DNA from: Bacillota bacterium
Lineage (GTDB): Bacteria > Bacillota > SHA-98 > Ch115 > JABLXJ01
Reading direction: 5' to 3'
Length of the DNA stretch: 64,000 nt
Assembly (NCBI GenBank): GCA_013178125.1
Contig: JABLXJ010000004.1
Coordinates: forward strand, 62,001-126,000
Shown: positions 1 to 64,000 of the stretch, piece by piece
How the letters are laid out: each line of letters opens with the position of its first letter
Numbering within the stretch: the stretch's first letter is position 1
The notes under the pieces: model-generated
What the model saw: the letters and a program-made list of their open reading frames with translations, nothing else
Databases searched by the model: none
Told to the model about the DNA's origin: nothing
Made by a program: the position numbers and the translations under genes

Positions 1-853
1 TACCCGCGTGATCCGCGCGCGGCTGTCCGGCCGCCGCAAGGATACGGGGGGCAGGGTCGAGATCTTACTCCTGCGTAAGGTTGGGGATGACCAGTGGGAG
101 GTGCTGGTGAAGCCCGGGCGGAGGGCCCGGGTCGGGTCGTTCATAACCATGGGAGATGGGGCGCTTGACGGCGAGATCCTGGACAAGACCGCAGCGGGTG
201 GCCGGCACATCAGATTCACCTCCCCCTCAGGTGAAGATGTGGGCGAGGTCCTGAGGCGCTGCGGCATGGTCCCGTTGCCGCCCTACATTAAGAGGGAAGT
301 GAAGGATGAGGAGAGCTACCAGACGATTTACGCGGAACCGGAGGGATCCGTTGCAGCGCCGACTGCGGGGCTTCATTTTACCAGGGGGCTGCTGGATAAG
401 ATCGAAGCGCTCGGCGTAAAGGTCGCGAAGATAACCCTGCACGTGGGGATCGGGACCTTCCGGCCCGTCAAGGTCGCCAATGTTGAGGAGCATGAGATGC
501 ACGAGGAGTGCTACGAGGTTCCCCCTGAGGCCGCCAGGGTGATAAACGAGGCCAGGAGCACCGGGGGGCGCGTGGTGGCCGTGGGGACGACGAGCGTCAG
601 GACGCTCGAAACCGTTGCGGATTCGTCAGGCCGAATACATCCCGGGCAGGGATGGACGAATATTTTTATATACCCGGGGTATAGTTTTAAGGTTGTGGAC
701 GCCCTGGTTACGAATTTTCATCTCCCTAAATCAACCCTCATTATGCTGGTTGCGGCGTTCTGCGGGAAGGAAAACATAATGAGGGCGTATAAGATCGCCG
801 TGAGTGAACGCTATCGTTTTTTCAGCTTCGGTGACGCAATGCTGATAATCTAA
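1..853 (+). CDS. queA: S-adenosylmethionine:tRNA ribosyltransferase-isomerase QueA (5' end missing)
   Basis: Transfers and isomerises the ribose of S-adenosylmethionine onto preQ1 in the tRNA wobble position, giving epoxyqueuosine. The reading frame is already open at base 2, so the start lies outside the window; the family is about 340 residues and roughly 60 are missing. Family stretches that can be read include [10 protein letters not shown] and, near the C-terminus, [20 protein letters not shown]. The next gene is tgt, which installs preQ1 one step earlier, so the two form the usual queA-tgt pair. The 130-bp gap to tgt shows no clear terminator, and co-transcription is likely. Confidence 0.95.
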
Positions 854-917
854 CGGCACTCGGGCTAATGGTAGTTGAGGGCACTCAATGGCATTCGGAT
901 AGTTTTTGATGGCGTAG

Positions 918-2108
<1,191 letters not shown>

Positions 2109-2162
2109 TAATATAGATGGAGACGGCTTCAGTGATGGTTATGTCGAAGGGGGAGCATGTGA

Positions 2163-2447
2163 GTGAATCAACAAGGATCGGCGATCGCGGCGCTTCTTCC
2201 ATTTGTGTTCATGTTCGCTATATTCTATTTCCTGCTAATCCGGCCTCAGCAGATGCAGCAGAAGAAGCGCAAGGACATGTTGGCTAACCTGCGCAAGGGC
2301 AACCAGGTTATCACCGTCGGCGGTATTTACGGGGAGATAGTCGATATTAAAGAGGATGCCCTTATGCTCAAGATAGCCGATAAGGTCACGATCAGGACCA
2401 CCAGGGCGGCCGTGGGAAGCGTCCTAGGGAAGGATAATCAGGACTAA
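2163..2447 (+). CDS. yajC: preprotein translocase subunit YajC
   Basis: Small accessory subunit of the Sec holo-translocon that associates with SecDF. It starts at GTG 2163 behind GGGGGAG, has one N-terminal membrane helix at about residues 9-27 ending in RPQQ, and then the family signature that reads KGNQVITVGGIYGEIVDIKE. At 94 residues it has a normal length. In many bacteria secD follows directly, but here secD-secF lies about 10 kb downstream behind its own promoter, so the yajC-secDF block has been split. Confidence 0.93.
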   Translation: MNQQGSAIAALLPFVFMFAIFYFLLIRPQQMQQKKRKDMLANLRKGNQVITVGGIYGEIVDIKEDALMLKIADKVTIRTTRAAVGSVLGKDNQD

Positions 2448-2485
2448 TAGACTAATAACATGAAATGTTATGGAATGGCAAGATT

Positions 2486-2510
2486 GAGCCGGGGCATACC
2501 GCCCCGGCTC
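2486..2510 (+). terminator. GC-rich hairpin downstream of yajC
   Basis: A perfect 10-bp inverted repeat (GAGCCGGGGC / GCCCCGGCTC) with a 5-nt loop begins 39 nt after the yajC stop. No T tract follows, so it is either a weak intrinsic terminator or a transcript 3' end stabiliser. Confidence 0.4.
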
Positions 2511-2643
2511 ATGATCCTGTCCGGCCTGCGCCTCTACTGCCTGCCCGCCTACCTACCTACCTGCCTGCCTGCATTACAGTGTCAGTCCAGGAGGAGTACA
2601 AGAGTATACTAACTGTTGGTGTCGCCCTGGGCGACATGAGGGT

Positions 2644-2961
2644 CTAGCCTATAGAGCGGCCCGGCTGCCATGCGCGGATATAGTTGTTTGCATCTACCTG
2701 GAGCCAGAGCGCCTGGCACTCCATAATGACCGTCTGCCATGCTGCCAGCCAGGATTGATCAACCGTCCTGTAGACCGTTGCTTGGTCTGTGGTGGCTATC
2801 CACAGGATCGACGCCGATCCCTCCGATTGCCTGAACCATGTGGTCCGCGCCTGAACCCATGTGGCCTGCTGCGTGCCGGGCGGTGGGGCCGGTGCTGCCA
2901 GAGATTCCACGACCTTATCGACTTCTTCAAATTTTGGCGGCTCGAGCCTGGCGTCTGCCAT
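2644..2961 (-). CDS. hypothetical Trp-rich protein of 105 residues
   Basis: I do not recognise a family. The start is supported by a good ribosome site, GGGGTGAG followed by TTCTT and ATG. The N-terminus is charged and Pro-rich (residues 1-29). The rest is rich in Trp and aromatic residues, with WVQARTTWFRQ and QSWLAAWQTV, and has no clear signal peptide or membrane helix. It lies downstream of the yabG fragment on the same strand, about 90 bp away, with an inverted repeat between them, so it may be co-expressed in the mother cell. A role in the spore coat would only be a guess from position. It may also be remodelled DNA left by the loss of the yabG 3' end. Confidence 0.5.
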   Translation of the reverse strand: MADARLEPPKFEEVDKVVESLAAPAPPPGTQQATWVQARTTWFRQSEGSASILWIATTDQATVYRTVDQSWLAAWQTVIMECQALWLQVDANNYIRAWQPGRSIG

Positions 2962-2985
2962 AAGAACTCACCCCTTGACTTTTTT

Positions 2986-3005
2986 AACCCGCCTGTGGGC
3001 GGGTT
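2986..3005. repeat. inverted repeat between the Trp-rich orphan and the yabG fragment
   Basis: AACCCGCC and GGCGGGTT are perfect 8-bp arms around a 4-nt loop. On the minus strand the repeat is followed by A residues rather than T residues, so it does not look like an intrinsic terminator for yabG. Confidence 0.4.
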
Positions 3006-3047
3006 CCCCTTGAGCCTTTGCCAACCTCGCTAACTGCCTGCGCGGAT

Positions 3048-3305
3048 TCACAATCCGGCGGTCCCCGAGGACCGGTATTCCATTCGCCCCGGGTGCACCT
3101 GGCGCAGAGAACTGTGGTGATGCTGAAGCGCCTGGGATGGTTCGTTGCTTACCTTCACGAGATCGTCCAGCGGTGCATCAGCCATTACGCGGCATTGGAC
3201 CCCTCGCAGCAAGACCGAGTCCTTGCCGATAGCCACAATCTTGAATATGATATCCGCGTCATAGGATTTCCGGGCGACGATATCCCCCACCTTTAAAACG
3301 TCCAT
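3048..3305 (-). pseudogene. yabG: truncated YabG-like sporulation protease (N-terminal domain only)
   Basis: The first 50 or so residues, beginning MDVLKVGDIVARKSYDADI and continuing through ADAPLDDLVKV, match the N-terminal SH3-like part of YabG, the coat-processing sporulation protease. YabG is normally close to 290 residues; this frame stops at 85, and the last 30 residues (Ser/His/Arg-rich) do not resemble the family. No frame downstream carries the protease part. The start has a strong site, GGAGGG with 7 nt to ATG, and a SigK-like promoter upstream, so the gene front is intact while the catalytic region is missing. It may be a decayed gene or a retained short domain; decay is the simpler reading. 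Confidence 0.65.
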
Positions 3306-3355
3306 TTTCCGTCCCTCCGCGCGGTTCGTTGGATTATCGGCCCAATAGGTTTTGC

Positions 3356-3375
3356 AAGTCAGTGCGTACTGACTT
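3356..3375. repeat. inverted repeat at the yabG transcription start region
   Basis: AAGTCAGT and ACTGACTT form perfect 8-bp arms around GCGT. It lies just downstream of the SigK-like -10 on the minus strand, so it could be an operator or a 5' hairpin of the transcript. Confidence 0.4.
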
Positions 3376-3379
3376 AGTA

Positions 3380-3407
3380 TAGTTTATGTATGCTGGTTGC
3401 ACAAGGT
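3380..3407 (-). promoter_or_regulatory. SigK-like promoter for the yabG fragment
   Basis: On the minus strand ACC is followed after 16 nt by CATAAACTA, which fits the SigK pattern AC-N16-CATANNNTA. In Bacillus subtilis yabG is a SigK gene, and this window also encodes SigK. The site is about 75 nt upstream of the yabG start codon. Confidence 0.5.
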
Positions 3408-3503
3408 TACGTGCAGATGAACATTACCTATTTGCGGAGCATCGCCTATTGCCGGGATGATCGTGGCGATTAAGGGAGCATGCGTGAATCGAGCTATTAG
3501 CTA

Positions 3504-4379
3504 TTAGGGACGCCAGGTAGGACGTTGGGTGCTGGGATTTGGGCGCATGGAGGGTGTGGGACGGGCCAGGGCGAGGTGTGATACGAGCAGTGAAAAGGCA
3601 AAGAATGCAGCGGAGCAGAGCACTATGGTCGCCCCGGAGGGGATGTCGAAGGCATATGAGACCACCAGCCCGATAAGCACCGACGCGAGGCTGGTGCCCG
3701 CGGATATGGCTATCATGCCCCTGAAATTCCTTGAAAGGATGTGGCCTGTGGCCGCCGGCGTGACAAGGAATGCGCCAACGAGCACTATCCCCACCACCTT
3801 GATCGCCGCTATGATCGTTATGGCTATCGCCGTGAGGAGCGAGTAGTAGAGCATGGATACGGGTATGCCGCTGGCCCGGGCCCCCTCCTCGTCAAAGCAC
3901 ATGAATAGGAGCTCCTTGAAAAAAGCCCCGACGAAGGCCAGCACCGCGCCGCTTACAATCATCAGGGCGATAAGATCCTGTCTCGTTACAGCCAAGATGT
4001 TGCCGAAGAGATAACCTGTGAGATCCATGGTATAGGTCTTCGAGAGGCTGATGAGGATAACGCCAAGGGCCATGCCGCTCGCGGATATGATGCCGATGGC
4101 CGAATCCTCATGAAGGGATCCCTTCTTGCTTATGAACCCGATCACCCAGGCCACAACGCTCGCAAATGCTGCGCCGGTCGCTACAGGGTTTTTGCCTGCG
4201 ACCACGCCGATTGCTACGCCGCCCAGCGATGCGTGGGAGATGCCATGGCCGAGGAATGATAGCTTCTTTACTATGACAAAGAATGCCATAATCGAGCAGG
4301 TGACGCCAGCCAGCACCCCGGCAGCGAGCGCCCTTTGCATAAATTCGTAGGCAAATGGTTTAAGAATCGCTTCAAGCAT
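3504..4379 (-). CDS. znuB: zinc ABC transporter permease ZnuB
   Basis: Membrane subunit of the zinc importer. The protein of 291 residues is hydrophobic throughout, with about eight membrane helices and the family stretch VIVKKLSFLGHGISHASLGG. The frame is open to 4415, but ATG 4379 has a good GGGGAG site 7 nt upstream and gives the usual N-terminus. The start overlaps the end of znuC by 8 bp, so the two are translationally coupled. It is the last gene of zur-znuA-znuC-znuB. Confidence 0.92.
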   Translation of the reverse strand: MLEAILKPFAYEFMQRALAAGVLAGVTCSIMAFFVIVKKLSFLGHGISHASLGGVAIGVVAGKNPVATGAAFASVVAWVIGFISKKGSLHEDSAIGIISASGMALGVILISLSKTYTMDLTGYLFGNILAVTRQDLIALMIVSGAVLAFVGAFFKELLFMCFDEEGARASGIPVSMLYYSLLTAIAITIIAAIKVVGIVLVGAFLVTPAATGHILSRNFRGMIAISAGTSLASVLIGLVVSYAFDIPSGATIVLCSAAFFAFSLLVSHLALARPTPSMRPNPSTQRPTWRP

Positions 4380-5214
4380 CCTGTGTCTCCCCGGCTGTCG
4401 CCTTATCTGTAACATTATGGCTATACCCTACATCTACACCCGGGCCTGCCCCCAGCTGGGATGGTCCCCTGTTGATGAAGATGAGTCTATCAGCTATGGC
4501 CGCGATCCCCTCGACATCATGGGAGACGATTATGATGGTGAGATTGGGAAAGGAATTTCGCCGCAGCTCGGTGAGGGTATCGTAGAGATCGTGCTGGGCC
4601 TGGGCGTCCAGCCCTGTCGTAGGCTCATCCAGCAGCAGAAGCCTGGGCTCGCCCGCAAGGGCGCGTGCCAGGATGACGCGCTGTCGCTCGCCGCCTGAGA
4701 GCTCTGAAATGGGCCTATCCTTGAGGTGCAGGGCACCCACCCTGGCCAGGCTCTTCTCGACGATCTCCCGGTCCTGCCGCCCTGGCCGGCGCAGGAGTCC
4801 AACCTGTGAGACCCTGCCCATCATCGCGACATCGAAAACCGAGACGGGAAAGGCTATATCAAAGGATCCTATTTGCGGCACGTACCCCATAAACCTTCGC
4901 GACGCTGCGAGCTTCGATGACGGCATGCCGAAGATGTTGATGCTACCGCTCGCGGGCTTTATGAGCCCGAGGATTGCCTTCAGGAGCGTCGTCTTACCCG
5001 CCCCGTTGGGGCCGACTATCCCCGCAAGCTGGCCCGGTCCCACTGAGAATGTTACGCTATTGAATATAACCCTGCCCCCGAGCGATACAGTGAGGTCGCT
5101 GATGTCGACCGCAGGCTGCATGTGGACTGCAGGCGGCAAGAGCTCTTTGCCCGCTGCGGGAGCAGGGGCATGGGAGGAAGCCCCTTTGATCTGATCAAGT
5201 TGAACCGGGGTCAC
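4372..5214 (-). CDS. znuC: zinc ABC transporter ATP-binding protein ZnuC
   Basis: ATPase subunit of the zinc importer. Walker A GPNGAGKT is at residues 68-75, the signature LSGGERQ at 172-178 and Walker B LLLLDEP at 192-198, followed by the H-loop region SHDVEGI. The start is GTG 5214, overlapping the znuA stop in GTGA, with AAGGAGG 7 nt upstream. A 35-residue Ala/Pro-rich extension precedes the ABC domain and is not usual for the family. A manganese transporter is possible in this superfamily, but the His-rich loop of ZnuA and the neighbouring regulator favour zinc. Confidence 0.92.
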   Translation of the reverse strand: MTPVQLDQIKGASSHAPAPAAGKELLPPAVHMQPAVDISDLTVSLGGRVIFNSVTFSVGPGQLAGIVGPNGAGKTTLLKAILGLIKPASGSINIFGMPSSKLAASRRFMGYVPQIGSFDIAFPVSVFDVAMMGRVSQVGLLRRPGRQDREIVEKSLARVGALHLKDRPISELSGGERQRVILARALAGEPRLLLLDEPTTGLDAQAQHDLYDTLTELRRNSFPNLTIIIVSHDVEGIAAIADRLIFINRGPSQLGAGPGVDVGYSHNVTDKATAGETQDA

Positions 5215-6287
5215 TGTAGCGCCTCCTTGAAGATCGAGAGATTATACTCCATTAAACTGAGGTAACTATCTCTTCCTTTTATGTCTTTGCCACCGAGGGG
5301 GTCGAGCAGGAGGACCCTGCCACCGATTTCCCCGGCTATTGCACTGGCTACCTTGGGGCTGAATTGCGGCTCCGCAAATATCACCTTGACCCCGCTTCGT
5401 CGCGCCAGGTCCACGACATTAGCAATCCACCCGGCAGACGGCTCCTTTCCGGGGAATTCCTCGATGGACGCGACCTCGATAAGCCCGTAACGAGCGCCGA
5501 AATGACGCCATGCAGAGTGGAATGATATATACCTCCTGGTGCGGCATTTCTCGATAGCCTGCGCGATATGAGCGTGAAGGTCCTGTAATTCCCCCTGATA
5601 CTGCCTGAGGTTGGATTCGAATGAATCCCGCGCATCGGGCGCCACACTTGCAAGTGCCCCTGCTATGCGCGGGGCTATTTCATCTTTCACCCGCACAGGG
5701 TCCAGCCAGATGTGGGGGTCGCCATGGGTGTGGGCGTGATCCCCGGCGCCGGCATGATCGCGATCGTGATCGCGATCAGCAAGCCCGCTTGAGTCGCCGG
5801 TTAAAACGACTACTACGGGGGGAAGCCACCGGCCGTCTTCCTGGCTTCTCAGAGCCCAGTCGTCCAGGCCCGAGCCGACGCGTATGAGGACGTCTGCTGT
5901 TGCTATCTCTCGCGCCTGCCCCGGAGTCAGCTCAAAGGTGTGAGGGCTGGCGCCCGGAGGGAGCAGGGTCGTGACAACCACCCGGCTTCCCCCTATTTGC
6001 CTTGCTATGTCGGCGAGGGGGAATATGGTGGCGACCACCCTCACCACCCTCGCGCTCCCTGGCCTGTTATCATGATCCTGGCCGCCATCACTCGTGCCCG
6101 CGGGCGAAGACCAGGCACCAGGGGTTGGGCCTGTATTAATCCCTGGCTTATCGTTGCCAGCGAATATTAACACGAGCGCTCCTATCAAAACCAGGAGCAC
6201 GAGACCCAGACCCAGTAGAGTCCCTGCGGCTCGCCCCCTGCCTCCTTTGATATTTCTGGCTTTAGCGCCTTTCTTTGCGCTGGTCAC
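5211..6287 (-). CDS. znuA: zinc-binding lipoprotein-like protein ZnuA, membrane-anchored
   Basis: Cluster A-I solute-binding protein that captures zinc outside the membrane and hands it to ZnuB. Residues 22-43 form a membrane anchor or uncleaved signal. No lipobox Cys follows, which is unusual for a Gram-positive binding protein. The binding domain starts near residue 82; likely metal ligands include His116 (ASPHTFEL) and His192 (GDPHIWLD). A His/Asp-rich loop lies at about 172-190, a mark of zinc rather than manganese members. The start is GTG 6287 with GGGGGTG upstream. A second low-complexity stretch (45-78) links the anchor to the domain. Confidence 0.92.
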   Translation of the reverse strand: MTSAKKGAKARNIKGGRGRAAGTLLGLGLVLLVLIGALVLIFAGNDKPGINTGPTPGAWSSPAGTSDGGQDHDNRPGSARVVRVVATIFPLADIARQIGGSRVVVTTLLPPGASPHTFELTPGQAREIATADVLIRVGSGLDDWALRSQEDGRWLPPVVVVLTGDSSGLADRDHDRDHAGAGDHAHTHGDPHIWLDPVRVKDEIAPRIAGALASVAPDARDSFESNLRQYQGELQDLHAHIAQAIEKCRTRRYISFHSAWRHFGARYGLIEVASIEEFPGKEPSAGWIANVVDLARRSGVKVIFAEPQFSPKVASAIAGEIGGRVLLLDPLGGKDIKGRDSYLSLMEYNLSIFKEALQ

Positions 6288-6305
6288 AGCCGGGCACCCC
6301 CGTCG

Positions 6306-6767
6306 TCACTTCTTTATGTTACCGTGATTCCTACTGCATTCCGTGCAGTAGCCATAGAGCTGAAAGCTGTGGCTGACGATGGTGAAATCGTTGCCTGCAG
6401 CGTGAGAGAAGTCATTATTATCTAAAGGACAACCATCCAGGCACACGATCTTGTCGCACCCAAGACATATGAAATGATGGTGGTGGTCCCCACCGAGCTT
6501 GAATAGATCACCCCTTTTGGAAAGGAGGTTTATCTGACTTATGACGCCCAGGGCCGCCAACAACCTGAGGTTCCGGTAAACTGTATCCATTCCCATGCCT
6601 GGGAATTTCTCCGCAACCCTCTCATGTACCTGCTGGGCATTTTGAGGCTCGTAGGTCTCGGATAGCACTCTAATTATCTCGCGCCGCTGGGGGGTTAACT
6701 TGTAACCGCTGGCTTTCAGCCGGCGAAGTATGGCCTCCTGCTGCGATGCGGGGTCGAGTTGCGCCAC
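6306..6767 (-). CDS. zur: Fur-family zinc uptake regulator Zur
   Basis: Metal-dependent repressor of 153 residues. The N-terminal winged helix includes LTPQRREIIRVL and MDTVYRNLRLL. The C-terminal part has a tetra-His stretch (95-98) and two CxxC pairs, Cys101/Cys104 and Cys141/Cys144, which form the structural zinc site of the family. It is the first gene of an operon with znuA, znuC and znuB, so zinc sensing is the likely role; PerR or Fur are alternatives by sequence alone. The start is GTG 6767 with GAGGGTG upstream. A strong promoter with a 12-bp palindrome just downstream suggests autoregulation. Confidence 0.88.
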   Translation of the reverse strand: MAQLDPASQQEAILRRLKASGYKLTPQRREIIRVLSETYEPQNAQQVHERVAEKFPGMGMDTVYRNLRLLAALGVISQINLLSKRGDLFKLGGDHHHHFICLGCDKIVCLDGCPLDNNDFSHAAGNDFTIVSHSFQLYGYCTECSRNHGNIKK

Positions 6768-6787
6768 TAGGGCACCCTCTTTCCATA

Positions 6788-6799
6788 AATAATATTATT
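6788..6799. promoter_or_regulatory. candidate Zur/Fur-family operator
   Basis: AATAATATTATT is a perfect 12-bp palindrome just downstream of the predicted zur transcription start. AT-rich palindromes at this place are typical of Fur-family operators, but the exact Firmicutes Zur consensus with CG at the centre is not present. Confidence 0.45.
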
Positions 6800-6809
6800 C
6801 CTATCTAGG

Positions 6810-6838
6810 ATTATAATTATGTGAACCGCGGAAGTCAA
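6810..6838 (-). promoter_or_regulatory. SigA-type promoter of the zur-znuACB operon
   Basis: On the minus strand TTGACT is followed after exactly 17 nt by TATAAT. The predicted start is near 6803, about 36 nt upstream of the zur start codon. Confidence 0.7.
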
Positions 6839-7040
6839 GAAGGGGAACTCAAGAAGTCAAGAAGTTACAGTCGAGAAGGATTGAAGGGGGAGAAAAAAGA
6901 ATGTGGGACCCGGGCTTTTGCGCGTTGGCCTGGCGAAGAAAAGGTATTATATGCCTTTGCGCCTGGACATTGCTCTGCCGGTGAGCTTGCCTTTTGCGGA
7001 CGTGCCTTTTATAGGCGTGCCTTTTTGCCTGTTATGGACG

Positions 7041-7069
7041 TTGACATTGCCTGCGTCGTGTGGTATTTT
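7041..7069 (+). promoter_or_regulatory. SigA-type promoter of bioY
   Basis: TTGACA, 17-nt spacer, TATTTT, about 120 nt upstream of bioY. The rest of the 422-bp zur-bioY gap holds a reading frame (6821-7156) that I regard as chance. I looked for a BirA operator and did not find a convincing one. Confidence 0.6.
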
Positions 7070-7189
7070 ATGCTAGGATGGCCTGCCGGCCAGCGTTCGG
7101 CAACCGCCCAGCAGCAACTATTCAATATCAATGGCTCAATATCAATAGCTCAATAGCCAGATTAACTTTTAGTAGGGGGTTTCTAGACT

Positions 7190-7762
7190 GTGAGACAACA
7201 CGACGCTGCCTATCTTGATGTTCACTCTGCCCGCTCCATAATATTGGCGGGGCTTTTCGGGGCCCTAACCGCGGTTGGGGCTGTTGTAACAATCCCTTTG
7301 CCATGGACGCCTGTGCCGTTTAGCCTGCAGGTCTTGTTTGTCCTCCTTTCAGGCGTCGTGCTCGGGGGGAGGCTCGGCGCGATGAGCCAGGCAATTTACA
7401 TAATCCTGGGGGTTATCGGATTGCCGGTCTTCGCCGGAGGCCACGCGGGGCCGGGCGTGCTTGTCGGCCCCACCGGCGGTTACCTGCTGGGTTTTGTGCT
7501 TGCTCCGCTCGCGGTTTCGATGCTGGCGGGACGTGGCGGACGCGGAGATCTCCGGAGCGGGGTTAGAGTCCTCGCCGGGACCTTGCTCGGCGTGGCGGTG
7601 ATTTACATACTCGGCGCGGGCCAACTCGCCCTCGTTGCGGGCCTCACGCCATCGAAGGCGATCTCCCTGGGCGTCCTGCCCTTCATCGCGGGCGATATTG
7701 TAAAGGCGTTGCTTGCAACCTGGCTTGCTGGTCACTTGAGGCGGCGCGGGCTCGTCCTGTAA
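7190..7762 (+). CDS. bioY: biotin transporter BioY
   Basis: S component of an energy-coupling factor transporter that binds biotin in the membrane. At 190 residues with about six helices it has normal length. Family features include IPLPWTPVPFSLQVLFVLLSG near residues 36-56 and VGPTGGYLLGF near 94-104. The start is GTG 7190 with AGGGGG upstream. The ECF ATPase and T subunits are not in this window, as is usual because they are shared. It is convergent with the superoxide dismutase gene, only 56 bp away. Confidence 0.93.
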   Translation: MRQHDAAYLDVHSARSIILAGLFGALTAVGAVVTIPLPWTPVPFSLQVLFVLLSGVVLGGRLGAMSQAIYIILGVIGLPVFAGGHAGPGVLVGPTGGYLLGFVLAPLAVSMLAGRGGRGDLRSGVRVLAGTLLGVAVIYILGAGQLALVAGLTPSKAISLGVLPFIAGDIVKALLATWLAGHLRRRGLVL

Positions 7763-7818
7763 AGCTCGGCATGGATGATAGCGGTATCTCCAAGGGAGCG
7801 GGGAGGGGAGTGCCCCGC

Positions 7819-8670
7819 TTACAGCTTCGGGAATGGCGGTCCCTCCCCGATCTGGCCGCCCTCGCCGCCTGCGCCGCCTGTGCTTGCGCCGTTTCCCGCG
7901 GTCCCAGCATCCCCGGCGCCGGTCATTGGAACCTCCGCCTGCATTGCCAGGCGCAATCGCCTCTCGACGTCGCGCCAGTTGACCACATGCCACCAGGCAT
8001 CTATATATTCCCCGCGTTTGTTTTGATAGTCAATATAATACGCATGTTCCCATACATCCAGCACGAGAACGGGAATGACCCCCCATTGAGTCAAGTCTTC
8101 GTGTTTTTCTGCAGTCAGAACCTCCACCCTGCCCCACTGGGGCTGCCATACCAGGAGCGCCCACCCGGAGCCTTCGACATCCTGTGCAGCTCTCGATAGC
8201 TGCTGGCGAAACGCCTGGTAGCTGCCGAAATATGAGTTGATCTGTTCGAGCACCAGGCCGCCTGGTGTGCCTCCGCCTATGGAGCTCATGTTCGTCCAGT
8301 ATATGCTGTGCAGGGCATGTCCCGAGCCATTGAAGGCCAGCTCCCTCTCCCAGTACCTGACCAGGGAGAAGTCGCAGGACCGGCGCGCCTCGACCAGGGC
8401 GAGTTCAGCCTTGTTAAGACCCTCTACGTAGGCCAGGTGATGGCGGTCGTGGTGTATGCAAAGCGTCGTGGCGCTGATGTAGGGTTCGAGAGCATCATAT
8501 GGGTATGGAAGTGACGGCAACCGGTGGCCGCCGGGCGGCACGGCAGGCGGCGCCTGCATGAAAGCTACTGAAGAGTGCGAAATCACGCTTTCATTCGGAA
8601 CATGGTTAATTGGAACATGATTAATATGATTATAGTAGATATTGCGATTATCGCCTGCATTGGGGCTCAT
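7819..8670 (-). CDS. sodA: Fe/Mn superoxide dismutase with N- and C-terminal tails
   Basis: Dismutates superoxide to peroxide and oxygen. The core carries the expected metal ligands: His in HHDRHHLAYV, His in NGSGHALHSIYW, and Asp and His in LDVWEHAYYIDY. Start ATG 8670 has AGAAGGGAG 8 nt upstream; an upstream GTG at 8679 is too close to that site. About 45 residues rich in Asn/His/Pro precede the core, and the last 35 residues are a Gly/Ala/Thr-rich tail, neither of which is standard. No cleavable signal is clear. Metal choice (Fe or Mn) cannot be settled by eye. Confidence 0.9.
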   Translation of the reverse strand: MSPNAGDNRNIYYNHINHVPINHVPNESVISHSSVAFMQAPPAVPPGGHRLPSLPYPYDALEPYISATTLCIHHDRHHLAYVEGLNKAELALVEARRSCDFSLVRYWERELAFNGSGHALHSIYWTNMSSIGGGTPGGLVLEQINSYFGSYQAFRQQLSRAAQDVEGSGWALLVWQPQWGRVEVLTAEKHEDLTQWGVIPVLVLDVWEHAYYIDYQNKRGEYIDAWWHVVNWRDVERRLRLAMQAEVPMTGAGDAGTAGNGASTGGAGGEGGQIGEGPPFPKL

Positions 8671-9004
8671 GAGCAACACTCCCTTCTGGATCCGAATTTG
8701 AGCGCTTGTTTGTTGTCTATATCCAGGACCCTGGAGAACTGTAAATTGGAGAATGGCAAATTCGAGCCAATCTTAGTGTATTCATAGTTTTCGAGCCCGG
8801 TGCCGGCGGGGGATCATGCTAAGCGTGAGAAAGATAGCCCATTCCAGGCGGGTAATCATTGTGACGTTTTTCACTTTTTCGCTTGAATTTCCCCGCGCCA
8901 TATGCTAACCTAGAAGCTGGGAGACAAGAACAATAATCCGGTGGAAATAAAGAAACCTGGTTGAGGTGTTATCGGTCACCTGACGAGCCGGGGCGCGTAT
9001 CATG
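8671..9004. other. intergenic region upstream of the dismutase and hydE leader
   Basis: No convincing gene. Several short frames exist, but none has a ribosome site with coding character. A dismutase promoter could not be assigned with confidence. Confidence 0.4.
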
Positions 9005-9010
9005 TATAAT
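9005..9010 (+). promoter_or_regulatory. -10 element for the hydE leader transcript
   Basis: TATAAT preceded directly by TG. No good -35 lies at 17 nt; the best match, CTGACG, is 19 nt away. The transcript would start near 9017 and run through the terminator at 9168-9207 before reaching hydE. Confidence 0.45.
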
Positions 9011-9167
9011 GTGTGCCTTGCTCGAAGGGCGGCAATTCTAATTCTGAGCCAATTTTGAGCGAGGGGCTCAGGTGTGACTTTGAAAATAGAATTTGGTTTT
9101 TCGGGTTTTCCCTGAGACAAGGGCGAGATCGATCCTGCAGGCGAGGGGACCGTCAAAGGTGTTTCTG

Positions 9168-9207
9168 AAGGGGTCTGCCATGCGTGTTGCAGGGCAGACC
9201 CCTTTTT
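9168..9207 (+). terminator. intrinsic terminator in the hydE leader
   Basis: AAGGGGTCTGCC and GGCAGACCCCTT are perfect 12-bp arms around a 13-nt loop, and the second arm runs into TTTTT. No gene ends upstream on this strand, so it probably ends a leader RNA or a small RNA, with regulated read-through into hydE. Confidence 0.75.
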
Positions 9208-9266
9208 GATGCATGCGGTATAGGTAGCATGTGGTATGGGCGATATGGGCAGCAGGGGGGATGGGT

Positions 9267-10352
9267 GTGGAGGAAGTTATCGGAGACGCGTATGGAACAG
9301 GTACAAGATTTTGGGACGCGCTTGGCCGGGCGCGCGCCGGCAAGGATCTCACGCGCGACGAAATAAGGGCCTTGCTCCAGGCGGAGCCGGGAGACCAGAC
9401 ATGGACCCTGTTTTCCCTCGCGGACGAGGTCCGCGCGCGCTATGTTGGGGATGAGGTTCACCTGCGCGGACTTGTTGAATTCTCTAGCTACTGCGCCAGG
9501 AATTGCGCCTACTGCGGGCTGCGCCGCGACAACCGAAAGCTCAGACGCTACAGGATCGCCCCTGATGAGATCGTAGACATCGCGGAATACGGCGCGACCC
9601 TGGGCTACAAGACGATAGTCTTACAGTCGGGCGATGATTTCTGGTACTCGGCTGATGCGCTCGCCAGCATTATAACGCGTATCAAGAATTCAGCCGACGT
9701 CGCCGTGACGGTGTGTATCGGGGAGCGTTCGAGGGAGGAATACGCGACGATCAGGGAGGCCGGCGCTGACCGGTTTCTCCTGAAGCACGAGACGGCGGAC
9801 CCCGAGCTTTATAGGGACCTCCACCCCGGGATGACCCTCGAGGAGAGGGTCATGCGCCTCAGGTGGCTGAAGGAGCTCGGTTTCCAGGTCGGCTCGGGCA
9901 ACATTGTAGGCCTCCCCGGGCAGACGATAGATTCGCTCGCTGGTGATATCGTGCTTATGAGAGACCTAGGTGTGGACATGGCCGGCATCGGGCCGTTCAT
10001 CCCGCATCCAGATACCCCCCTCGCCGGGAGCCCCCAGGGCCCGCTCGAGCTCGTGCTCAAGGTAGTTGCCTGCACGCGCCTCGCCCTGCCGTGGGCGCAT
10101 ATCCCCGCCACGACGGCGGCGGGGACGGTTGACCCGCGTGGAAGGGAGAAGGCCCTCCAGTGCGGCGCAAATGTCGTCATGCCCAACATCACGCCGGTAG
10201 AGTACCGCAAGCTTTACCAGATATATCCGAATAAAATCTGCCTCTCGGAGCGGGCTGATAGCTGCAGGCGATGCATAGAGAACCGGATAAAGGGGATTGG
10301 GCGGAGCATCGGGACGGGCTACGGGCATTGCAGGGAATACGAGTTGGCATGA
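9267..10352 (+). CDS. hydE: [FeFe]-hydrogenase H-cluster maturase HydE (radical SAM)
   Basis: Radical SAM enzyme that helps build the di-iron subcluster of [FeFe]-hydrogenase. The cluster motif CxxxCxxC is Cys76, Cys80 and Cys83 (YCARNCAYCGL). Further family marks are IGPFIPHPDTPL, IPATTAAGT and MPNITP. GTG 9267 is preferred because AGGGGGG lies 6 nt upstream; ATG 9261 directly abuts that site and ATG 9231 has none. The closely related PylB and BioB families are less likely because hydG follows 48 bp later. Confidence 0.92.
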   Translation: MEEVIGDAYGTGTRFWDALGRARAGKDLTRDEIRALLQAEPGDQTWTLFSLADEVRARYVGDEVHLRGLVEFSSYCARNCAYCGLRRDNRKLRRYRIAPDEIVDIAEYGATLGYKTIVLQSGDDFWYSADALASIITRIKNSADVAVTVCIGERSREEYATIREAGADRFLLKHETADPELYRDLHPGMTLEERVMRLRWLKELGFQVGSGNIVGLPGQTIDSLAGDIVLMRDLGVDMAGIGPFIPHPDTPLAGSPQGPLELVLKVVACTRLALPWAHIPATTAAGTVDPRGREKALQCGANVVMPNITPVEYRKLYQIYPNKICLSERADSCRRCIENRIKGIGRSIGTGYGHCREYELA

Positions 10353-10400
10353 GTTTCTTTCAGAGATCGAAGAGGATCCGCAGAAAGGGAGGGAATGTTC

Positions 10401-11852
10401 ATGGCAGTGCGTGAGACGGCACACGCCGCGAGGGTCGCGGATTTCATCGATGACGGCAAGATATGGGATACGCTCGAGAGGGCGAAGGCAGCCCCGCGGG
10501 AAAGGGCAATCGATATCATCGCGAAGGCGCGGGAGGCGAAGGGCTTAGAGCCCGATGAGGTCGCCATCCTGCTTCACCAGGACGATGACGCGATCCTGGA
10601 GAAGATGTATGATGTAGCCCATGAGATCAAGGAGAGAATCTACGGGAAGAGGCTTGTTTTCTTCGCCCCGCTCTATTTCAGCAACTACTGCGTAAACAAT
10701 TGCCGGTATTGCGGCTACAGGCATAGCAACGATACCCCAAGACGGAAGCTCACCCTAGATGAGGTCAGGGAGCAAGTCAATATCCTCGAGGGCATGGGGC
10801 ACAAGAGATTAGCGCTCGAGTGCGGGGAGGACCCGGTGAATTGCCCCATGGACTATATCCTGGACGTGATCAGGGCGATCTACGATACCAGGGCCGGAAA
10901 TGGGAGCATCCGCCGCGTGAATGTGAACATCGCCGCCACTACTGTCGAAGACTACAAGCTGCTCAAGGCCGCCAAGATAGGGACATATGTGCTGTTTCAG
11001 GAGACATATCACCGTGCTACCTACGCCGAGGTGCACCCTTCGGGGCCGAAGCGGGATTACGACTGGCACACCACCGCCATGGACCGGGCGATGGAGGGCG
11101 GCATCGATGATGTAGGGATAGGCGCCCTCTTTGGACTCTATGATTACAAGTTCGAGGTCATGGGGCTCATCTATCACGCCCTGCACCTGGACAGGGAATT
11201 CGGGGTTGGACCCCATACTATATCCGTCCCTCGCCTGAGGCCCGCAGCAGGAATTTCTCTGGAATCCTTCCCCTACCTCGTGGGTGACCGTGACTTTAAG
11301 AAGCTGGTGGCTATTATCAGGCTCGCCGTGCCCTATACGGGCATGATCCTGTCGACGCGCGAACGCCCAGGCTTCCGCGATGAAGTCATACGTGTCGGCA
11401 TATCCCAGATCAGCGCGGGCTCGTGCACGGGCGTGGGCGGCTACAGGGAGGAGGTGGAGGGGGTTGAGCCCCACGACCACCAGTACCAGGACCGAGACAA
11501 CGACACGGCCCAGTTCGAGGTCGAGGATAAGCGAAGCCCCGAGGAGATAATTAGGAACCTGTGTCGTTCAGGGTACATCCCCAGTTACTGCACGGCGTGC
11601 TATCGCCAGGGGCGGACAGGCGACCGCTTCATGGCTCTGGCCAAGACCGGGCGCATTCATAATATCTGCCAGCCCAACGCCATCATGACTTTTAAGGAGT
11701 ATCTCATGGACTACGCCTCGCCCGAGACGAGGAGGCTTGGCGAGGAGACCATACAGGCGCATCTCGAGCTGGTAGAAAACCCATCCATCCGCCGTGAGAC
11801 GGAGAGCAGGCTCCGGAGAATTGAGGCGGGTGAGCGAGACCTCTATTTCTGA
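10401..11852 (+). CDS. hydG: [FeFe]-hydrogenase maturase HydG (tyrosine lyase, radical SAM)
   Basis: Cleaves tyrosine to supply the CO and CN ligands of the H cluster. It has the radical SAM motif Cys97, Cys101, Cys104 (CVNNCRYC) and, in its last quarter, CTAC followed after about 22 residues by another Cys, the ligands of the second iron-sulfur cluster that separates HydG from the thiamine enzyme ThiH. Length 483 residues is normal. ATG 10401 is chosen over 10395 because GGGAGGG is 7-8 nt upstream of the former. HydF and hydrogenase structural genes are not in the window. Confidence 0.94.
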   Translation: MAVRETAHAARVADFIDDGKIWDTLERAKAAPRERAIDIIAKAREAKGLEPDEVAILLHQDDDAILEKMYDVAHEIKERIYGKRLVFFAPLYFSNYCVNNCRYCGYRHSNDTPRRKLTLDEVREQVNILEGMGHKRLALECGEDPVNCPMDYILDVIRAIYDTRAGNGSIRRVNVNIAATTVEDYKLLKAAKIGTYVLFQETYHRATYAEVHPSGPKRDYDWHTTAMDRAMEGGIDDVGIGALFGLYDYKFEVMGLIYHALHLDREFGVGPHTISVPRLRPAAGISLESFPYLVGDRDFKKLVAIIRLAVPYTGMILSTRERPGFRDEVIRVGISQISAGSCTGVGGYREEVEGVEPHDHQYQDRDNDTAQFEVEDKRSPEEIIRNLCRSGYIPSYCTACYRQGRTGDRFMALAKTGRIHNICQPNAIMTFKEYLMDYASPETRRLGEETIQAHLELVENPSIRRETESRLRRIEAGERDLYF

Positions 11853-11894
11853 TCTGCGGGAGACCTCTACATGTCAAAGACTACCGCCACTTTT

Positions 11895-12014
11895 CCAGGA
11901 CTTACGGTGTTGCGCTCCGGGGACGGCGCGCTTGCGGCGCGCCTCCGTTGAAATTTGGCGCGGGGGCCCTGCCAAATTTCAAAGGCCCCGTCGCGCAAAC
12001 ACCGTAAGTCCTGG
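11895..12014. repeat. nested palindromic repeat, copy 1
   Basis: The outer arms (11895-11910 and 11999-12014) are a perfect 16-bp inverted repeat beginning CCAGGACTTACGGTGT. Inside are two smaller hairpins: GGCGCGC / GCGCGCC, and a 12-bp inverted repeat TTGAAATTTGGC / GCCAAATTTCAA. The core equals the reverse complement of copy 3 with only about three differences, while the right flank (12015-12060) matches the right flank of copy 3 in direct orientation. It lies 42 nt after the hydG stop. Confidence 0.9.
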
Positions 12015-12150
12015 GACGTGCTGGTAAACTGGCACAAACTAAGGAACCTGCACTTGGCATCAATGGCACGCGTTACCCGGGCAGGCAGGCTGCCAGGCTG
12101 CCGGGAGGCAGGCAGTAGGCATTTGCCCAGTATTTTGCAGCTTCGCTGGA

Positions 12151-12179
12151 TTGACAAGCCATCCCGGCCCCTATATAAT
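12151..12179 (+). promoter_or_regulatory. consensus SigA promoter of secD-secF
   Basis: TTGACA, exactly 17 nt, TATAAT: a perfect match to the vegetative consensus. The start would be near 12186, about 34 nt upstream of the secD start codon. This also rules out translation from the TTG at 12151. Confidence 0.85.
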
Positions 12180-12219
12180 GGGATTGTGCGAATTTTGGGG
12201 GAAAAGGGGGAACCGGCTT

Positions 12220-13413
12220 GTGAGACCAGGGATGTTATGGAAAATCCTGGGCGTTATCGTCATTGTAGCAATCTGCGCCGGGGTCATCTACAAACTACCC
12301 ATGAACCTGGGCCTTGACCTCAAGGGCGGCACGCGCCTCGTGCTCGAGGCTCAGGATACCTCTACCGTGAAGGTTGACGAGGACGCGGTGCAGCGGGCCA
12401 AGGAGGTCATCCAGAGGAGGGTCGACCAGCTTGGCGTGGCTGAGCCCGTGATCTATAGACAGGGGGAGAGACGAATCGTAGTTGAACTCGCTGGCGTCAA
12501 GGACCCTCAGAGGGCCAAGGAGATCATCGGCAAGACGGCCATGCTGGAGTTCAAGGACGAGAGCGGCAACATCATTATGACTGGGGATGATCTCAAGAAC
12601 GCCACCGCGGGATACGACGAATACGGGCGGCCTGCGGTTCACTTCGAGCTCACTCCCGCAGGCGGCAAGAAATTTGAAAAGGCGACCCGGGAGAATCTCG
12701 GGCGGCAGATATCCATCATCCTGGACAACCAGGTGTTGAGCAGCCCTGTGGTCCAGGCCGTGATCAAGGATAAAGGCATAATTCAGGGCATGCGAAGCAT
12801 GGAGGAGACCAAGGATCTCTCGATGATGCTTCGAGCGGGAGCCTTGCCGGTCCCCATGAAGATACTCCATAGCGAGACCCTGGAGCCGATCCTTGGACGG
12901 GAGTCGATAAACCAGAGCGCGGTCGCTGCGACAATAGGAATCGCACTTGTATTGCTTTTTATGCTGGGTATGTACAGGTTGCCGGGCATAATGGCCGACG
13001 TGGCCCTGGCTGTCTATGCATTCATAGTCTTCGCCGCCATGGCGGCGCTGCATGCGACCCTGACGTTGCCGGGCATAGCCGGCATGATCCTCTCGGTCGG
13101 CATGGCGGTCGACGCCAACGTAATCATTTTTGAGAGGATCAAGGAGGAACTCAGGGGGGGCAAGAGGCTGCGGGCGGCCATCGAGGCAGGGTTTACGCGG
13201 GCCTTTACGTGCATCCTCGATTCGAATCTGACCACCCTGATAACCGCCGGCGTGCTGTATATTTACGGCACAGGTCCCGTCAAGGGGTTTGCCGTAACCC
13301 TGACGCTTGGAATCCTGGCGAGCATGTTCACGGCGATCGTGGTGACTCGCATAATAATGACGGCGATAGTGGATCGCAATCCGGAGCGGTATGCCCGCTA
13401 CTTCGGGGCCTAA
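12220..13413 (+). CDS. secD: protein translocase subunit SecD
   Basis: Membrane subunit using proton motive force to complete Sec export. It has an N-terminal helix, the LGLDLKGGTRLVLE signature, a periplasmic-type P1 domain and a C-terminal bundle of about five helices with the RND-type segment MAVDANVIIFERIKEEL. GTG 12220 is preferred: GGGGG lies 9 nt upstream and the promoter sits between 12151 and 12179. The 397-residue length fits the short clostridial type. It is followed directly by secF. Confidence 0.94.
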   Translation: MRPGMLWKILGVIVIVAICAGVIYKLPMNLGLDLKGGTRLVLEAQDTSTVKVDEDAVQRAKEVIQRRVDQLGVAEPVIYRQGERRIVVELAGVKDPQRAKEIIGKTAMLEFKDESGNIIMTGDDLKNATAGYDEYGRPAVHFELTPAGGKKFEKATRENLGRQISIILDNQVLSSPVVQAVIKDKGIIQGMRSMEETKDLSMMLRAGALPVPMKILHSETLEPILGRESINQSAVAATIGIALVLLFMLGMYRLPGIMADVALAVYAFIVFAAMAALHATLTLPGIAGMILSVGMAVDANVIIFERIKEELRGGKRLRAAIEAGFTRAFTCILDSNLTTLITAGVLYIYGTGPVKGFAVTLTLGILASMFTAIVVTRIIMTAIVDRNPERYARYFGA

Positions 13414-13428
13414 GGGGAGGTGGATGAA

Positions 13429-14343
13429 TTGATAGATGTAATGGGGCGAAGGAACCTTTTCTTTGCAATATCTGCAATCGTGATCCTCGTGGGCCTCGTC
13501 TTCCTGGCGACCAGGGGTCTCAACCTGGGCGTCGACTTCACGGGCGGTTCGCTCATCCGGGTGAGGCTTGACCACCCCGTGACGGCCGCGGAGGTCAGGG
13601 ATGCGCTGGTGGCGCCGGAGCTCGCGGATATGCATCTCGAGAAGGCCGTTATCCAGCCTATAGAGGGCACCAACGACGTGCAGATCCGGGCGCACGTTCA
13701 GGGGAAGCCGCTCAGCGACCCGCAGCTCAAGCGCGTGGTCGATACCTTGAGCGCCAGGCTCGGCTCCGCCTCGGTGATAGAGGCCGAGATGGTCGAGCCG
13801 GTGATCGGTAAAGAGCTCCTGAGCAAGGCTATGATGGCTGTGCTCCTCGGGTGGATAGGCATCCTGATATATGTCTCCGTCCGTTTCGAATACCGGTTCG
13901 CTGTCGCGGGCGTGGCGGCGCTCATCCATGATGTGCTTGTGATCCTGGGGATGTTCGCCATCCTCGGCCGTGAGGTGAACAGCCCGTTCATCGCGGCGGT
14001 CCTGACGATAGTAGGATATTCGATCAACGACACGATAGTTGTTTTCGATAAGATCCGCGAGAACCTGAAGTTCAGGAAGCGCGAGACATACGAGGAGCTG
14101 GTAAACAAGAGCATAACCCAGACCCTGGGGCGGTCCTTGAATACCTCGCTCACGACGTTGCTTCCCGTGATTGCGCTCTACCTGTTCGGCGGCGCGACGA
14201 TCAAGGACTTCTCCCTTGCCCTTATAATCGGCCTGATCTCCGGCACCTACTCCTCGATCTTCGTCGCCAGCCCGATCTGGCTCATCTGGAAGAATTGGGA
14301 GCGGGATAGGCAGCGCAAGTTCGCGGTGGCGAAAGCGCGATAA
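13429..14343 (+). CDS. secF: protein translocase subunit SecF
   Basis: Partner of SecD. It shows the LGVDFTGGSLIRV signature after the first helix, then the six-helix pattern with YSINDTIVVFDKIRENLKF and GRSLNTSLTTLL. The start is judged to be TTG 13429, 8 nt after GGGGAGG; the GTG at 13420 overlaps that site and the ATG at 13441 is more distant. Length 304 residues. A strong terminator follows 52 nt after the stop, closing the secDF operon. Confidence 0.94.
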   Translation: MIDVMGRRNLFFAISAIVILVGLVFLATRGLNLGVDFTGGSLIRVRLDHPVTAAEVRDALVAPELADMHLEKAVIQPIEGTNDVQIRAHVQGKPLSDPQLKRVVDTLSARLGSASVIEAEMVEPVIGKELLSKAMMAVLLGWIGILIYVSVRFEYRFAVAGVAALIHDVLVILGMFAILGREVNSPFIAAVLTIVGYSINDTIVVFDKIRENLKFRKRETYEELVNKSITQTLGRSLNTSLTTLLPVIALYLFGGATIKDFSLALIIGLISGTYSSIFVASPIWLIWKNWERDRQRKFAVAKAR

Positions 14344-14395
14344 GGAAGGCACGATAAAAACTAAACCTTGCACCAGTCTAACCTGCGTCTCCTCT

Positions 14396-14446
14396 ACCCC
14401 GGCGCGTCAAACCCATAATCTGGGATGCGCCGGGGTTCCTTGTTTT
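14396..14446 (+). terminator. intrinsic terminator after secF
   Basis: ACCCCGGCGC (14396-14405) pairs perfectly with GCGCCGGGGT (14427-14436), followed by TTCCTTGTTTT. Confidence 0.8.
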
Positions 14447-14567
14447 GAATGCGCCCTCCGGCGGCGGGCCATACTAAGCTCTGCTAAGCTAGTGTAAAAT
14501 GAGTTATCAAACGGGTCATCAAATGTGGTGAGGATCGCCGCCATTAAAAAACCGGGAGGTGCGCTGG

Positions 14568-16061
14568 TTGAGGAACTATCTCAAGCTGATCAGGCATGAA
14601 GGCAACGCATCGCTGTTTCTAGCCCTGGAGACATCGGTCATATCGCTCCTGGCAGGGCGCCCCATCCACGTGCATGTCGAGGGTCTCAGGGGAACCGGGA
14701 AGACCACGATAATACGCGGGGCGAGGTCGATTCTGCCATCCATAGAGCGCATAAAAGGGTGCATCTACAATTGTGACCCGAGGGCGCCGCACTGCCCCGA
14801 GCACAGGGGTTTGTCAGAGGGTGATATAGCGCGCATCGGCACGGAGGAGATCGACATGCCCTTCCTCGAGATATCCCACGCCGCCAAGATCGGGACGGTC
14901 GTCGGCACGCTCGACCTCTCCAGGATGGTGGACCGGATCCGGCCCGAGGCTGCGCTCCTCCCGGGCATTCTGCCACGGGCCAACAGGGGGATAGTCTTCA
15001 TAGACGAGATCAACCGCCTGGCTGATACCTCACCCGAGCTTACAGATATATTGCTCGACATAATGGGCACCAAGCCCGGCAGGCTTCAGGTGGAGGAGGC
15101 CGGATTCCAGAGCTTTGAAATACCGGTGAACCTTTGTGTGTGGGCGGCGTCGAACCCCGATGAGGAGCCCGGGGCACTGGAGGACATAAGGCGCCAGCTT
15201 TCCGACAGGTTCGATTTTACGGTGAGCATGGGGCGCCCGTCGGAGCTGAATATTGTAAGGGAGATCCTGACCCTGAGCGAACAGGAGCCCGGTGATGACG
15301 GGAATGACCTGGGGCCTGAAATCGAGGTCTTCCGTTCAATTATAGCGCAGCGCGCCGCCCGCTATGGCGATGTCAGGATGGGGGATGATCTGCGGAGCCT
15401 GCTCGCTGAGATCTATGTGGATTTCGGTCTGGAAAGCCTGAGGGCGATAGAATCTATAGCCCTCGGGGCGAAGGCCAGGGCGGTGTTTGAGGGAAGGGAT
15501 ACGGTGACGGGCAACGACCTGATGCGGGTGCTATCGCTGGCTTTGAGGCACAGGGCCGACATGTCTACCCTCAGCAGCATAGCCAAATTCCTCGAGGAAC
15601 GGCTGGGACAGCAAAGGAGCGACCAGAGGAGTGAAGGGGGCCCCACCACCTCGCCGGGCGATGGGAGGCTCAATGACCCTCACGAGATCATGAGGGCTCT
15701 TTCTCCAGGGGGGAAGATGGCCCCAAGGGAGAGAGATAGCTCCAGGGATAACCCCAACGGGTTGATCGAGCGTTTCATGAGCGGGATGGGACTTGACCGG
15801 CTGTTTAAGGCCAGGGAGCATGGCCAGTACACAGCCGGTGGCTCCGGGGCCGGAGGACTCGACGGTTCGGTCTTTGCGAAGGATGACCCGACGGGTGACC
15901 CCTTCCGGCGGGGGAGCGAGACCCATGCCCGGTCACAGGCGCCGCAGGTTTCGCCCCCGCCGGATATTTCAGTCACGAGTCCACCTGAGAAGGCGAGGAG
16001 GATAAGCTCGCTTCCTGGCGAGAACCTCATATTCACCGAGGAGGACCTGCGCGGGAAATGA
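14568..16061 (+). CDS. ChlI/BchI-like AAA+ ATPase of unknown function
   Basis: Resembles the magnesium chelatase I subunit family (MoxR-type AAA+). Walker A GLRGTGKTT is near residues 40-48, Walker B GIVFIDEINRL near 143-153, followed by a sensor segment in WAASNPDEEPG and an Arg-rich segment in RRQLSDRFD. A Cys-containing insertion after Walker A (GCIYNCDPRAPHC) may bind a metal. The last 150 residues are low-complexity and charged. The start is taken as TTG 14568, 8 nt after GGGAGG. Its stop overlaps the start of the VWA partner gene (ATGA). No large cobaltochelatase or chlorophyll-type H subunit is nearby, so the substrate is unknown. Confidence 0.75.
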   Translation: MRNYLKLIRHEGNASLFLALETSVISLLAGRPIHVHVEGLRGTGKTTIIRGARSILPSIERIKGCIYNCDPRAPHCPEHRGLSEGDIARIGTEEIDMPFLEISHAAKIGTVVGTLDLSRMVDRIRPEAALLPGILPRANRGIVFIDEINRLADTSPELTDILLDIMGTKPGRLQVEEAGFQSFEIPVNLCVWAASNPDEEPGALEDIRRQLSDRFDFTVSMGRPSELNIVREILTLSEQEPGDDGNDLGPEIEVFRSIIAQRAARYGDVRMGDDLRSLLAEIYVDFGLESLRAIESIALGAKARAVFEGRDTVTGNDLMRVLSLALRHRADMSTLSSIAKFLEERLGQQRSDQRSEGGPTTSPGDGRLNDPHEIMRALSPGGKMAPRERDSSRDNPNGLIERFMSGMGLDRLFKAREHGQYTAGGSGAGGLDGSVFAKDDPTGDPFRRGSETHARSQAPQVSPPPDISVTSPPEKARRISSLPGENLIFTEEDLRGK

Positions 16062-17857
16062 CACCGGAGCTGGATCTCGGTCTGGATCTCGATAGGGTGG
16101 ATGCGGCCAAGCTCACTCGCCTCATGCTCGGCGAGCTGAAGGTCGGCCGCGGGCTGAGGATCGGGGAAACCACGGTCATGAGCAGGAGACTCCACACCAT
16201 AAGGCCGAGCGCGCCGGGCGAGGTGCGGGTCAACGTGGCTCAGGACGCGGGCCAGGTCTTTTACGGCCGGCGCCGGAAGAATGAGGTCCTGCATATTGAT
16301 GTATTCCATGAAATCGGCGAGGTCGATCACAGGCGGATAGCCGAGGTTATCAAACGGGCCGCGTTCAGCTATATGAGGTCATCGCTCATGGCGCAGGGTG
16401 GTAGTGGCCTTTTCTTCCCATCCAGCGATGAACTCCTGGACCATATAGATGTGCAAACGGGCACCGGGGGCGGCAGGGTGAGCGGGACATTAAATTATGG
16501 GAAGAAGGCATCCCTCAGGAAGGCTCACCGAAACCATGTCCATATAGCTGCAATCCTGCCTGATAATTGCATCTCCATGGTGTTTTATATCGTCGATGGG
16601 GTGGAGAAGGAGATCAGCCTCCTTGGTTATGAAATCCGCAAGGTTGAGAGGATTGTGAACATAGAGGAAGCGGGAGAGGGCGTGAGCGATCTCTCACCCT
16701 ATTCGAGCCTATTCGATTCAAATATATCGGAACACGCGTCGTCCGGCTCGCGAGGGAACTGGTCGATGATGAATGAGGCGGCCCGGCTTGACGCTGTCTC
16801 CGAGATCGCCGAGGAGCTGGGGAGCCGTGAGGACCTTATGAGATTGATGGATGCCCTGGCTCAGGCCCGATACGGCCTCCCGTCCGAGCTCGGAATGGAA
16901 TTTGGGGAATCCGAGGAGCTCATCGAGCGGCTTGAGAAGCTCGATATTATAAAACGCGAGCGAGGGAGGTTCCAGTTTACCGAAAAAGGAAGGGATATTC
17001 AGTCCCTCCTCAAGACCCACCAGGCTGAGATCGATGCTGGCATACGGAGGCTCTTGAGGCAGGTGCCCATCGGCCCTGCCTTCCATGGGGAGAAGCTGGG
17101 GAATGGGATCGTAAAGGCCCGGTCTGGTGGCGGCAGGCTGGGCAAGGAGACAAGGCGACCGGCGGTTGGCGAGTGGTACGATGGCATTGCCGTCCCGGAG
17201 ACGGCAATAGCTTTTCTGAAGCGAGCTGGCTTCCCCAGGGGGGAGGCGGGGGCGACCGGTGGCGCCAGGCTCTCGCATGATGATATAAGGGTGTACAAGA
17301 CAAAGCCGCTGAAGCCCCCGGAGATTTGCTTGCTCCTCGATGCGAGCGCGAGCATGGTGGGGAGGCGGATAAGGGCGGCGAAACACCTGATACGCCACCT
17401 CTCCCTCGCCTCGCGTGCGAGGATCACTGCGTTGACCTTCCAGGAGCGGGATGTCAAGATGCAGATCTCATCTACCCGCAGCAGGAGGGTGGTGGAAGAG
17501 GGCCTTGCCGTCATCAGGCCGGCGGGATTAACCCCGCTTGCATCGGGGATAGTCGAGACCATGAGCTTCCTCAGGGCCAGGATGAAGCGGACGCGGGATG
17601 TCTTGCTGGTCTTGATCACGGATGGGATTCCAACCATGAGCAAGTGGAGCGCCGATCCCGCCAAGGACGCGCTTGCTGCCGGGAGGGAGATAGCGAAGGC
17701 GAAGGTCCCGTTCATATGTATCGGACTCCAGCCGAACAAGGATTATTTGAGGCGTCTCATACAGGTTACGGGCGGGCGGCTGTATATCGTGGATGAGTTT
17801 GATAAGGATATCCTGGTGCAACTGATCCGGCATGAAAGGCCGCTTGGAGGGCTGTGA
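16058..17857 (+). CDS. VWA-domain protein, ChlD-like partner of the AAA+ ATPase
   Basis: A 599-residue protein with no signal peptide. The last 180 residues form a von Willebrand factor A domain with the MIDAS motif DASAS (about residue 427), a Thr in GLTPL and an Asp in LITDGIPT. The N-terminal 400 residues are poorly characterised and contain a Gly-rich segment (TGTGGGRVSGTLNYG). It overlaps the upstream ATPase by 4 bp, which strongly suggests a complex like chelatase I/D or RavA/ViaA, where the ATPase remodels a metal-containing or membrane client. The client cannot be named from this window. Confidence 0.75.
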   Translation: MTPELDLGLDLDRVDAAKLTRLMLGELKVGRGLRIGETTVMSRRLHTIRPSAPGEVRVNVAQDAGQVFYGRRRKNEVLHIDVFHEIGEVDHRRIAEVIKRAAFSYMRSSLMAQGGSGLFFPSSDELLDHIDVQTGTGGGRVSGTLNYGKKASLRKAHRNHVHIAAILPDNCISMVFYIVDGVEKEISLLGYEIRKVERIVNIEEAGEGVSDLSPYSSLFDSNISEHASSGSRGNWSMMNEAARLDAVSEIAEELGSREDLMRLMDALAQARYGLPSELGMEFGESEELIERLEKLDIIKRERGRFQFTEKGRDIQSLLKTHQAEIDAGIRRLLRQVPIGPAFHGEKLGNGIVKARSGGGRLGKETRRPAVGEWYDGIAVPETAIAFLKRAGFPRGEAGATGGARLSHDDIRVYKTKPLKPPEICLLLDASASMVGRRIRAAKHLIRHLSLASRARITALTFQERDVKMQISSTRSRRVVEEGLAVIRPAGLTPLASGIVETMSFLRARMKRTRDVLLVLITDGIPTMSKWSADPAKDALAAGREIAKAKVPFICIGLQPNKDYLRRLIQVTGGRLYIVDEFDKDILVQLIRHERPLGGL

Positions 17858-18018
17858 GGTTATAGTCAATTATGGGGGCTACAAAGAGCTATAGAAGAGC
17901 TATAAAAGGGCTATAAAAAGTAGGCCTCATCCTTTCGCATCCTAACAGGAAAATGGTTCCCGCCAGAGAATATAGTGGATTATTCAGAACCGGGGGCCAG
18001 AACTGGAGGCGGGTTGAT

Positions 18019-18420
18019 ATGCAGGCCTATTTGATCGTTGCCCTCGTTTTTGCCATCGCTGTGGCCGTTTTCGCCGTGCAAAACTCGGGCATGGTAACCA
18101 TAAGGTTTCTGAACTGGCAGTCTGATGCATCCCTCATCTTCATAATCCTTGGATCAGCAGTCGCCGGCGCGTTGGCTGTCGGGCTGGTCGGCCTCATGAA
18201 ACAGTTGAGCCTCTCAATCAAGCTGCGCAACACCACTAACAGGTTACACAAACTTCAGGAGGAATATGATAGAATAGCCATAGAGAACGATGAACTGCAT
18301 TACAAGCTTGGCGAGACTACGCTTAAAACGAGGCCTGCCATAGAGCAGCAGACCCGGGATAGCCGCGGCGACGAGGGTGACAGCTGCAGGAGAAGGGCCG
18401 AGAGGCTCGAGAGAGACTGA
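18019..18420 (+). CDS. LapA-domain (DUF1049) membrane protein
   Basis: Two membrane helices (about 3-22 and 40-62) flank the family stretch VFAVQNSGMVTIRFLNW, followed by a coiled-coil segment of about 35 residues and a hydrophilic C-terminal tail. Related to the LapA/YciM-partner domain, function in Bacillota unknown. ATG 18019 has GGAGG 9 nt upstream; the frame is open further up without a ribosome site. It precedes recJ by 28 bp and is probably co-transcribed with it, a common neighbourhood. Confidence 0.8.
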   Translation: MQAYLIVALVFAIAVAVFAVQNSGMVTIRFLNWQSDASLIFIILGSAVAGALAVGLVGLMKQLSLSIKLRNTTNRLHKLQEEYDRIAIENDELHYKLGETTLKTRPAIEQQTRDSRGDEGDSCRRRAERLERD

Positions 18421-18448
18421 GGTATAAACCGGAGGGGGAAACTGGAGA

Positions 18449-20293
18449 TTGACCCGGAAGAACTGGCGCATAAGGGCTGACAACCAGCTCGCAGGCGAGC
18501 TTGCGCGAAGCGTCGGGGTTTCGAGAATAGTGGCTCAGGTCCTCATCAACAGGGGGATAGCCACGCCTCGCGATGCCGAGGCCTTTCTGCGCGCTGATTC
18601 TGCTGACCTTTACAACCCATTCCTGATGAAGGACATGGAGGCCGCGGCCCTGAGGATATCGGCGGCCATCAAACGGGGGGAGAAGATTCGCGTCTACGGT
18701 GATTACGATGTTGACGGCATAACCTCCACCGCGCTTCTCGTCATGGCCCTCCGGCAGCTTGGCGCGAGGGTGGATTGGCATCTCCCCCACCGGCTTGACG
18801 AGGGCTACGGCTTGAATCTTGAGTCCGTGAAGAAGGCGGTTGCAGATGGAGTCTCCCTCCTTGTTACAGTCGACTGTGGCATAAGCGCCCTAGAGGAGGT
18901 CAGTGCGGCATCTGAGCTTGGGCTCGATGTCATAGTCACCGACCATCATGAGCCGCAGTCTCAGATACCGTGTGCCCTGGCCGTTGTCGACCCGAAGCGC
19001 CCCGACTGCAATTACCCCTTTAGGGCGCTAGCCGGGGTTGGGGTGGCTTTCAAGCTGGTCCAGGCCGTGGCAACTACCCTGGGGGGGATGTTTGGTGGCC
19101 CTGAGCTTGCCAACGACTACCTTGATATTGTGGCCCTCGGGACCATCGCGGATGTGGCGCCCCTCGTTGAAGAGAACCGTATAATTGCGAAATACGGGCT
19201 TCAAAGGCTGCAGTCGACCCGGAATCAGGGCCTCAAGGCCCTCCTAGCCGTGTCCGGCATTAACTGCGGCACCGGCGGCCCCAACAACGACAGCATCGCC
19301 GGCAGCACCAGTGGCAATGGCGGCGTCAATAGCAATGGTGGCGGCAGCAATAGCAGTAGCGTCGGTGGACGCGGCCTCACCGCGTGGCACGTGAGCTTCG
19401 CCCTTGCGCCCCGGATCAACGCCGCGGGGCGCATGGGGAGCCCCGATTATGCCCTTGAATTGCTGCTTTCCGAGGACCCGGGGCGTGCCGAAGAGCTGGC
19501 ACGCATGCTCAATGCCGAGAATCAGGCCAGGCAGGATGTGGAGATGTCCATCCTGGGTGAGGCGATCGCCCGGGTAGCAGAGGAAGGCCGCGCGGGCGAC
19601 AAGGTGATCGTCCTGGCGCGCGAGGGATGGCACCCGGGCGTCATCGGGATTGTGGCCTCACGCGTTGTCGAGGAATATTCACGCCCTGCCATCCTGATTA
19701 CGCTGGAAGGTGAGGAGGGCAAGGGGTCTGGGCGCAGCATATCCTGTTTCAATCTTCACCAGGCGCTCACAATGTGCGATGACCTGCTCGAGCGCTATGG
19801 GGGACATGCTCTCGCCGTCGGCCTCGGCATTCGCCGCGAGAACATCGATGCCTTCCGGAGGAAGATCAACGAAATCGCTGATGGCCTTATCAGTGAATCT
19901 GACCTGGTGCCCGAGATCGATGTCGATGCCAGGCTCGACCTCGCGGAGGTATCGCTGGACCTGGTCTCTCAGCTTGAAGCGCTTGCACCGTTTGGCGCCG
20001 GCAACCCATATCCCCTGTTTGTCTGCGATGATATGTCCGTCCTGGAGTACAGGACCGTGGGGAGCGAGGGCCGGCACCTCAAGCTCAAGCTCGGAGCCGG
20101 GAGCGCGGTACACGATGCCATAGCCTTCGGTATGGGCAGCATTGCGGCTAATCTTTTTGGATTCGGGGCCGACATTGGGGCGGGGTTCACCACCCGCAAG
20201 GTCGAGGCGGTGTTCGCCCTCGAGGAAAACGTCTGGAATGGCAGGCGATCCTGCCAGCTTAACATCAAGGACATCCGGCCCCTGCCCAGGTAG
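18449..20293 (+). CDS. recJ: single-stranded-DNA-specific exonuclease RecJ
   Basis: 5'-3' exonuclease in recombination and mismatch repair. The DHH phosphoesterase motifs are visible: YGDYDVDGITS, VTVDCGIS, TDHHEP and, in the DHHA1 part, GGHALAVGL. Residues 272-308 are a Gly/Asn/Ser-rich insertion between the DHH core and the conserved APRINAAGRMG, apparently not part of the normal fold and made of short DNA repeats. Start TTG 18449 with GGAGGGGG 10 nt upstream. Length 614 residues is slightly above usual because of the insertion. Confidence 0.93.
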   Translation: MTRKNWRIRADNQLAGELARSVGVSRIVAQVLINRGIATPRDAEAFLRADSADLYNPFLMKDMEAAALRISAAIKRGEKIRVYGDYDVDGITSTALLVMALRQLGARVDWHLPHRLDEGYGLNLESVKKAVADGVSLLVTVDCGISALEEVSAASELGLDVIVTDHHEPQSQIPCALAVVDPKRPDCNYPFRALAGVGVAFKLVQAVATTLGGMFGGPELANDYLDIVALGTIADVAPLVEENRIIAKYGLQRLQSTRNQGLKALLAVSGINCGTGGPNNDSIAGSTSGNGGVNSNGGGSNSSSVGGRGLTAWHVSFALAPRINAAGRMGSPDYALELLLSEDPGRAEELARMLNAENQARQDVEMSILGEAIARVAEEGRAGDKVIVLAREGWHPGVIGIVASRVVEEYSRPAILITLEGEEGKGSGRSISCFNLHQALTMCDDLLERYGGHALAVGLGIRRENIDAFRRKINEIADGLISESDLVPEIDVDARLDLAEVSLDLVSQLEALAPFGAGNPYPLFVCDDMSVLEYRTVGSEGRHLKLKLGAGSAVHDAIAFGMGSIAANLFGFGADIGAGFTTRKVEAVFALEENVWNGRRSCQLNIKDIRPLPR

Positions 20294-20392
20294 AGGGTGA
20301 ACCAGGGCCAGCCGGCCGGTCAGTCGGCGAGTTGGCCAGTCGACCAGCCCGGCGGGCGAGCAGCGACCGGCGAAGGGATCGGCGAGACTGAG

Positions 20393-20421
20393 TAGACTCG
20401 GAAGGATTTTTACAGTATAAT
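20393..20421 (+). promoter_or_regulatory. SigA-type promoter upstream of rel
   Basis: TAGACT, 17-nt spacer, TATAAT, about 95 nt upstream of the start codon. The preceding 100 bp after recJ is a chain of short GGCCAG / CCGGC repeats. Confidence 0.6.
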
Positions 20422-20514
20422 TGTAATAAAAGCCATTGTTGCAGGATATCGTCGTCGTTGCGGTATTATAACCGTTACGGCAGGCTAAGGCTATGAAGGC
20501 GAGGTGACAGCACC

Positions 20515-22746
20515 ATGGGGCCCGATGTGGGCAGGGTGATCGAAAAGGTCAGGAGTTATAGCCCCAATGCCGATGTAGACCTCGTCCAGAGGGCCTATGA
20601 GTTCGCGGCTACCGCCCACGAGGGGCAGTACCGTAGCTCCGGGGATTCCTTCATCTTTCACCCTCTGGGCGTTGCCGAAATCCTGGCGGAGCTCGAGGTC
20701 GATGTGTCTACCATAGCCGCGGGCCTCCTTCACGATACCATAGAGGATACGGCTGTCACCTTCGATGATATCAAGGAGGGATTTGGGGAGGAGATCGCCC
20801 TCCTCGTGGACGGGGTTACGAAGCTCGCGAGGCTGCCCTTCATGTCAAAGGAGCAGCAGCAGGCCGAGAACCTGCGGAAGATGTTTCTTGCCATGGCCAA
20901 GGACATCAGGGTCGTGCTCATACGGCTGGCCGACCGCCTGAATAACATGCGGACACTGAAGCACCTCCCTGAGGAGAGGCAGAAGAAGATCGCCCGGGAA
21001 ACCCTGGAGATATACGCCCCGCTCGCCCACAGGCTCGGCATGTGGCGCATAAAGTGGGAGCTCGAGGATCTTGCCTTCAGGTTCCTGCAGCCGGCCGAGT
21101 ATTACAGCCTTGTCGAGAAGGTCGCCCAGAAGCGCAAGGAGCGGGAGAAGACTATAGAGGATGCCAGCGAGCTCCTGAGCGCCAGGCTCGCTTCCATGGG
21201 CATCCGGGGCGAGATACAAGGGAGGGCCAAGCACCTTTATAGCATCTATGAGAAGATGAAGGTCCGCGGTAAGGCATTCGATGAGATTTACGACTTGACC
21301 GCTCTGAGGGTCGTTGTCGACTCGATCAAGGAATGCTACGAGGTCCTCGGGGTGGTTCACAGCATATGGAAGCCAATCCCCGGCCGTTTCAAGGATTACA
21401 TTGCCATGCCCAAGTCAAACATGTACCAGTCGCTGCACACCACGGTGATAGGGCCGCACGGCGAGCCGCTCGAGGTCCAGATACGCACGTGGGAGATGCA
21501 CAGAACTGCCGAGTATGGTATCGCAGCGCACTGGAGGTACAAGGATGGCGGCCGTGCGGATGATGCCTTCGAGCAGAAGATATCCTGGCTCCGCCAGCTC
21601 CTCGAATGGCAGAAGGACATGAGGGATGTCCGGGAGTTTGTGGAGACCATAAAGATCGACCTGTTCGAAGATGAGGTTTTCGTCTTTACACCTAAAGGCG
21701 ACGTCAAGAGCCTGCCGAGCGGGTCGACCCCGGTGGATTTCGCCTATGACGTCCACACGGACATAGGGAGCAGGTGTGTTGGCGCCAAGGTGAACGGCAA
21801 GATAGTGCCCCTCGACTACCAGCTCAAGAACGGCGACATCGTGGAGGTTTTGACCTCCAAGACCGCTAATGGCCCGAGCCAGGACTGGCTCGCCTTTGTC
21901 AAGACCTCAAAGGCCAAGAACAAAATCCGGCAATGGGCGAAACAGGAGCTGCGCGAGGAGATAATGCCGCGCGGCAAGGAACTCATCGAAAAGGAGCTTC
22001 GCAAGCTCGGCGTCGACGTGCACGAAAACATGAAGGAAGAGCGCCTGGGCGAGGTGGCGAAGCGCTTTGGCTTCCTCGCAGGCGAGGATCTCCTGGTGGC
22101 GGTTGGGTACGCCAAACTATCGCCGCAACAGGTGGTCGCAAAGCTCCTGGCAGCGCGGGAACCCGAGGTTACAAAGGACAAGGACACAAGGGACGCCGGT
22201 AAGGAGGCAAGAGATCAGCGGGAGCGGGACCAGCTGTCGAAGTCCTCCGTGACGCCCCTCAAACGCAGGGTTTCGGGGGGTCAGGGCGTCAGGGTGAGGG
22301 GAATTGATAATGTGCTTGTCCGTTTCTCCCGGTGTTGCAACCCTGTGCCGGGGGATGACATAGTAGGTTATATAACACGGGGGAGGGGGGTGTCGGTCCA
22401 CCGGGCGGATTGCCCGAACGCGGCCTTTATAAACCGGAATGCCCCTGAGAGAAAGATAGACGTCGAGTGGGATTTTGGTGCGGGTTCATTCTACCCGGTC
22501 GAGATCGAGATCGAGGCGATTGACAGGGTCGCGCTCTTTGCAAATATAATGAATGCAGTGACCGAGGCCAGGACCAATATAAGCTCAGTGAATGCGAGGA
22601 CGACCTCGGATAAGCTCGCGATAATAAACCTGGTAATCGATATCGATGATATCGATCATATGAATGAGGTCATAAGTCGCATACGGAGGGTGAGCGGGGT
22701 CCTGGATGTCCACAGGGCCCAGCCTGTCGCGAAGGGACAGGCGTAG
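20515..22746 (+). CDS. rel: bifunctional (p)ppGpp synthetase/hydrolase Rel
   Basis: Makes and degrades the stringent-response alarmone. Order of domains: HD hydrolase (HPLGVAEILAEL and LLHDTIEDT, intact, about 44-77), synthetase (KDYIAMPKSNMYQSLHTTV, about 290-310), TGS (near 385-445), the zinc-finger-like segment with RCCNPVPGD (about 610) and a C-terminal ACT domain. Both hydrolase and synthetase residues are present, so it should be bifunctional. Start ATG 20515 follows GGCGAGGTG. A charged, repetitive stretch of about 30 residues lies at 548-580 between TGS and the Cys region. Confidence 0.95.
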   Translation: MGPDVGRVIEKVRSYSPNADVDLVQRAYEFAATAHEGQYRSSGDSFIFHPLGVAEILAELEVDVSTIAAGLLHDTIEDTAVTFDDIKEGFGEEIALLVDGVTKLARLPFMSKEQQQAENLRKMFLAMAKDIRVVLIRLADRLNNMRTLKHLPEERQKKIARETLEIYAPLAHRLGMWRIKWELEDLAFRFLQPAEYYSLVEKVAQKRKEREKTIEDASELLSARLASMGIRGEIQGRAKHLYSIYEKMKVRGKAFDEIYDLTALRVVVDSIKECYEVLGVVHSIWKPIPGRFKDYIAMPKSNMYQSLHTTVIGPHGEPLEVQIRTWEMHRTAEYGIAAHWRYKDGGRADDAFEQKISWLRQLLEWQKDMRDVREFVETIKIDLFEDEVFVFTPKGDVKSLPSGSTPVDFAYDVHTDIGSRCVGAKVNGKIVPLDYQLKNGDIVEVLTSKTANGPSQDWLAFVKTSKAKNKIRQWAKQELREEIMPRGKELIEKELRKLGVDVHENMKEERLGEVAKRFGFLAGEDLLVAVGYAKLSPQQVVAKLLAAREPEVTKDKDTRDAGKEARDQRERDQLSKSSVTPLKRRVSGGQGVRVRGIDNVLVRFSRCCNPVPGDDIVGYITRGRGVSVHRADCPNAAFINRNAPERKIDVEWDFGAGSFYPVEIEIEAIDRVALFANIMNAVTEARTNISSVNARTTSDKLAIINLVIDIDDIDHMNEVISRIRRVSGVLDVHRAQPVAKGQA

Positions 22747-22898
22747 AAACACGAAATGGATTGATCATAGAGGGCATCATGAGAAATCAATCATCAGAGT
22801 CAATTATAGAAATCAACATAGAAATCAACATGAAGAAAGTAGAGTAATAGAGCAGCAGAGGCAGTAAAGCGGGGAGCGAGATAGGGGAGGAGATCGGG

Positions 22899-24125
22899 TT
22901 GTTCACTGGCTTTAACAAGAGAGCCAAGTCTAGATTATTAAAGGGCATCATCATATTCGTTGCTGTTACCTTTGCCCTGGGCCTTGCCTACACGGGCACC
23001 AGGATTGGGAAGCCTGCGGCGACGGACCAGGGGAGGCCCATAGCGGTAGTCAACGGCGAGAAAATCACCTCTGGAGCCTTTGCCGAGGCGCACCAGCGGG
23101 TGCTCCTGAACCAGCACCAGCAGATGGGGAATATTCCCCCCGAGCTTTACGGCCCGCTCCGGGTTGCGGTGCTCGACCAGATGGTGCAGCAGGCGCTTCT
23201 CCTGCAGGAAGCCAAGAAGGAGCGGATAAAGGTCTCATCCAGGGAGCTCAATGAGAAGCTCAACCAGCAAAAGGCCGGTTTCTCCTCGGATAAGGAGTTC
23301 AAGCAGGCGCTGGAGTATTCAGGGTTGACCGTGGGGAAGCTGCGTGACCTGCTGAGGCAGCAGCTCCTGCTGGAAAACCTGATCAATAAGGTCAAAGCCG
23401 AGGCGAAGGTATCGCCGGAGGAGGTCAAGAAGGCCTACCAGGAGGAGAATAAGAAGGCGCCCCAGGGGCCCGATTTCGAGAAGGCCCGGCCCGAGCTCGA
23501 GAAGAGGCTGAAGTCGGAGGCCGAGGCCAAGGTTGTGGACAAGTGGTTCAAGGGCGTGATGGATTCCGCGAAGATAGACATCTTTGACGATGAGATAAAT
23601 GGCATAAAGAGCGCGCAAAAGGGCGAATTGGACAAGGCCATAACCTATTATGAAAGCGCCCTGAAACATGATCCGGGGAACCAGTATGTTTACGTGGATC
23701 TCGGCATAGCCTACCAGAGGAAGAAGGATCTCGACAAGGCCGTTGCCAATTTCAAGAAGGCGGTAGACCTCTCGCCCAACGACCCTTACATGAGGCTTCT
23801 TCTCGGCAACGCCTACAAGGAAAAGGGCATGGTGGAGGAGGCAGCAGGCGAATTCAGGCAGGCGTCCGACCTCGGGTATGCCGACATACTGCTGCATCTC
23901 AGGCTCAACAGCCTCTTCAAGGCGATGAGCAAGGATGCCGATGCGAAGAATGAGGAGAAGAGGATACAGGAGCTCCAGAAGCTGATAGAGGCCCAGCGGA
24001 AGGCCCAGGAGCGGCAGTTGCAGGAGCAGCAACAGAAGCAGGACCAGCAGAAGCAGCAGTCCCAGCCGTCGCCGGAGTCCCAGTCCCCTCAGTCCCCTGA
24101 GGCGCAGGGAGCGCAGAAGAACTAG
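22899..24125 (+). CDS. membrane-anchored SurA_N-domain protein with TPR repeats
   Basis: An N-terminal membrane anchor (about 14-33) is followed by a SurA/PrsA-type chaperone domain beginning [19 protein letters not shown] and extending through about residue 220. No parvulin peptidyl-prolyl isomerase domain is present. Two or three tetratricopeptide repeats follow (about 236-340; [38 protein letters not shown]). The tail is a Gln/Ser/Pro-rich low-complexity region. Start TTG 22899 is set by GGGGAGG 8 nt upstream. Probably an extracytoplasmic holdase or assembly scaffold; clients unknown. Confidence 0.75.
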
Positions 24126-24199
24126 CAGGCAGGCCAGGACAGGGGACAGCAAGGCAGCAAATAAAGGGACAGCAAACAGGAAGGGGATCATGGAGAATC

Positions 24200-27100
24200 A
24201 TGGAGCACAAGGCGCCGAGAGGGACAAGGGACATCATGCCCGAGGAGATGTCCCTCTGGCACAGGATAGAGGATACTGTAAGGCGCGTATGCGAACGGGC
24301 CGGGTACGGCGAGATACGCACTCCCATATTCGAGCATACAGAGCTCTTCGAGCGTGGCATCGGCCAGGTTACGGACATTGTGGAAAAGGAGATGTATACG
24401 TTCCTTGATAAGGCTGGGCGGAGCATCACCCTCCGGCCCGAGGGCACGGCCTCGGTGGCTCGTGCCTTTCTCGAGCACAAGCTGTATTCCAGGCCCCAGC
24501 CCACGAAGTTCTATTACATCGGCCCGATGTTTAGGTACGAGCGGCCGCAGTCCGGCCGGTACCGCCAGTTCTGGCAGTTCGGCGTGGAGGCCCTGGGCTC
24601 TCGGGATCCGGCAATAGACGTCGAGGTGATTGGCATACTCATCGAAATCTACAGGCAGCTTGGCCTGGGCGGGTTTGAGGTCCAGCTCAACACGATCGGC
24701 TGCCCCAGGTGCCGGCCCAGGTACAGGGATGAGTTGCGTTCATACCTCGAAGGCCGGGCCGGCGACCTGTGCGGGGATTGCAGGAGGAGGCTGGCCCGCA
24801 ATCCGCTCAGGCTCCTGGATTGCAAGGAGCCTGGCTGCCAGAAGGCAATAAGCGAGGTGCCCCCGATCTTTGAATTCCTCTGCGATGAGTGCCGGGAGCA
24901 TTTCGAGGGCGTCAAGGCCTTCCTTACTGTCCTCGGAATCGCCTTTGTCATAAACCCCAGGATCGTGAGGGGCCTGGACTACTATACCAAAACCGTGTTT
25001 GAGGTCGTCCACAGTGAGCTGGGCGCTCAGGACGTGCTCGGTGCGGGGGGGAGGTATGATGGCCTGGTCGAGGAGTGCGGTGGGCCCTCGACGCCGGGAG
25101 TGGGATTTGCCGCAGGAATCGACAGGGCCATCCAGGTCCTGAGCTCCAGGGTGAGCTCCAGGGTGGGCACTGAGGAGAAACACGATGCGGGTGCAGGCGA
25201 GGGCAGTTCTACCGGTGCGACCGGGCTCGATGCCTATATAGCCCCTGTGGGGCCCGAGGCGAAGAGCAAGGCCCTCGAGCTTGCCTTCGCACTGCGCCGG
25301 GGGACCGGCGAAGCAGGGGCATGCGGCGAGGGCGGCGAGGGCGAGGGTTGCCTCAGGGTTGAGACGGACTTCATGGGCCGGAGCCTCAAAGCCCAAATGA
25401 AGTTCGCGGACAAGCTCGGTGCCAGGTGGGTTGTGATCATAGGTGAGGATGAGGTCCGCCGCGGCGTGGTCCTTCTCAGGGATATGTCCACCGGGGACCA
25501 AGAGGAGGTCCCCGTCGCCGATATCGCAAAGAGGCTTTCTATGGCCGGCGGGCAGGTTGGGCCAGCGGCCAGCAGGCTGATTGAACCAGCGGGTGCGGAA
25601 CCGGGATGCTCGGCTTCGAGCTCAGGTTGCGGGAGCCGGGGCCAGGAGCAGCAGTGCAATGCCGTGACCCATTACCGCACGCGCATGTGCGGGGAGCTCG
25701 GGAAGGCGGATGTGGGCTCCCGCGTCACCTTGTCGGGGTGGGTCCAGAAGCGCCGGGACCTTGGTGGCCTGATCTTCGTAGATTTGAGGGACAGGTCCGG
25801 GGTTGTCCAGGTGGTATTCAATCCGGATGTGGACAGGGGCGCCTACGACCTGGCCCAGGAGATAAGGAGCGAGTATGTCATAAGAGTGGAGGGTGAGGTG
25901 GCGGCCCGGCCTGAAGGCACCATTAATCCTGGCATCCCCACAGGGGAGATCGAGGTCAGGGTGCGCACGCTTCAGGTCCTCAACTCCGCCAAGACTCCCC
26001 CCTTTTACATTGTCGAGGATGTCGATGCCGATGAGACCTTGCGCCTAAAGTACCGGTATCTCGACCTTCGCAGGCCCGATATGCAGCGTAACCTCATCTT
26101 GAGGCACAGGGTTACGATGGCTATCCGGAGGCATCTCGATGCCGGGGGCTTCGTTGAGATCGAGACTCCCATGCTCACGCGGAGCACGCCTGAGGGCGCA
26201 CGGGACTATGTGGTCCCCAGCAGGGTGAACCCGGGGTGTTTCTATGCCCTGCCCCAATCCCCCCAGCTTTTCAAGCAGCTCTTGATGGTGGCAGGCATGG
26301 ACAAGTATTTCCAGATAGTCCGCTGCTTCAGGGATGAGGACCTGAGGGCCGACAGGCAGCCCGAATTCACTCAGATCGACATGGAGATGTCCTTTGTAGA
26401 GCCGGAGGATGTCATGGCATGCGCCGAAGGGATGGTTGCGGAGGTCGTCCGCGAGGCGACGGGCCGGAGCGTGAAAAGGCCATTCCCGCGGCTCACCTAC
26501 CGGGAGGCCATGGAGCGTTATGGCTCGGACAAGCCCGACATCCGCTTCGGTATGGAGCTCAAAGATATATCGGACGTGGTGGCGGGCTCGGACTTCAGGG
26601 TGTTCAGCGAGTGTATAGCGGGCGGGGGCAAGGTGAAGGCCATCGCGGTTCCAGGGGGCGCGGGGTTCTCGAGGAAAGAGATAGATGGCCTCGCGGATTT
26701 CGTGAAGAATTGTGGGGCCAGGGGCCTGGCCTGGATCGCGGTGGAAGGGGATGCAGGAGGGAAAGCCGGCTTCCGCTCGCCGATAGTCAAGTTCCTTGAT
26801 GCTGGTACGCTCACGGGGATCGCGAATGTGACAGGGGCCTCTGTGGGGGACCTGATCCTGATCGTGGCCGACTCGCCCGCGGTTGTATCGGAGGCCCTGG
26901 GGCGCCTGAGGGTCCACCTCGCAAGGAGTCTCGGGCTTATCGGAGGCGAGAGCGGCTTCGTCTGGGTCACGCAATTCCCGCTGCTCGAGCGTGACGAGGA
27001 AGAGGGGCGCAATGTCGCGGTGCACCACCCTTTCACGGCGCCCATGGACGAGGACATCGACCTGCTCGAGACGGACCCCCTTGCAGTACGGGCCAAGTCG

Positions 27101-27427
27101 TATGACCTGGTCTTGAACGGGGTCGAGCTTGGGGGCGGCAGCATCAGGATTCACCGCCGTGATATACAGGAGAGGATGTTCAGAGCCCTTGGCATGCGGC
27201 CCGAGGAGGCGCGGGACAAGTTCGGGTTCCTGCTCGAGGCCTTTGAGTATGGGACTCCGCCCCATGGGGGGATAGCCTTCGGCCTCGATCGCTTTGTTAT
27301 GCTCCTTGCGGGGCGTGATTCTATACGCGATGTCATAGCCTTCCCCAAGACCCAGAGGGCGGTTTGCCTGATGACCGGCGCCCCGGCGCCCATATCGGAT
27401 AGACAGCGCGAGGAGCTACACCTGTGA
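24200..27427 (+). CDS. hisS-aspS: histidyl-tRNA synthetase fused to aspartyl-tRNA synthetase
   Basis: One uninterrupted frame of 1075 residues. Residues 1-450 are a full HisRS: motif 2 region around [44 protein letters not shown], and an anticodon-binding domain ending near KRLS. Residues 451-488 are a Ser/Gly/Cys/Gln-rich linker without a stop. From about 490 a full bacterial AspRS follows: OB-fold ([13 protein letters not shown]), catalytic core ([41 protein letters not shown]), GAD domain, and motif 3 [13 protein letters not shown]. hisS and aspS are normally separate neighbours. A possible internal AspRS start is GTG 25664 (AGGAG 15 nt upstream, too far) or ATG 25685. HisRS also carries a 30-residue low-complexity insertion near 315-345. 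Confidence 0.9.
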
Positions 27428-27457
27428 TTACGCCTATGATTTGGAAGTCACGGCGGG

Positions 27458-27486
27458 TTGAAATCGCGATGGTTTTGTGGTATTAT
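27458..27486 (+). promoter_or_regulatory. SigA-type promoter of the 6S RNA
   Basis: TTGAAA, exactly 17 nt, TATTAT. The predicted start is near 27493, immediately upstream of the structured RNA. Confidence 0.75.
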
Positions 27487-27492
27487 TAACTC

Positions 27493-27672
27493 GAAAATCG
27501 AAAAAGATATGGTTGACTCCGGACCCTGCTGTGTGCGAGTCGGAGCTGACTGTTTTGTTCCAACACCAACACATAGGGAGCCCGGACTCTGGTTGTGGCA
27601 TGTATGCCACCTTGGAGTGGACACATAAAGCTTCCAGGAGGGCACCCACCTGCAGGGCGCAGGGGATTTAAA
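27493..27672 (+). ncRNA. ssrS: 6S RNA (SsrS-like), candidate
   Basis: About 180 nt behind a strong promoter and without a credible reading frame. The 5' part has CCCTGCTGTGTGC and the 3' part has GGGCACCCACCTGCAGGG; the CCCTGC and GCAGGG ends can pair to close a long imperfect hairpin, as 6S RNA requires. The location between aspS and the tcdA/yrvM gene is the place known for the Bacillus subtilis 6S-1 RNA. 6S RNA binds the vegetative RNA polymerase holoenzyme and moderates transcription in stationary phase. The ends are estimates; no clear T-rich terminator follows. Confidence 0.72.
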
Positions 27673-27721
27673 TGGTCAGCACAAACGGCACGGCGGGGTC
27701 CTCTGTGTTTTGCAAATAGAT

Positions 27722-28477
27722 ATGGCCGATGTCTTCACTAGAACAAGACGCCTGATAGGGGATGAAGGCCTGGCTCTGCTGGGGCGGAGCAGGGTCGTTG
27801 TAATTGGCCTCGGGGGTGTGGGTTCGTTTGCAACCGAGGCTCTTGCTCGTGCGGGCATTGGCCATTTCGTGCTCATCGATTTCGATGACGTGGACATCAC
27901 CAATGTAAACCGGCAGCTTCACGCCTTCCCGGATACCGTGGGACTTTCAAAGGTTGAACTGATGAGGGAGAGGGTCCTTCGCATCAACCCGCAGGCTGAT
28001 GTGATCGCGTTGAAGAGATTTGTCTCGGGGGATGATGCCGGTGAGATCCTGGCGGAGCCCTGCGACTACGTGGTCGATGCGTGCGATACCGTGTCCGTGA
28101 AGGTCGCGTTTGCGGTGTGCTGTGCCAGGCTCGGGGTGCCGATCATCTCCTCGATGGGGGCGGGCAACAGGCTCGACCCCACCAGATTTCGCGTCGCCGA
28201 TATATCCAGGACTCATACGTGCCCGCTGGCAAGGGCCGTGCGACAGGGGCTGAGGCGGGCCGGTGTCGCCTCCGGTCTCACGGTGGTTTTCTCGGATGAG
28301 AAGCCACGCAGGGGCGAGGACGGCGCAGGGGGCGGCGGAGGCGAGGGCCCGGGCGGCCCGGGCAGCATTTCATTTGTCCCCCCGGTCGCCGGGTTGATCC
28401 TCGCCGGGGTTGTCGTGAACGACCTCCTGCGATTTCACGGCCTCGAAGGAGCTGATCTCAGGGATGGCCGAGGCTAA
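27722..28477 (+). CDS. tcdA: tRNA threonylcarbamoyladenosine dehydratase TcdA
   Basis: ThiF/E1-like enzyme that converts t6A37 to its cyclic form in tRNA. The nucleotide motif is VVVIGLGGVGSFATEALARAG and the ATP-activation Arg lies in NVNRQ. The protein of 251 residues starts at ATG 27722; upstream TTG 27710 is possible, and neither has a strong ribosome site. A Gly-rich insertion (GAGGGGGEGPGGPG) lies near residue 205. It overlaps rarA by 14 bp. Orthologue of B. subtilis yrvM by position and sequence. Confidence 0.9.
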   Translation: MADVFTRTRRLIGDEGLALLGRSRVVVIGLGGVGSFATEALARAGIGHFVLIDFDDVDITNVNRQLHAFPDTVGLSKVELMRERVLRINPQADVIALKRFVSGDDAGEILAEPCDYVVDACDTVSVKVAFAVCCARLGVPIISSMGAGNRLDPTRFRVADISRTHTCPLARAVRQGLRRAGVASGLTVVFSDEKPRRGEDGAGGGGGEGPGGPGSISFVPPVAGLILAGVVVNDLLRFHGLEGADLRDGRG

Positions 28478-29936
28478 GATGTCCGATAAGATGTCCGAGA
28501 TCAACCTTTTTACGCCGCGGCGAGGATCCTGCGTTGCGCCAGGTTCCGGCTCTGGTGACGGTTTCGGCGTAGATCCAGGTACAGGTGCAGATCCGGGCGC
28601 AGGCGCAGGTCCAGGCTCCGGCTCCGGGGCTATCGGGGGCGGGGCGATCGGTGACGAGAGAGCCCCGCTCGCCCATCGTATGAGGCCGAGGACCCTCGAG
28701 GAATTCGTCGGCCAGGAGCATATCATCGGTCCTGGTCGCCTGCTCAGACGGGCCATTGAGGCGGACAGGCTCTCGTCCCTGATATTCTATGGACCGCCCG
28801 GCACCGGCAAGACAACACTTGCCTACGTAATTGCCGGCAAGACCAGGTCCCACTTCGAACGTCTAAACGCTGTGACCTCGGGGGTTGCCGATATACGGAG
28901 GGTCGTCGAGGCCGCGGCCGGGCGCCTGGCTGCAGGCCGGCAGAGGACCATCCTGTTTATAGACGAGATCCACAGGTTCAACCGCTCCCAGCAGGACGCC
29001 CTCCTGCCCGCTGTCGAGGACGGGACGGTAATTCTAATAGGGGCGACGACTGAGAACCCGTTCTTTGAGGTGAATAGCCCCCTGGTATCGCGTTCCCGCA
29101 TATTTAGACTCGAGCCATTGACCGGTGAGCACATCGCCACGATCTTGAAGAGGGCCCTCGAGGACAGGGAGAGGGGACTCGGGGACTACAATGTCGAGGT
29201 CGATGAGGATGCCTTTCGCCACATCGTCGACGTGGCTAATGGCGATGCCAGGGCGGCCCTCAATGCAATCGAGCTGGCGGTTCTCACGACCCCGCCTGGC
29301 GAGAATGGTATAAGGCACATAACCCTCGAGGTGGCCGAGGAATCCATCCAGAGGCGCGCTCTCCGCTATGATAAGCAGGGTGATAATCACTACGACACAA
29401 TTTCGGCTTTCATAAAGAGCATGAGGGGTTCGGATCCCGATGCGGCCGTATACTGGCTAGCCAGGATGGTCGAGGCGGGCGAGGACCCTGGATTCATAGC
29501 AAGGAGGGTTGTCATCTGCGCGTCCGAGGATGTCGGAAACGCCGACCCGCATGCCCTCCTGGTGGCGACCGCGGCCGCTCAGGCCGTGGATTTCGTAGGC
29601 TGGCCCGAGGCGTCCATCATCCTGGCGCAGGCGGTCATCTACGTGGCCGCCGCTCCGAAGAGCAACGCCTCCTACCTGGCGATCAATGCGGCGAAGAAGG
29701 ATGTCGAGGGCATGCGATCGGGGGACGTTCCTATCCACCTGAGGGATGCATCCTATCGCGGTGCCGCAAGGCTCGGCCACGGGAAGGGCTACAAGTATCC
29801 CCATGACTATCCGGGTCACTATATCCCGCAGGATTACCTCCCCGATAATGTCAGGGGCAGGGTCTATTACAAGCCCACGGAGAACGGCTACGAGCTCAAG
29901 ATAAAGGAGCGCCTGGAGAGGCTGCGCCGCTCATAG
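28464..29936 (+). CDS. rarA: replication-associated recombination protein RarA (MgsA)
   Basis: AAA+ clamp-loader-like ATPase acting at stalled forks. Walker A GPPGTGKTT, Walker B ILFIDEIHRFNRSQQDALLP, sensor 1 IGATTENPFFEVN and the C-terminal segment LRDASYRGAARLGHGKGYKY are clear. Residues 23-62 form a Gly/Asp/Ala/Pro/Ser tract of alternating GxGxG type, encoded by imperfect hexanucleotide repeats, between the short N-terminal peptide and the AAA domain; this is not part of the family. Start ATG 28464 lies within the end of tcdA. Confidence 0.93.
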   Translation: MAEAKMSDKMSEINLFTPRRGSCVAPGSGSGDGFGVDPGTGADPGAGAGPGSGSGAIGGGAIGDERAPLAHRMRPRTLEEFVGQEHIIGPGRLLRRAIEADRLSSLIFYGPPGTGKTTLAYVIAGKTRSHFERLNAVTSGVADIRRVVEAAAGRLAAGRQRTILFIDEIHRFNRSQQDALLPAVEDGTVILIGATTENPFFEVNSPLVSRSRIFRLEPLTGEHIATILKRALEDRERGLGDYNVEVDEDAFRHIVDVANGDARAALNAIELAVLTTPPGENGIRHITLEVAEESIQRRALRYDKQGDNHYDTISAFIKSMRGSDPDAAVYWLARMVEAGEDPGFIARRVVICASEDVGNADPHALLVATAAAQAVDFVGWPEASIILAQAVIYVAAAPKSNASYLAINAAKKDVEGMRSGDVPIHLRDASYRGAARLGHGKGYKYPHDYPGHYIPQDYLPDNVRGRVYYKPTENGYELKIKERLERLRRS

Positions 29937-29967
29937 ACGGTCATAAACGTTTCATAAACGTTTCTTG

Positions 29968-29996
29968 TTGACAGGCGGTGGAACGTATGCTATTAT
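29968..29996 (+). promoter_or_regulatory. SigA promoter of the iscS-iscU operon
   Basis: TTGACA, exactly 17 nt, TATTAT, with the start near 30003. It is 265 bp upstream of iscS; the remaining leader (30029-30240) carries short repeated TAG/CTCAAG motifs and no gene. Confidence 0.75.
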
Positions 29997-30005
29997 GTTC
30001 TAAGA

Positions 30006-30028
30006 ATACCGACTAAATTACTCGGGAT
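30006..30028. promoter_or_regulatory. candidate IscR (Rrf2-family) binding site
   Basis: ATACCGACTAAATTACTCGGGAT is split here as ATACCGACT, AAATTA and CTCGGGAT. It resembles the type 1 IscR box, with near-symmetric CCGA and TCGG half-sites, and covers the predicted transcription start. No Rrf2 gene lies between rarA and iscS, where iscR often stands. Confidence 0.5.
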
Positions 30029-30260
30029 TTGCGGCGGGCAGGGCATGTTGATGCGCCACATAAGGCACGTTCACATGGGTAAGCGGGCATAGTAGCACGG
30101 GTATAATAGCATAGTGGACCGGCAATGATCCAACCTGATGATTGTTTGACGACTGCCCCTTGAGTTCTAAGTTATCTTCTTAGCTTGGGTCTCAAGTCCA
30201 TAGACTAGGAAGTCTCAAGTTCCTAGATTATCCTAGATTTAGATGGGAGATGAAACGCTC

Positions 30261-31451
30261 ATGGAAAAGATATATCTGGATCACGCCGCTACAACGCCGA
30301 TGCGGCCCGAGGTTCTCGAAGCGATGATGCCCTATTTGAAGGATAGCTTTGGAAACCCTTCGAGCATCCATTCCTTTGGCCGCGAGGCCCGGAAGGCGCT
30401 GGATGATTCACGCGACAAGATCGCCGCCATCATAGGCGCGAAGCCGGACGAGATCATCTTTACAAGCGGGGGCACTGAGGCGGACAATACAGCCATAAAG
30501 GGGGTCGCGTTCGCGAAGCGGGATAAGGGGAACCACATAATAACATCATCCATCGAACATCACGCAGTCCTGGATAGTTGCAAGGCATTGGAGAGACAGG
30601 GCTTCGAGGTCACCTACCTCCCTGTGGACCAGTACGGGCTCGTCAGCCCGGAGGATGTGAGGGCGGCCATAACTGATAGGACGATTCTGATTTCAATCAT
30701 GCATGCCAATAACGAGGTCGGCACGATCGAGCCCATAGCCGAGATCGGCCGGATCGCCAGGGAAAAAGGCATCTACTTTCATACCGATGCGGTTCAGACC
30801 GTTGGACATATCCTGGTGAATGTCGAGGATCTCGGCGTGGACATGTTATCCTTATCTGCCCATAAATTCTACGGCCCCAAGGGGGTTGGGGTGCTTTACG
30901 TGAGGAAGGGTGTGCGGGTATTGCCCTTCATGCATGGCGGCGGCCAGGAACGGGGGCGCCGGGCCGGCACGGAGAATGCGCCAGGGATAGTTGGAATGGC
31001 CTGTGCTCTGGAATTGGCCGTCAAGGAGATGGAGGAGAATGCGAGAAGGGTCACTGCGCTCAGGGATGCGCTCATCCGGGGGGTCCGGGAGCGGATTGAT
31101 CATGTGAGAGTGAATGGTCACCCGACGGAGAGGCTTCCCGGCAACGCGAGCTTCTGCTTTGAGTTTGTGGAAGGGGAGTCCATACTCCTCAATCTGGATA
31201 TGAAGGGCATTGCAGGATCGAGCGGTTCCGCCTGCACGTCGGGATCGCTCGAGCCTTCACACGTGCTCCTCGCCATGGGGCTCCCTCATGAGGTCGCCCA
31301 CGGGTCGCTCAGGCTGACGCTCGGTCGGGATAACACGATGGAGGAGGTCCAGTATGTGCTCGACGTCCTGCCGGAGATAATATCGAGATTGCGGTCTATG
31401 TCACCGTTCGCTGCGACGGCGGAGACCGCCGGGGCCGGGGCGAAAAAATAA
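30261..31451 (+). CDS. iscS: cysteine desulfurase IscS/NifS
   Basis: Pyridoxal-phosphate enzyme that moves sulfur from cysteine to its active-site Cys for iron-sulfur clusters and tRNA thiolation. N-terminal [10 protein letters not shown], the PLP lysine in [12 protein letters not shown] and the catalytic Cys in SGSACTSGS are present. ATG 30261 gives the normal N-terminus and has GGGAG 11 nt upstream; ATG 30243 has no site. It is followed by iscU and mnmA, so one operon supplies both cluster assembly and 2-thiouridine synthesis. Confidence 0.95.
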
Positions 31452-31532
31452 CATCTGGATCTGGATGAAAGGTGATAAGATGAAAGATGATAAGATGATT
31501 GAGGTATTGAAAGTGGGGAGGAGGGCTGAACC

Positions 31533-31907
31533 ATGTATTCGGAGAAGGTTATGGACCATTTTACGAACCCGCGCAACGTGGGGGAGATATCCGATGCCGA
31601 CGGCGTCGGGATGGTTGGCAACCCGGTGTGCGGGGACGTCATGAAGCTGTTCATAAAGGTTGATGATAACAGGATCACCGATATCAAGTTCAAGACATTC
31701 GGGTGCGGGGCCGCCATAGCAACGAGCAGCATGGTGACGGAGCTCGTCAAAGGCAAGACCCTCGATGAAGCGATGAGGATATCAAACAAGGCCGTTGCGG
31801 AGGCCCTTGACGGCCTACCGGCGAATAAGATGCACTGCTCCAACCTTGCTGCCGATGCCCTTCACGAGGCCATAAAGGATTACCTCGGGAGGCGTAAGGA
31901 AGCGTAA
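31533..31907 (+). CDS. iscU: iron-sulfur cluster scaffold IscU/NifU N-terminal type
   Basis: Scaffold for nascent iron-sulfur clusters. The three conserved Cys lie in NPVCGDVMK, FGCGAAIA and MHCSNLA, with the Asp after the first Cys in place. At 124 residues it is the free-standing form without NifU C-terminal domains. Start ATG 31533 with GGGGAGGAGGG upstream. Confidence 0.94.
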   Translation: MYSEKVMDHFTNPRNVGEISDADGVGMVGNPVCGDVMKLFIKVDDNRITDIKFKTFGCGAAIATSSMVTELVKGKTLDEAMRISNKAVAEALDGLPANKMHCSNLAADALHEAIKDYLGRRKEA

Positions 31908-31946
31908 AGTAAGAAAGAAGCGTGAAAGGAAGCGAGGGTTTGTGTG

Positions 31947-33110
31947 ATGGGCGCAAACCTGGTTGATGGGGGTAGAGGCGATAATAGCAAGGACAACAGG
32001 GAGAGCGAGGAGGGCAATAAGAGGGTAGTGGTCGCCATGAGCGGCGGCGTTGATAGCTCTATCGCCGCCGCCCTCCTCAAGGAGAGGGGATACGATGTCA
32101 TCGGCGTGACCATGCAGATATGGCCCCGGTTCTCCCCCGACGGTGGGGCGCAGCCGGAGCGCAGCTGCTGCTCCCTCGCTGCTGTGGAGGATGCAAGGAG
32201 GGTCGCAAACCGGCTCGGCATCCCCTACTACGTGTTTAACCTGCAGGAGGATTTTTCGCGCGAGGTCATCGATTATTTTTGCAGCGAATACATAGAAGGG
32301 CGGACGCCGAATCCGTGCGTCGTATGCAATACCAGGATCAAGTTTGGCCTGCTTCTCCACAAGGCCCGCGCCCTCGGCGCAAGCCATATTGCCACAGGTC
32401 ACTACGCCAGGATATGTTATGATCCCTCCATGCATCGCTATATTCTCAAGAAGGCGCGAGACCGTCACAAGGATCAGACCTACGTGCTCTATAACCTCAC
32501 CCAGGACCAGCTCGCATCAACTATAATGCCCCTGGGAGAATTTACAAAGGATGAAACGCGGGCCCTGGCCGCAAAGCTCGGCTTCAAGGTTGCGAATAAG
32601 CCTGACAGCCAGGAGATATGTTTCATACCGGATAATGATTACAGGCGGTTCCTTGCCGAGCGCGTGCCGGAGAGCGTAAACCCGGGCCCGATCCTGGATG
32701 TCCATGGAAATGTGTTGGGTGAGCACCGGGGCATTGCGTTCTACACGATCGGCCAGCGTAAAGGGCTTGGGATCTCAGCGCGTGAGCCGCTCTATGTTAT
32801 CGCCCTTGACCGGGAGCGGAATGCCGTCATCGTGGGTGCCGAGAGCGAGATATATTCGCGGTCGCTTATAGCCGGATCCCTCAACTGGATAGCCTTTGAG
32901 GACCTATCTGAAGCGCGAGAGGCATGGGCCAAGATACGTTATTATACCGAGCCTGCACATGCTGTAGTCACCCCGCTGGCGGCCGGTGATGTTGAGGTGA
33001 GATTTGCCAAGCCCCAGCGTGCAGTCACGCCCGGCCAGTCATGTGTCTTTTATGATGGGGACGTCGTGCTCGGCGGCGGCATCATCGAGGCAGGCCAGAG
33101 GTGGGCCTGA
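31947..33110 (+). CDS. mnmA: tRNA-uridine 2-sulfurtransferase MnmA
   Basis: Thiolates U34 of Lys, Glu and Gln tRNAs with sulfur from IscS. PP-loop motif AMSGGVDSS, first catalytic Cys in NPCVVCNTRIKF and second in SQEICFIPDN are all present. The first 24 residues are a hydrophilic Gly/Asn/Glu-rich extension. ATG 31947 is preferred (AGGG 8 nt upstream); GTG 31944 directly precedes it. It completes the iscS-iscU-mnmA operon. Confidence 0.94.
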   Translation: MGANLVDGGRGDNSKDNRESEEGNKRVVVAMSGGVDSSIAAALLKERGYDVIGVTMQIWPRFSPDGGAQPERSCCSLAAVEDARRVANRLGIPYYVFNLQEDFSREVIDYFCSEYIEGRTPNPCVVCNTRIKFGLLLHKARALGASHIATGHYARICYDPSMHRYILKKARDRHKDQTYVLYNLTQDQLASTIMPLGEFTKDETRALAAKLGFKVANKPDSQEICFIPDNDYRRFLAERVPESVNPGPILDVHGNVLGEHRGIAFYTIGQRKGLGISAREPLYVIALDRERNAVIVGAESEIYSRSLIAGSLNWIAFEDLSEAREAWAKIRYYTEPAHAVVTPLAAGDVEVRFAKPQRAVTPGQSCVFYDGDVVLGGGIIEAGQRWA

Positions 33111-33232
33111 GCGAAGTGGGCCGGAGGCAGGTTTATAAGGTCGATTTATATGAGTTTATACGGGGAACGCAAGGGGAATACTATTTACCGACCGCTGGCA
33201 GGCTGTAATCGGGGCCGGAAAGGGGTGATATG

Positions 33233-33454
33233 ATGCACAGGTTCTGGAGATCATTGCTTACCGGAGGCGTTATCGGCGCCACCCTGGGCACGTACTTCTA
33301 CCTGCGTTCAAACAGGCGAACGAAAAGGAACCTTGCATCAAGAGCAAGGGTGCTTGGATACACCGCCAGGAGGGCAGCACGGCTCATGTCGAAATCCGCC
33401 GGCATGGGCGTCAATATGTTGAGCCGTCGCCTCAGCAGGATGGGTAACAGGTAA
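33233..33454 (+). CDS. small basic membrane protein, YtxH-like
   Basis: A 73-residue protein with one N-terminal helix (LLTGGVIGATLGTYFYL) followed by an Arg/Lys-rich amphipathic tail. Resembles YtxH/DUF3918-type small proteins of Bacillota, whose function is unknown. Of two adjacent ATGs, 33233 has the better spacing to AAGGGG. The stop codon overlaps a possible ATG of the permease frame (TAATG). Confidence 0.65.
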   Translation: MHRFWRSLLTGGVIGATLGTYFYLRSNRRTKRNLASRARVLGYTARRAARLMSKSAGMGVNMLSRRLSRMGNR

Positions 33455-34539
33455 TGAGCATACCTGGGAAGGATGGAGGTAGGAACGTAGACCTCCATCC
33501 TTTGTCGAATATAGCCATGAGCCCTCGCCTCCGCCTTATCCTCTCCCTCCTGTTATTAACCGGCCTTATAATTTTCTTTTATCGCATCCGGGGGGTCCTC
33601 GTCCCTTTCATCCTGGCGGTGGTGCTCGCCTACATCATAAATCCGCTTGTGTGCTACCTTGAACGCAAGGGGGCCCCCCGCACTATAGGCACCCTCATCG
33701 TCTATCTGGCGTTCACCCTGCTGAGCGCCCTGGTGATCGCCTATCTTTTCCCGCTGCTCCTTTACCAGCTCGAGAAGCTCCTGGAGGCCCTCCCGCAGCA
33801 AGCCTCCAATATCAACACCAGATTGGAGGCGATATTTGAGCGAGTTGACAGGTTCCGGGTGCCCCAAGTTATCAGGGGCGTAATGGATGAGGCGATCCTG
33901 CGCGGTGAGGCCTACCTGCGGGAGGCGGTGCGCACGGTGGTTGATGCTATGCTGGGGCTGTTTTCAGCCCTCCCCGGCCTGCTTATAACCCCGATCCTGG
34001 CATTCTATTTTACCCGAGACATCGAGGCGATCAAAGACCGCATCTTGGTGCTGATCCCTGGGCGCTACAACCAGGCTGCGCTGAGCCTCCTGAGGGAGGT
34101 GGATGCTGTGCTTGCGGGGTTTATCCGGGGGCAGCTTATTGTATGCATCTTCGTTGGAATTTTGACGACAATAGGGTTATCCCTCCTCAGGGTGGATTTT
34201 GCCCTCATAATCGGCATCGTTGCAGGCATCCTGGACGTTATACCGTATTTCGGGCCTGTGCTGGGCGCCGTGCCTGCCGTAGCTATAGCCTTCCTTAAGT
34301 CCCACCTGACGGCGCTTTACGTGATCATCCTGTTTGCCGTTATTCACCAGGTCGAGAGCGGGGTCATAGCCCCAAAGGTTTTTAGCGACCGGGTCGGGCT
34401 TCACCCTGTGGCCGTAATATTTGCGCTCCTCGCCGGGGGCGAGCTTGCGGGCATCACAGGCATGCTTCTTGCTGTCCCGGTGGCGGCCGTTATAAACGTC
34501 GTGCTGAGGTTTATCCTGGCGAGGACAAGGCAGAATTGA
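33454..34539 (+). CDS. AI-2E family transporter (PerM/YdbI-like permease)
   Basis: Membrane protein with about eight helices; family marks are the early LVPFILAVVLAYIINPLVCYLERKG and late DVIPYFGPVLGAVPAVAIAF. The name comes from the E. coli TqsA, but most members have other or unknown transport roles, including Na+/H+ exchange. The start is unclear: ATG 33454 overlaps the previous stop (TAATG), while ATG 33517 lies beyond a 12-bp hairpin (33469-33502) and gives MSPRLRLIL directly before the first helix but has no ribosome site. Confidence 0.85.
   Translation: MSIPGKDGGRNVDLHPLSNIAMSPRLRLILSLLLLTGLIIFFYRIRGVLVPFILAVVLAYIINPLVCYLERKGAPRTIGTLIVYLAFTLLSALVIAYLFPLLLYQLEKLLEALPQQASNINTRLEAIFERVDRFRVPQVIRGVMDEAILRGEAYLREAVRTVVDAMLGLFSALPGLLITPILAFYFTRDIEAIKDRILVLIPGRYNQAALSLLREVDAVLAGFIRGQLIVCIFVGILTTIGLSLLRVDFALIIGIVAGILDVIPYFGPVLGAVPAVAIAFLKSHLTALYVIILFAVIHQVESGVIAPKVFSDRVGLHPVAVIFALLAGGELAGITGMLLAVPVAAVINVVLRFILARTRQN
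33469..33502 (+). repeat. 12-bp hairpin at the 5' end of the permease gene
   Basis: AAGGATGGAGGT and ACCTCCATCCTT are perfect arms around a 10-nt loop, followed by TGTCGAA. It may act as an attenuator between the YtxH-like gene and the permease, or sequester the ribosome site GGAGGT. Confidence 0.55.
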
Positions 34540-34540
34540 A

Positions 34541-34570
34541 TTGACAAGATCATCTATAATTGAGTATGAT
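34541..34570 (+). promoter_or_regulatory. SigA-type promoter of alaS
   Basis: TTGACA, 18-nt spacer, TATGAT. The leader to alaS is only about 55 nt, so no T-box can fit there. Confidence 0.6.
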
Positions 34571-34631
34571 TAACGTACACCGTTAAGGGACGTTGCAGCT
34601 TTGAGGGCGATTCTAGGGAGGGATGAAGTCC

Positions 34632-37361
34632 TTGACGGCTCAGGAGCTACGTGAGGAATTTCTTGGTTTTTTTCAGGAAAAGGGACACAAGGTGCTGCCA
34701 AGTGCCTCCCTCATCCCCAGGGACGATCCGACTCTGCTCTTGACGGGCGCGGGCATGGTGCCCTTCAAGCCATACTTCCTGGGCACGGCGAAGCCGCCGC
34801 GTAACCGGATAACCACGTGCCAGAGGTGCCTCAGGACGGCTGATATAGATAATGTAGGGAAGACGGCCAGGCATTGCACGTTTTTCGAGATGTTGGGGAA
34901 CTTTTCCTTCGGCGATTATTTCAAAGAGGATGCCATAAGCTGGGCGTGGGAATTTGTAACGGAGCACCTGCGCCTTCCCGCCGAGAAGCTCTGGGTCAGC
35001 ATTTACTTGGATGACGACGAAGCTTTCAGAATATGGAACGAGAAGATAGGCATCCCCGAGCAGAGGATCGTAAGGCTCGGCAAGGAGGACAATTTCTGGG
35101 AGATCGGCGTGGGGCCGTGCGGCCCGTGCTCCGAGATTTATGTGGACCGGTGGCCGGACTTCGGGTGCAGCAAGCCCGGGTGCGGGTTCGGCTGTGACTG
35201 CGACCGGTTTATGGAGATATGGAATCTCGTTTTTATCCAGTTCCACAAGGACGAGGCTGGCAACTATACCCCGCTGCCCAAGAAGAGCATCGACACCGGG
35301 ATGGGGCTCGAGCGGGCATGCTCCATCCTGCAGGGCGTGGGGACGGTTTTCGAGACCGATGTCATGAGGTATGTGGTTTCGCGCGTTTCGGAGCTGTCGG
35401 GCAAGCCTTACGGCGGGGGTGAGCTCAGCGACAGGTCGATTCGCGTGATAACCGACCACATACGCGGGGTTACTTTTCTCTTGAGCGACGGGGTCATCCC
35501 CTCCAACGAGGGGCGCGGATATGTATTGCGAAGGCTCCTCAGGCGGGCGGCGCGTCACGGGAGGCTTCTCGGCATAGACAGGCCCTTCCTCCGGGATGTT
35601 GCCGATGCTGTGATTGCAAAGATGCGCGATGCATACCCCGAGCTGGAGAGCCGGCGCGAGCATATACTTAAGATGCTCGGCGCTGAGGAAGACCGGTTCA
35701 GGGCCACACTCGACCAGGGCATGGAGATCCTCTCCGACATGATGAAGAGAGCGAAGTTGGAGGGTTCCGGGGTCCTGCCCGGGGAGGATGTGTTCAGGCT
35801 GTATGATACTTACGGATTCCCCCTCGAATTGACATCCGAGATAGCGGGGGAATCCGGCCTGAAGCTGGACGAGGATGGCTTCCAGAGGGCCATGGAGGAA
35901 CAGCGTGAGCGTGCCCGGCGGGCGCGACAGGAGACGGGGTATCTTGGGAGCGTCACCGCCGGCGTCGAAGCCCTCGCGGGCGTTGCAACCAGCTTCGTCG
36001 GCTACGACAGGGATGAGGTTGAGGCTGTTGTGTCCGGCATTTTCGTCAACGAAGGCCCCGCGGAGGAGATCTGCGAGGGCGAGCGGGGCGACATCATACT
36101 CACGCAGACGCCGTTCTACGCGGAGGGCGGCGGCCAGGTCGGTGATACCGGCATTCTCGAGGTCCGGGGGGGCGACGGCGCGGTGGCCGTGGGTGAAGAA
36201 GCCCGGGTGGAAGCCCGGGGCCAGGATGATGGAACCGGAGATGGAACCGGAGCCAGGACCGGACTTGCCAGGGTGCTCAACACCCGGAAGCTCGGGGGGG
36301 CCGTGATCTCCCATGAGGTTGAGGTGACCAGGGGCAGGATCAGAAAGGGAGCGCGTGTCCTGGCGAAGATTGACAGGGAGAGGCGCCTCGCGATCGCCCG
36401 CAATCACACAGCAACCCACCTCCTTCAGGCGGCCCTGCGACGGGTGCTGGGAGAGCACGTTCACCAGGCGGGTTCCCTCGTGGCCGACGGCAGGCTCCGT
36501 TTTGACTTCTCACACCCCGAGGCCCTCACGCCTGAAGAGCTCCGGAGGGTCGAGGACCTGGTAAACGAGGCCATCTTGCAGGACATGCCCGTGGAGGTTC
36601 TCGAGGTCGGTCAGGAGGAGGCCAGAGCTAAGGGGGCCCTTGCCTTATTTGGTGAGAAATACGGGGATGTCGTTAGGGTTATCAAGATAGGCGACTTCAG
36701 CATGGAGCTCTGCGGCGGGACCCATCTCAGGCGGACGGGAGAGGCTGGTCTTTTCCTCATAGCAGGGGAGGGCGCAGTGGCGGCCGGCACCAGGCGGATC
36801 GAGGCGACCACCGGCAGGGCCTCCATTGAGGCCGTGCGCGCCCAGGCAGGCGCCATGCGCGCCATTGCCGAGAGGCTCAAGGCCTCTCCTGAGGACGCAG
36901 TCGAAAAGCTTGATAGGTTCATGGCCGCTTCCAGGGAGACAGAGCGTGAGCTGTCGCAGTTGAGGATGGAGTCGCTCGCCTCCAAGGCTGCTGATATGGC
37001 CGGGCGGGCCGAGGAGATCAACGGGGCCAGGGTCCTTGTGGATTCGATCGACGGGCTGGATGCCGAGGGTTTGAGGAACCTGGGGGATATGCTGAGGGAT
37101 AGGCTGGGGACCGCAGCTGTCATCGTGGGTTCGAGGGTCGACGGCAGGCTCAGCTTCATAGCCCTTGTTGCGCCCGAGCTGGTGGCCAGGGGGTTACACG
37201 CGGGCCAGCTCGTAAAGGAGGCCGCGAGGTTGACCGGCGGCGGTGGAGGCGGGAGACCCGAGATGGCTCAGGCCGGGGGGAAGGATGTCGAGAAGCTTGG
37301 CGAGGCCCTGGCCCAGGTCAGGGAGGCGATTCGCTCAAAGCTTGCTTCCCAGCTGCATTGA
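34632..37361 (+). CDS. alaS: alanyl-tRNA synthetase
   Basis: Class II synthetase. The catalytic core includes SLIPRDDPTLLLTGAGMVPF and CGPCSEIY, the editing domain has HTATHLLQAAL and the zinc site CGGTHLRRTGE, and the C-terminal domain ends in GGGGGGRPEMAQAGG. A charged, repetitive insertion of about 35 residues (near 510-545, Gly/Asp/Ala/Arg) sits in the editing region. TTG 34632 is 9 nt after AGGGAGGG; ATG 34623 directly abuts that site, so either may be used. It heads alaS-ireB-AKR-ruvX-DUF1292. Confidence 0.95.
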   Translation: MTAQELREEFLGFFQEKGHKVLPSASLIPRDDPTLLLTGAGMVPFKPYFLGTAKPPRNRITTCQRCLRTADIDNVGKTARHCTFFEMLGNFSFGDYFKEDAISWAWEFVTEHLRLPAEKLWVSIYLDDDEAFRIWNEKIGIPEQRIVRLGKEDNFWEIGVGPCGPCSEIYVDRWPDFGCSKPGCGFGCDCDRFMEIWNLVFIQFHKDEAGNYTPLPKKSIDTGMGLERACSILQGVGTVFETDVMRYVVSRVSELSGKPYGGGELSDRSIRVITDHIRGVTFLLSDGVIPSNEGRGYVLRRLLRRAARHGRLLGIDRPFLRDVADAVIAKMRDAYPELESRREHILKMLGAEEDRFRATLDQGMEILSDMMKRAKLEGSGVLPGEDVFRLYDTYGFPLELTSEIAGESGLKLDEDGFQRAMEEQRERARRARQETGYLGSVTAGVEALAGVATSFVGYDRDEVEAVVSGIFVNEGPAEEICEGERGDIILTQTPFYAEGGGQVGDTGILEVRGGDGAVAVGEEARVEARGQDDGTGDGTGARTGLARVLNTRKLGGAVISHEVEVTRGRIRKGARVLAKIDRERRLAIARNHTATHLLQAALRRVLGEHVHQAGSLVADGRLRFDFSHPEALTPEELRRVEDLVNEAILQDMPVEVLEVGQEEARAKGALALFGEKYGDVVRVIKIGDFSMELCGGTHLRRTGEAGLFLIAGEGAVAAGTRRIEATTGRASIEAVRAQAGAMRAIAERLKASPEDAVEKLDRFMAASRETERELSQLRMESLASKAADMAGRAEEINGARVLVDSIDGLDAEGLRNLGDMLRDRLGTAAVIVGSRVDGRLSFIALVAPELVARGLHAGQLVKEAARLTGGGGGGRPEMAQAGGKDVEKLGEALAQVREAIRSKLASQLH

Positions 37362-37386
37362 CCTATTTTAGGATGGTGGTCGATTA

Positions 37387-37644
37387 ATGAAGGATGTCCG
37401 CGAGGAAACGCAAACATTTAAGGTGGTGCCGGAGGACGCCGTTTCGATCTCTGCCGTGCTCCATGAGGTCTACGAGGCCCTCAAGGAGAAGGGTTACAAC
37501 CCTGTTAACCAGCTTGTTGGCTACATTCTTTCCGGGGATCCTACTTACATAACGAACCATAAAAACGCCCGGAACCTCATCAGGAAGCTCGAACGCGACG
37601 AGATCCTCGAGGAGCTCGTCCGGAGCTACATTGAGAGACATTGA
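37387..37644 (+). CDS. ireB: IreB family regulatory phosphoprotein (UPF0297)
   Basis: Small protein of 85 residues whose Enterococcus homologue IreB is phosphorylated by the PASTA kinase IreK and affects cell-wall antibiotic tolerance. The family stretch [20 protein letters not shown] is intact, and Thr residues near the N-terminus (EETQTFKV) are candidate phosphosites. It stands 25 bp after alaS, the conserved place, and its end overlaps the following frame. No PASTA kinase gene is in the window. Confidence 0.93.
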
Positions 37645-37661
37645 GAAGCGAGGCGCCTGGT

Positions 37662-38621
37662 TTGAGTCTGGAGGTCGAGGTCAGGGAACTTGGGCGGACG
37701 GGGCTTCGTGTATCGCGCCTCTGTTTCGGCACATTGACTGTGGGGCCGCTTCAGGCGGGGCTGGCTGTCGAGGATGGCGCGGCGCTCATGCGCAAGGCCT
37801 TCGACGCCAGGGTAAACTTCTTTGACACGGCGGAGCTCTACGGGACTTATCCATATCTATACTCGATGCTCAGGTGCGTCCCACGCGGCCAGGTCGTCAT
37901 AGCGTCGAAATCTTACGCCTACGCGTATGAGGATATGCGAAAGAGCGTCGAGAGGGCGCTGTCGGAGCTGGATACCGATTATATAGATATCTTTCTCCTG
38001 CACGAGCAGGAGTCGAGGCTCACTCTCAGGGGGCACGCTGATGCGATAAGATATCTCCTGGATGCGAAGGATGAGGGCAAGGTCCGGGCCGTTGGCGTTT
38101 CCACGCACTATGTCGAGGTCGTCAGAGCGGCAGCGGAGATGGAGGAGTTTGACGTCATCCACCCCATTTTTAACAAGGCCGGCCTTGGGATCAGGGGTGG
38201 GACGCTCAGCGAGATGGAGGAGGCGATTCGCACGGCCTCGCTCAGGGGGAAGGGTATATACTCTATGAAGGCCCTGGGAGGTGGACACCTGATCTCGAAT
38301 GCGCCCGGCGCGTTGCGCTATGTGCTGGAGAAACCATATATACATTCCGTGGCCGTCGGGATGAAAACACCCCTCGAACTCGAGATAAACCTCTCGATCT
38401 TCTCAGGGCGTGACGTCCCGGCGGGGATGCTGGAACGGGCGCGGCAGCATAAGGCCCTGCTTATCGAGTCGTGGTGTGCCGGTTGTGGTGAGTGCGTCAA
38501 GCGATGCGGGCAGGGGGCTCTCTCCATCAAGGATAACAGGGCGAGCGTGGATGAGACAAAGTGCATCCTGTGCGGGTATTGCAGTTCTGTCTGCCCGGAG
38601 TTCTGCATAAAGGTTATCTGA
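37662..38621 (+). CDS. aldo/keto reductase with C-terminal 4Fe-4S ferredoxin domain
   Basis: Residues 1-260 form an aldo/keto reductase barrel (ELGRTGLRVSRLCFGTLTVG; DTAELYG with the catalytic Tyr; ASKS with Lys; LLHEQE with His). The last 50 residues hold two cluster motifs, CAGCGECVKRC and CILCGYCSSVC. Such fusions are common in anaerobes and are thought to couple electron transfer to ferredoxin, but the substrate is unknown. TTG 37662 is favoured by AGCGAGG 8 nt upstream. The gene interrupts the ireB-ruvX pair. Confidence 0.88.
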   Translation: MSLEVEVRELGRTGLRVSRLCFGTLTVGPLQAGLAVEDGAALMRKAFDARVNFFDTAELYGTYPYLYSMLRCVPRGQVVIASKSYAYAYEDMRKSVERALSELDTDYIDIFLLHEQESRLTLRGHADAIRYLLDAKDEGKVRAVGVSTHYVEVVRAAAEMEEFDVIHPIFNKAGLGIRGGTLSEMEEAIRTASLRGKGIYSMKALGGGHLISNAPGALRYVLEKPYIHSVAVGMKTPLELEINLSIFSGRDVPAGMLERARQHKALLIESWCAGCGECVKRCGQGALSIKDNRASVDETKCILCGYCSSVCPEFCIKVI

Positions 38622-38657
38622 GGGTTAATGTCAGCTTTTGAAGGTGACGCGCGCAAT

Positions 38658-39089
38658 ATGCGGATGCTCGGACTCGATGTGGGCTCAAAAACCATTGGTG
38701 TTGCGCTCTCAGACCCCATGGGAATTACGGCGCAGGCTTTCACCGTGATCAGGCGGGCAACACCGGAGAAGGATTTTGATGCGATCCGGAACATTGTGCG
38801 CGCTTATGATGTGGGGCGAATCGTAGTCGGGCTGCCTTTGAATATGAATGGCAGCGTCGGGCCTGCGGCCCAGGCTGTGGAGGAGTTTTGCAGGGCGCTC
38901 AGGGGCAAGGTTGAAATCCCGGTTGTGACCTGGGATGAGCGGCTCTCCACGGTTATGGCGGAGCGTGCCATGCTGGAGGCGGATGTGAGCCGGAAAAAGC
39001 GCAGGCGCGTGATAGACAAGGCCGCGGCCGCCTTGATCTTGCAGGGTTATCTTGATCACCATCTGAATGATCACCACCCGGGTGAATGA
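38658..39089 (+). CDS. ruvX: putative pre-16S rRNA nuclease / Holliday junction resolvase RuvX (YqgF)
   Basis: RNase H-fold protein that processes the 16S rRNA 5' end in E. coli. Motifs MLGLDVGSKTIGVALSD, VVGLPLNMNGSVGP, WDERLSTVMAE and the terminal DKAAAALILQGYLD are all present. ATG 38658 has AAGGTGA 8 nt upstream and begins the fold; ATG 38628 with GAGGG is possible and would add ten residues. Conserved place between ireB and the DUF1292 gene. Confidence 0.92.
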   Translation: MRMLGLDVGSKTIGVALSDPMGITAQAFTVIRRATPEKDFDAIRNIVRAYDVGRIVVGLPLNMNGSVGPAAQAVEEFCRALRGKVEIPVVTWDERLSTVMAERAMLEADVSRKKRRRVIDKAAAALILQGYLDHHLNDHHPGE

Positions 39090-39189
39090 TGCGTTGGTGA
39101 ATGGATGCATTAATAAACAGGCGCGTGGAGAAGATACCGGTGGAGAAGGCCCCGCGTGAGGGATTTTAAAGAAGAATGAGGTGAAAGAA

Positions 39190-39546
39190 ATGCCGGTAGA
39201 GGATGATATCGTAACGCTGGTTTATGACGATGGAGAGGAAGAGGACTTTTCCGTAGTTGATGTCGTCGAGGTGAACGGGAACCGGTACGCCATTTTGATC
39301 CCTGAGAATGTCGATGCTGAGGCCGATACTGATGAGGAGGAGTATGAGGAGTATGTATTCAGGGTTGAGGAAGGCGAGGACGGGGAGGAGATCCTCGTCG
39401 ACATCGATGATGACGAGTACGAGCAGGTGATGGAAGCCCTCGACGAGCTTTACGAGGATGAGGATGAGGATGAAGAGGGCGATGACGATTATGATGATGA
39501 TGAAGATGAGGATGAAGACGACTACGAGGACGAAGACGAACGCTAG
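39190..39546 (+). CDS. DUF1292 protein (YrzB family) with long acidic tail
   Basis: The N-terminal 80 residues match DUF1292 (DIVTLVYDDGEEEDFSVVDVV, YAILIP, YVFRVEEGEDGEEILVDIDDDEY). The last 35 are nearly all Asp, Glu and Tyr and come from GATGAGGAT-type repeats, longer than usual for the family. ATG 39190 has GAGGTGA upstream. Function unknown; fixed partner of ireB and ruvX across Bacillota. mltG starts 7 nt after the stop. Confidence 0.9.
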   Translation: MPVEDDIVTLVYDDGEEEDFSVVDVVEVNGNRYAILIPENVDAEADTDEEEYEEYVFRVEEGEDGEEILVDIDDDEYEQVMEALDELYEDEDEDEEGDDDYDDDEDEDEDDYEDEDER

Positions 39547-39553
39547 GACGCTT

Positions 39554-40603
39554 GTGTTCGACGAGCAAGTCCTCAGAATCGCTCTCAGGCAGGCCGGGAT
39601 GCTGGCCTGCCTGGTGTTGCTTTTTACGGGGCTTTCGATCCTGGCAAAGCTGTCGCCAGTGACCCTTCCATCGAAGGCGTCCGAGGTTCTTGTGTGCGTG
39701 TCGCCTGGGATGACATCAGCAGACATAGCCGAATCCCTAGCTGACCGCGGACTCATCAAGAGCGAGTTTCTATTCACGGCTCTCAGCCGGATCGCCGGCC
39801 TCGACCAGAGACTGAAGGCCGGGTACTACAGGCTCACCTCCAGCATGAGCGCCTTGCATATCCTACGCGAGCTCAGGGACGGTCGCGTCGTTACCGTGAC
39901 GTTCACCGTGCCCGAAGGGGCCAGCAACGCCGAGATCGCTAGGATATTGGAGTCGAAAGGCCTGGTGGCTGATGCGGCCCGGTTCGAGCAGGCAGCCCGT
40001 GATAAGCAGGGTTTCCTGTTCCCCGCCACCTACAGGGCGTTCTATGGGGCGCCGGAAGAAGACATAATAAAACTTATGTTAACTAAGTTCGAGAGCGTCG
40101 TGTTGCCCCGGTACGAGGAGGCGAGGAGGAAGGGGGAGACCCGCTCGATTAAAGACATCATCACGCTGGCCTCGCTCGTTGAGAAGGAAGCCAGGGTCGG
40201 CCGTGAACGTCCCTTGATCGCCGGGGTTTTGATGAACAGGTTGAGGACCGGCATGCCGCTTCAATCATGCGCTACTGTGGAATATGCCCTGAGCGAGGGG
40301 AAAGGCCAGTGGAAAAGCCGGTTGACCGTGGACGACTTGAGAATAGCATCTCCCTACAATACTTACCTGCACAGGGGATTGCCCCCCGGCCCCATAGCCA
40401 ATCCCGGCCTGGATTCAATAGAGGCTGCGCTGAATCCCGCCCGCGTAGACTACTTCTTCTTTGTGGCGAACGGGGACGGCACTCACACCTTCTCGAGAAC
40501 CTACCGTGAACACCTTCTTGCAGCCCGCAGGGCTAATTCTATTTCAGGCCACAGCCGGATACAACCGCCCGAATCAGGTAAAACTAAGCGTAACGTTCGC
40601 TAG
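39554..40603 (+). CDS. mltG: endolytic murein transglycosylase MltG
   Basis: Cuts nascent glycan strands at the membrane and so sets their length. One N-terminal helix (about 15-33), a LysM-like segment, then the YceG core with TLASLVEKEARVGRERPLIAGVLMNRL containing the catalytic Glu, and SPYNTYLHRGLPPGPIANPG. GTG 39554 follows AGGA; the frame is open upstream through the acidic-tail DNA of DUF1292, which in this frame reads as a Met/Lys/Arg string and is not coding. Confidence 0.92.
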   Translation: MFDEQVLRIALRQAGMLACLVLLFTGLSILAKLSPVTLPSKASEVLVCVSPGMTSADIAESLADRGLIKSEFLFTALSRIAGLDQRLKAGYYRLTSSMSALHILRELRDGRVVTVTFTVPEGASNAEIARILESKGLVADAARFEQAARDKQGFLFPATYRAFYGAPEEDIIKLMLTKFESVVLPRYEEARRKGETRSIKDIITLASLVEKEARVGRERPLIAGVLMNRLRTGMPLQSCATVEYALSEGKGQWKSRLTVDDLRIASPYNTYLHRGLPPGPIANPGLDSIEAALNPARVDYFFFVANGDGTHTFSRTYREHLLAARRANSISGHSRIQPPESGKTKRNVR

Positions 40604-40670
40604 CGATAGCGGCATATGGCGGTATATGCCATAATCCTTGATCCCATAATGCCTGAGAGGGACGTTTCGC

Positions 40671-42371
40671 GTGTTACCACAACCGGGAAGGCTTGCGGCT
40701 GTTATAGCGGTTCTTTTCCTTATTTTTCTCTGCCTATGTTTTCAACTTGTGAAGATTCAGATCATCGACAGCCTTAGATTCCTGCAGCTCGCCCTGAGCC
40801 AGCGCAGCGAGGCGCTGAGCATCGGCCCCCCGCGGGGGATGATCCTCGATAGAAACGGGCAGCCCCTCACCGAGGGCACGCGCGAGAGGACTATAGTCAT
40901 ATTCCCGCGTCTTGCCCGGCCATGGCTCGCCGGTCACGCCGGGCAAACCCCGGGGCAAACCCCAGGACAGGACCGCCTCCAGCATCTCACTAAACTCATC
41001 GAGGCCCGGCCGGCCTCCCTCACGCCCTTTGTCGCTGAAACCGGTGTATCCATGGAGACTCAACAGGAAGTCAACCAGCTCAACGAGCCCGGGGTAGTCT
41101 GCGTCGAGCTCCCGCTGAGATATGACCGCAATGGTCTCGCCTGTCATCTGCTGGGCTATACCAGCCTCCGGAATAATAGGGGCGTCTCTGGCGTTGAGAG
41201 GATGCTGGACAGATACCTCGTGGCCCGCCAGCCCAGCGCGAGTCTTGTTGCCCTTGTGGATGCAAACCGGCGGCTCATACCCGGCCTGGGGTACCGGATC
41301 GTGGGGAACAGGTCGAGGCCCTCTGTCGTCCTTACGATTGATAAGCGGATCCAGAGGATTGTGGACCAGGCGATGGACCGGATGGTCCCAAGGGGGGCGT
41401 GTGTCGTGATGCGAAGCGATACCGGTGAGGTGCTCGCGATGTCCAGCCGCCCCGGATTCGATCCGAATGATGTTGCATCCTATCTCGGGAGGCCGGGTTC
41501 GCCCCTCCTCAACAGGGCCATAGCCTCTTACCCGGTCGGGTCCGTGTTCAAGGTGGTGGTAGCAGCCGCGGCCCTGGAGGAGGGCGTCACAGCCGAGAAG
41601 GAAGTCTTCATGGATCCGGGCTACATCATGGTCGACTCCAATAAATTCCGGTGCTATAAATTTGATGAAGGCGGCCACGGCCAGCTGGATTTCGAGAAGG
41701 CATTCGCCGAATCATGCAACGTTGTGTTTATTGAGGTGGGAGAGAGGCTCGGCGGAGGGAAGCTGATAGATTACGCAGAGCGATTTGGCTTCGCCAGGCC
41801 GACAGGCATCGGGCTTGCCGAGGAAACCCCGGGGAGGCTTCCCAGCGGCTGGAACATGTCGGCCGGCGATATAGCAAATATGTCCATAGGCCAGGGGGAG
41901 ATGCTGGCCAGCCCCCTCCAGGTGACCGCAATGGTTGCATCCATAGCAAATGGGGGAGTGATGGTGCGGCCGCGAGTCCTGCGGGAGATCCGCGACTCAG
42001 GGGGCAAGATCATCAGGCGCTTCGAGGCTGATCCAGCGAGCCCGGGGCGCCGGGTCATCTCGGCGGCTACCGCGGAGAGGGTGGCCAGGTTGATGCGGGA
42101 GACCGTTGCATCGGGCACGGGCCGGAATGCTCAGGTGGAAGGGTGGGAGGTCGCGGGCAAGACGGGCTCGCCTGAAACGGGCAGGCTGGGCGCCGATGGT
42201 GAGAGCATATCTCATGCCTGGTTTGCGGGCTACGCCAGGGGTCATGTTAGCGGGTATGGTGATGTCAGCCTCGCCTGCACAGTTTTCGTGGAGGAGGGCG
42301 GCTCCGGGGGGGATGTGGCGGCCCGGGTCTTCCACGACATAATGAAGGGCATCGGGGATGGCAATGAATAG
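40671..42371 (+). CDS. class B penicillin-binding protein (transpeptidase)
   Basis: D,D-transpeptidase with an N-terminal membrane helix (about 8-27), a PBP dimer domain and a transpeptidase domain. SxxK is in YPVGSVFKVV (Ser about 290), SxN is ESCN and KTG is in VAGKTGSPETG. No PASTA domain, so it resembles the PbpA/SpoVD-like short group; whether it serves elongation, division or spore cortex is not clear. Position just upstream of sigK leaves a sporulation role open. A short low-complexity insertion (GHAGQTPGQTPGQD) lies near residue 90. Start GTG 40671 with GAGAGGG upstream. Confidence 0.88.
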   Translation: MLPQPGRLAAVIAVLFLIFLCLCFQLVKIQIIDSLRFLQLALSQRSEALSIGPPRGMILDRNGQPLTEGTRERTIVIFPRLARPWLAGHAGQTPGQTPGQDRLQHLTKLIEARPASLTPFVAETGVSMETQQEVNQLNEPGVVCVELPLRYDRNGLACHLLGYTSLRNNRGVSGVERMLDRYLVARQPSASLVALVDANRRLIPGLGYRIVGNRSRPSVVLTIDKRIQRIVDQAMDRMVPRGACVVMRSDTGEVLAMSSRPGFDPNDVASYLGRPGSPLLNRAIASYPVGSVFKVVVAAAALEEGVTAEKEVFMDPGYIMVDSNKFRCYKFDEGGHGQLDFEKAFAESCNVVFIEVGERLGGGKLIDYAERFGFARPTGIGLAEETPGRLPSGWNMSAGDIANMSIGQGEMLASPLQVTAMVASIANGGVMVRPRVLREIRDSGGKIIRRFEADPASPGRRVISAATAERVARLMRETVASGTGRNAQVEGWEVAGKTGSPETGRLGADGESISHAWFAGYARGHVSGYGDVSLACTVFVEEGGSGGDVAARVFHDIMKGIGDGNE

Positions 42372-42440
42372 GACATGCACAATTTCGCCGGATCCCCATA
42401 TTAATGATAATGAGTCCGAAATTACGGGGGTGGGGCCTGC

Positions 42441-43151
42441 ATGTTTCCGGTATTGCTCACCACCTTCATTTTCCCCCTGTTCCGCGGCATCAGCCTCCTG
42501 ACTTCCTATATCACGAATAGCAACATCTTCCCGGAACCCCTCTCGGAAGAGGAGGAGGCCGAGCTTCTGGTGCGGAAAGATGCCGGGGATGAGGTGGCGA
42601 GAAATGTGCTTGTGGAGCGGAACCTGAGGCTTGTCGCTCATATCGTCAAGAAGTTCGACGGAACCGGTGAAGACACGGACGATTTGATCTCCATAGGAAC
42701 CATCGGGCTCATAAAAGCGATCAACACTTTCAACAAGGGGAAGAAGACCCGCCTTGCAACATACGCGGCCCGGTGCATTGAAAACGAGATACTCATGCAC
42801 CTGCGTGCAATGAAGAAGAGCAAGGGGGAGATGCTGCTTTATGATCCCATAGGTGCCGATAAGGAGGGGAATGAGATCACCCTCATCGATGTCCTGGGGA
42901 CCGAGGCGGATGAGGTTGCAGCCATGGTTGAGGGCGTCATGGAGGAGATGAAGCTGCAGGAGAAGATCCAGAACCTCAGCCGGCGCGAGAAACGCGTGAT
43001 AGAGCTCCGCTACGGTTTGACGGATGGCAATCGGCGGACTCAAAGGGAGATATCGAAGAAACTAGGGATCTCCCGTTCATATGTATCCAGGATAGAGAAG
43101 AGGGCTCTCAATAAGTTATACAGGGAGCTGGTTGCCGAAGGCTACCAGTGA
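42441..43151 (+). CDS. sigK: RNA polymerase sporulation sigma factor SigK
   Basis: Late mother-cell sigma factor. The first 20 or so residues ([22 protein letters not shown]) are the hydrophobic pro-sequence removed by SpoIVFB. Regions 2 ([46 protein letters not shown]) and 4 ([37 protein letters not shown]) are complete. The gene is continuous at 236 residues, with no skin-type insertion. Its processing depends on SpoIVB, also encoded in this window. Start ATG 42441 with GGGGTGGGG upstream. Confidence 0.94.
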
Positions 43152-43200
43152 ATGTGGTAGCCTTCCAGGCTTCAATGTGAATTGGAAACGCTGGAGGGTT

Positions 43201-43230
43201 TTGTGCAGCGTAGCCATACTATGGTATAAT
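43201..43230 (+). promoter_or_regulatory. weak SigA-type promoter upstream of the YqeG gene
   Basis: TTGTGC, 18-nt spacer, TATAAT (43225-43230); a second TATAAT lies a few bases later. The -35 match is poor. Confidence 0.35.
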
Positions 43231-43235
43231 ACTAT

Positions 43236-43257
43236 AATGCATTATATATAATGCATT
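43236..43257. repeat. perfect 22-bp AT-rich palindrome
   Basis: AATGCATTATA followed directly by its reverse complement TATAATGCATT, without a spacer. It lies just downstream of the predicted promoter and 36 nt before the YqeG start, a place suited to an operator. Confidence 0.7.
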
Positions 43258-43292
43258 GACCTGGCGGGCTCAGGCTACAGGGAGGGCGGCAG

Positions 43293-43838
43293 ATGCTGGA
43301 GATCCTTTGCCCCGACCTCTATGTTGATTCGGTTCCTGATATCGACCTGGACAAGCTCAGGGAGCGAGGAATACGGGGGATAATATTCGACATCGATAAT
43401 ACCATTGCCGAGTGGGGGAGCAACTCCGTGGATCCCAGGACAGAGCAGTGGATAACAAGGGCAAAGGATGCAGGGTTCAAGATGTGCATTCTATCCAATA
43501 ATCTTGTGAAGCGGATCAGGCTCATCTCAGAGGCCCTGGACATCCCCTACGCCCCTGCCGGGATCAAACCCAGAAAGGCTGCGTTTCTTCGCGCCATGAG
43601 GCTCCTCGGCACCCGGGGCGGGGAGACGGCGGTCATAGGCGATCAGCTCTTCACGGATATCCTGGGCGGGAATTTGAGCGGCCTTTTCACCATCCTGGTG
43701 AAACCCCTCTGCCGGAGGGAGTTTATAACCACGCGATTCATGAGGGTGCTGGAGCGCCTGGTGATGCGCCACCTCAAATGCGCGTTTTCTAGATGTTCTC
43801 TTAAACTTACGAGGAGGAATTCTGATGCGACTTTGTGA
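43293..43838 (+). CDS. YqeG family HAD-superfamily phosphatase
   Basis: HAD phosphatase of 181 residues with motif I IIFDIDNTIAEW, motif II CILSNN and motif III VIGDQLFTDILGGN. The YqeG family is widespread in Bacillota, is related to mitochondrial PTPMT-type GEP4 phosphatidylglycerophosphatase, and may act on a phospholipid or nucleotide; the substrate is not settled. The last 20 residues are basic. Its end overlaps the next gene by 14 bp. Start ATG 43293 with GGGAGG upstream. Confidence 0.85.
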   Translation: MLEILCPDLYVDSVPDIDLDKLRERGIRGIIFDIDNTIAEWGSNSVDPRTEQWITRAKDAGFKMCILSNNLVKRIRLISEALDIPYAPAGIKPRKAAFLRAMRLLGTRGGETAVIGDQLFTDILGGNLSGLFTILVKPLCRREFITTRFMRVLERLVMRHLKCAFSRCSLKLTRRNSDATL

Positions 43839-44625
43839 ACTCGTTGCTTACCTGGACGATTACTTGAAGATACGCGAGATAAAGGACACTTGCGTTAATG
43901 GGCTCGAGGTGGATGGAGGTGGGGCGAGGGGCCCTCGACGCGCCGGCGGTGCCGGCGATGGGGATGCGGAGATCCGGAAGGTGGCGCTTGCAGTGGACTG
44001 CAACGTGGAAACCTTCGAGGGGGCCAGGAGGGAAGGTGCCCAGATGATCATAGTGCATCACGGCCTCTTCTGGGATAGACCCCCATCCATGCGTCTTGTT
44101 GGTCCCATGTATGAGCGGGTGAAGCTCCTCCTGGATAGCGGGCTCGCCCTGTACGCCGCTCACCTCCCTCTTGATATGCACCCTCATGTTGGCAACAACG
44201 CCGAGCTGGCAAGGCTCGTCGGGCTCACTGAGGAAGAGGCCTTTGGTGAACATCATGGGGTCCTGATCGGGGTGGCGGGCAAGGTAGCCCCGACGCCCCT
44301 CGAGGATGTCGCGGCGCGCCTCAATGAGAGGCTTGATACGGAGTGTCGCGTCCTGGGGTATGGCCCCTCAGTTGTCAGGACGGTGGCCATCTGCAGCGGG
44401 AGGGCCCCTGAGATGATGGTGGATGTCTATTCGAAGCATATCGACGTATATATAACCGGTGAAACGTCTCATGAATGGTCGGGCTACGCGGAGGATGCGG
44501 GGATGAATGTGATATTCGCCGGGCACTGGGCCACTGAGACGCTTGGGGTTAAGGCTCTCGGAAGGCATATCTCCCAGAAGCTCGGCCTCGAGACTGTCTT
44601 CATCCCTCACCCAACCGGCTTGTAA
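43825..44625 (+). CDS. Nif3-like dinuclear metal-center protein (DUF34, YqfO type)
   Basis: Metal-binding protein of 266 residues; metal ligands lie in MIIVHHGLFW and AAHLPLDMHPHVGNN near the front and in GHWATETLGVKAL near the end. The family has been linked to GTP cyclohydrolase I type 2 in name only; the function is unsettled. Residues 30-47 are a Gly/Ala/Arg-rich insertion, not conserved. Start ATG 43825 overlaps the YqeG gene and has GAGGAGG upstream. Confidence 0.87.
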   Translation: MRLCELVAYLDDYLKIREIKDTCVNGLEVDGGGARGPRRAGGAGDGDAEIRKVALAVDCNVETFEGARREGAQMIIVHHGLFWDRPPSMRLVGPMYERVKLLLDSGLALYAAHLPLDMHPHVGNNAELARLVGLTEEEAFGEHHGVLIGVAGKVAPTPLEDVAARLNERLDTECRVLGYGPSVVRTVAICSGRAPEMMVDVYSKHIDVYITGETSHEWSGYAEDAGMNVIFAGHWATETLGVKALGRHISQKLGLETVFIPHPTGL

Positions 44626-44719
44626 GCGACCGGTCTTTAGTAACTCACCCGGCCCCCTGCATGATGTGATGAGCAAGGAAGAAAGGCCACGGACAGCTGT
44701 AGGAGTGAGGCATTCAGAA

Positions 44720-47206
44720 ATGGGTCAGGAGGGAATTTTCCGGGAGCCATGCCCATGCCCATGCCATGAGCGTGAGCCACGCCCAGAGCAGCCATGCCCA
44801 GGGCCGCGCTACGCCAGCATCATGGTGGATCTGGCCGTTGACAGGGTCAACAGGCCGTTTCATTACGCCATACCTCATAGGCTTGCCGGGAGGATAGATA
44901 TCGGGACTCGCGTTGTCGTGCCCTTTGGGAACCGGGTGGTTGAAGGCTACGTTATAGATCTTGTGGAGCGGCCGTTCTCGGATGAGGTGAAGGAGATAGC
45001 CGATGTAGCGGATGATCTATGCTTCCTGGATAAGGGGATGCTCGACCTCGCCCGGTGGATGCAGGATTATTATCTCTGTCACGTCGTCGAGGCCCTCCGG
45101 TGCATGCTACCCGGCGGGGTCAGGACCCACCGGGTGCGGCCGAAGTTTCAGCAGGTTGTCGAGCTTGCCCCTGCGCTGGCCTCTGCATCCCATGCCGAGG
45201 TTGCGGCCTCGCTGGCGTCGCTTGAGAAAATAGCTCCGTCCCAGGCCCGCGCCCTGGAGCTCCTGGTGCCAGGGAATTGCGTGCCAAAAGCCGAGCTCCT
45301 GAGACGAGGAGTGAGCGCGGCCTCAATAAAGGCTCTCGAGCGAAAGGGCCTGGTCATCGTGGGGAGCCTCGAAATGCGGAGGGCCCCTGTCGACCGTGGG
45401 GCATACGGCGCTTCGAGGCCTCTTGAGGCGACGCCCGATCAGGAGGCCGCATTGAAGATCATACTCGCCCAGATTTCGGCACCATCGGCGCCGCGATCGC
45501 GCGAGGGCGAGCAGCATCATCGCGGCGATCATCGCTGCGGTGATCGCGAACCCAGGCCCGTGCTCCTGCATGGCGTCACGGGGAGCGGCAAGACCGAGGT
45601 ATACCTCCAGGCTATAGCGCATGTGCGCGAGCTGGGGAGGTCTGCGATAGTCCTTGTCCCAGAGATATCCTTGACGCCCCAGATGGTCGAGAGGTTCTGC
45701 GGCAGGTTCGGAGATGAGGTCGCGGTTCTCCACAGCCGGCTATCCATGGGGGAGAGATTTGATGAATGGCGGAGGATACGGCGGGGCGAGGCGCGCATCG
45801 TTATAGGGGCTCGTTCGGCCATCTTCGCCCCGGCCCGGGAGCTGGGGTTGATCATCATAGACGAAGAGCACGAAGCCTCCTATAAACAAGAGGAGGCGCC
45901 GCGTTATGATGCACGCGAGGTGGCTCGTGTGCGCGCGAGGGCCGAATCCGCTGTGCTGGTCCTGGGCAGTGCTACTCCATCAGTGGAGGCGTACCATCGC
46001 GCCATGACGGGTGAATATGCCTACGCGCGGCTTGCAAGCAGGATCAGCGGGAGGCCCCTGCCGGCCGTGCATGTGGTTGATCTGCGCGAGGAGTTGAAGG
46101 CCGGAAACAGGACGATATTCAGCAGGAGGCTCCGGGAGGCTATCGCCAGCCGCCTCCTCCTGCGCGAGCAGGTGATCCTCTTCCTGAATAGAAGGGGTCA
46201 CTCCACCTTTGTGCTCTGCAGGGAGTGCGGTCACGTCCTGAAGTGCCCTCACTGCGATGTATCGCTCACCTACCACGCTGAGGATGCGAAGATGCTGTGC
46301 CATTACTGCGACTGGGAGGAGAGGGTGCCCGATGTCTGTCCCAGGTGCGGCAGCATATATATTAAGTACTTCGGCATTGGCACGGAAAGGGTGGAGAGGG
46401 AGGTCAGGTCATCCTTTCCGGGGGCGAGGGTGTTGAGGATGGATGTGGATACAACAAGGCGCAAGGGGTCCCACCGGAGGATGCTGGACGCATTCAGGAA
46501 GGGAGACTACGATATCCTTGTGGGGACCCAGATGATCGCGAAGGGCCTGGATTTCCCCGGGGTCACGCTCGTGGGCGTTGTTACAGCGGATACATCCCTC
46601 AACTTACCCGATTTCAGGGCGGGCGAGCGAACCTTCCAGCTGATGGAGCAGGTGGCAGGGCGCGCAGGCCGGGGATCCGTGCCCGGCGAGGTCATCATAC
46701 AAACGTATTCCCCTGATCACTATTCGATCCGGTTCGCCGCCTCCCACGATTATGAGGGGTTTTACCATGAAGAAATAAAGACCCGCGAGGAGCTGGCCTA
46801 TCCACCCTTCGCGCACCTCATCGCCATCACGGTGAGCTCCCCCGCCGAACCTGTTGCCGCAGAGGTTGCGCAGAGGCTCGCGGACGCCCTGAGGGGGCGT
46901 TTGGAGGGCGAGGCGGCCCCGGCGGTCTCCGCAACACCGCCGCCCGGGGCTGGGGAGGAGGGCGTGCCCGGGATATTCGAGGTGCTCGGCCCGGCCCCGT
47001 GCCCCCTCGCCCGCATCGGGGGGAACTACAGGTGGCAAGTTGCCTTGAAGTGCTCGGAGATATCCGCGGCGAACCCCATTGTGAAGGGTGCCGTCGTCTC
47101 TGTGTTGAAGGGCAGGACGGCCGGCGGCGCAGGCGCCGCCGGTGGCGGCAGCGATAGCGGCCCGTTTGCGGTCAGCGTCAATGTTGATCCTTCGAGCATG
47201 CTTTAA
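44720..47206 (+). CDS. priA: primosomal helicase PriA
   Basis: Restarts collapsed replication forks. N-terminal DNA-binding domain (VDRVNRPFHYAIP, VVVPFGNRVVEGYV), Walker A HGVTGSGKTEVYLQ, Walker B IIDEEHE, then the paired zinc fingers CRECGHVLKCPHC and CHYCDWEERVPDVCPRCG and helicase motifs VGTQMIAKGLDFPGVTLVGV. A His/Arg/Asp-rich repeat insertion of about 25 residues lies just before Walker A, and a Gly/Ala tract near the end. ATG 44720 is chosen because AGGAGTGAGG lies 9 nt upstream; the frame is open to 44543. Confidence 0.93.
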   Translation: MGQEGIFREPCPCPCHEREPRPEQPCPGPRYASIMVDLAVDRVNRPFHYAIPHRLAGRIDIGTRVVVPFGNRVVEGYVIDLVERPFSDEVKEIADVADDLCFLDKGMLDLARWMQDYYLCHVVEALRCMLPGGVRTHRVRPKFQQVVELAPALASASHAEVAASLASLEKIAPSQARALELLVPGNCVPKAELLRRGVSAASIKALERKGLVIVGSLEMRRAPVDRGAYGASRPLEATPDQEAALKIILAQISAPSAPRSREGEQHHRGDHRCGDREPRPVLLHGVTGSGKTEVYLQAIAHVRELGRSAIVLVPEISLTPQMVERFCGRFGDEVAVLHSRLSMGERFDEWRRIRRGEARIVIGARSAIFAPARELGLIIIDEEHEASYKQEEAPRYDAREVARVRARAESAVLVLGSATPSVEAYHRAMTGEYAYARLASRISGRPLPAVHVVDLREELKAGNRTIFSRRLREAIASRLLLREQVILFLNRRGHSTFVLCRECGHVLKCPHCDVSLTYHAEDAKMLCHYCDWEERVPDVCPRCGSIYIKYFGIGTERVEREVRSSFPGARVLRMDVDTTRRKGSHRRMLDAFRKGDYDILVGTQMIAKGLDFPGVTLVGVVTADTSLNLPDFRAGERTFQLMEQVAGRAGRGSVPGEVIIQTYSPDHYSIRFAASHDYEGFYHEEIKTREELAYPPFAHLIAITVSSPAEPVAAEVAQRLADALRGRLEGEAAPAVSATPPPGAGEEGVPGIFEVLGPAPCPLARIGGNYRWQVALKCSEISAANPIVKGAVVSVLKGRTAGGAGAAGGGSDSGPFAVSVNVDPSSML

Positions 47207-47317
47207 TGCGGGCGTTTCATGTGCGGCGGCTGCATGTGGCTGGCGGTTTGACGAATCCGATTTCTCGCAGGTGTTTCACGCGATCATTGGGCAATTATAA
47301 TATTGGGGGAAGTATGC

Positions 47318-47323
47318 TATAAT
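47318..47323 (+). promoter_or_regulatory. -10 element upstream of def
   Basis: TATAAT with a poor -35 (TTATAA at 17 nt). Between it and def are imperfect repeats of ATGTGGC and CATATATAGCTG. Confidence 0.3.
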
Positions 47324-47404
47324 GTGGCTGTAATGTGGCCGTAGGCCATATATAGCTGCATATGCGGTGTATATGTCATATATAGCTGGAGGGGGCTTGC
47401 TGCT

Positions 47405-47857
47405 TTGGTGCTTCCAATACGAAAGAAGGGCGATCCAATTCTCAGGCGGGTCGCATTGCCAGTCGAGAAGATCACGCGCGAGATGAATGCCCTGATTGAT
47501 AACATGCTCGAAACCATGTATGCCGCCGACGGAGTCGGGCTTGCCGCCCCTCAGGTTGGCGTCGGGTGCAGGGCCATCGTTGTGGACGTGGGCCAGGGGC
47601 CTGTGACGTTGTTTAATCCGCACATCGTAGAGGCAAGCGGGAGCGTGACTGAGCGTGAGGGGTGCCTGAGCATACCCGGGGTGTTTGGGATGGTGCCAAG
47701 AGCGGAAAAAGTAGTGGTAACAGGCCTGGACCGGCGCGGGGAGGAGAGAAGCATCGAGGCTTCGGGCCTATTTTCCAGGGCCTTGCAGCATGAGATAGAT
47801 CACCTCGATGGCATTCTATTCATAGACAAGGCCCGTGAGATCGTGGAGGAGAAATAG
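47405..47857 (+). CDS. def: peptide deformylase
   Basis: Removes the N-formyl group from new proteins. The three motifs [18 protein letters not shown] and [12 protein letters not shown] with the metal-binding HExxH are intact; 150 residues is normal. TTG 47405 is 9 nt after GGAGGGGG; GTG 47408 is the alternative. It precedes fmt by 2 nt: together they run the formylation and deformylation cycle. Part of priA-def-fmt-rsmB, an old conserved order. Confidence 0.94.
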
Positions 47858-47859
47858 CG

Positions 47860-48816
47860 ATGCGGTTAGTATTCATGGGAACACCGGAATTTGCGGTCCC
47901 GTCTCTCAAGGCGATCCTCGCCAGCGGCCATGATGTCATCGGGGTCGTCACCCAGCCTGACAGGCCGCGTGGAAGGGGTCAAAAGGAGACGCCTTCGCCC
48001 GTCAAGGAGGTGGCTCTCGAAAATAGGTTGGAGATCTACCAGCCGGAGAAGGTGAGCGACCCTGAATTCATCGCAATGCTCCGCAGACTCAGGCCTGATT
48101 GTATAGTGGTTGTCGCTTTCGGCCAGAAGATCCCGGCTGAGATACTCAACCTGCCTCCTTACGGGTGTATAAATGTTCATGGCTCGCTCCTGCCCAGGTA
48201 TCGCGGCGCGAGCCCGATGCACAGGGCGATAATGAGCGGGGAGAAGATCACGGGGGTAACAACGATGTACCTGGCGGAGCGCTGGGATGCGGGTGATATC
48301 ATTCTCCAGGAGGCTATTGAAATCTCATATGATATGACCGTTGGTGAGCTTCATGATGAAATCGCCCGGCGCGGAGCGAACCTCCTGGTGGAGACGCTGA
48401 GGCGGATCGAGGCCGGGGACGCTCCGCGGATACCTCAAAACGAGGTCGAGGCCACATATGCGCCGAAGCTCAGGCCCGAGGAGGCCTGGATCGAGTGGTC
48501 GAGGCCGTCCGAGGATATCCGAAATCAGATTCGCGGCATGAATCCACGGCCGGGCGCCTGCACCCGGCACAGGGGCAGGATGCTGAAGATCCTTGCGGCT
48601 CAGGTTGTCCCGGCGACCTGGAGCGAGGTCGCTCGCGCGGGCGGGGATCAACCCGCCACCGTGACCGGCGTCGACAGGAAGTCCGGCTTCACCGTAAAAA
48701 CGGGCGATGGAGCCCTGCTGGTGACCAGGGTCCAACCGGAGGGCGGGAGGGCGATGAGCGCACCCGAGTACATGCTGGGCCATGAGGTCGAGGTGGGGGA
48801 CCTGCTCGGGGAATAA
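47860..48816 (+). CDS. fmt: methionyl-tRNA formyltransferase
   Basis: Formylates initiator Met-tRNA using 10-formyltetrahydrofolate. MRLVFMGTPEFAVPSL at the start, the active-site INVHGSLLPRYRGASP and a C-terminal OB-like domain are present; 318 residues is normal. Start ATG 47860 directly follows the def stop, so translation is coupled. Confidence 0.95.
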   Translation: MRLVFMGTPEFAVPSLKAILASGHDVIGVVTQPDRPRGRGQKETPSPVKEVALENRLEIYQPEKVSDPEFIAMLRRLRPDCIVVVAFGQKIPAEILNLPPYGCINVHGSLLPRYRGASPMHRAIMSGEKITGVTTMYLAERWDAGDIILQEAIEISYDMTVGELHDEIARRGANLLVETLRRIEAGDAPRIPQNEVEATYAPKLRPEEAWIEWSRPSEDIRNQIRGMNPRPGACTRHRGRMLKILAAQVVPATWSEVARAGGDQPATVTGVDRKSGFTVKTGDGALLVTRVQPEGGRAMSAPEYMLGHEVEVGDLLGE

Positions 48817-48869
48817 ATAGCCGCGCCAGGTCGCGCTAACTCAGAAAAAGTCGGGAATAGGAGGGGTTA

Positions 48870-49565
48870 ATGGTGTTCTTCTGGGATCCGACGTATATCT
48901 TGATCATTCCGGCTATGATATTTGCGCTCTATGCGCAGGCGAGGGTCCAGGGCGCGTTCGCAAAGTACTCCAGGGTGAGCTCCCGGCGGGGGATGCGGGG
49001 CTCGGAGGTCGCGCGCGAGATCCTGGACCAGAGCGGCCTCAGGGAAGTGAGAATCGAACAAATCGGTCAGGACCTCGGTGATCACTACGATCCCCGGGCA
49101 AAGGTCCTGCGCCTGTCACCCCAGGTCTACGGCGGCAGTTCCCTGGCCGCCCTCGGGGTAGCTGCACATGAGTCTGGGCACGCGATCCAGGATTCTATGA
49201 ACTATCTGCCTCTCGCGATACGCCACAGCCTCGTGCCCGTGGCAAACTTCGGCTCGAACCTGGCGTTTCCCCTGTTCCTCATAGGTTTCATATTTGCCGG
49301 CTCGGGGCTTGCCTGGCTCATGACGCTCGGTATATGGGTTTTCATCGGGGTCGTGGCCTTCCAGGTCGTAACCCTACCCGTTGAGTACAACGCGAGCAGC
49401 AGGGCTCTCGCCCTCCTTGAAGGCGGGGGCTACCTTACGCGGGAGGAGATCGGTCATGCTCGCGAGGTCCTCAACGCCGCAGCCCTGACATACCTGGCGG
49501 CAACGGCTGTCGCCGTTACCCAGCTCTTGAGGCTTATCATCCTGCGCGGCAGCCGGAGGGATTGA
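48870..49565 (+). CDS. zinc-dependent membrane peptidase, YugP family
   Basis: Integral membrane metallopeptidase of 231 residues. An N-terminal helix, the HESGH metal motif in AAHESGHAIQDS, and three further helices toward the C-terminus fit the YugP/DUF2268-like group in Bacillota. Substrates are unknown. Start is ATG 48870 with GGAGGGG upstream. Frequent between fmt and rsmB in Clostridia; ends overlapping the first possible start of rsmB. Confidence 0.85.
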   Translation: MVFFWDPTYILIIPAMIFALYAQARVQGAFAKYSRVSSRRGMRGSEVAREILDQSGLREVRIEQIGQDLGDHYDPRAKVLRLSPQVYGGSSLAALGVAAHESGHAIQDSMNYLPLAIRHSLVPVANFGSNLAFPLFLIGFIFAGSGLAWLMTLGIWVFIGVVAFQVVTLPVEYNASSRALALLEGGGYLTREEIGHAREVLNAAALTYLAATAVAVTQLLRLIILRGSRRD

Positions 49566-49570
49566 GACAG

Positions 49571-51178
49571 GTGCGGGCGATGCGATTCCGAGCGATGCGA
49601 TCGAGGGCGATACAGTCACGAGCGGCGCGGTCGAGGCGGATTGCCCTCGGGGTCCTCTATGAAATCGACGTAAATGGGGCATACGCGGGCATCGCCCTTG
49701 ATCGCGCTCTTGAGAGATCGTCCTCGTCCCCCCGGGACAGGGCTCTTGCCACGGAGCTTGTCTACGGGGTGACCAGATGGTTTAAGACCCTTGATTGGGT
49801 CCTGGATAGATTCTCGACGCGGCCTGTCGCAAGCCTGTCCCCATGGGTCCGGAATATCCTGCGGATGGGCCTCTACCAGCTGATGTTTCTCAGGTCGATC
49901 CCGGGGCCGGTCGCTGTGAATGAAGCCTGTGAACTGGCGTGCGCTGTGGGCCACCCGGGGATTGTAGGTTTTGTAAATGGTATCCTGCGAAACATCCTCC
50001 GCAAGATGAGCGCCGGCGTCACCGCCAGAGGCGACGCCAGAGGCGAAGGCGGCGCTGGCGGTGCCCGGTTTCCGGCTGCCGCCATATTCCCGGGTTTGGA
50101 ATTCCCGGATGTGGAAAGGAACCCTGTTGAGGCTATTTCGATTGGGTTCTCTCACCCGGAATGGCTTGTGGCGCGCTGGATCAAGCAACTCGGGGTCGAG
50201 CGGACCATGGAGATATGCAGGTTGAATAATGAGCCGCCACCTATGAGTCTGCGGGCGAACCTCCTTAAAATCACCCGGCGGGAGCTGGTCGAGCTGCTCT
50301 TGCAGGAGGGCGTCGAGGCTGGGCCAAGCCGGTTGGTTCCCGAGGGGGTGGTCCTTGGAGCAGGTGGAGGGCCGGGTCGCGCCTGTAAGGGAGAAGAGGG
50401 TGAAATGGCCTATCTCGAGGACGCGCCGGAAGATGCACCGGATGGTCCGCGGGTGGGCCTGGCAGCGTTGGGCGGGCTTACCAGCCTGAGGTCATACAGG
50501 GATGGCCTGTTTACTATCCAGGATGAGAGCTCTATGCTTGTGGGGCATGCCCTGGGCCCTGAGCCCGGCCAGGCGGTCATCGATGCGTGCAGCGCCCCCG
50601 GCGGCAAGACCACGCACATAGCTGAAATAATGGGGGATGCCGGCCAGATCCTGGCTTTCGACATTCACCCTCACCGTCTCGACCTGCTCAGGCAGAATCT
50701 CGAGCGGCTCGATATCAAGTCCGTCCGGCTCACTGAGCTCGACGCACGCAGGCTCGGCGAGCACTACCGGGGCGTGGCTGACCGCGTCCTTGTGGATGCA
50801 CCATGTTCAGGCACCGGGGCGCTCCGGCGCAGGCCTGACGCGAGGTGGCGAAAGAAACCAGAGGACCTCCCGGGGTTTCATGCTTTGCAGGTGGAGATTC
50901 TGCGCTCGGCATCAAATTGTCTTAAACAGGAGGGGATCCTTGTCTATTCCACCTGCAGTATGGAACCTGAGGAGGGTGAGGATGTGGTCAGGGAGTTCCT
51001 GGATTCGATGGAGGAAGGGGGCAGATTCGCCCCTTTAAACGTCTATGACCGCCTTCCCGTGGCCTTTCGCCAGGCCTTCCCTGATGGAGGGTGTGACAGG
51101 CGCGGCTGGCTCAGGTTGTTTCCAGATATCCACCAGGTTGATGGATTTTTTATGGCAGCGTTGAAGCTTAAAGCTTGA
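49571..51178 (+). CDS. rsmB: 16S rRNA (cytosine-967-C5)-methyltransferase RsmB
   Basis: N-terminal NusB-like domain (RIALGVLYEIDVNGAYAGIAL) and C-terminal methyltransferase with SAM motif DACSAPGGKTTHIAE, the active-site DAPCSGTGALRRRPD and the second Cys in YSTCSMEPEEGE. The first 18 residues are Arg/Ala-rich and made of GCGATGCGA-type repeats. Two Gly/Arg/Ala insertions lie near residues 143-160 and 262-285. GTG 49571 has GGAGGG 10 nt upstream; TTG 49562, overlapping the yugP stop, is an alternative. A terminator follows about 200 bp downstream. Confidence 0.92.
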   Translation: MRAMRFRAMRSRAIQSRAARSRRIALGVLYEIDVNGAYAGIALDRALERSSSSPRDRALATELVYGVTRWFKTLDWVLDRFSTRPVASLSPWVRNILRMGLYQLMFLRSIPGPVAVNEACELACAVGHPGIVGFVNGILRNILRKMSAGVTARGDARGEGGAGGARFPAAAIFPGLEFPDVERNPVEAISIGFSHPEWLVARWIKQLGVERTMEICRLNNEPPPMSLRANLLKITRRELVELLLQEGVEAGPSRLVPEGVVLGAGGGPGRACKGEEGEMAYLEDAPEDAPDGPRVGLAALGGLTSLRSYRDGLFTIQDESSMLVGHALGPEPGQAVIDACSAPGGKTTHIAEIMGDAGQILAFDIHPHRLDLLRQNLERLDIKSVRLTELDARRLGEHYRGVADRVLVDAPCSGTGALRRRPDARWRKKPEDLPGFHALQVEILRSASNCLKQEGILVYSTCSMEPEEGEDVVREFLDSMEEGGRFAPLNVYDRLPVAFRQAFPDGGCDRRGWLRLFPDIHQVDGFFMAALKLKA

Positions 51179-51384
51179 TGATTGGATCGAGAATATGATT
51201 GTTCGATAATGCCATCAATCCCCTTTCCCTCATGAATTGATCTTCTAATATTGATCTTCTAATACTGATTTTAAAATCAATAGATGAGGTCAGATGAAGT
51301 CCTCAGCACGAAGCCCTCAGCTCGATGGTTAGCAATTAAGGGCAAATGAGTTGACTTTGCCAAACATTAAGCAACATAAAATGG
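51179..51384. other. intergenic, low-complexity
   Basis: No gene seen. Contains a tandem imperfect repeat of TTGATCTTCTAATA and short A/T-rich repeats between rsmB and the terminator. Confidence 0.4.
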
Positions 51385-51425
51385 GCGTTCTTGCGGGCAA
51401 GTTATGTCTGCAAGGACGCTTTTTT
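51385..51425 (+). terminator. intrinsic terminator after rsmB
   Basis: GCGTTCTTGC (51385-51394) pairs with GCAAGGACGC (51410-51419) with one G-T pair, followed by TTTTTT. Confidence 0.8.
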
Positions 51426-51677
51426 CATGCTACTATATGTCTTCATGCTTTCCTAGCTATTGCCCTCCTGGTGCAACTTGGGACCTGGTATATCCCCTGA
51501 TATGTTCATCCTGGGTTTGCGTCGGGGTGTATGGGGCGCATCTCCGGGGCCTTGGGGCGAAGGCCCTTGATTTTGCCCTGATGTTTACTCATGTGGGAGA
51601 CGGTTGGATACCGGAACCGGAAGAGGAGCCAACATGTGGCTTCACCTGGTGGGGGAGTCGCAGGAGGTATCCTCAAA

Positions 51678-53156
51678 GTGAAAGCAGTACGCCGTCCCAG
51701 CCTTACAATAGCATTCCTGCTTATCTTGATTATATGTGCGATATCATCGCCTTACCTGAGGGCTTTCATTGGCCTGCCACGCCACATTCGAATGCTTGAG
51801 GGGCAGTCCAGGGAGTTCCCGGTGCGGTTGCCGCTGGGGTTGTATATAAGGTCCGACGAAGAGGGCGATATATTCATGGTAAACGATAGCAGGATAGAAA
51901 AGAGCGGCTTCAGCCTGAAAAGAGGGGCTGTAGCCAAATTCAGCCCCCTGAACCTCGGGACGGCTGATGTTCAGGTCAGGCTTCTCGGTGTGGTCCCGAT
52001 CGGCAAGGTCAAGGTCGATGTCCTGCCCAGGGTGAGCGTCGTCCCGGGCGGGCAGGCCATAGGCGTCCTGCTCACAGCGCGGGGTGTGATAGTGGTCGGC
52101 CATTACCCGCTTGTGGGCATTGACGGCCGGCGATATTACCCCGCACAGGAGGCCGGGATCGAGGTGGGGGACGTCATAGTAAGCATCAACGGAGCGCCCG
52201 TTGAAGGCGCAACGCAGGTCGAGAGGCTCATCGATATAGCAGGCAGGGAACACAAGGAAATCGACCTGGGGCTGGAGAGAAATGGCCAGGATCTACATAC
52301 GAAGATAAAGCCGGTGCCCACGGGTGTTGGTGCGGGCGATGTTCGTAGCGGGCTGCATGGCGGCGGGCCATATAACGATCTACATGGCGATCGGGATAAC
52401 GGTCCGGGCGATTCCGGAGGCACTGGCACCATAGACCCTGTAAAATATCGTATCGGAGTATATATAAAAGATAATGCCGCAGGCGTTGGCACGCTCTCCT
52501 TTTTTGACCCGGAAAAGGGCGTCTACGGCGCGCTGGGCCACGTGATCACGGATGCCAATACAAATCAGGAGATCAACGTGAGGGATGGCAGGATAGTTGC
52601 TGCCCAGATCATAGGCATACAGCAGGGGCAACGGGGCCAACCTGGCGAGAAGATAGGGGTTTTCGGAGGGGGGGAGGACGTCCTGGGAACTATCGAGCGT
52701 AACACCAAATTCGGCATTTTTGGCAAGATGACCCTCCCACCCAGAGAGGGCCTCACTATGGAGCCGATCCCCATCGCCCTCGCGGAGGAGGTTACAGAAG
52801 GTGAGGCCGAGATGTTGACCGTCATTAAGGATGACAAGGTTGAGGGATTCAAGGTCGAGATCGAACGGGTGCTTCACCAGACCAATCCGGGCACTAAGGG
52901 GCTGATCATCAGGGTTACGGATCCCAGGCTGATCGCGATGACTGGTGGCATAGTCCAGGGGATGTCCGGGAGCCCGATAATAAAGGACGGGCGGCTCTGT
53001 GCGATTGTCACCCACGTCTTCCTGGCAGACCCGCGCCGCGGGTATGCCACCCTGGCCGAGTGGATGGCCCGTGAGGCCGGTCTGTATCCGGGCACCTCGT
53101 CTGAAAAGGGTGTCAGCATGCTGCCGCAGCGCCGCAGGCTCCCTGATGCGGCTTGA
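51678..53156 (+). CDS. spoIVB: SpoIVB intramembrane-signalling serine peptidase
   Basis: Forespore protein that crosses into the intermembrane space and triggers pro-SigK processing. N-terminal helix (about 8-24), PDZ domain (AQEAGIEVGDVIVSINGAPV) and serine peptidase with His in GALGHVITD and Ser in QGMSGSPI. A Gly/Asp/His-rich spacer of about 35 residues lies between PDZ and peptidase. GTG 51678 has AGGAGG 10 nt upstream; the frame open to 51591 is not coding. The gap 51426-51677 holds no other gene; a SigG promoter could not be fixed. SpoIVB normally precedes spo0A directly, but here two genes intervene. Confidence 0.92.
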   Translation: MKAVRRPSLTIAFLLILIICAISSPYLRAFIGLPRHIRMLEGQSREFPVRLPLGLYIRSDEEGDIFMVNDSRIEKSGFSLKRGAVAKFSPLNLGTADVQVRLLGVVPIGKVKVDVLPRVSVVPGGQAIGVLLTARGVIVVGHYPLVGIDGRRYYPAQEAGIEVGDVIVSINGAPVEGATQVERLIDIAGREHKEIDLGLERNGQDLHTKIKPVPTGVGAGDVRSGLHGGGPYNDLHGDRDNGPGDSGGTGTIDPVKYRIGVYIKDNAAGVGTLSFFDPEKGVYGALGHVITDANTNQEINVRDGRIVAAQIIGIQQGQRGQPGEKIGVFGGGEDVLGTIERNTKFGIFGKMTLPPREGLTMEPIPIALAEEVTEGEAEMLTVIKDDKVEGFKVEIERVLHQTNPGTKGLIIRVTDPRLIAMTGGIVQGMSGSPIIKDGRLCAIVTHVFLADPRRGYATLAEWMAREAGLYPGTSSEKGVSMLPQRRRLPDAA

Positions 53157-53269
53157 GGTCTGACTTTACATACACATCAACCACGGATATGATGTATTTG
53201 GACGAAGAAAATACCCGGACGTACTTGGACGGAGAGTCCTCGGACGAAAAATGGCAAACGATGGTATGA

Positions 53270-54580
53270 ATGCGGGTGAGTAGAGTGGTTGATTGTGCTG
53301 ATTACAACGTCAGGGATTTGAGCCTTGCCGCGGGTGGCCGCCTGAAGATCCAGTGGGCGGCGGCGCATATGCCCCTGCTCAACAGGATCCGTGACGAATT
53401 CGCGGCCGGGCGGCCCTTTGCAGGGCAGAGGGTGGCGATATGCCTCCATCTGGAGGCCAAGACGGCATATCTCGCAAAGGTGCTGAAGGAATGCGGGGCC
53501 GAGGTCGCCATCACCGGGAGCAACCCCCTGTCCACGCAGGATGATGTGGCGGCCGCCCTTGTCGAGGATGGCCTTCATGTTTACTCCTACCGGGGGTGTA
53601 ATATGGAGGATTACAGGAGGCTCATCGGCCAGACGCTTTCTATCGGGCCCACCCTGGTGATCGACGATGGGGGCGACCTGGTCAATATGCTCCACTCGGA
53701 CCGGAGAGACCTGGCGGAGGGCGTGATCGGGGGGTGCGAGGAGACAACCACCGGCATCCTCAGGCTGCGGGCCATGGACAGGGACGGGGCTCTTCTCTTC
53801 CCGATGATCGCAGTCAATGACGCCTACTGCAAGCACCTGTTTGACAACCGCTACGGCACAGGACAGTCCGTATGGGATGGCATCATCCGCACCACCAACC
53901 TGGTTGTGGCCGGCAAGGTTGTCGTTATCGCCGGCTACGGGTGGTGCGGCAAGGGTGTGGCGATGCGGGCAAAGGGGCTCGGGGCCCGGGTTGTCATATG
54001 CGAGGTGAACCCCATCAGGGCCCTCGAGGCGAGGATGGATGGCTACGATGTCATGCGGCTTTCGGATGCGGCTCGCGAGGGCGATATCTTCATCACCGTC
54101 ACGGGCTGCAGGGATGTGATACGCAGGGAGCACTTCCTGGCCATGAAGGATGGCGCCATCCTGGCCAACGCCGGCCACTTCGATGTCGAAGTCTCGATCG
54201 CGGATCTCGCGGCTTTATCCGTATCCCGCCGCCAGGTGCGCGCTAATATCGAGGAATTTGTCCTCGCGGCTGGTCAAGCTGATCAAGGTCAAGCTGATCA
54301 AAAGGATCAAAAAAGGCTCTACCTCCTTGGCGAGGGCCGGCTCGTGAACCTGGCGTGCGCCGATGGGCACCCTGCCGAGATCATGGACATGTCCTTCGCC
54401 CTCCAGTTCCTCTCCCTGAATTACCTGGCACGAGAGGGGGATCGCCTCGGGAATCACCTCTACAAGGTGCCAGAGGATATAGACCTCGAGGTTGCAGAGT
54501 TAAAGCTGGCCTCCGAGGGTATTTCCATAGATAGCCTCTCTCCGGAGCAGAGGCGGTATATCGAGAGCTGGCAGGGTTGA
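53270..54580 (+). CDS. ahcY: adenosylhomocysteinase family protein
   Basis: Splits S-adenosylhomocysteine to adenosine and homocysteine, regenerating the methyl cycle. Substrate and NAD segments can be read: DDGGDLVNMLH, GCEETTTGILRL, FDNRYGTGQSVWDGI and the Rossmann VVVIAGYGWCGKG. At 436 residues it fits the shorter archaeal/thermophile type. A GQADQGQADQKDQKR tract near residue 335 is low-complexity. The start is uncertain: ATG 53270 lacks a site, and GTG 53285 follows GGGTGAG closely. Related enzymes with altered substrates exist, so the exact reaction is inferred. Confidence 0.87.
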   Translation: MRVSRVVDCADYNVRDLSLAAGGRLKIQWAAAHMPLLNRIRDEFAAGRPFAGQRVAICLHLEAKTAYLAKVLKECGAEVAITGSNPLSTQDDVAAALVEDGLHVYSYRGCNMEDYRRLIGQTLSIGPTLVIDDGGDLVNMLHSDRRDLAEGVIGGCEETTTGILRLRAMDRDGALLFPMIAVNDAYCKHLFDNRYGTGQSVWDGIIRTTNLVVAGKVVVIAGYGWCGKGVAMRAKGLGARVVICEVNPIRALEARMDGYDVMRLSDAAREGDIFITVTGCRDVIRREHFLAMKDGAILANAGHFDVEVSIADLAALSVSRRQVRANIEEFVLAAGQADQGQADQKDQKRLYLLGEGRLVNLACADGHPAEIMDMSFALQFLSLNYLAREGDRLGNHLYKVPEDIDLEVAELKLASEGISIDSLSPEQRRYIESWQG

Positions 54581-54596
54581 AGGCCATCTCGAGGCC

Positions 54597-55877
54597 TCAG
54601 CGCGTGCCGGCCTGTCTATGCAGCTTCAGACCATGTTTTTGCCGGGCGATCGCCTGATGTATGAATAACGCGAGAAAGAGCAGCCCTGCCACGCTCATCA
54701 TAATGGAGTTGACGAACATGCCCGCTCTCAGCCCGAGGTCGTCCGCTATCCTGCCCAGCATCCATGGAAGCGCGATGGCTCCCCCCGCTGCGGAACCATA
54801 GATGAGACCCGTTACTGTGCCGCTGCTTGCGGGGAAGAGGCTCGTGGCATACGAGGTGATGACGGGGAATATACCCGCGCTCGCGAGGCCAAAGGCGGCC
54901 GTGGCCAGCAGCCCTGAAATCGGCGAGTTGACACGCGATAATGGCAGGAGCGCCAGCGCACCTCCCACCATGTAGACGGTGAGAAGCAGGAGATTATCTG
55001 TTGAATCGCTCATCCTGGCCGAAATCAGCCGGCCGGCCACGATGAGGATAAATAATGTAAACAGGGCGAGCGAGCCGACCATCTGGGTTGTTCCGAGTAT
55101 TTCCTTGAAATAGACCACGGTCCAGACCATTATATTTCGATATGCACCGGAATAAAAGAACATCGCCAGTATAAACGCCCAGATGCTGGGGCTTCGCCAG
55201 AGGCTGCCCGGCTCCCGGCGGGGATGGGAGGCGGGGGCCAGGCCTCTCTGCGGGGCCTGTGAGGATTCCGGGTCCTCCCCGGCCTGAGTCCGGGGCAATG
55301 ACGGCTTCTCACGGTGCTGCTCCCTGAGCTGGCGAAGATAAAACAAGACCATGGCGACGAGGGCAAACAGGGTCACGGCGGCCAGCGAGAGCCGCCAGCT
55401 CATGCCCCTGGCGAGAGCAAAGGCTATCACTACCGGGAAGATCGCGGCCCCGAGGCCGAATGAGGCATGCAGCAGCCCCAGGATCTCCCCTTTCCTTGGG
55501 CCACCGCGTTCCACAAGGACGGCATTGGTCATGGGATCGATGAGGCCGAGGGCGACGCCGAGGGCCCCTGTGCCCATAAGGAGAAAGATATATGAAGGCG
55601 CTATTGCCATCAAGACCGGGCAGGTGGTCAGCAGGATGAGGCCTGCAAGCAGGACTCTGACAGCTCCCATGCGATCCGAAAGAAAGCCCGCCACAAATAC
55701 TATAGGGAAGCTTGCAAGGCTTTGGACGGCGCTGACTACCCCGGCCTGGCTGAAATCGAGGTTGAACTCGCCGACCAGATTGGGTAGAATGGCGCCTGTG
55801 AGGGTCGTGGCCGCTGCAAATGCCATCTCAACCAGATATATCGCCCACACAACTGGGGGAATCGAATGGAAGGACAT
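54597..55877 (-). CDS. MFS transporter, sugar or drug efflux type
   Basis: Twelve predicted helices in two halves, with the MFS loop motif GFLSDRMGAVRVLL after helix 2 and a central hydrophilic loop (about 190-225) rich in Arg, Pro and Gln. Substrate unknown; FucP-like and drug-efflux families are both possible. ATG 55877 is preferred over TTG 55889, though neither has a strong site. It faces ahcY tail to tail (16 bp apart) and is divergent from spo0A. Confidence 0.8.
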   Translation of the reverse strand: MSFHSIPPVVWAIYLVEMAFAAATTLTGAILPNLVGEFNLDFSQAGVVSAVQSLASFPIVFVAGFLSDRMGAVRVLLAGLILLTTCPVLMAIAPSYIFLLMGTGALGVALGLIDPMTNAVLVERGGPRKGEILGLLHASFGLGAAIFPVVIAFALARGMSWRLSLAAVTLFALVAMVLFYLRQLREQHREKPSLPRTQAGEDPESSQAPQRGLAPASHPRREPGSLWRSPSIWAFILAMFFYSGAYRNIMVWTVVYFKEILGTTQMVGSLALFTLFILIVAGRLISARMSDSTDNLLLLTVYMVGGALALLPLSRVNSPISGLLATAAFGLASAGIFPVITSYATSLFPASSGTVTGLIYGSAAGGAIALPWMLGRIADDLGLRAGMFVNSIMMSVAGLLFLALFIHQAIARQKHGLKLHRQAGTR

Positions 55878-56079
55878 CTTATTTCCCAAAACACTTCACC
55901 GCTTTCTGCAGATTCTCGTGGTTAAGCTTGTCCGGCGCCCGGCCGACAATTTATTATGCCTGTAGGAATTATACCACCCTGGGGATTTCAGGCAAAGGGC
56001 TATACAGCATTACATTGCCACTTGTATGGCTTGTATCGCCTGCTATCATATTGATGCAGGCACTAGTTGCATACGGAGG
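55878..56079. other. intergenic region between the MFS gene and spo0A
   Basis: No gene seen. I found no 0A box here; the promoter region for spo0A begins at about 56080. Confidence 0.4.
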
Positions 56080-56112
56080 AGGACTTTGACATATTGCGTA
56101 GAATTTTAAAAT
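56080..56112 (+). promoter_or_regulatory. spo0A promoter region with SigH-like and SigA-like elements
   Basis: AGGACTT (56080-56086) and AGAAT (56100-56104) with a 13-nt spacer resemble the SigH pattern, one base longer than the norm. An overlapping TTGACA (56086-56091) and TAAAAT (56107-56112) resemble SigA with a short 15-nt spacer. Bacillus subtilis spo0A has a SigH promoter, so the first reading is attractive. Confidence 0.45.
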
Positions 56113-56278
56113 CTATTGGGTTGAAAGAGGCAAGAGCCGGGCAGCGAAGCCTCAGCCTGTAATCCGTGGGATGCCCCCGGGCTACAGATTATTCAAATAA
56201 ATCATGAATCAGGAGGATGGGGGATCGAGATTCGATGGCGGTCCTATTCTTCAGGATTTAGCAGGGGTGGTTAGGCAG

Positions 56279-57064
56279 ATGAGCGAGGGGAAAATCAGGG
56301 TCTTGATCGTAGACGACAATCGCGATCTGTGTGAGGTCCTCCAGGAATTCATCGGCGAGCAGGGAGATATGGAGCCAATCGGAGTGGCCTATAATGGCAT
56401 CGATGCCCTGGACAGGATTGAGAAGGCGAAGCCCGACGTTGTGGTGCTTGACATCATCATGCCTCACCTCGACGGCCTCGGCGTCCTCGAGCGGCTCAAT
56501 AAATCTGACCAGGCGAAGCGACCCAGGATCCTCATGTTGACTGCAATAGGCCAGGAGCACATGACTCAAAAGGTCGTAGAAATGGGTGCCGACTATTATA
56601 TCATGAAGCCGTTTGATATGGAAACCCTCACCCAGAGAATTCGCCAGCTCATGGAGGCGGCTCCCGACGAAAAGAGGAAAAAGGTGATATGTGCCTCCAA
56701 TCCATTAATGCGGGACCTGGACGCCCAGATCACGGAGATCATCCACGAGATTGGCATTCCCGCCAATATCAGAGGCTACCTTTACCTTCGAGAGGCTATT
56801 CTCCTTGTGATGAAGGAGATGAACTTGCTTGGCCGCGTTACCAAGGTGCTCTACCCGAAGATCGCTGAGAAATACAACACGACGCCCCCGAGGGTTGAGC
56901 GCGCTATCCGGCATGCCATCGAAATCGCCTGGAGTAGAGGAAATATCGAGCTCCTGAACAGCATATTCGGACATACGATCGATATGGAGAAGGGAAAGCC
57001 CACGAATTCGGCGTTTATCGCCAGGATTGCGGACAAGCTTCGCATTGATATGAAGGCCGGTTAA
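56279..57064 (+). CDS. spo0A: sporulation master regulator Spo0A
   Basis: Response regulator that starts sporulation. The receiver domain has [14 protein letters not shown] and the phospho-Asp in [16 protein letters not shown] (about residue 57), with the Lys in IMKPFDM. The C-terminal effector domain has the very conserved [26 protein letters not shown] (split: helix A), [17 protein letters not shown] and [19 protein letters not shown] 56279 has AGGGGTGG 8 nt upstream; the frame is open to 56204. Length 261 residues, normal. Confidence 0.96.
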
Positions 57065-57167
57065 GGAATTTAATGGGAAGAATGATAATGCCTTCCGTGT
57101 TGCATAATATTTCATGCCGGAGTATGAGAAGTATGATAGGTAGATGGTGACGGTAAGTGGTAGCGTC

Positions 57168-58343
57168 ATGAGTTTTCTATACCGGAATGCGGGTTCTACA
57201 AATTCGGGGGCGGCCCCCGTGGTCATCAGGGGGACGGCGCGGATCGGCCGCAGGACGAAGGAGCTCGTCAAGCGATTACAGCCCAACGAGATCGCTGTAA
57301 TCGACCACCAGGATATCGATGAACTGGCCTGCCAGTCGCTTCTGGATGCTCGCGTTAGGGCAGTAGTGAATACTCGACAGTCTATAAGTGGCAGGTATCC
57401 AAACGTCGGGCCTCAGAGGCTCTGCGAGGCCGGCGTTTATATATTGGATGAGGTCGGGCCATCAGCTATAGAGTTGCTCGAGGATGGGGATGAGGTCGAG
57501 ATTCGCGGCAACCTCCTGCTCAAGGGGGGCAAGGTGGTGGCCGCCGGGAGCGTCCTCGATAAGAAGACGGTGGAGAAAAAGCTCGCCGAAACCCAGAGCA
57601 GGGTTGCTGAGTTGCTTGACGATTTTGTCCAGAACACGCTCGATTATGCGCGGCTCGAGAAGGACCTTATACTGGGCAAGTTCGCCGTACCCGATATCGG
57701 GGTGAATATCAAGGGCCGGCATGTCCTGGTCGTCGTGCGGGGAAGGGATTATAAGGAAGACCTCATGGCGATAAGGTCGTATATCGACGAGGTCAAGCCC
57801 GTGTTGATCGGGGTGGACGGGGGAGCCGATGCGCTAGTAGAGCTGGGTTACAGGCCTGATATTATTGTGGGCGATATGGACAGCATATCGGATGACACCC
57901 TGAAGATCGGCTCGGAGCTTGTCGTCCACGCCTACCCGGATGGGAGGGCCCCGGGGCTGGCCCGTATTCGCTCGTTCGGCCTCCGGGGCAAGATCTTCCC
58001 TGCACCCGGCACAAGCGAGGATATTGCCATGCTCCTTGCCTATGAAAAGGGGGCCGAGTTGATAGTTGCCGTCGGGACTCACTCGAATATGATCGATTTC
58101 CTCGAGAAGGGGCGCCCGGGGATGGCCAGCACGTTCCTGGTGAGGTTGAAGGTCGGGTCGATCCTCGTGGATGCGAAGGGCGTGAATAAGCTCTACAGGG
58201 GCAGGATGCACGCGAGCTACCTGCTTGAGGTGGCTATCGGCGCCTTGATTCCCCTGGCCATAATCATGCTCGTGTCGGATACGACAAAGCAGTTCCTGAG
58301 GCTACTCCTCATGAAAGTGAAGGTGGTGCTCGGCCTCCTCTGA
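57168..58343 (+). CDS. steA: SteA-like protein with thiamin-pyrophosphokinase-like domain
   Basis: The N-terminal part (IRGTARIGRRTKELVKRLQPNEIAVIDHQDIDELA) and the central GVDGGADALVELGYRPDIIVGDMDSISDD match the SteA family of Corynebacterium and Mycobacterium (Rv1697 type), which acts with SteB in the last steps of cell separation. The TPK-like fold probably binds a nucleotide or lipid diphosphate, not thiamin. A C-terminal membrane helix (AIGALIPLAIIMLV) anchors it. ATG 57168 or ATG 57144 may start it. It is the first gene of steA-steB-GT2-GT4 downstream of spo0A. Confidence 0.82.
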   Translation: MSFLYRNAGSTNSGAAPVVIRGTARIGRRTKELVKRLQPNEIAVIDHQDIDELACQSLLDARVRAVVNTRQSISGRYPNVGPQRLCEAGVYILDEVGPSAIELLEDGDEVEIRGNLLLKGGKVVAAGSVLDKKTVEKKLAETQSRVAELLDDFVQNTLDYARLEKDLILGKFAVPDIGVNIKGRHVLVVVRGRDYKEDLMAIRSYIDEVKPVLIGVDGGADALVELGYRPDIIVGDMDSISDDTLKIGSELVVHAYPDGRAPGLARIRSFGLRGKIFPAPGTSEDIAMLLAYEKGAELIVAVGTHSNMIDFLEKGRPGMASTFLVRLKVGSILVDAKGVNKLYRGRMHASYLLEVAIGALIPLAIIMLVSDTTKQFLRLLLMKVKVVLGLL

Positions 58344-58400
58344 GCCGGTGCAGGTGGGGATGTAGAGCCTGGTTAGCGTTTGGAAGCGAGTGATGGTGAC

Positions 58401-59321
58401 TTGATTATCGATATGAGATACCATATAGCGTCCCTCGTAGCTGTTTTTCTCGCCCTCGGCCTGGGAATCCTCATCGGGAGCGCTATGGGCGGGAATGAGG
58501 CCCTCATCGAACAGCAGAAGCGCCTGATAGACCGGCTGGAGATGGATTTTTCCCAGATAAAGCAGGAAAGGGAGAGGCTTCAGGTTAAGCTCAATCTTGC
58601 GGAACGGGAGCTTGCGTCAAGCGTCGAATTCGAAAAGACAGCCTTCCCCGTTCTCGTGGCCGGGAAACTCGAGGGCAGGCGGGTGGCGATCGTCCGCACG
58701 GGGGATTCCGTGAACCGGCGCGCTGAGGAGGCCATAGAGAGGGCATTGAGGGATGCGGGGGCAAGCGTCACATCGGTCACGACTATACTGCGTCCCTTCG
58801 AGTTGCCGGCCGGCGACGTGAAGGCCCAGGGCGAATTATTCAAATGCCTTGGGCTCGATGCCATTCAATCCGAATTCCAGCCCAAGGACATACCCGTGAG
58901 GCTCGCGGCCGCGCTTGCGAGGGAGATCGCCTCCGGGACGGGCCTTACGCTGGTGCCGGCCCTCGAGGAGCTTGGTTTCGTGCAGGTGAGCGGCAGGTAC
59001 CAGGGCTATGTAGATGCCGTTGTCATCCTGGGCGGGGGCTCGGAGGAGTCAAAGGTGGCGGCAAAGACCGTTGATCTCCCGCTCATCGATGCCTTTAACG
59101 CGCTTGGGGTGAGGGTGGCCGGCGCGGAGGCGGCAGGGGCCTCGCAGTCGTATATGAAGCTATACAAGGAGAAGGGGATACCGACGGTGGATAATGCCGA
59201 CATGGTTCTGGGCCAGCTATCCTTGGTTTTTGCCCTTGCCGGCGAGAATGGTCATTATGGCATCAAGGAGACGGCCAGGCAGCCATTCCCCGATTTCCTC
59301 GGGGAACTGACCGGCAAGTGA
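58401..59321 (+). CDS. SteB/MctB-like (DUF3186) membrane protein
   Basis: The start reads IIDMRYHIASLVAVFLALGLGILIG, the hallmark of the family annotated as copper transporter MctB in mycobacteria and as SteB in corynebacteria. One N-terminal helix is followed by a coiled coil (about 32-70) and an extracytoplasmic alpha/beta domain. Pairing with steA repeats the actinobacterial order. TTG 58401 gives the canonical N-terminus and follows GGTGA; the frame is open to 58380. A porin or copper role is doubtful in a Gram-positive without a mycomembrane. Confidence 0.82.
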   Translation: MIIDMRYHIASLVAVFLALGLGILIGSAMGGNEALIEQQKRLIDRLEMDFSQIKQERERLQVKLNLAERELASSVEFEKTAFPVLVAGKLEGRRVAIVRTGDSVNRRAEEAIERALRDAGASVTSVTTILRPFELPAGDVKAQGELFKCLGLDAIQSEFQPKDIPVRLAAALAREIASGTGLTLVPALEELGFVQVSGRYQGYVDAVVILGGGSEESKVAAKTVDLPLIDAFNALGVRVAGAEAAGASQSYMKLYKEKGIPTVDNADMVLGQLSLVFALAGENGHYGIKETARQPFPDFLGELTGK

Positions 59322-59404
59322 GCTGCCAGCTATTAATTCGCTGCCAGCCATTGATCTTTTTGCTGCTGGCCATTAGTTTAATGATGGATCAATGGTGAGT
59401 TGTA

Positions 59405-60094
59405 ATGATGCTTTCCACTATCATACCGGCCTATAATGAATCCTCCCACATAGCTGATACGGTGAAGGCTATCCTGGAGTTGCAGGATGGCATTGGTAGA
59501 TATGGCATTGATTCTATCGAGGTTATCGTTGTAGATGATGGTTCCCGGGATGCTACGACCGAGCTCGCCAGGAAGACCGGGGCCGTTGTGATACCGCTGG
59601 AGCGCAACCAGGGAAAGGGGCATGCGCTCATGAGGGGCCTCTCGGCTGCGAGGGGTGAGGTGGTGGCCTTCCTTGACGCCGATCTGGGTGCTACGGCTGG
59701 CGAGGTTGCGAAGCTTGTGGCCCCGGTTGTTGCGGGCGATGCTGACTTGACGATAGCCAGGTTCCCTGCCGCCAGGCGCCGGGGCGGTTTCGGCCTCGTC
59801 AAGGCATCTGCTCGCCTCGGTGTCAAGCTCCTCGGCGGGATTGATGTCGTCTCCTCCCTCTCAGGCCAGCGCGCTGCGAGGAAAGATGTATTTGAGCGGC
59901 TCACGCCGTTTGCGGGCGGGTTTGGCGTGGAGGTCGGGATGACGATCGATGCCGCCAGGAGGGGTTACAGGATAAAGGAGGTCCCCGTGGATATGCGCCA
60001 TGCTGAGACCGGGAGGGATTTGCGGGGTTTCACTCACAGGGCGCGCCAGCTGTCATCGGTTACCAGGGCGATCCTGGCCAGGTTTTTCAGATAG
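59405..60094 (+). CDS. glycosyltransferase family 2
   Basis: GT-A fold enzyme of 229 residues; STIIPAYNESSHI starts the fold, VIVVDDGSRD binds the nucleotide and DADLG is the metal-binding DxD. It resembles polyprenyl-phosphate glycosyltransferases by its length and lack of C-terminal membrane helices is notable. It likely moves a sugar to a lipid carrier or membrane-associated acceptor with its GT4-type neighbour. Start ATG 59405 with GGTGAG 5 nt upstream. Confidence 0.85.
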   Translation: MMLSTIIPAYNESSHIADTVKAILELQDGIGRYGIDSIEVIVVDDGSRDATTELARKTGAVVIPLERNQGKGHALMRGLSAARGEVVAFLDADLGATAGEVAKLVAPVVAGDADLTIARFPAARRRGGFGLVKASARLGVKLLGGIDVVSSLSGQRAARKDVFERLTPFAGGFGVEVGMTIDAARRGYRIKEVPVDMRHAETGRDLRGFTHRARQLSSVTRAILARFFR

Positions 60095-60169
60095 CAGGCC
60101 GCGTCCTCCGTCCGCCCGGCGCAACAGGGGAGCGCCGCCTGGTACGGGGCTTAGAAGGGGCGAGGACCT

Positions 60170-61000
60170 ATGCGCGCTGACTTCGTCATGTTTATACTCT
60201 CCTTTCTGGCCTGTTCAGCCTCTCTCCCCCTGGTGATCAACATGATGGAGCGAGCGGGGAATACGAGGTTGAACTACGAGGGCAGGCAGATCCCGACATC
60301 CCTCGGGCTTATCTTCATCCTGATCCTGGTGCCTGCCGCCTTCGTGGCGGTCGAGATGGGCTTCATGACGCTCGATGACGCGCTTCCTCCTCTTTTCCTT
60401 TTGTGCGCCGTAGGCATGGCTGGCTTGCTGGATGATCTCCTCGGCCAGGGTGATATGAAGGCAAAGGGCTTTAAGGGTCACCTCGGTGCGCTCCTGTTCG
60501 AGGGACGCCTCTCCACGGGGGCGCTGAAGGCTATTTTTACAGGGTTTTCAGCCTTGCTCCTGGCCATGATCATCGAGCGCACGCTTGCCGGCGTTGTATT
60601 GAGCGCCCTTATAATCGCCCTTGCGACAAACCTCATCAACCTGCTCGACCTGAGGCCCGGCCGCGCCGCCAAGGCATACCTCGCCGTGGTGATCCTGTTA
60701 TCACTGGCATGGGGGGCGCGCTGCTTTGACGGCCCACTCTTCTACCTCGTGCCGCTTACCGGCGCAGTCCTCGCATATATACGGACGGACCTCCGCGCGA
60801 GAGGGATGATGGGGGACACTGGCTCGAACATCCTGGGCGGGGCTCTGGGCTATGGGCTGGCCGCTGGGACCGAGGGCGCAGTCAGAGCCGGGGTCCTGGT
60901 GATTCTCCTGCTCATCCAGGCGTACGCTGAAAGGTGGTCGATAAGCCGGGCTATAGAGAATAATCGTTTGCTCAGGTTTTTGGACAATCTCGGGCGCTGA
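60170..61000 (+). CDS. MraY/WecA-like glycosyl-1-phosphate transferase (GT4), divergent
   Basis: Polytopic protein of 276 residues, about eight helices. It keeps the polyprenyl-phosphate transferase marks: LLDDLLGQ (the DD pair), NLINLLDLRPGRA and MGDTGSNILGG. It is shorter than MraY (about 320) and is not in a mur cluster, so it may load a non-peptidoglycan sugar onto undecaprenyl phosphate. Together with the GT2 it suggests a lipid-linked product. Start ATG 60170; the ribosome site GGGGCGAGGA is close. A nested palindrome follows 47 nt after its stop. Confidence 0.82.
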   Translation: MRADFVMFILSFLACSASLPLVINMMERAGNTRLNYEGRQIPTSLGLIFILILVPAAFVAVEMGFMTLDDALPPLFLLCAVGMAGLLDDLLGQGDMKAKGFKGHLGALLFEGRLSTGALKAIFTGFSALLLAMIIERTLAGVVLSALIIALATNLINLLDLRPGRAAKAYLAVVILLSLAWGARCFDGPLFYLVPLTGAVLAYIRTDLRARGMMGDTGSNILGGALGYGLAAGTEGAVRAGVLVILLLIQAYAERWSISRAIENNRLLRFLDNLGR

Positions 61001-61047
61001 GTGCGACCGCGAAGCTAAGTGTGAGTTCAAGAATTATCGCCGTTTTT

Positions 61048-61169
61048 CCAGGGGTTGCCGGTGCTTGCGTGACGGGGCCTTTGAAATTTGGCAATGCCCT
61101 CGCGCCAAATTTCAACGGAGGCGCGCCGCAAGCGCGCCGTCCCCGGAACGCAACACCGGCAACCCCTAT
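61048..61169. repeat. nested palindromic repeat, copy 2
   Basis: Arms AGGGGTTGCCGGTG (61050-61063) and CACCGGCAACCCCT (61154-61167) are a perfect 14-bp inverted repeat. The core matches copy 3 in direct orientation (TTTGAAATTTGGCAA, CGCCAAATTTCAACGG, GGCGCGCCGCAAGCGCGCC). The outer arms differ from copies 1 and 3 in both halves in a complementary way. The left flank (about 61013-61047) matches that of copy 3; the right flank does not. Confidence 0.9.
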
Positions 61170-61211
61170 TTAGATAATTTGGATAATCTTCAATGGTTGG
61201 AAGGGATATAC

Positions 61212-62078
61212 GTGAAGTTTGGCGTGCATGTTGCCATAGCCGGGGGGTTCGCCGGAGCGATCGATCGAGCCCAGAAGCTGCATTGCGATACAATACAGAT
61301 GTTTTCGAGGAGCCCAAGGAGCCTGAGGGCTCGCCCTCTCAATGAGGATGAGGCCGGGGATTTTCGCAACAGGGCCAGGTTGTCAGGCATATCCCCAATT
61401 GTGGTGCACATCCCTTATCTCATCAACCTTGCCTCGCCCAAGGAACAGACTTACGCGGTTTCCATAGCCGCCCTGCGGGAGGATATCATACGCGCCTGCG
61501 AGCTTGGCGCCGATTACCTTATTATACACCCCGGGAGCCATGTCGGCTCGGGGATCGAGGCCGGCACGGAGAGGATTGCCCGGGCCATAAACACGGTGTT
61601 CAAGGACAGGGAATGCCGCGACCGGAGCCAGGAGAGCGGCTTGAAGTTCCTCCTCGAGACGGTCTCAGGGGCCGGGACCGAGATCGGTTATACCTTTGAA
61701 CAGCTCGAGGGCATTATAGAACAGCTCGAGGGCGCAGGGGATATTGGTGTTTGCTTCGATACGTGTCATGTTTTTGCTGCAGGCTATGACATCCGGACGC
61801 CTGGTGGTTTGGATGGAGCCCTCGAGGATTTTGACCGGGTGCTTGGCCTCGGGCGGTTGAGGCTGGTTCACGCGAATGATTCCGTGGGGGAGCTGGGGTC
61901 GAGGAAGGACAGGCATGCTCACATAGGGGAGGGGATGATCGGCGAGGAGGGGTTCCGCGTGATCCTTGGTGATGAGAGGCTGCGCGAGGTGCCATTCATC
62001 CTCGAGACGCCGAATGATGACCCCGGGGATGATGCTCGCAATCTGGCCAGGCTTCGCGAGCTGGCCGGTCTGCGATAG
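61212..62078 (+). CDS. nfo: deoxyribonuclease IV (AP endonuclease Nfo)
   Basis: Zinc-dependent endonuclease acting at abasic sites. Reads FGVHVAIAGGFAGAIDRA at the start, then DYLIIHPGSHVGSG, FLLETVSGAGTEIGYTFEQL, GVCFDTCHVFAAGYDI, LVHANDSVGELGSRKDRHAHIGEG and PFILETPNDD, the metal-binding set of the family. GTG 61212 has GGAAGGG 6 nt upstream. The frame runs open upstream to 61065 through the palindrome; this is a by-product of the repeat and not a real N-terminus. 288 residues, normal. Confidence 0.94.
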   Translation: MKFGVHVAIAGGFAGAIDRAQKLHCDTIQMFSRSPRSLRARPLNEDEAGDFRNRARLSGISPIVVHIPYLINLASPKEQTYAVSIAALREDIIRACELGADYLIIHPGSHVGSGIEAGTERIARAINTVFKDRECRDRSQESGLKFLLETVSGAGTEIGYTFEQLEGIIEQLEGAGDIGVCFDTCHVFAAGYDIRTPGGLDGALEDFDRVLGLGRLRLVHANDSVGELGSRKDRHAHIGEGMIGEEGFRVILGDERLREVPFILETPNDDPGDDARNLARLRELAGLR

Positions 62079-62119
62079 CACGATGGCTAAGTGTGAGTTC
62101 GAAAATTGCCGCCGCTTTT

Positions 62120-62239
62120 CCAGGACTTACGGTGTTTGCGCGACGGGGCCTTTGAAATTTGGCAAGGCCCTCGCGCCAAATTTCAACGGAGGCGCGCCGC
62201 AAGCGCGCCGTCCCCGGAGCGCAACACCATAAGTCCTGG
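62120..62239. repeat. nested palindromic repeat, copy 3
   Basis: Outer arms CCAGGACTTACGGTGT (62120-62135) and ACACCATAAGTCCTGG (62224-62239), with one mismatch. The core is the reverse complement of copy 1. It lies 41 nt after the nfo stop and 59 nt before the helicase start. The right flank to about 62285 matches that of copy 1 in direct orientation. Confidence 0.9.
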
Positions 62240-62298
62240 AACGTGCTGGTAAATTGGCACAAATTAAGGAACCTACACTTAGGAACGGAGGTCGCAGA

Positions 62299-64000
62299 GT
62301 GAAAGACTTGCTGCAGGACGTGGATGCCATATTCTCTGCCGGAGGCCCCCTAGCCAGGCATATCGACGGCTACGAGGTTCGCCCCGAGCAGATTCAAATG
62401 GCCAGGACCATACTCTCTGCCTTCAAGCACCACAAGCACGCAGTAATCGAGAGCGCCACCGGCACGGGGAAATCCATGGCCTACCTGGCCGCCGCAGTCC
62501 TCTGGGCCAGGACGACCGACCAGAAAGTGGTTATATCAACCAACACCATCAACCTCCAGGAACAGCTCGTAACCAAGGATATCCCCACCCTCAAAAGCGC
62601 CCTGGAAGTGGAGGGGTACGCCCCGGAGAAGGCCGATTTCTCATTCGCCCTTGTAAAGGGGCGCTCGAATTACATATGCAGGAGAAGACTAAAGAAGCTC
62701 CTGGAGGATGCAGATGCCCTCCTGGATTCGCGGGAGCGCCAGGCGTTTGCCGATATACTCGGGTGGGTGGGCAAGGTGAAGGAGGGCTGCAGGTCCGAAT
62801 TCCCATTTGAGCCTTTGCCGGAGCTCTGGGAGAAAATCTGCTCCGAGCCTGATACATGCCTCAGGGTGAAGTGCCCCGAGGTCCAGGATTGTTTTTTTAT
62901 GAAGGCAAGAAACATGGCCTGCGCTGCAGATCTGCTCGTAGTGAACCATCACCTGCTTTTCGCGGATGTCAGTGTCAGGCGAGAGCTGGGGTTCGACGCT
63001 GAGAAAGCCGTTCTACCCAGGTACGCCAATGTGATATTTGATGAGGCGCACAACGTCCCGGACGTTGCAGGCGATTACCTGGGTTGCTCGGTTACAAGGC
63101 TCCAGATCACAAGGCTTTTATCATACCTCTACCGCCGCGAGCGGCCATCGGCATCCCGCCCGGACGGGAGCATAGGCATGCTCATGGCTGTCCGTTCGTT
63201 GCTCTATAAGACGGATTCCGGGCTTGATCTCGACGGCCGGGCGAGAGACAGCCTGCGGGACCGGATCGATGGGGCCCTGGTCCCGGGGGTGATCAGAGCT
63301 AGAGAGGCTGCTGATACCCTCTTTGAAGGCCTAGCCGGTTTTCTGCGGGATCTTGGCAGGAATCAGGGTTCAAGGTATCGCGGCGATGGGGATGGGGATA
63401 GGGGTCATGTTGAGGGCCAGGATGACCGGGATCAGGGCCAGGATAGCCGGGGCGTGAGTAGCCGCGAGTTTGCCGTGCGGCTCAAGGCTGAGGTCCGGAA
63501 ACTCGATTTCTGGCGAGATGTTATAGCCATTGAGGCTGAAAGGACAATGAATGCGTTTTCCGATCTCTCTCATGCCCTCTCGGACCTCGCTGGCGCCCTG
63601 GAGCTTGCTGCGAATGGCCCCAGCCCCGGGGGGCTCCCAGGTGGCATCCAGGAGATCAAGGTGGAGATGGATGCCCTCTCATCCCGCCTGGCGAATCTCG
63701 AGGGCACGCTGAGGTTCATTATTGATGGCCGGGATGAGGCGTTTGTATTCTGGGCCGAGACAGGCCCTCGCCGGAACGTGAGGCTCGGGGCTACACCGCT
63801 CGATGTGGCACCCCTCATAAGGGAGAATCTCCTCGAGTGTATTGATTCCGTGATCTTTACATCGGCGACCCTCGCCATCGGTGAGAACCTGGCCTTTTTT
63901 GAAGGCCAGGTCGGCCTGGATTATAATCAGGACAGGCCTTTCGAGCTTATCATAGGCTCGCCGTTCAGGTTGGAGGATCAGGTCCTCGTGGGCCTCCCGA
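62299..64000 (+). CDS. dinG: DinG-type XPD-like ATP-dependent DNA helicase (3' end outside window)
   Basis: 5'-3' superfamily 2 helicase. The frame from GTG 62299 (GGAGG 7 nt upstream) stays open to the window end, at least 567 residues. Walker A ESATGTGKSMAYLAAA near residue 55, iron-sulfur Cys in NYICRRR and in the segment CSEPDTCLRVKCPEVQDCFF, the arch following, and Walker B VIFDEAHNVPDVA near 248. Motif SVIFTSATLA is near the end. A repetitive Asp/Gly/Arg/Gln insertion lies near residues 354-394. No N-terminal exonuclease domain is present, unlike the B. subtilis DinG. Confidence 0.9.
   Translation, partial: MKDLLQDVDAIFSAGGPLARHIDGYEVRPEQIQMARTILSAFKHHKHAVIESATGTGKSMAYLAAAVLWARTTDQKVVISTNTINLQEQLVTKDIPTLKSALEVEGYAPEKADFSFALVKGRSNYICRRRLKKLLEDADALLDSRERQAFADILGWVGKVKEGCRSEFPFEPLPELWEKICSEPDTCLRVKCPEVQDCFFMKARNMACAADLLVVNHHLLFADVSVRRELGFDAEKAVLPRYANVIFDEAHNVPDVAGDYLGCSVTRLQITRLLSYLYRRERPSASRPDGSIGMLMAVRSLLYKTDSGLDLDGRARDSLRDRIDGALVPGVIRAREAADTLFEGLAGFLRDLGRNQGSRYRGDGDGDRGHVEGQDDRDQGQDSRGVSSREFAVRLKAEVRKLDFWRDVIAIEAERTMNAFSDLSHALSDLAGALELAANGPSPGGLPGGIQEIKVEMDALSSRLANLEGTLRFIIDGRDEAFVFWAETGPRRNVRLGATPLDVAPLIRENLLECIDSVIFTSATLAIGENLAFFEGQVGLDYNQDRPFELIIGSPFRLEDQVLVGLP

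Follow-up and report, generated by a model that had tools for sequence, protein, structure and literature searches.

In the current study, we characterized the leader that precedes hydE and hydG in the window, meaning the whole 64-kb stretch of DNA analyzed (G000:C4:62001-126000, from a genome of 3.48 Mb). The leader is a divergent member of an RNA family. Judging from sequence comparison, it probably attenuates transcription in cis, as would the other members of this family, which precedes the H-cluster maturation genes hydE, hydG, hydF and TM1266 and would control them. We are rather confident that the family as such is one of cis-regulatory attenuators. The evidence covers conservation, covariation, position before hyd genes, a terminator and, over the set of leaders as a whole, mutually exclusive pairing between a leader hairpin and that terminator.

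The hydE-hydG leader and its closest relative

The features of the leader and its surroundings are collected in Table 1. Among 199 relatives, the sole strong DNA match was in G001, a genome of the same genus whose record is also that of locus L053; nine further genomes gave short matches with E-values of 0.0007 or weaker. The GTG start of hydE was set by eye opposite the ATG of L053 in the alignment of the two loci. Over 2568 bases, the hydE-hydG DNA of window and L053 is 87.7% identical. Blocks of the leader are better conserved than this: 52 of 52 bases are the same at 9101-9152, as are 47 of 50 at 9158-9207, where the terminator loop is unchanged. The gaps between the blocks measure 75, 7, 17, 9 and 57 alignment columns, which is not suggestive of a reading frame such as a coding leader would have. 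A tmRNA was rejected, since it sits on another contig. In L053, module B and the terminator are further apart by an additional 57 nt (2764-2820), in which a GACCU/AGGUC hairpin is possible by eye.

Table 1. Features of the hydE-hydG leader and neighboring genes, in window coordinates.
Feature	Position	Strand	Basis or remark
Divergent superoxide dismutase-like gene, upstream neighbor	7819-8679	-	model matches below curated cut-offs
Promoter-like TTGAAT-17 nt-TAACCT, TGC before	8883-8911	+	39/43 bases of 8883-8925 same in L053
Small hairpin GGUUGA/UCGGUC, 7-nt loop	8959-8977	+	L053 stem substitution keeps the pair; two sequences only
Module A hairpin	8979-9029	+	CCUGA-stem-[GA]AGGG pattern; L053 substitutions consistent with pairing (two sequences: consistent, not proof)
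TATAAT formerly read as -10 element; apical part of module A	9005-9010	+	not conserved in L053
Variable hairpin CTGAGCC/GGCTCAG	9044-9071	+	L053 version shorter, CTGAGC/GCTCAG
R3 match	9099-9152	+	19.4 bits, model trained without the window
Module B 3' strand, antiterminator candidate	9134-9151	+	duplex with terminator 5' arm 9170-9179, -18.7 kcal/mol
Intrinsic terminator, 12-bp stem and T run to 9207	9168-9207	+	sequence, fold, L053 comparison
Shine-Dalgarno-like GGGGGG ahead of hydE	9255-9260	+	sequence; L053 has an equivalent run
hydE, radical SAM maturase	9267-10352	+	TIGR03956, 369.9 bits over cut-off
hydG	10395-11852	+	TIGR03955, 644.5 bits over cut-off

An earlier note on this DNA had described a 12-bp terminator ahead of hydE-hydG and no upstream gene. 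The terminator was confirmed by the stem, in which AAGGGGTCTGCC (9168-9179) pairs with GGCAGACCCCTT (9193-9204), by the T run and by conservation in L053; the upstream neighbor is the superoxide dismutase-like gene of the minus strand. The terminator is absent from the list of our consensus terminator scan because its loop is 13 nt and the scan allows loops of 3-8. A gene for a BioY-family biotin transporter (PF02632; window 7190-7759, plus strand) adjoins the superoxide dismutase-like gene.

The transcript of the leader has its probable start near 8918, as suggested by sequence, shortly after a promoter-like element that is a weak consensus match and whose resemblance was judged by eye. The consensus promoter scan listed no site anywhere in the leader, neither 8883-8911 nor 9005. 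The TATAAT at 9005, which the earlier note had taken for the -10 element of this transcript, is present but goes unlisted by that scan and is lost in L053, whose counterpart is CATGAT with an adjacent 7-nt deletion; for want of conservation we rejected it as the start. It falls in the upper part of the conserved hairpin at 8979-9029. Elsewhere in the window, a perfect sigma-70-type promoter (TTGACA-17-TATAAT, 12/12; 12151-12179, plus strand) lies at the start of the listed secD frame, and the true secD start is therefore probably further downstream.

None of 200 shuffles folds as well as the region 9011-9215 (z of -3.62); for the matching stretch of L053 the z-score is -1.87, and eight of 200 shuffles fold as well. 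The window leader has a fold energy of -105.5 kcal/mol when unconstrained, -104.8 kcal/mol with module B and the terminator imposed and -101.3 kcal/mol when module A is imposed too. The two alternative helices put forward earlier did not survive the comparison, as those conserved are different ones: the first hairpin pairs CCTTGCTC with CGAGCCGGGG, and the second is formed by CCCTGAG and CGAGGGG. In module A, CCUGA (8979-8983) is followed by a stem of 8984-8988 with 9020-9024 that continues into GGGGCGCGUAU/AUGUGUGCCUU, and AAGGG (9025-9029) closes the element. Of 88 leaders, 19 carry the CCUGA-stem-[GA]AGGG pattern ahead of the core, among them those of the window and L053; in shuffles the count is 0.0. 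By eye, a pairing of AAUCCGG with UCGGGUU (8935-8941 with 9101-9107) is also possible, resembling the AATCCGG/CCGGATT of some class members. RNAalifold applied to the two sequences gave answers that shifted between runs, and a larger set of sequences replaced it.

An RNA family before H-cluster maturation genes

The family was described with three covariance models. The first, R1, was made of two sequences (window and L053) and gave weak, positionally consistent matches upstream of hydE in other genera of the same order and class (searches of 100 and of 11 loci). Some of its stronger matches elsewhere were not before hyd genes, and a match in G396 precedes an unrelated gene. The R1-matched leaders have a common signature, UCCCUGAGNNNAGGGG..CCUGANNNCAAGGGGAGG, followed by a terminator. 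Eleven leaders found in this way made up R2, which was run on 398 genomes; among ten inspected of its 25 non-training rows, seven precede hydG, hydE, hydF or a TM1266-type gene and three do not. On 92 loci R2 gave 15 weak rows, and all seven that were inspected, including copies from Moorella and Thermotogota, stand before TM1266-type genes. The window was not detected by R2. The third model, R3, is a core of 48 positions trained on 17 sequences, all picked from hyd leaders and including neither the window nor L053.

With R3, the best match in the 64-kb window is the one at 9099-9152 (next best, 11.5 bits), with the core of module B at 9110-9148 (CCCUGAGACAAGGG-CGAGAUCGA-UCCUGCAGGCGAGGGG). This is also the best match in the 3.48-Mb genome, with an E-value of 0.009; the next reaches 14.5 bits, and there are 12 matches at E up to 10. 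From that E-value, simple arithmetic gives about 1e-6 as the number of such matches to be expected in the 700 nt that precede hydE, counting its strand alone. When R3 was run over many genomes under stricter filters, neither G000 nor G001 had a reported match. Since hydE starts 115 nt past 9152 on the same strand, the window leader has the gene position of the hyd leader family, along with its R3 match and its downstream terminator.

R3 was searched in two phyla, that of the window (398 genomes) and that of G398, a Thermotogota MAG (103 genomes). A match was called linked when a HydE, HydG, HydF or TM1266 match, as labeled by tblastn with five reference proteins, started no more than 700 nt downstream of it on its own strand. 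In the first set (the best 91 rows from the 398 genomes, down to 17.6 bits, with weaker rows outside it), the linked share was 32/34 at 30 bits or more, 11/11 at 25-30, 7/9 at 22-25, 3/9 at 20-22 and 5/28 at 17-20. When the 16 training places are removed, 16 of 18 matches at 30 bits or more and 11 of 11 at 25-30 are linked, so that 27 of the 29 non-training matches of at least 25 bits in the 398 genomes stand before these genes, a count that includes same-genus relatives of training sequences. The second set comprises 34 matches (31 of 42 rows plus L320 to L322), none of which was used for training. Here 2/2 matches at 30 bits or more and 12/14 at 25-30 are linked, together 14 of 16 at 25 bits or above, followed by 3/4, 6/6 and 4/6 in the lower score classes and 0/2 below 17 bits.

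Altogether 85 matches are linked, 58 in the first set and 27 in the second, in 57 and 27 genomes, respectively, and the 57 span 25 families. The nearest reference gene in the first and second set is TM1266 in 29 and 21 cases, HydG in 17 and 4, HydE in 11 and 1, and HydF in one each. No hyd or TM1266 gene lies divergently within 700 nt upstream in any of the 125 classified matches (104 with enough sequence). Both unlinked matches among the 29 above precede an ECF transporter gene. In L251 the contig end cuts the locus, which resembles the linked L255, and other unlinked matches that were inspected lie in or near unrelated genes; the ECF copies apart, the inspected non-hyd matches are taken as chance. 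Among the weaker copies outside the 91 rows are L291 1229-1263 (16.4 bits) and L292 4665-4715 (16.0 bits). Each shortly precedes a TM1266 gene, in genomes (G016 and G365) that also have a copy before hydE or hydF. BLAST of plasmids with the window leader and with a Moorella leader found nothing. An exact-pattern scan of viral contigs likewise found none; another scan gave 20 matches of 15-mers, which were uninformative.

Module B is best read as one nested hairpin, in which a variable middle helix is set off by tandem G·A on either side from an outer helix (CCU/GGG) and an inner one (GGG/CCU). Its covariation was examined in 91 distinct rows of an alignment (A7) fitted to the R3 structure, with kinship ignored. 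The proportion of pairing cells was 92.2% vs. 82.2% in shuffles, cells changed on both sides numbered 88 vs. 34.0 (sd 5.5; 0/500), and the covariation score was 0.301 vs. 0.146 (sd 0.009; 0/500), with slid versions reaching at most 0.123. Pairs with both-sided changes numbered 5 vs. 3.2 in shuffles (9/500 as high), and further pair types were not above shuffles in these rows (18 vs. 16.5; 85/500). In the middle helix, both-sided changes occur in all three pairs, two of which show GC, CG, AU and UA, while the helix pairs in only 77.1% of cells family-wide. A loop test that uses no alignment, and that preceded the alignment, scored the contiguous helix formed by the two loops of each leader against that formed with loops from other leaders, and gave 5.39 vs. 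2.80 (sd 0.48; 0/5000 permutations, kinship ignored). It took 69 sequences, reduced to 38 distinct loop pairs, and left out L248, L260, L261, L283 and L287; 12 of the 38 pairs have no 3-bp helix, and window and L053 are among these zeros. Their middle helix reads G-C, A·G, C-G, with two of three standard pairs. The comparison of leaders among relatives, a check that the earlier note had proposed for hydE, yielded a conserved structure with covariation and, in most leaders, a terminator after it.

Terminator, proposed switch and competing explanations

A terminator follows within 170 nt in 73 of 88 leaders (the 85 linked matches plus the window, L053 and L251), vs. 3.8 in shuffles that keep single-base composition. 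For the 73 leaders that have one, we paired module B's 3' strand with the terminator's 5' arm. The mean energy with the leader's own terminator was -19.55 vs. -15.16 (sd 0.38), a value reached in 0 of 5000 permutations, in which kinship was ignored. Duplexes as stable as the window's own (Table 1) form with 21% of the 73 terminators, a share in which its own is counted. Own-terminator pairing is strongest in the Thermotogota set (to -36.7 kcal/mol), and the effect is clear in the f3 leaders L202 and L198 and not in L200 and L203. In Moorella-type leaders, pairing with their own terminator is no better than with those of other leaders, so these must use another element if they attenuate. The earlier view of an attenuator-like leader of unrecognised class is supported by covariation, by the terminators and by the set-wide competing pairing, whereas the transcription start and the helices it came with are not.

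A switch built on these elements would work as follows. With module B folded, its 3' strand would be occupied, the terminator would form and transcription would stop before hydE. With module B unfolded, the 3' strand would instead pair with the terminator's 5' arm, which would let transcription run on into hydE-hydG. We infer this direction (folded off, unfolded on). The signal could be a small molecule or metal tied to H-cluster supply that binds module B. Where no terminator is present, the 3' strand AGGGGAGG in some leaders lies at the ribosome-binding site, overlapping or adjoining it, and would act on translation; in L186 and L190 the strand lies next to the start codon, which suggests translational control in such leaders.

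If the family is indeed one of attenuators, direct binding of a small molecule is somewhat the better guess, and we favor such an effector over a protein with modest confidence. A clue to its nature comes from five genomes of family f39, in which the motif stands directly before an ECF transporter S-component-like gene (L230 794-1340, L243 752-1295, L225, L266 and L269). The use of the motif with this transporter points to a nutrient-like ligand. The L230 protein, the sole one of the five tested, matched only the general Pfam family PF12822 and had no sequence relative in the PDB and no NCBIfam match. At two loci the ECF gene follows what we take to be a trpS-like gene and precedes what is presumably a branched-chain amino-acid transporter-like operon. 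It is a speculative and rather improbable idea that module B directly senses a compound peculiar to H-cluster assembly, for instance the organometallic intermediate that carries iron carbonyl/cyanide, CO or cyanide in free form, or the [2Fe] unit once complete, and that the leader would be a riboswitch for an organometallic cofactor. According to the table of predicted Rex sites in PMC8457756, hydG, a TM1266-type gene and an ECF transport protein gene of Clostridium thermocellum are among the predicted targets. As far as that table goes, hydG and the TM1266-type gene may be subject to DNA-level redox control in addition to the attenuator, and the ECF gene and hydG of that species may come under one signal.

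The competing explanation that fares best is protein-dependent attenuation, in which a protein, most likely the ACT-like TM1266, would bind the G·A-rich hairpins and set the terminator; it would regulate its own gene wherever TM1266 stands first. We regard this as possible though on balance improbable. TM1266, whose closest solved structure is 2nzc, is annotated as a putative regulator of the hydrogenase system, and it is the nearest reference gene in 29/58 and 21/27 of the linked matches. We searched for it in 25 selected motif-bearing genomes and 101 relatives. All 25 motif-bearing genomes, the window's included, encode it, and the six that lack it among 54 hydE-bearing relatives have no linked motif in the classified rows (chance of about 0.02, kinship ignored). 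However, eight relatives that lack hydE encode it too, as do hydE-bearing relatives in which no motif was detected. In the window's own genome, moreover, the gene is on another contig, with no R3 match in the surrounding 12 kb. There it lies at G000:C2:176368-176595 (L290), away from hydE-hydG, beside genes that we take to be YlmH-like and LspA-like. We know of no RNA-binding fold or domain in TM1266.

It is very improbable that the window leader is a decayed copy or chance resemblance of a family that is real elsewhere. Its weak middle helix, its score of only 19.4 bits and its absence from the R2 and strict-filter R3 results would fit such a view, but the match is the best in 3.48 Mb and lies upstream of hydE, where next to none is expected, and its block is wholly identical in L053 while the hydE-hydG DNA has diverged. 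It is likewise very improbable that the RNA ending at the terminator is a small RNA in its own right, with hydE under a promoter of its own. The strong terminator, with a loop conserved between window and L053, could belong to such an RNA, but 85 matches precede genes for hyd proteins or TM1266, a divergent placement occurs in no case among the 125 classified, some copies abut the start codon (L186 and L190), and the promoter scan listed no site between 9207 and hydE, though the same scan misses the upstream site. Finally, a DNA operator would account for short, highly conserved blocks, and the Rex sites predicted at hydG and the TM1266-type gene in the table of PMC8457756 indicate that DNA-level control exists too in C. 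thermocellum, but the middle helix covaries through GC/UA/AU/CG swaps, loop sizes vary and a single orientation occurs, which makes this explanation very improbable.

Relation to known systems

No family in Rfam 15 reached its threshold, either for the window leader or for the motif copies of 19 related loci, in keeping with the earlier note, which had recognized no known class. A permissive scan of the leader gave three sub-threshold matches, two to microRNA families and one to a lncRNA, and the microRNA matches fall on the terminator hairpin with 22.0 bits vs. a threshold of 90. The window's only Rfam match at gathering score is a 6S RNA at 27520-27703 (plus strand, 94.3 bits). In the open-licence literature of PubMed Central, which leaves subscription articles and preprints outside, our searches found no RNA motif or riboswitch described for hydE, hydF or hydG; the relevant passages of PMC8457756, PMC3543383 and PMC7988955 mention riboswitches and HydG or hydrogenase together without linking them. 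The hyd leader RNA family is apparently uncatalogued.

To our knowledge, the control of [FeFe]-hydrogenase H-cluster assembly in cells is little understood. A structured RNA before hydE, hydG, hydF and TM1266 in two phyla offers a direct handle on that control, and leaders of culturable species, such as those of Moorella, are open to in vitro probing for the signal. The ECF gene that shares the motif in one family provides a clue to the ligand, and the motif suggests where to seek a function for TM1266, whose sole annotation is that of a putative regulator.

Riboswitches that sense cofactors occur upstream of genes for cofactor synthesis. Like terminator-type riboswitches, the hyd leader has a structured leader, an intrinsic terminator, a strand shared by hairpin and terminator, and a position before cofactor-assembly genes. 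It differs from them in having no Rfam family at threshold and in its core, where CCUGA/GAGGG tandem G·A loops recur along a nested hairpin. Attenuators bound by proteins are known in the PyrR, TRAP and ANTAR types. Unlike in these, the RNA binding of TM1266 is a candidate property only, of a protein in which no RNA-binding domain is known to us; the likeness to them lies in the repeated hairpin modules, the control of a terminator and a regulator gene that is often near the motif.

Follow-up and report, generated by a model that had tools for sequence, protein, structure and literature searches.

The closest described system is RUP of Streptococcus pneumoniae, a repeat of 107 bp whose terminal inverted repeats are like those of IS630-Spn1 (PMC3049150). 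Like the repeat reported here RUP is short, non-coding and tightly folded, occurs in about 100 copies and has IS630-like terminal inverted repeats of the same host (PMC3049150), but the present repeat is of ~196 bp, has CTAG as target, often lands at stop codons, differs in sequence and host class and contains a T-shaped, flipping core conserved more strongly than the ends. The BOX elements of S. pneumoniae resemble it in that they provide the gene before them with its stop codon, in 36 cases (PMC3049150), but they are modular (boxA, boxB and boxC) with ISSpn2 as the proposed mobiliser, and no mechanism by way of CTAG or TA is given for their stops (PMC3049150). IS630/Tc1-mariner elements duplicate TA (PMC2170065). 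IS630 and ISY100, both of the Tc1/mariner family, share this duplication together with a DDE_3 transposase, and IS630 in addition favours CTAG as the context of that TA (Tenzen and Ohtsubo 1991, cited in the same paper). Both are autonomous, whereas the repeat described below carries no gene.

The window, a stretch of 64,000 nucleotides from an uncultured member of the Bacillota, contains three palindromes (11895-12014, 61048-61169 and 62120-62239), all found at the positions first given for them. From sequence comparison we put at roughly 0.85 the probability that they are the cores of a non-autonomous MITE of ~196 bp, apparently moved in trans by a transposase of the IS630/Tc1-mariner family, with the less firm addition that the core would be kept as DNA, by conversion. 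When folded the three palindromes were far more stable than shuffled sequences, with z values of -10.2, -9.7 and -8.8, and none of 200 shuffles was equally good. Gene calling placed the ends of the upstream stop codons at 11852, 61000 and 62078, with the palindromes starting 43, 48 and 42 bases further on, i.e. after gaps of 42, 47 and 41 nt, in agreement with the 41-47 nt of the initial annotation. Alignment of the window copies revealed that the homology reaches beyond the palindromes to ends of the form CTAAGTG...CACTTAG, so that the repeat units cover 11867-12057, 61015 to ~61173 and 62087-62282, and that the interior of the first copy is inverted relative to the second and third (98% inverted match over 122 nt). 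The features are, with the genes as obtained by gene calling:

10395..11852, plus strand: gene 5' of copy 1, radical SAM protein with BATS domain (hydG in the initial annotation)
11867..12057, plus strand: MITE copy 1 over its full extent, with the core inverted against the ends; the left end is degenerate (CTACATGTC) and the right one reads CACTTGG
11906..12004, minus strand: core of copy 1 (99 nt), made up of the lower stem and the two inner hairpins
60170..61000, plus strand: gene 5' of copy 2, glycosyl transferase family 4 (GT4)
61015..61173, plus strand: MITE copy 2; right end shortened to a remnant, CTATTTAG, right boundary approximate
61059..61157, plus strand: core of copy 2 (99 nt), with GGGGTTGCCGGTG as its stem allele
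61179..62078, plus strand: gene separating copy 2 from copy 3, of the AP endonuclease 2 family (nfo)
62087..62282, plus strand: MITE copy 3, complete, 196 nt
62087..62124, plus strand: left end of copy 3, consisting of C, the duplicated TA and AGTGTGAGTTC-N10-GCCGCTTTTCCAGG, homologous to IS630 element ends
62130..62228, plus strand: 99-nt core of copy 3
62245..62282, minus strand: right end of copy 3; C, TA, AGTGTAGGTTC-N10-GCCAATTTACCAGC

The unit is thus a short, non-coding element of 196 nt between terminal inverted repeats, C-TA-AGTGYRRGTTC, with CTAAGTGYRRGTTC ends. A search of its own genome (G000) with a 198-nt query, the unit plus one base on each side, gave 51 matches, partial ones included, and a search with a covariance model for core-bearing copies gave 25 in G000, 101 in G001, 134 in G004, 130 in G006, 126 in G014, 34 in G009 and at least 150 in G008. 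The same model found 1-11 copies in most genomes of another genus and just 4 in G005, in whose genus others reach at least 150, while at the same threshold it gave zero copies in G007, G002 and G003; weak remnants in G003 are visible by BLAST. The alignment behind the R1 model was imperfect in the second hairpin, and the model was therefore used for finding copies and excluded from the pairing statistics. The same core is present in other families of the class at ~80-87% identity, and among 249 genomes sampled from the phylum the matches are confined to this uncultured Bacillota class, the named copy-bearing relatives being uncultured Bacillota MAGs such as DUMQ01 (G001) and JASEJE01 (G008). 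No match to the element was found in the viral, phage and plasmid collections searched. Outside the phylum a single exact match to a 27-nt core pattern was seen in Corallococcus exercitus (L162, NZ_RAVW01000380), probably by chance or contamination. The family appears to be undescribed in the literature searched, and the kind of element is a known one.

Shorter elements with the same type of ends but with other cores or none were also seen (L073:2613-2736, L186:2131-2256, L161:4234-4329 and L059:3665-3739); such variants, among them core-less versions of 75 nt, occur in G000 as well as in G006 and other relatives, apparently as products of recombination between ends and cores. In the intergenic gaps that hold the window copies (11853-12231, 61001-61178 and 62079-62298) G001 also has copies after the same three genes, at different positions, and the orientation is opposite in the gap from GT4 to nfo; given a density of roughly one copy in 28 kb, this suggests either hot spots or rearranged ancestral copies. 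No clean empty orthologous site was found in the relatives for the three copies of the window.

When analysing the position of the copies relative to genes, a bias to gene 3' ends was evident, with 60 copies in tandem, 14 in convergent and 10 in divergent arrangement and 1 within a gene, and with a median distance of 27 nt to the stop as compared to 98 nt to the next start. A constant distance to the stop, from which the initial annotation had argued, was not borne out: the stem lies 35-50 nt past the stop in 17 of 60 same-direction intergenic copies, within a broad range of 20-1668 nt. The actual spike is at the element end, which itself is the stop codon. In 19 of 91 elements (gene calls in 81 stretches) bases 2-4 of the end supply the in-frame stop of the neighbouring gene (TAA in 15, TAG in 3 and TGA in 1), and the distances of the remaining elements range from 8 nt to over 1 kb, so that 41-47 nt is no rule. 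This spike suggested the arrangement C-TA-[AGTG...CACT]-TA-G, i.e. insertion into CTAG with the TA duplicated. Direct repeats adjoining CTAAG and CTTAG had been looked for and there were none, the duplication turning out to be the TA within CTAAG.

Orthologous sites without the element, retrieved from relatives by searching with the joined flanks, read CTAG. At L270 all five relatives are element-free and read ...AAGAACTAG..., at L275 three of four read ATCTAG without element, and at both L274 and L272 a single relative has CTAG; at several other sites the relatives have TGA or GTAG, the CTAG thus being lineage-specific or lost there. Insertion is thus shown to take place at C^TAG with duplication of TA, the signature of IS630/Tc1-mariner elements. 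The bias to gene 3' ends follows since every TAG stop with a C in front of it forms a CTAG, and the end of the protein is kept since the element begins with A, which together with the duplicated TA gives TAA. This provides a simple rule for repeats at gene ends, in which a CTAG-seeking transposase meets C-TAG stops and an element starting with A keeps the stop, and the option proposed earlier, that a mobile element targets these sites, is borne out as insertion into CTAG, often at stops. In the same stretches 15 unoccupied CTAGs are at stops and 216 are intergenic; relative to these remaining sites insertions at stops are over-represented (rough Fisher p 0.0004, with the CTAG background taken from stretches picked around elements and the gene calls being our own), which selection against other sites could explain as well as a target preference.

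To the initial remark that no encoded transposase is visible, which holds for the window, can be added that a related IS630 element is found elsewhere in the genome. Transposases with PF13358 are present in G000, G002 and G003. The one in G002, a genome of the same order, belongs to the IS630 family (NCBIfam 187 bits, Pfam DDE_3 and a weak match to Sleeping Beauty), and the upstream end of its element reads C-TAAGTAAGAGTTC-N10-GCCACTTTACCAGG, the element being cut by the contig end. The IS630-family element in G000 (L420:1408-2550, G000:C2:149737-150879) is 1.14 kb long, sits in CTAG and is nearly intact, its transposase frame being interrupted by a single in-frame stop; the element ends are C-TAAGTTAGTGTCC-N10-GCCACTTTGCCAGG on one side and ...AACTTAG on the other. 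The MITE end, TAAGTGTGAGTTC-N10-GCCACTTTTCCAGG, has the same spacing as both. In a gapless layout of 37 nt the MITE ends are identical to the IS630 ends of G000 and G002 at 24-26 of 37 positions (25 and 26 for the two MITE ends against the G002 end), while of 28,669 other 37-mers starting with TA in the surveyed DNA only two reach at least 22 identities. A transposase of IS630 type thus probably is or was the mobiliser. No intact autonomous partner element was found in G001, G006 and G008, each with 100 or more copies, and since these genomes are without the IS of G000 and G002 we do not conclude that this exact IS is the partner. Transposases with PF01609 (IS4/IS1634-type) were considered as mobiliser and set aside, as their ends do not match.

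The conserved part of a MITE is usually the transposase-binding ends. Here the interior is conserved instead, which calls for an explanation, and it is this invertible interior, better conserved than the ends, that is the variant feature of the family. Within G000 the identity is 94% in the core and 72% in the ends, and between families 79% and 52% (44% for shuffled sequence). Conservation changes abruptly at the core edge GGTG...CACC, a step to which flipped copies contribute in part. Among the 57 copies with resolvable orientation the core is flipped relative to the ends in 8. Of 155 copies, 140 carry matching stem alleles on the two arms and 15 mixed ones, and at a site common to G000 and G001 (L009/L056) both stem arms differ together although the two copies agree fully in the outer ends and almost fully in the core. 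Gene conversion at the DNA level would, we infer, best account for the flips, the joint change of the arms and the conservation of the core, though it is drawn from few orthologous pairs and the flips could alternatively be as old as the origin of the copies.

The proposed course of events would be that a transposase of IS630 type acts in trans on the MITE ends, and that insertion at C^TAG duplicates TA, C-TAG stops serving as targets. A cruciform or hairpin at the core would then provoke breaks or template switching, the damage being repaired from the opposite arm or from another copy, and such repair would convert both arms jointly, turn the core around and leave it less variable than the ends. 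More speculatively, and with the odds rather against it, the T-shaped core might be the selfish part, a DNA palindrome provoking its own copying through cruciform cutting or template switching and repair from another copy; if so, it would spread and stay uniform across differing transposon ends, flipping meanwhile. The flip/flop ends of parvovirus genomes are somewhat like this. The hundreds of palindromes, marked by stem alleles and orientation, offer a natural series for measuring palindrome-driven conversion and inversion in bacteria.

The main rival to conversion is a role of the core as DNA, such as binding of gyrase or a nucleoid protein or pairing of transposon ends, that purifying selection would keep for the host or for the element. 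It is the less likely of the two but has a real chance of being correct, since the core outconserves the ends at all distances, the step at its edge is sharp and the pairing is kept without strand bias. However, G005 is nearly without copies and G007 has none although both belong to the same class, versions without the core or with another core occur, and conversion among copies also yields conservation.

That the palindromes function in the transcript, as a host-beneficial terminator, mRNA stabiliser or attenuator after genes, as was first considered, is improbable. Their strong folding and the 3'-end bias would fit such an element, but the latter follows from CTAG stops together with counter-selection elsewhere, and the mismatched pairs in 178 aligned cores of four subfamilies comprise 156 G-U and 156 A-C, so that neither strand is favoured. 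Read in the sense of the upstream gene, G-U (55) does not exceed A-C (49) either (p 0.62), and the orientation of the core to the gene is random (34:27). Rfam gave no match to the element, whether at gathering threshold or with E values up to 1, and the copy number varies from 4 to at least 150 inside one genus; strand-specific pairing, a fixed orientation to transcription and a known Rfam family, as expected of a structured RNA or terminator, were all missing. Non-Watson-Crick pairs are nevertheless rarer than expected from independent variation of the arms (325 compared to 558 in the own subfamily, kinship among copies uncontrolled), which, as no strand is favoured, speaks for upkeep of the palindrome as DNA and suggests that the T-shaped core is maintained as DNA rather than RNA. 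A palindrome of REP/BIME type mobilised by a Y1 (RAYT) transposase is very improbable, for although REP and BIME are likewise extragenic palindromes of high copy number, Y1_Tnp (PF01797) is absent from 9 of 10 genomes of the group, the own included, and the terminal inverted repeats, the TA duplication at CTAG and the size of the 196-nt unit set the family apart, so that of the likeness to REP or MITE elements noted at first the MITE half is retained.

Two further observations were made in the window. A 6S RNA (RF00013, 94.3 bits) is located at 27520-27703 on the plus strand and is the only Rfam match in the window at gathering threshold. At 39442-39525 there is a run of GAT/GAG-rich repeats, which if read in frame would yield an acidic stretch rich in Asp and Glu.
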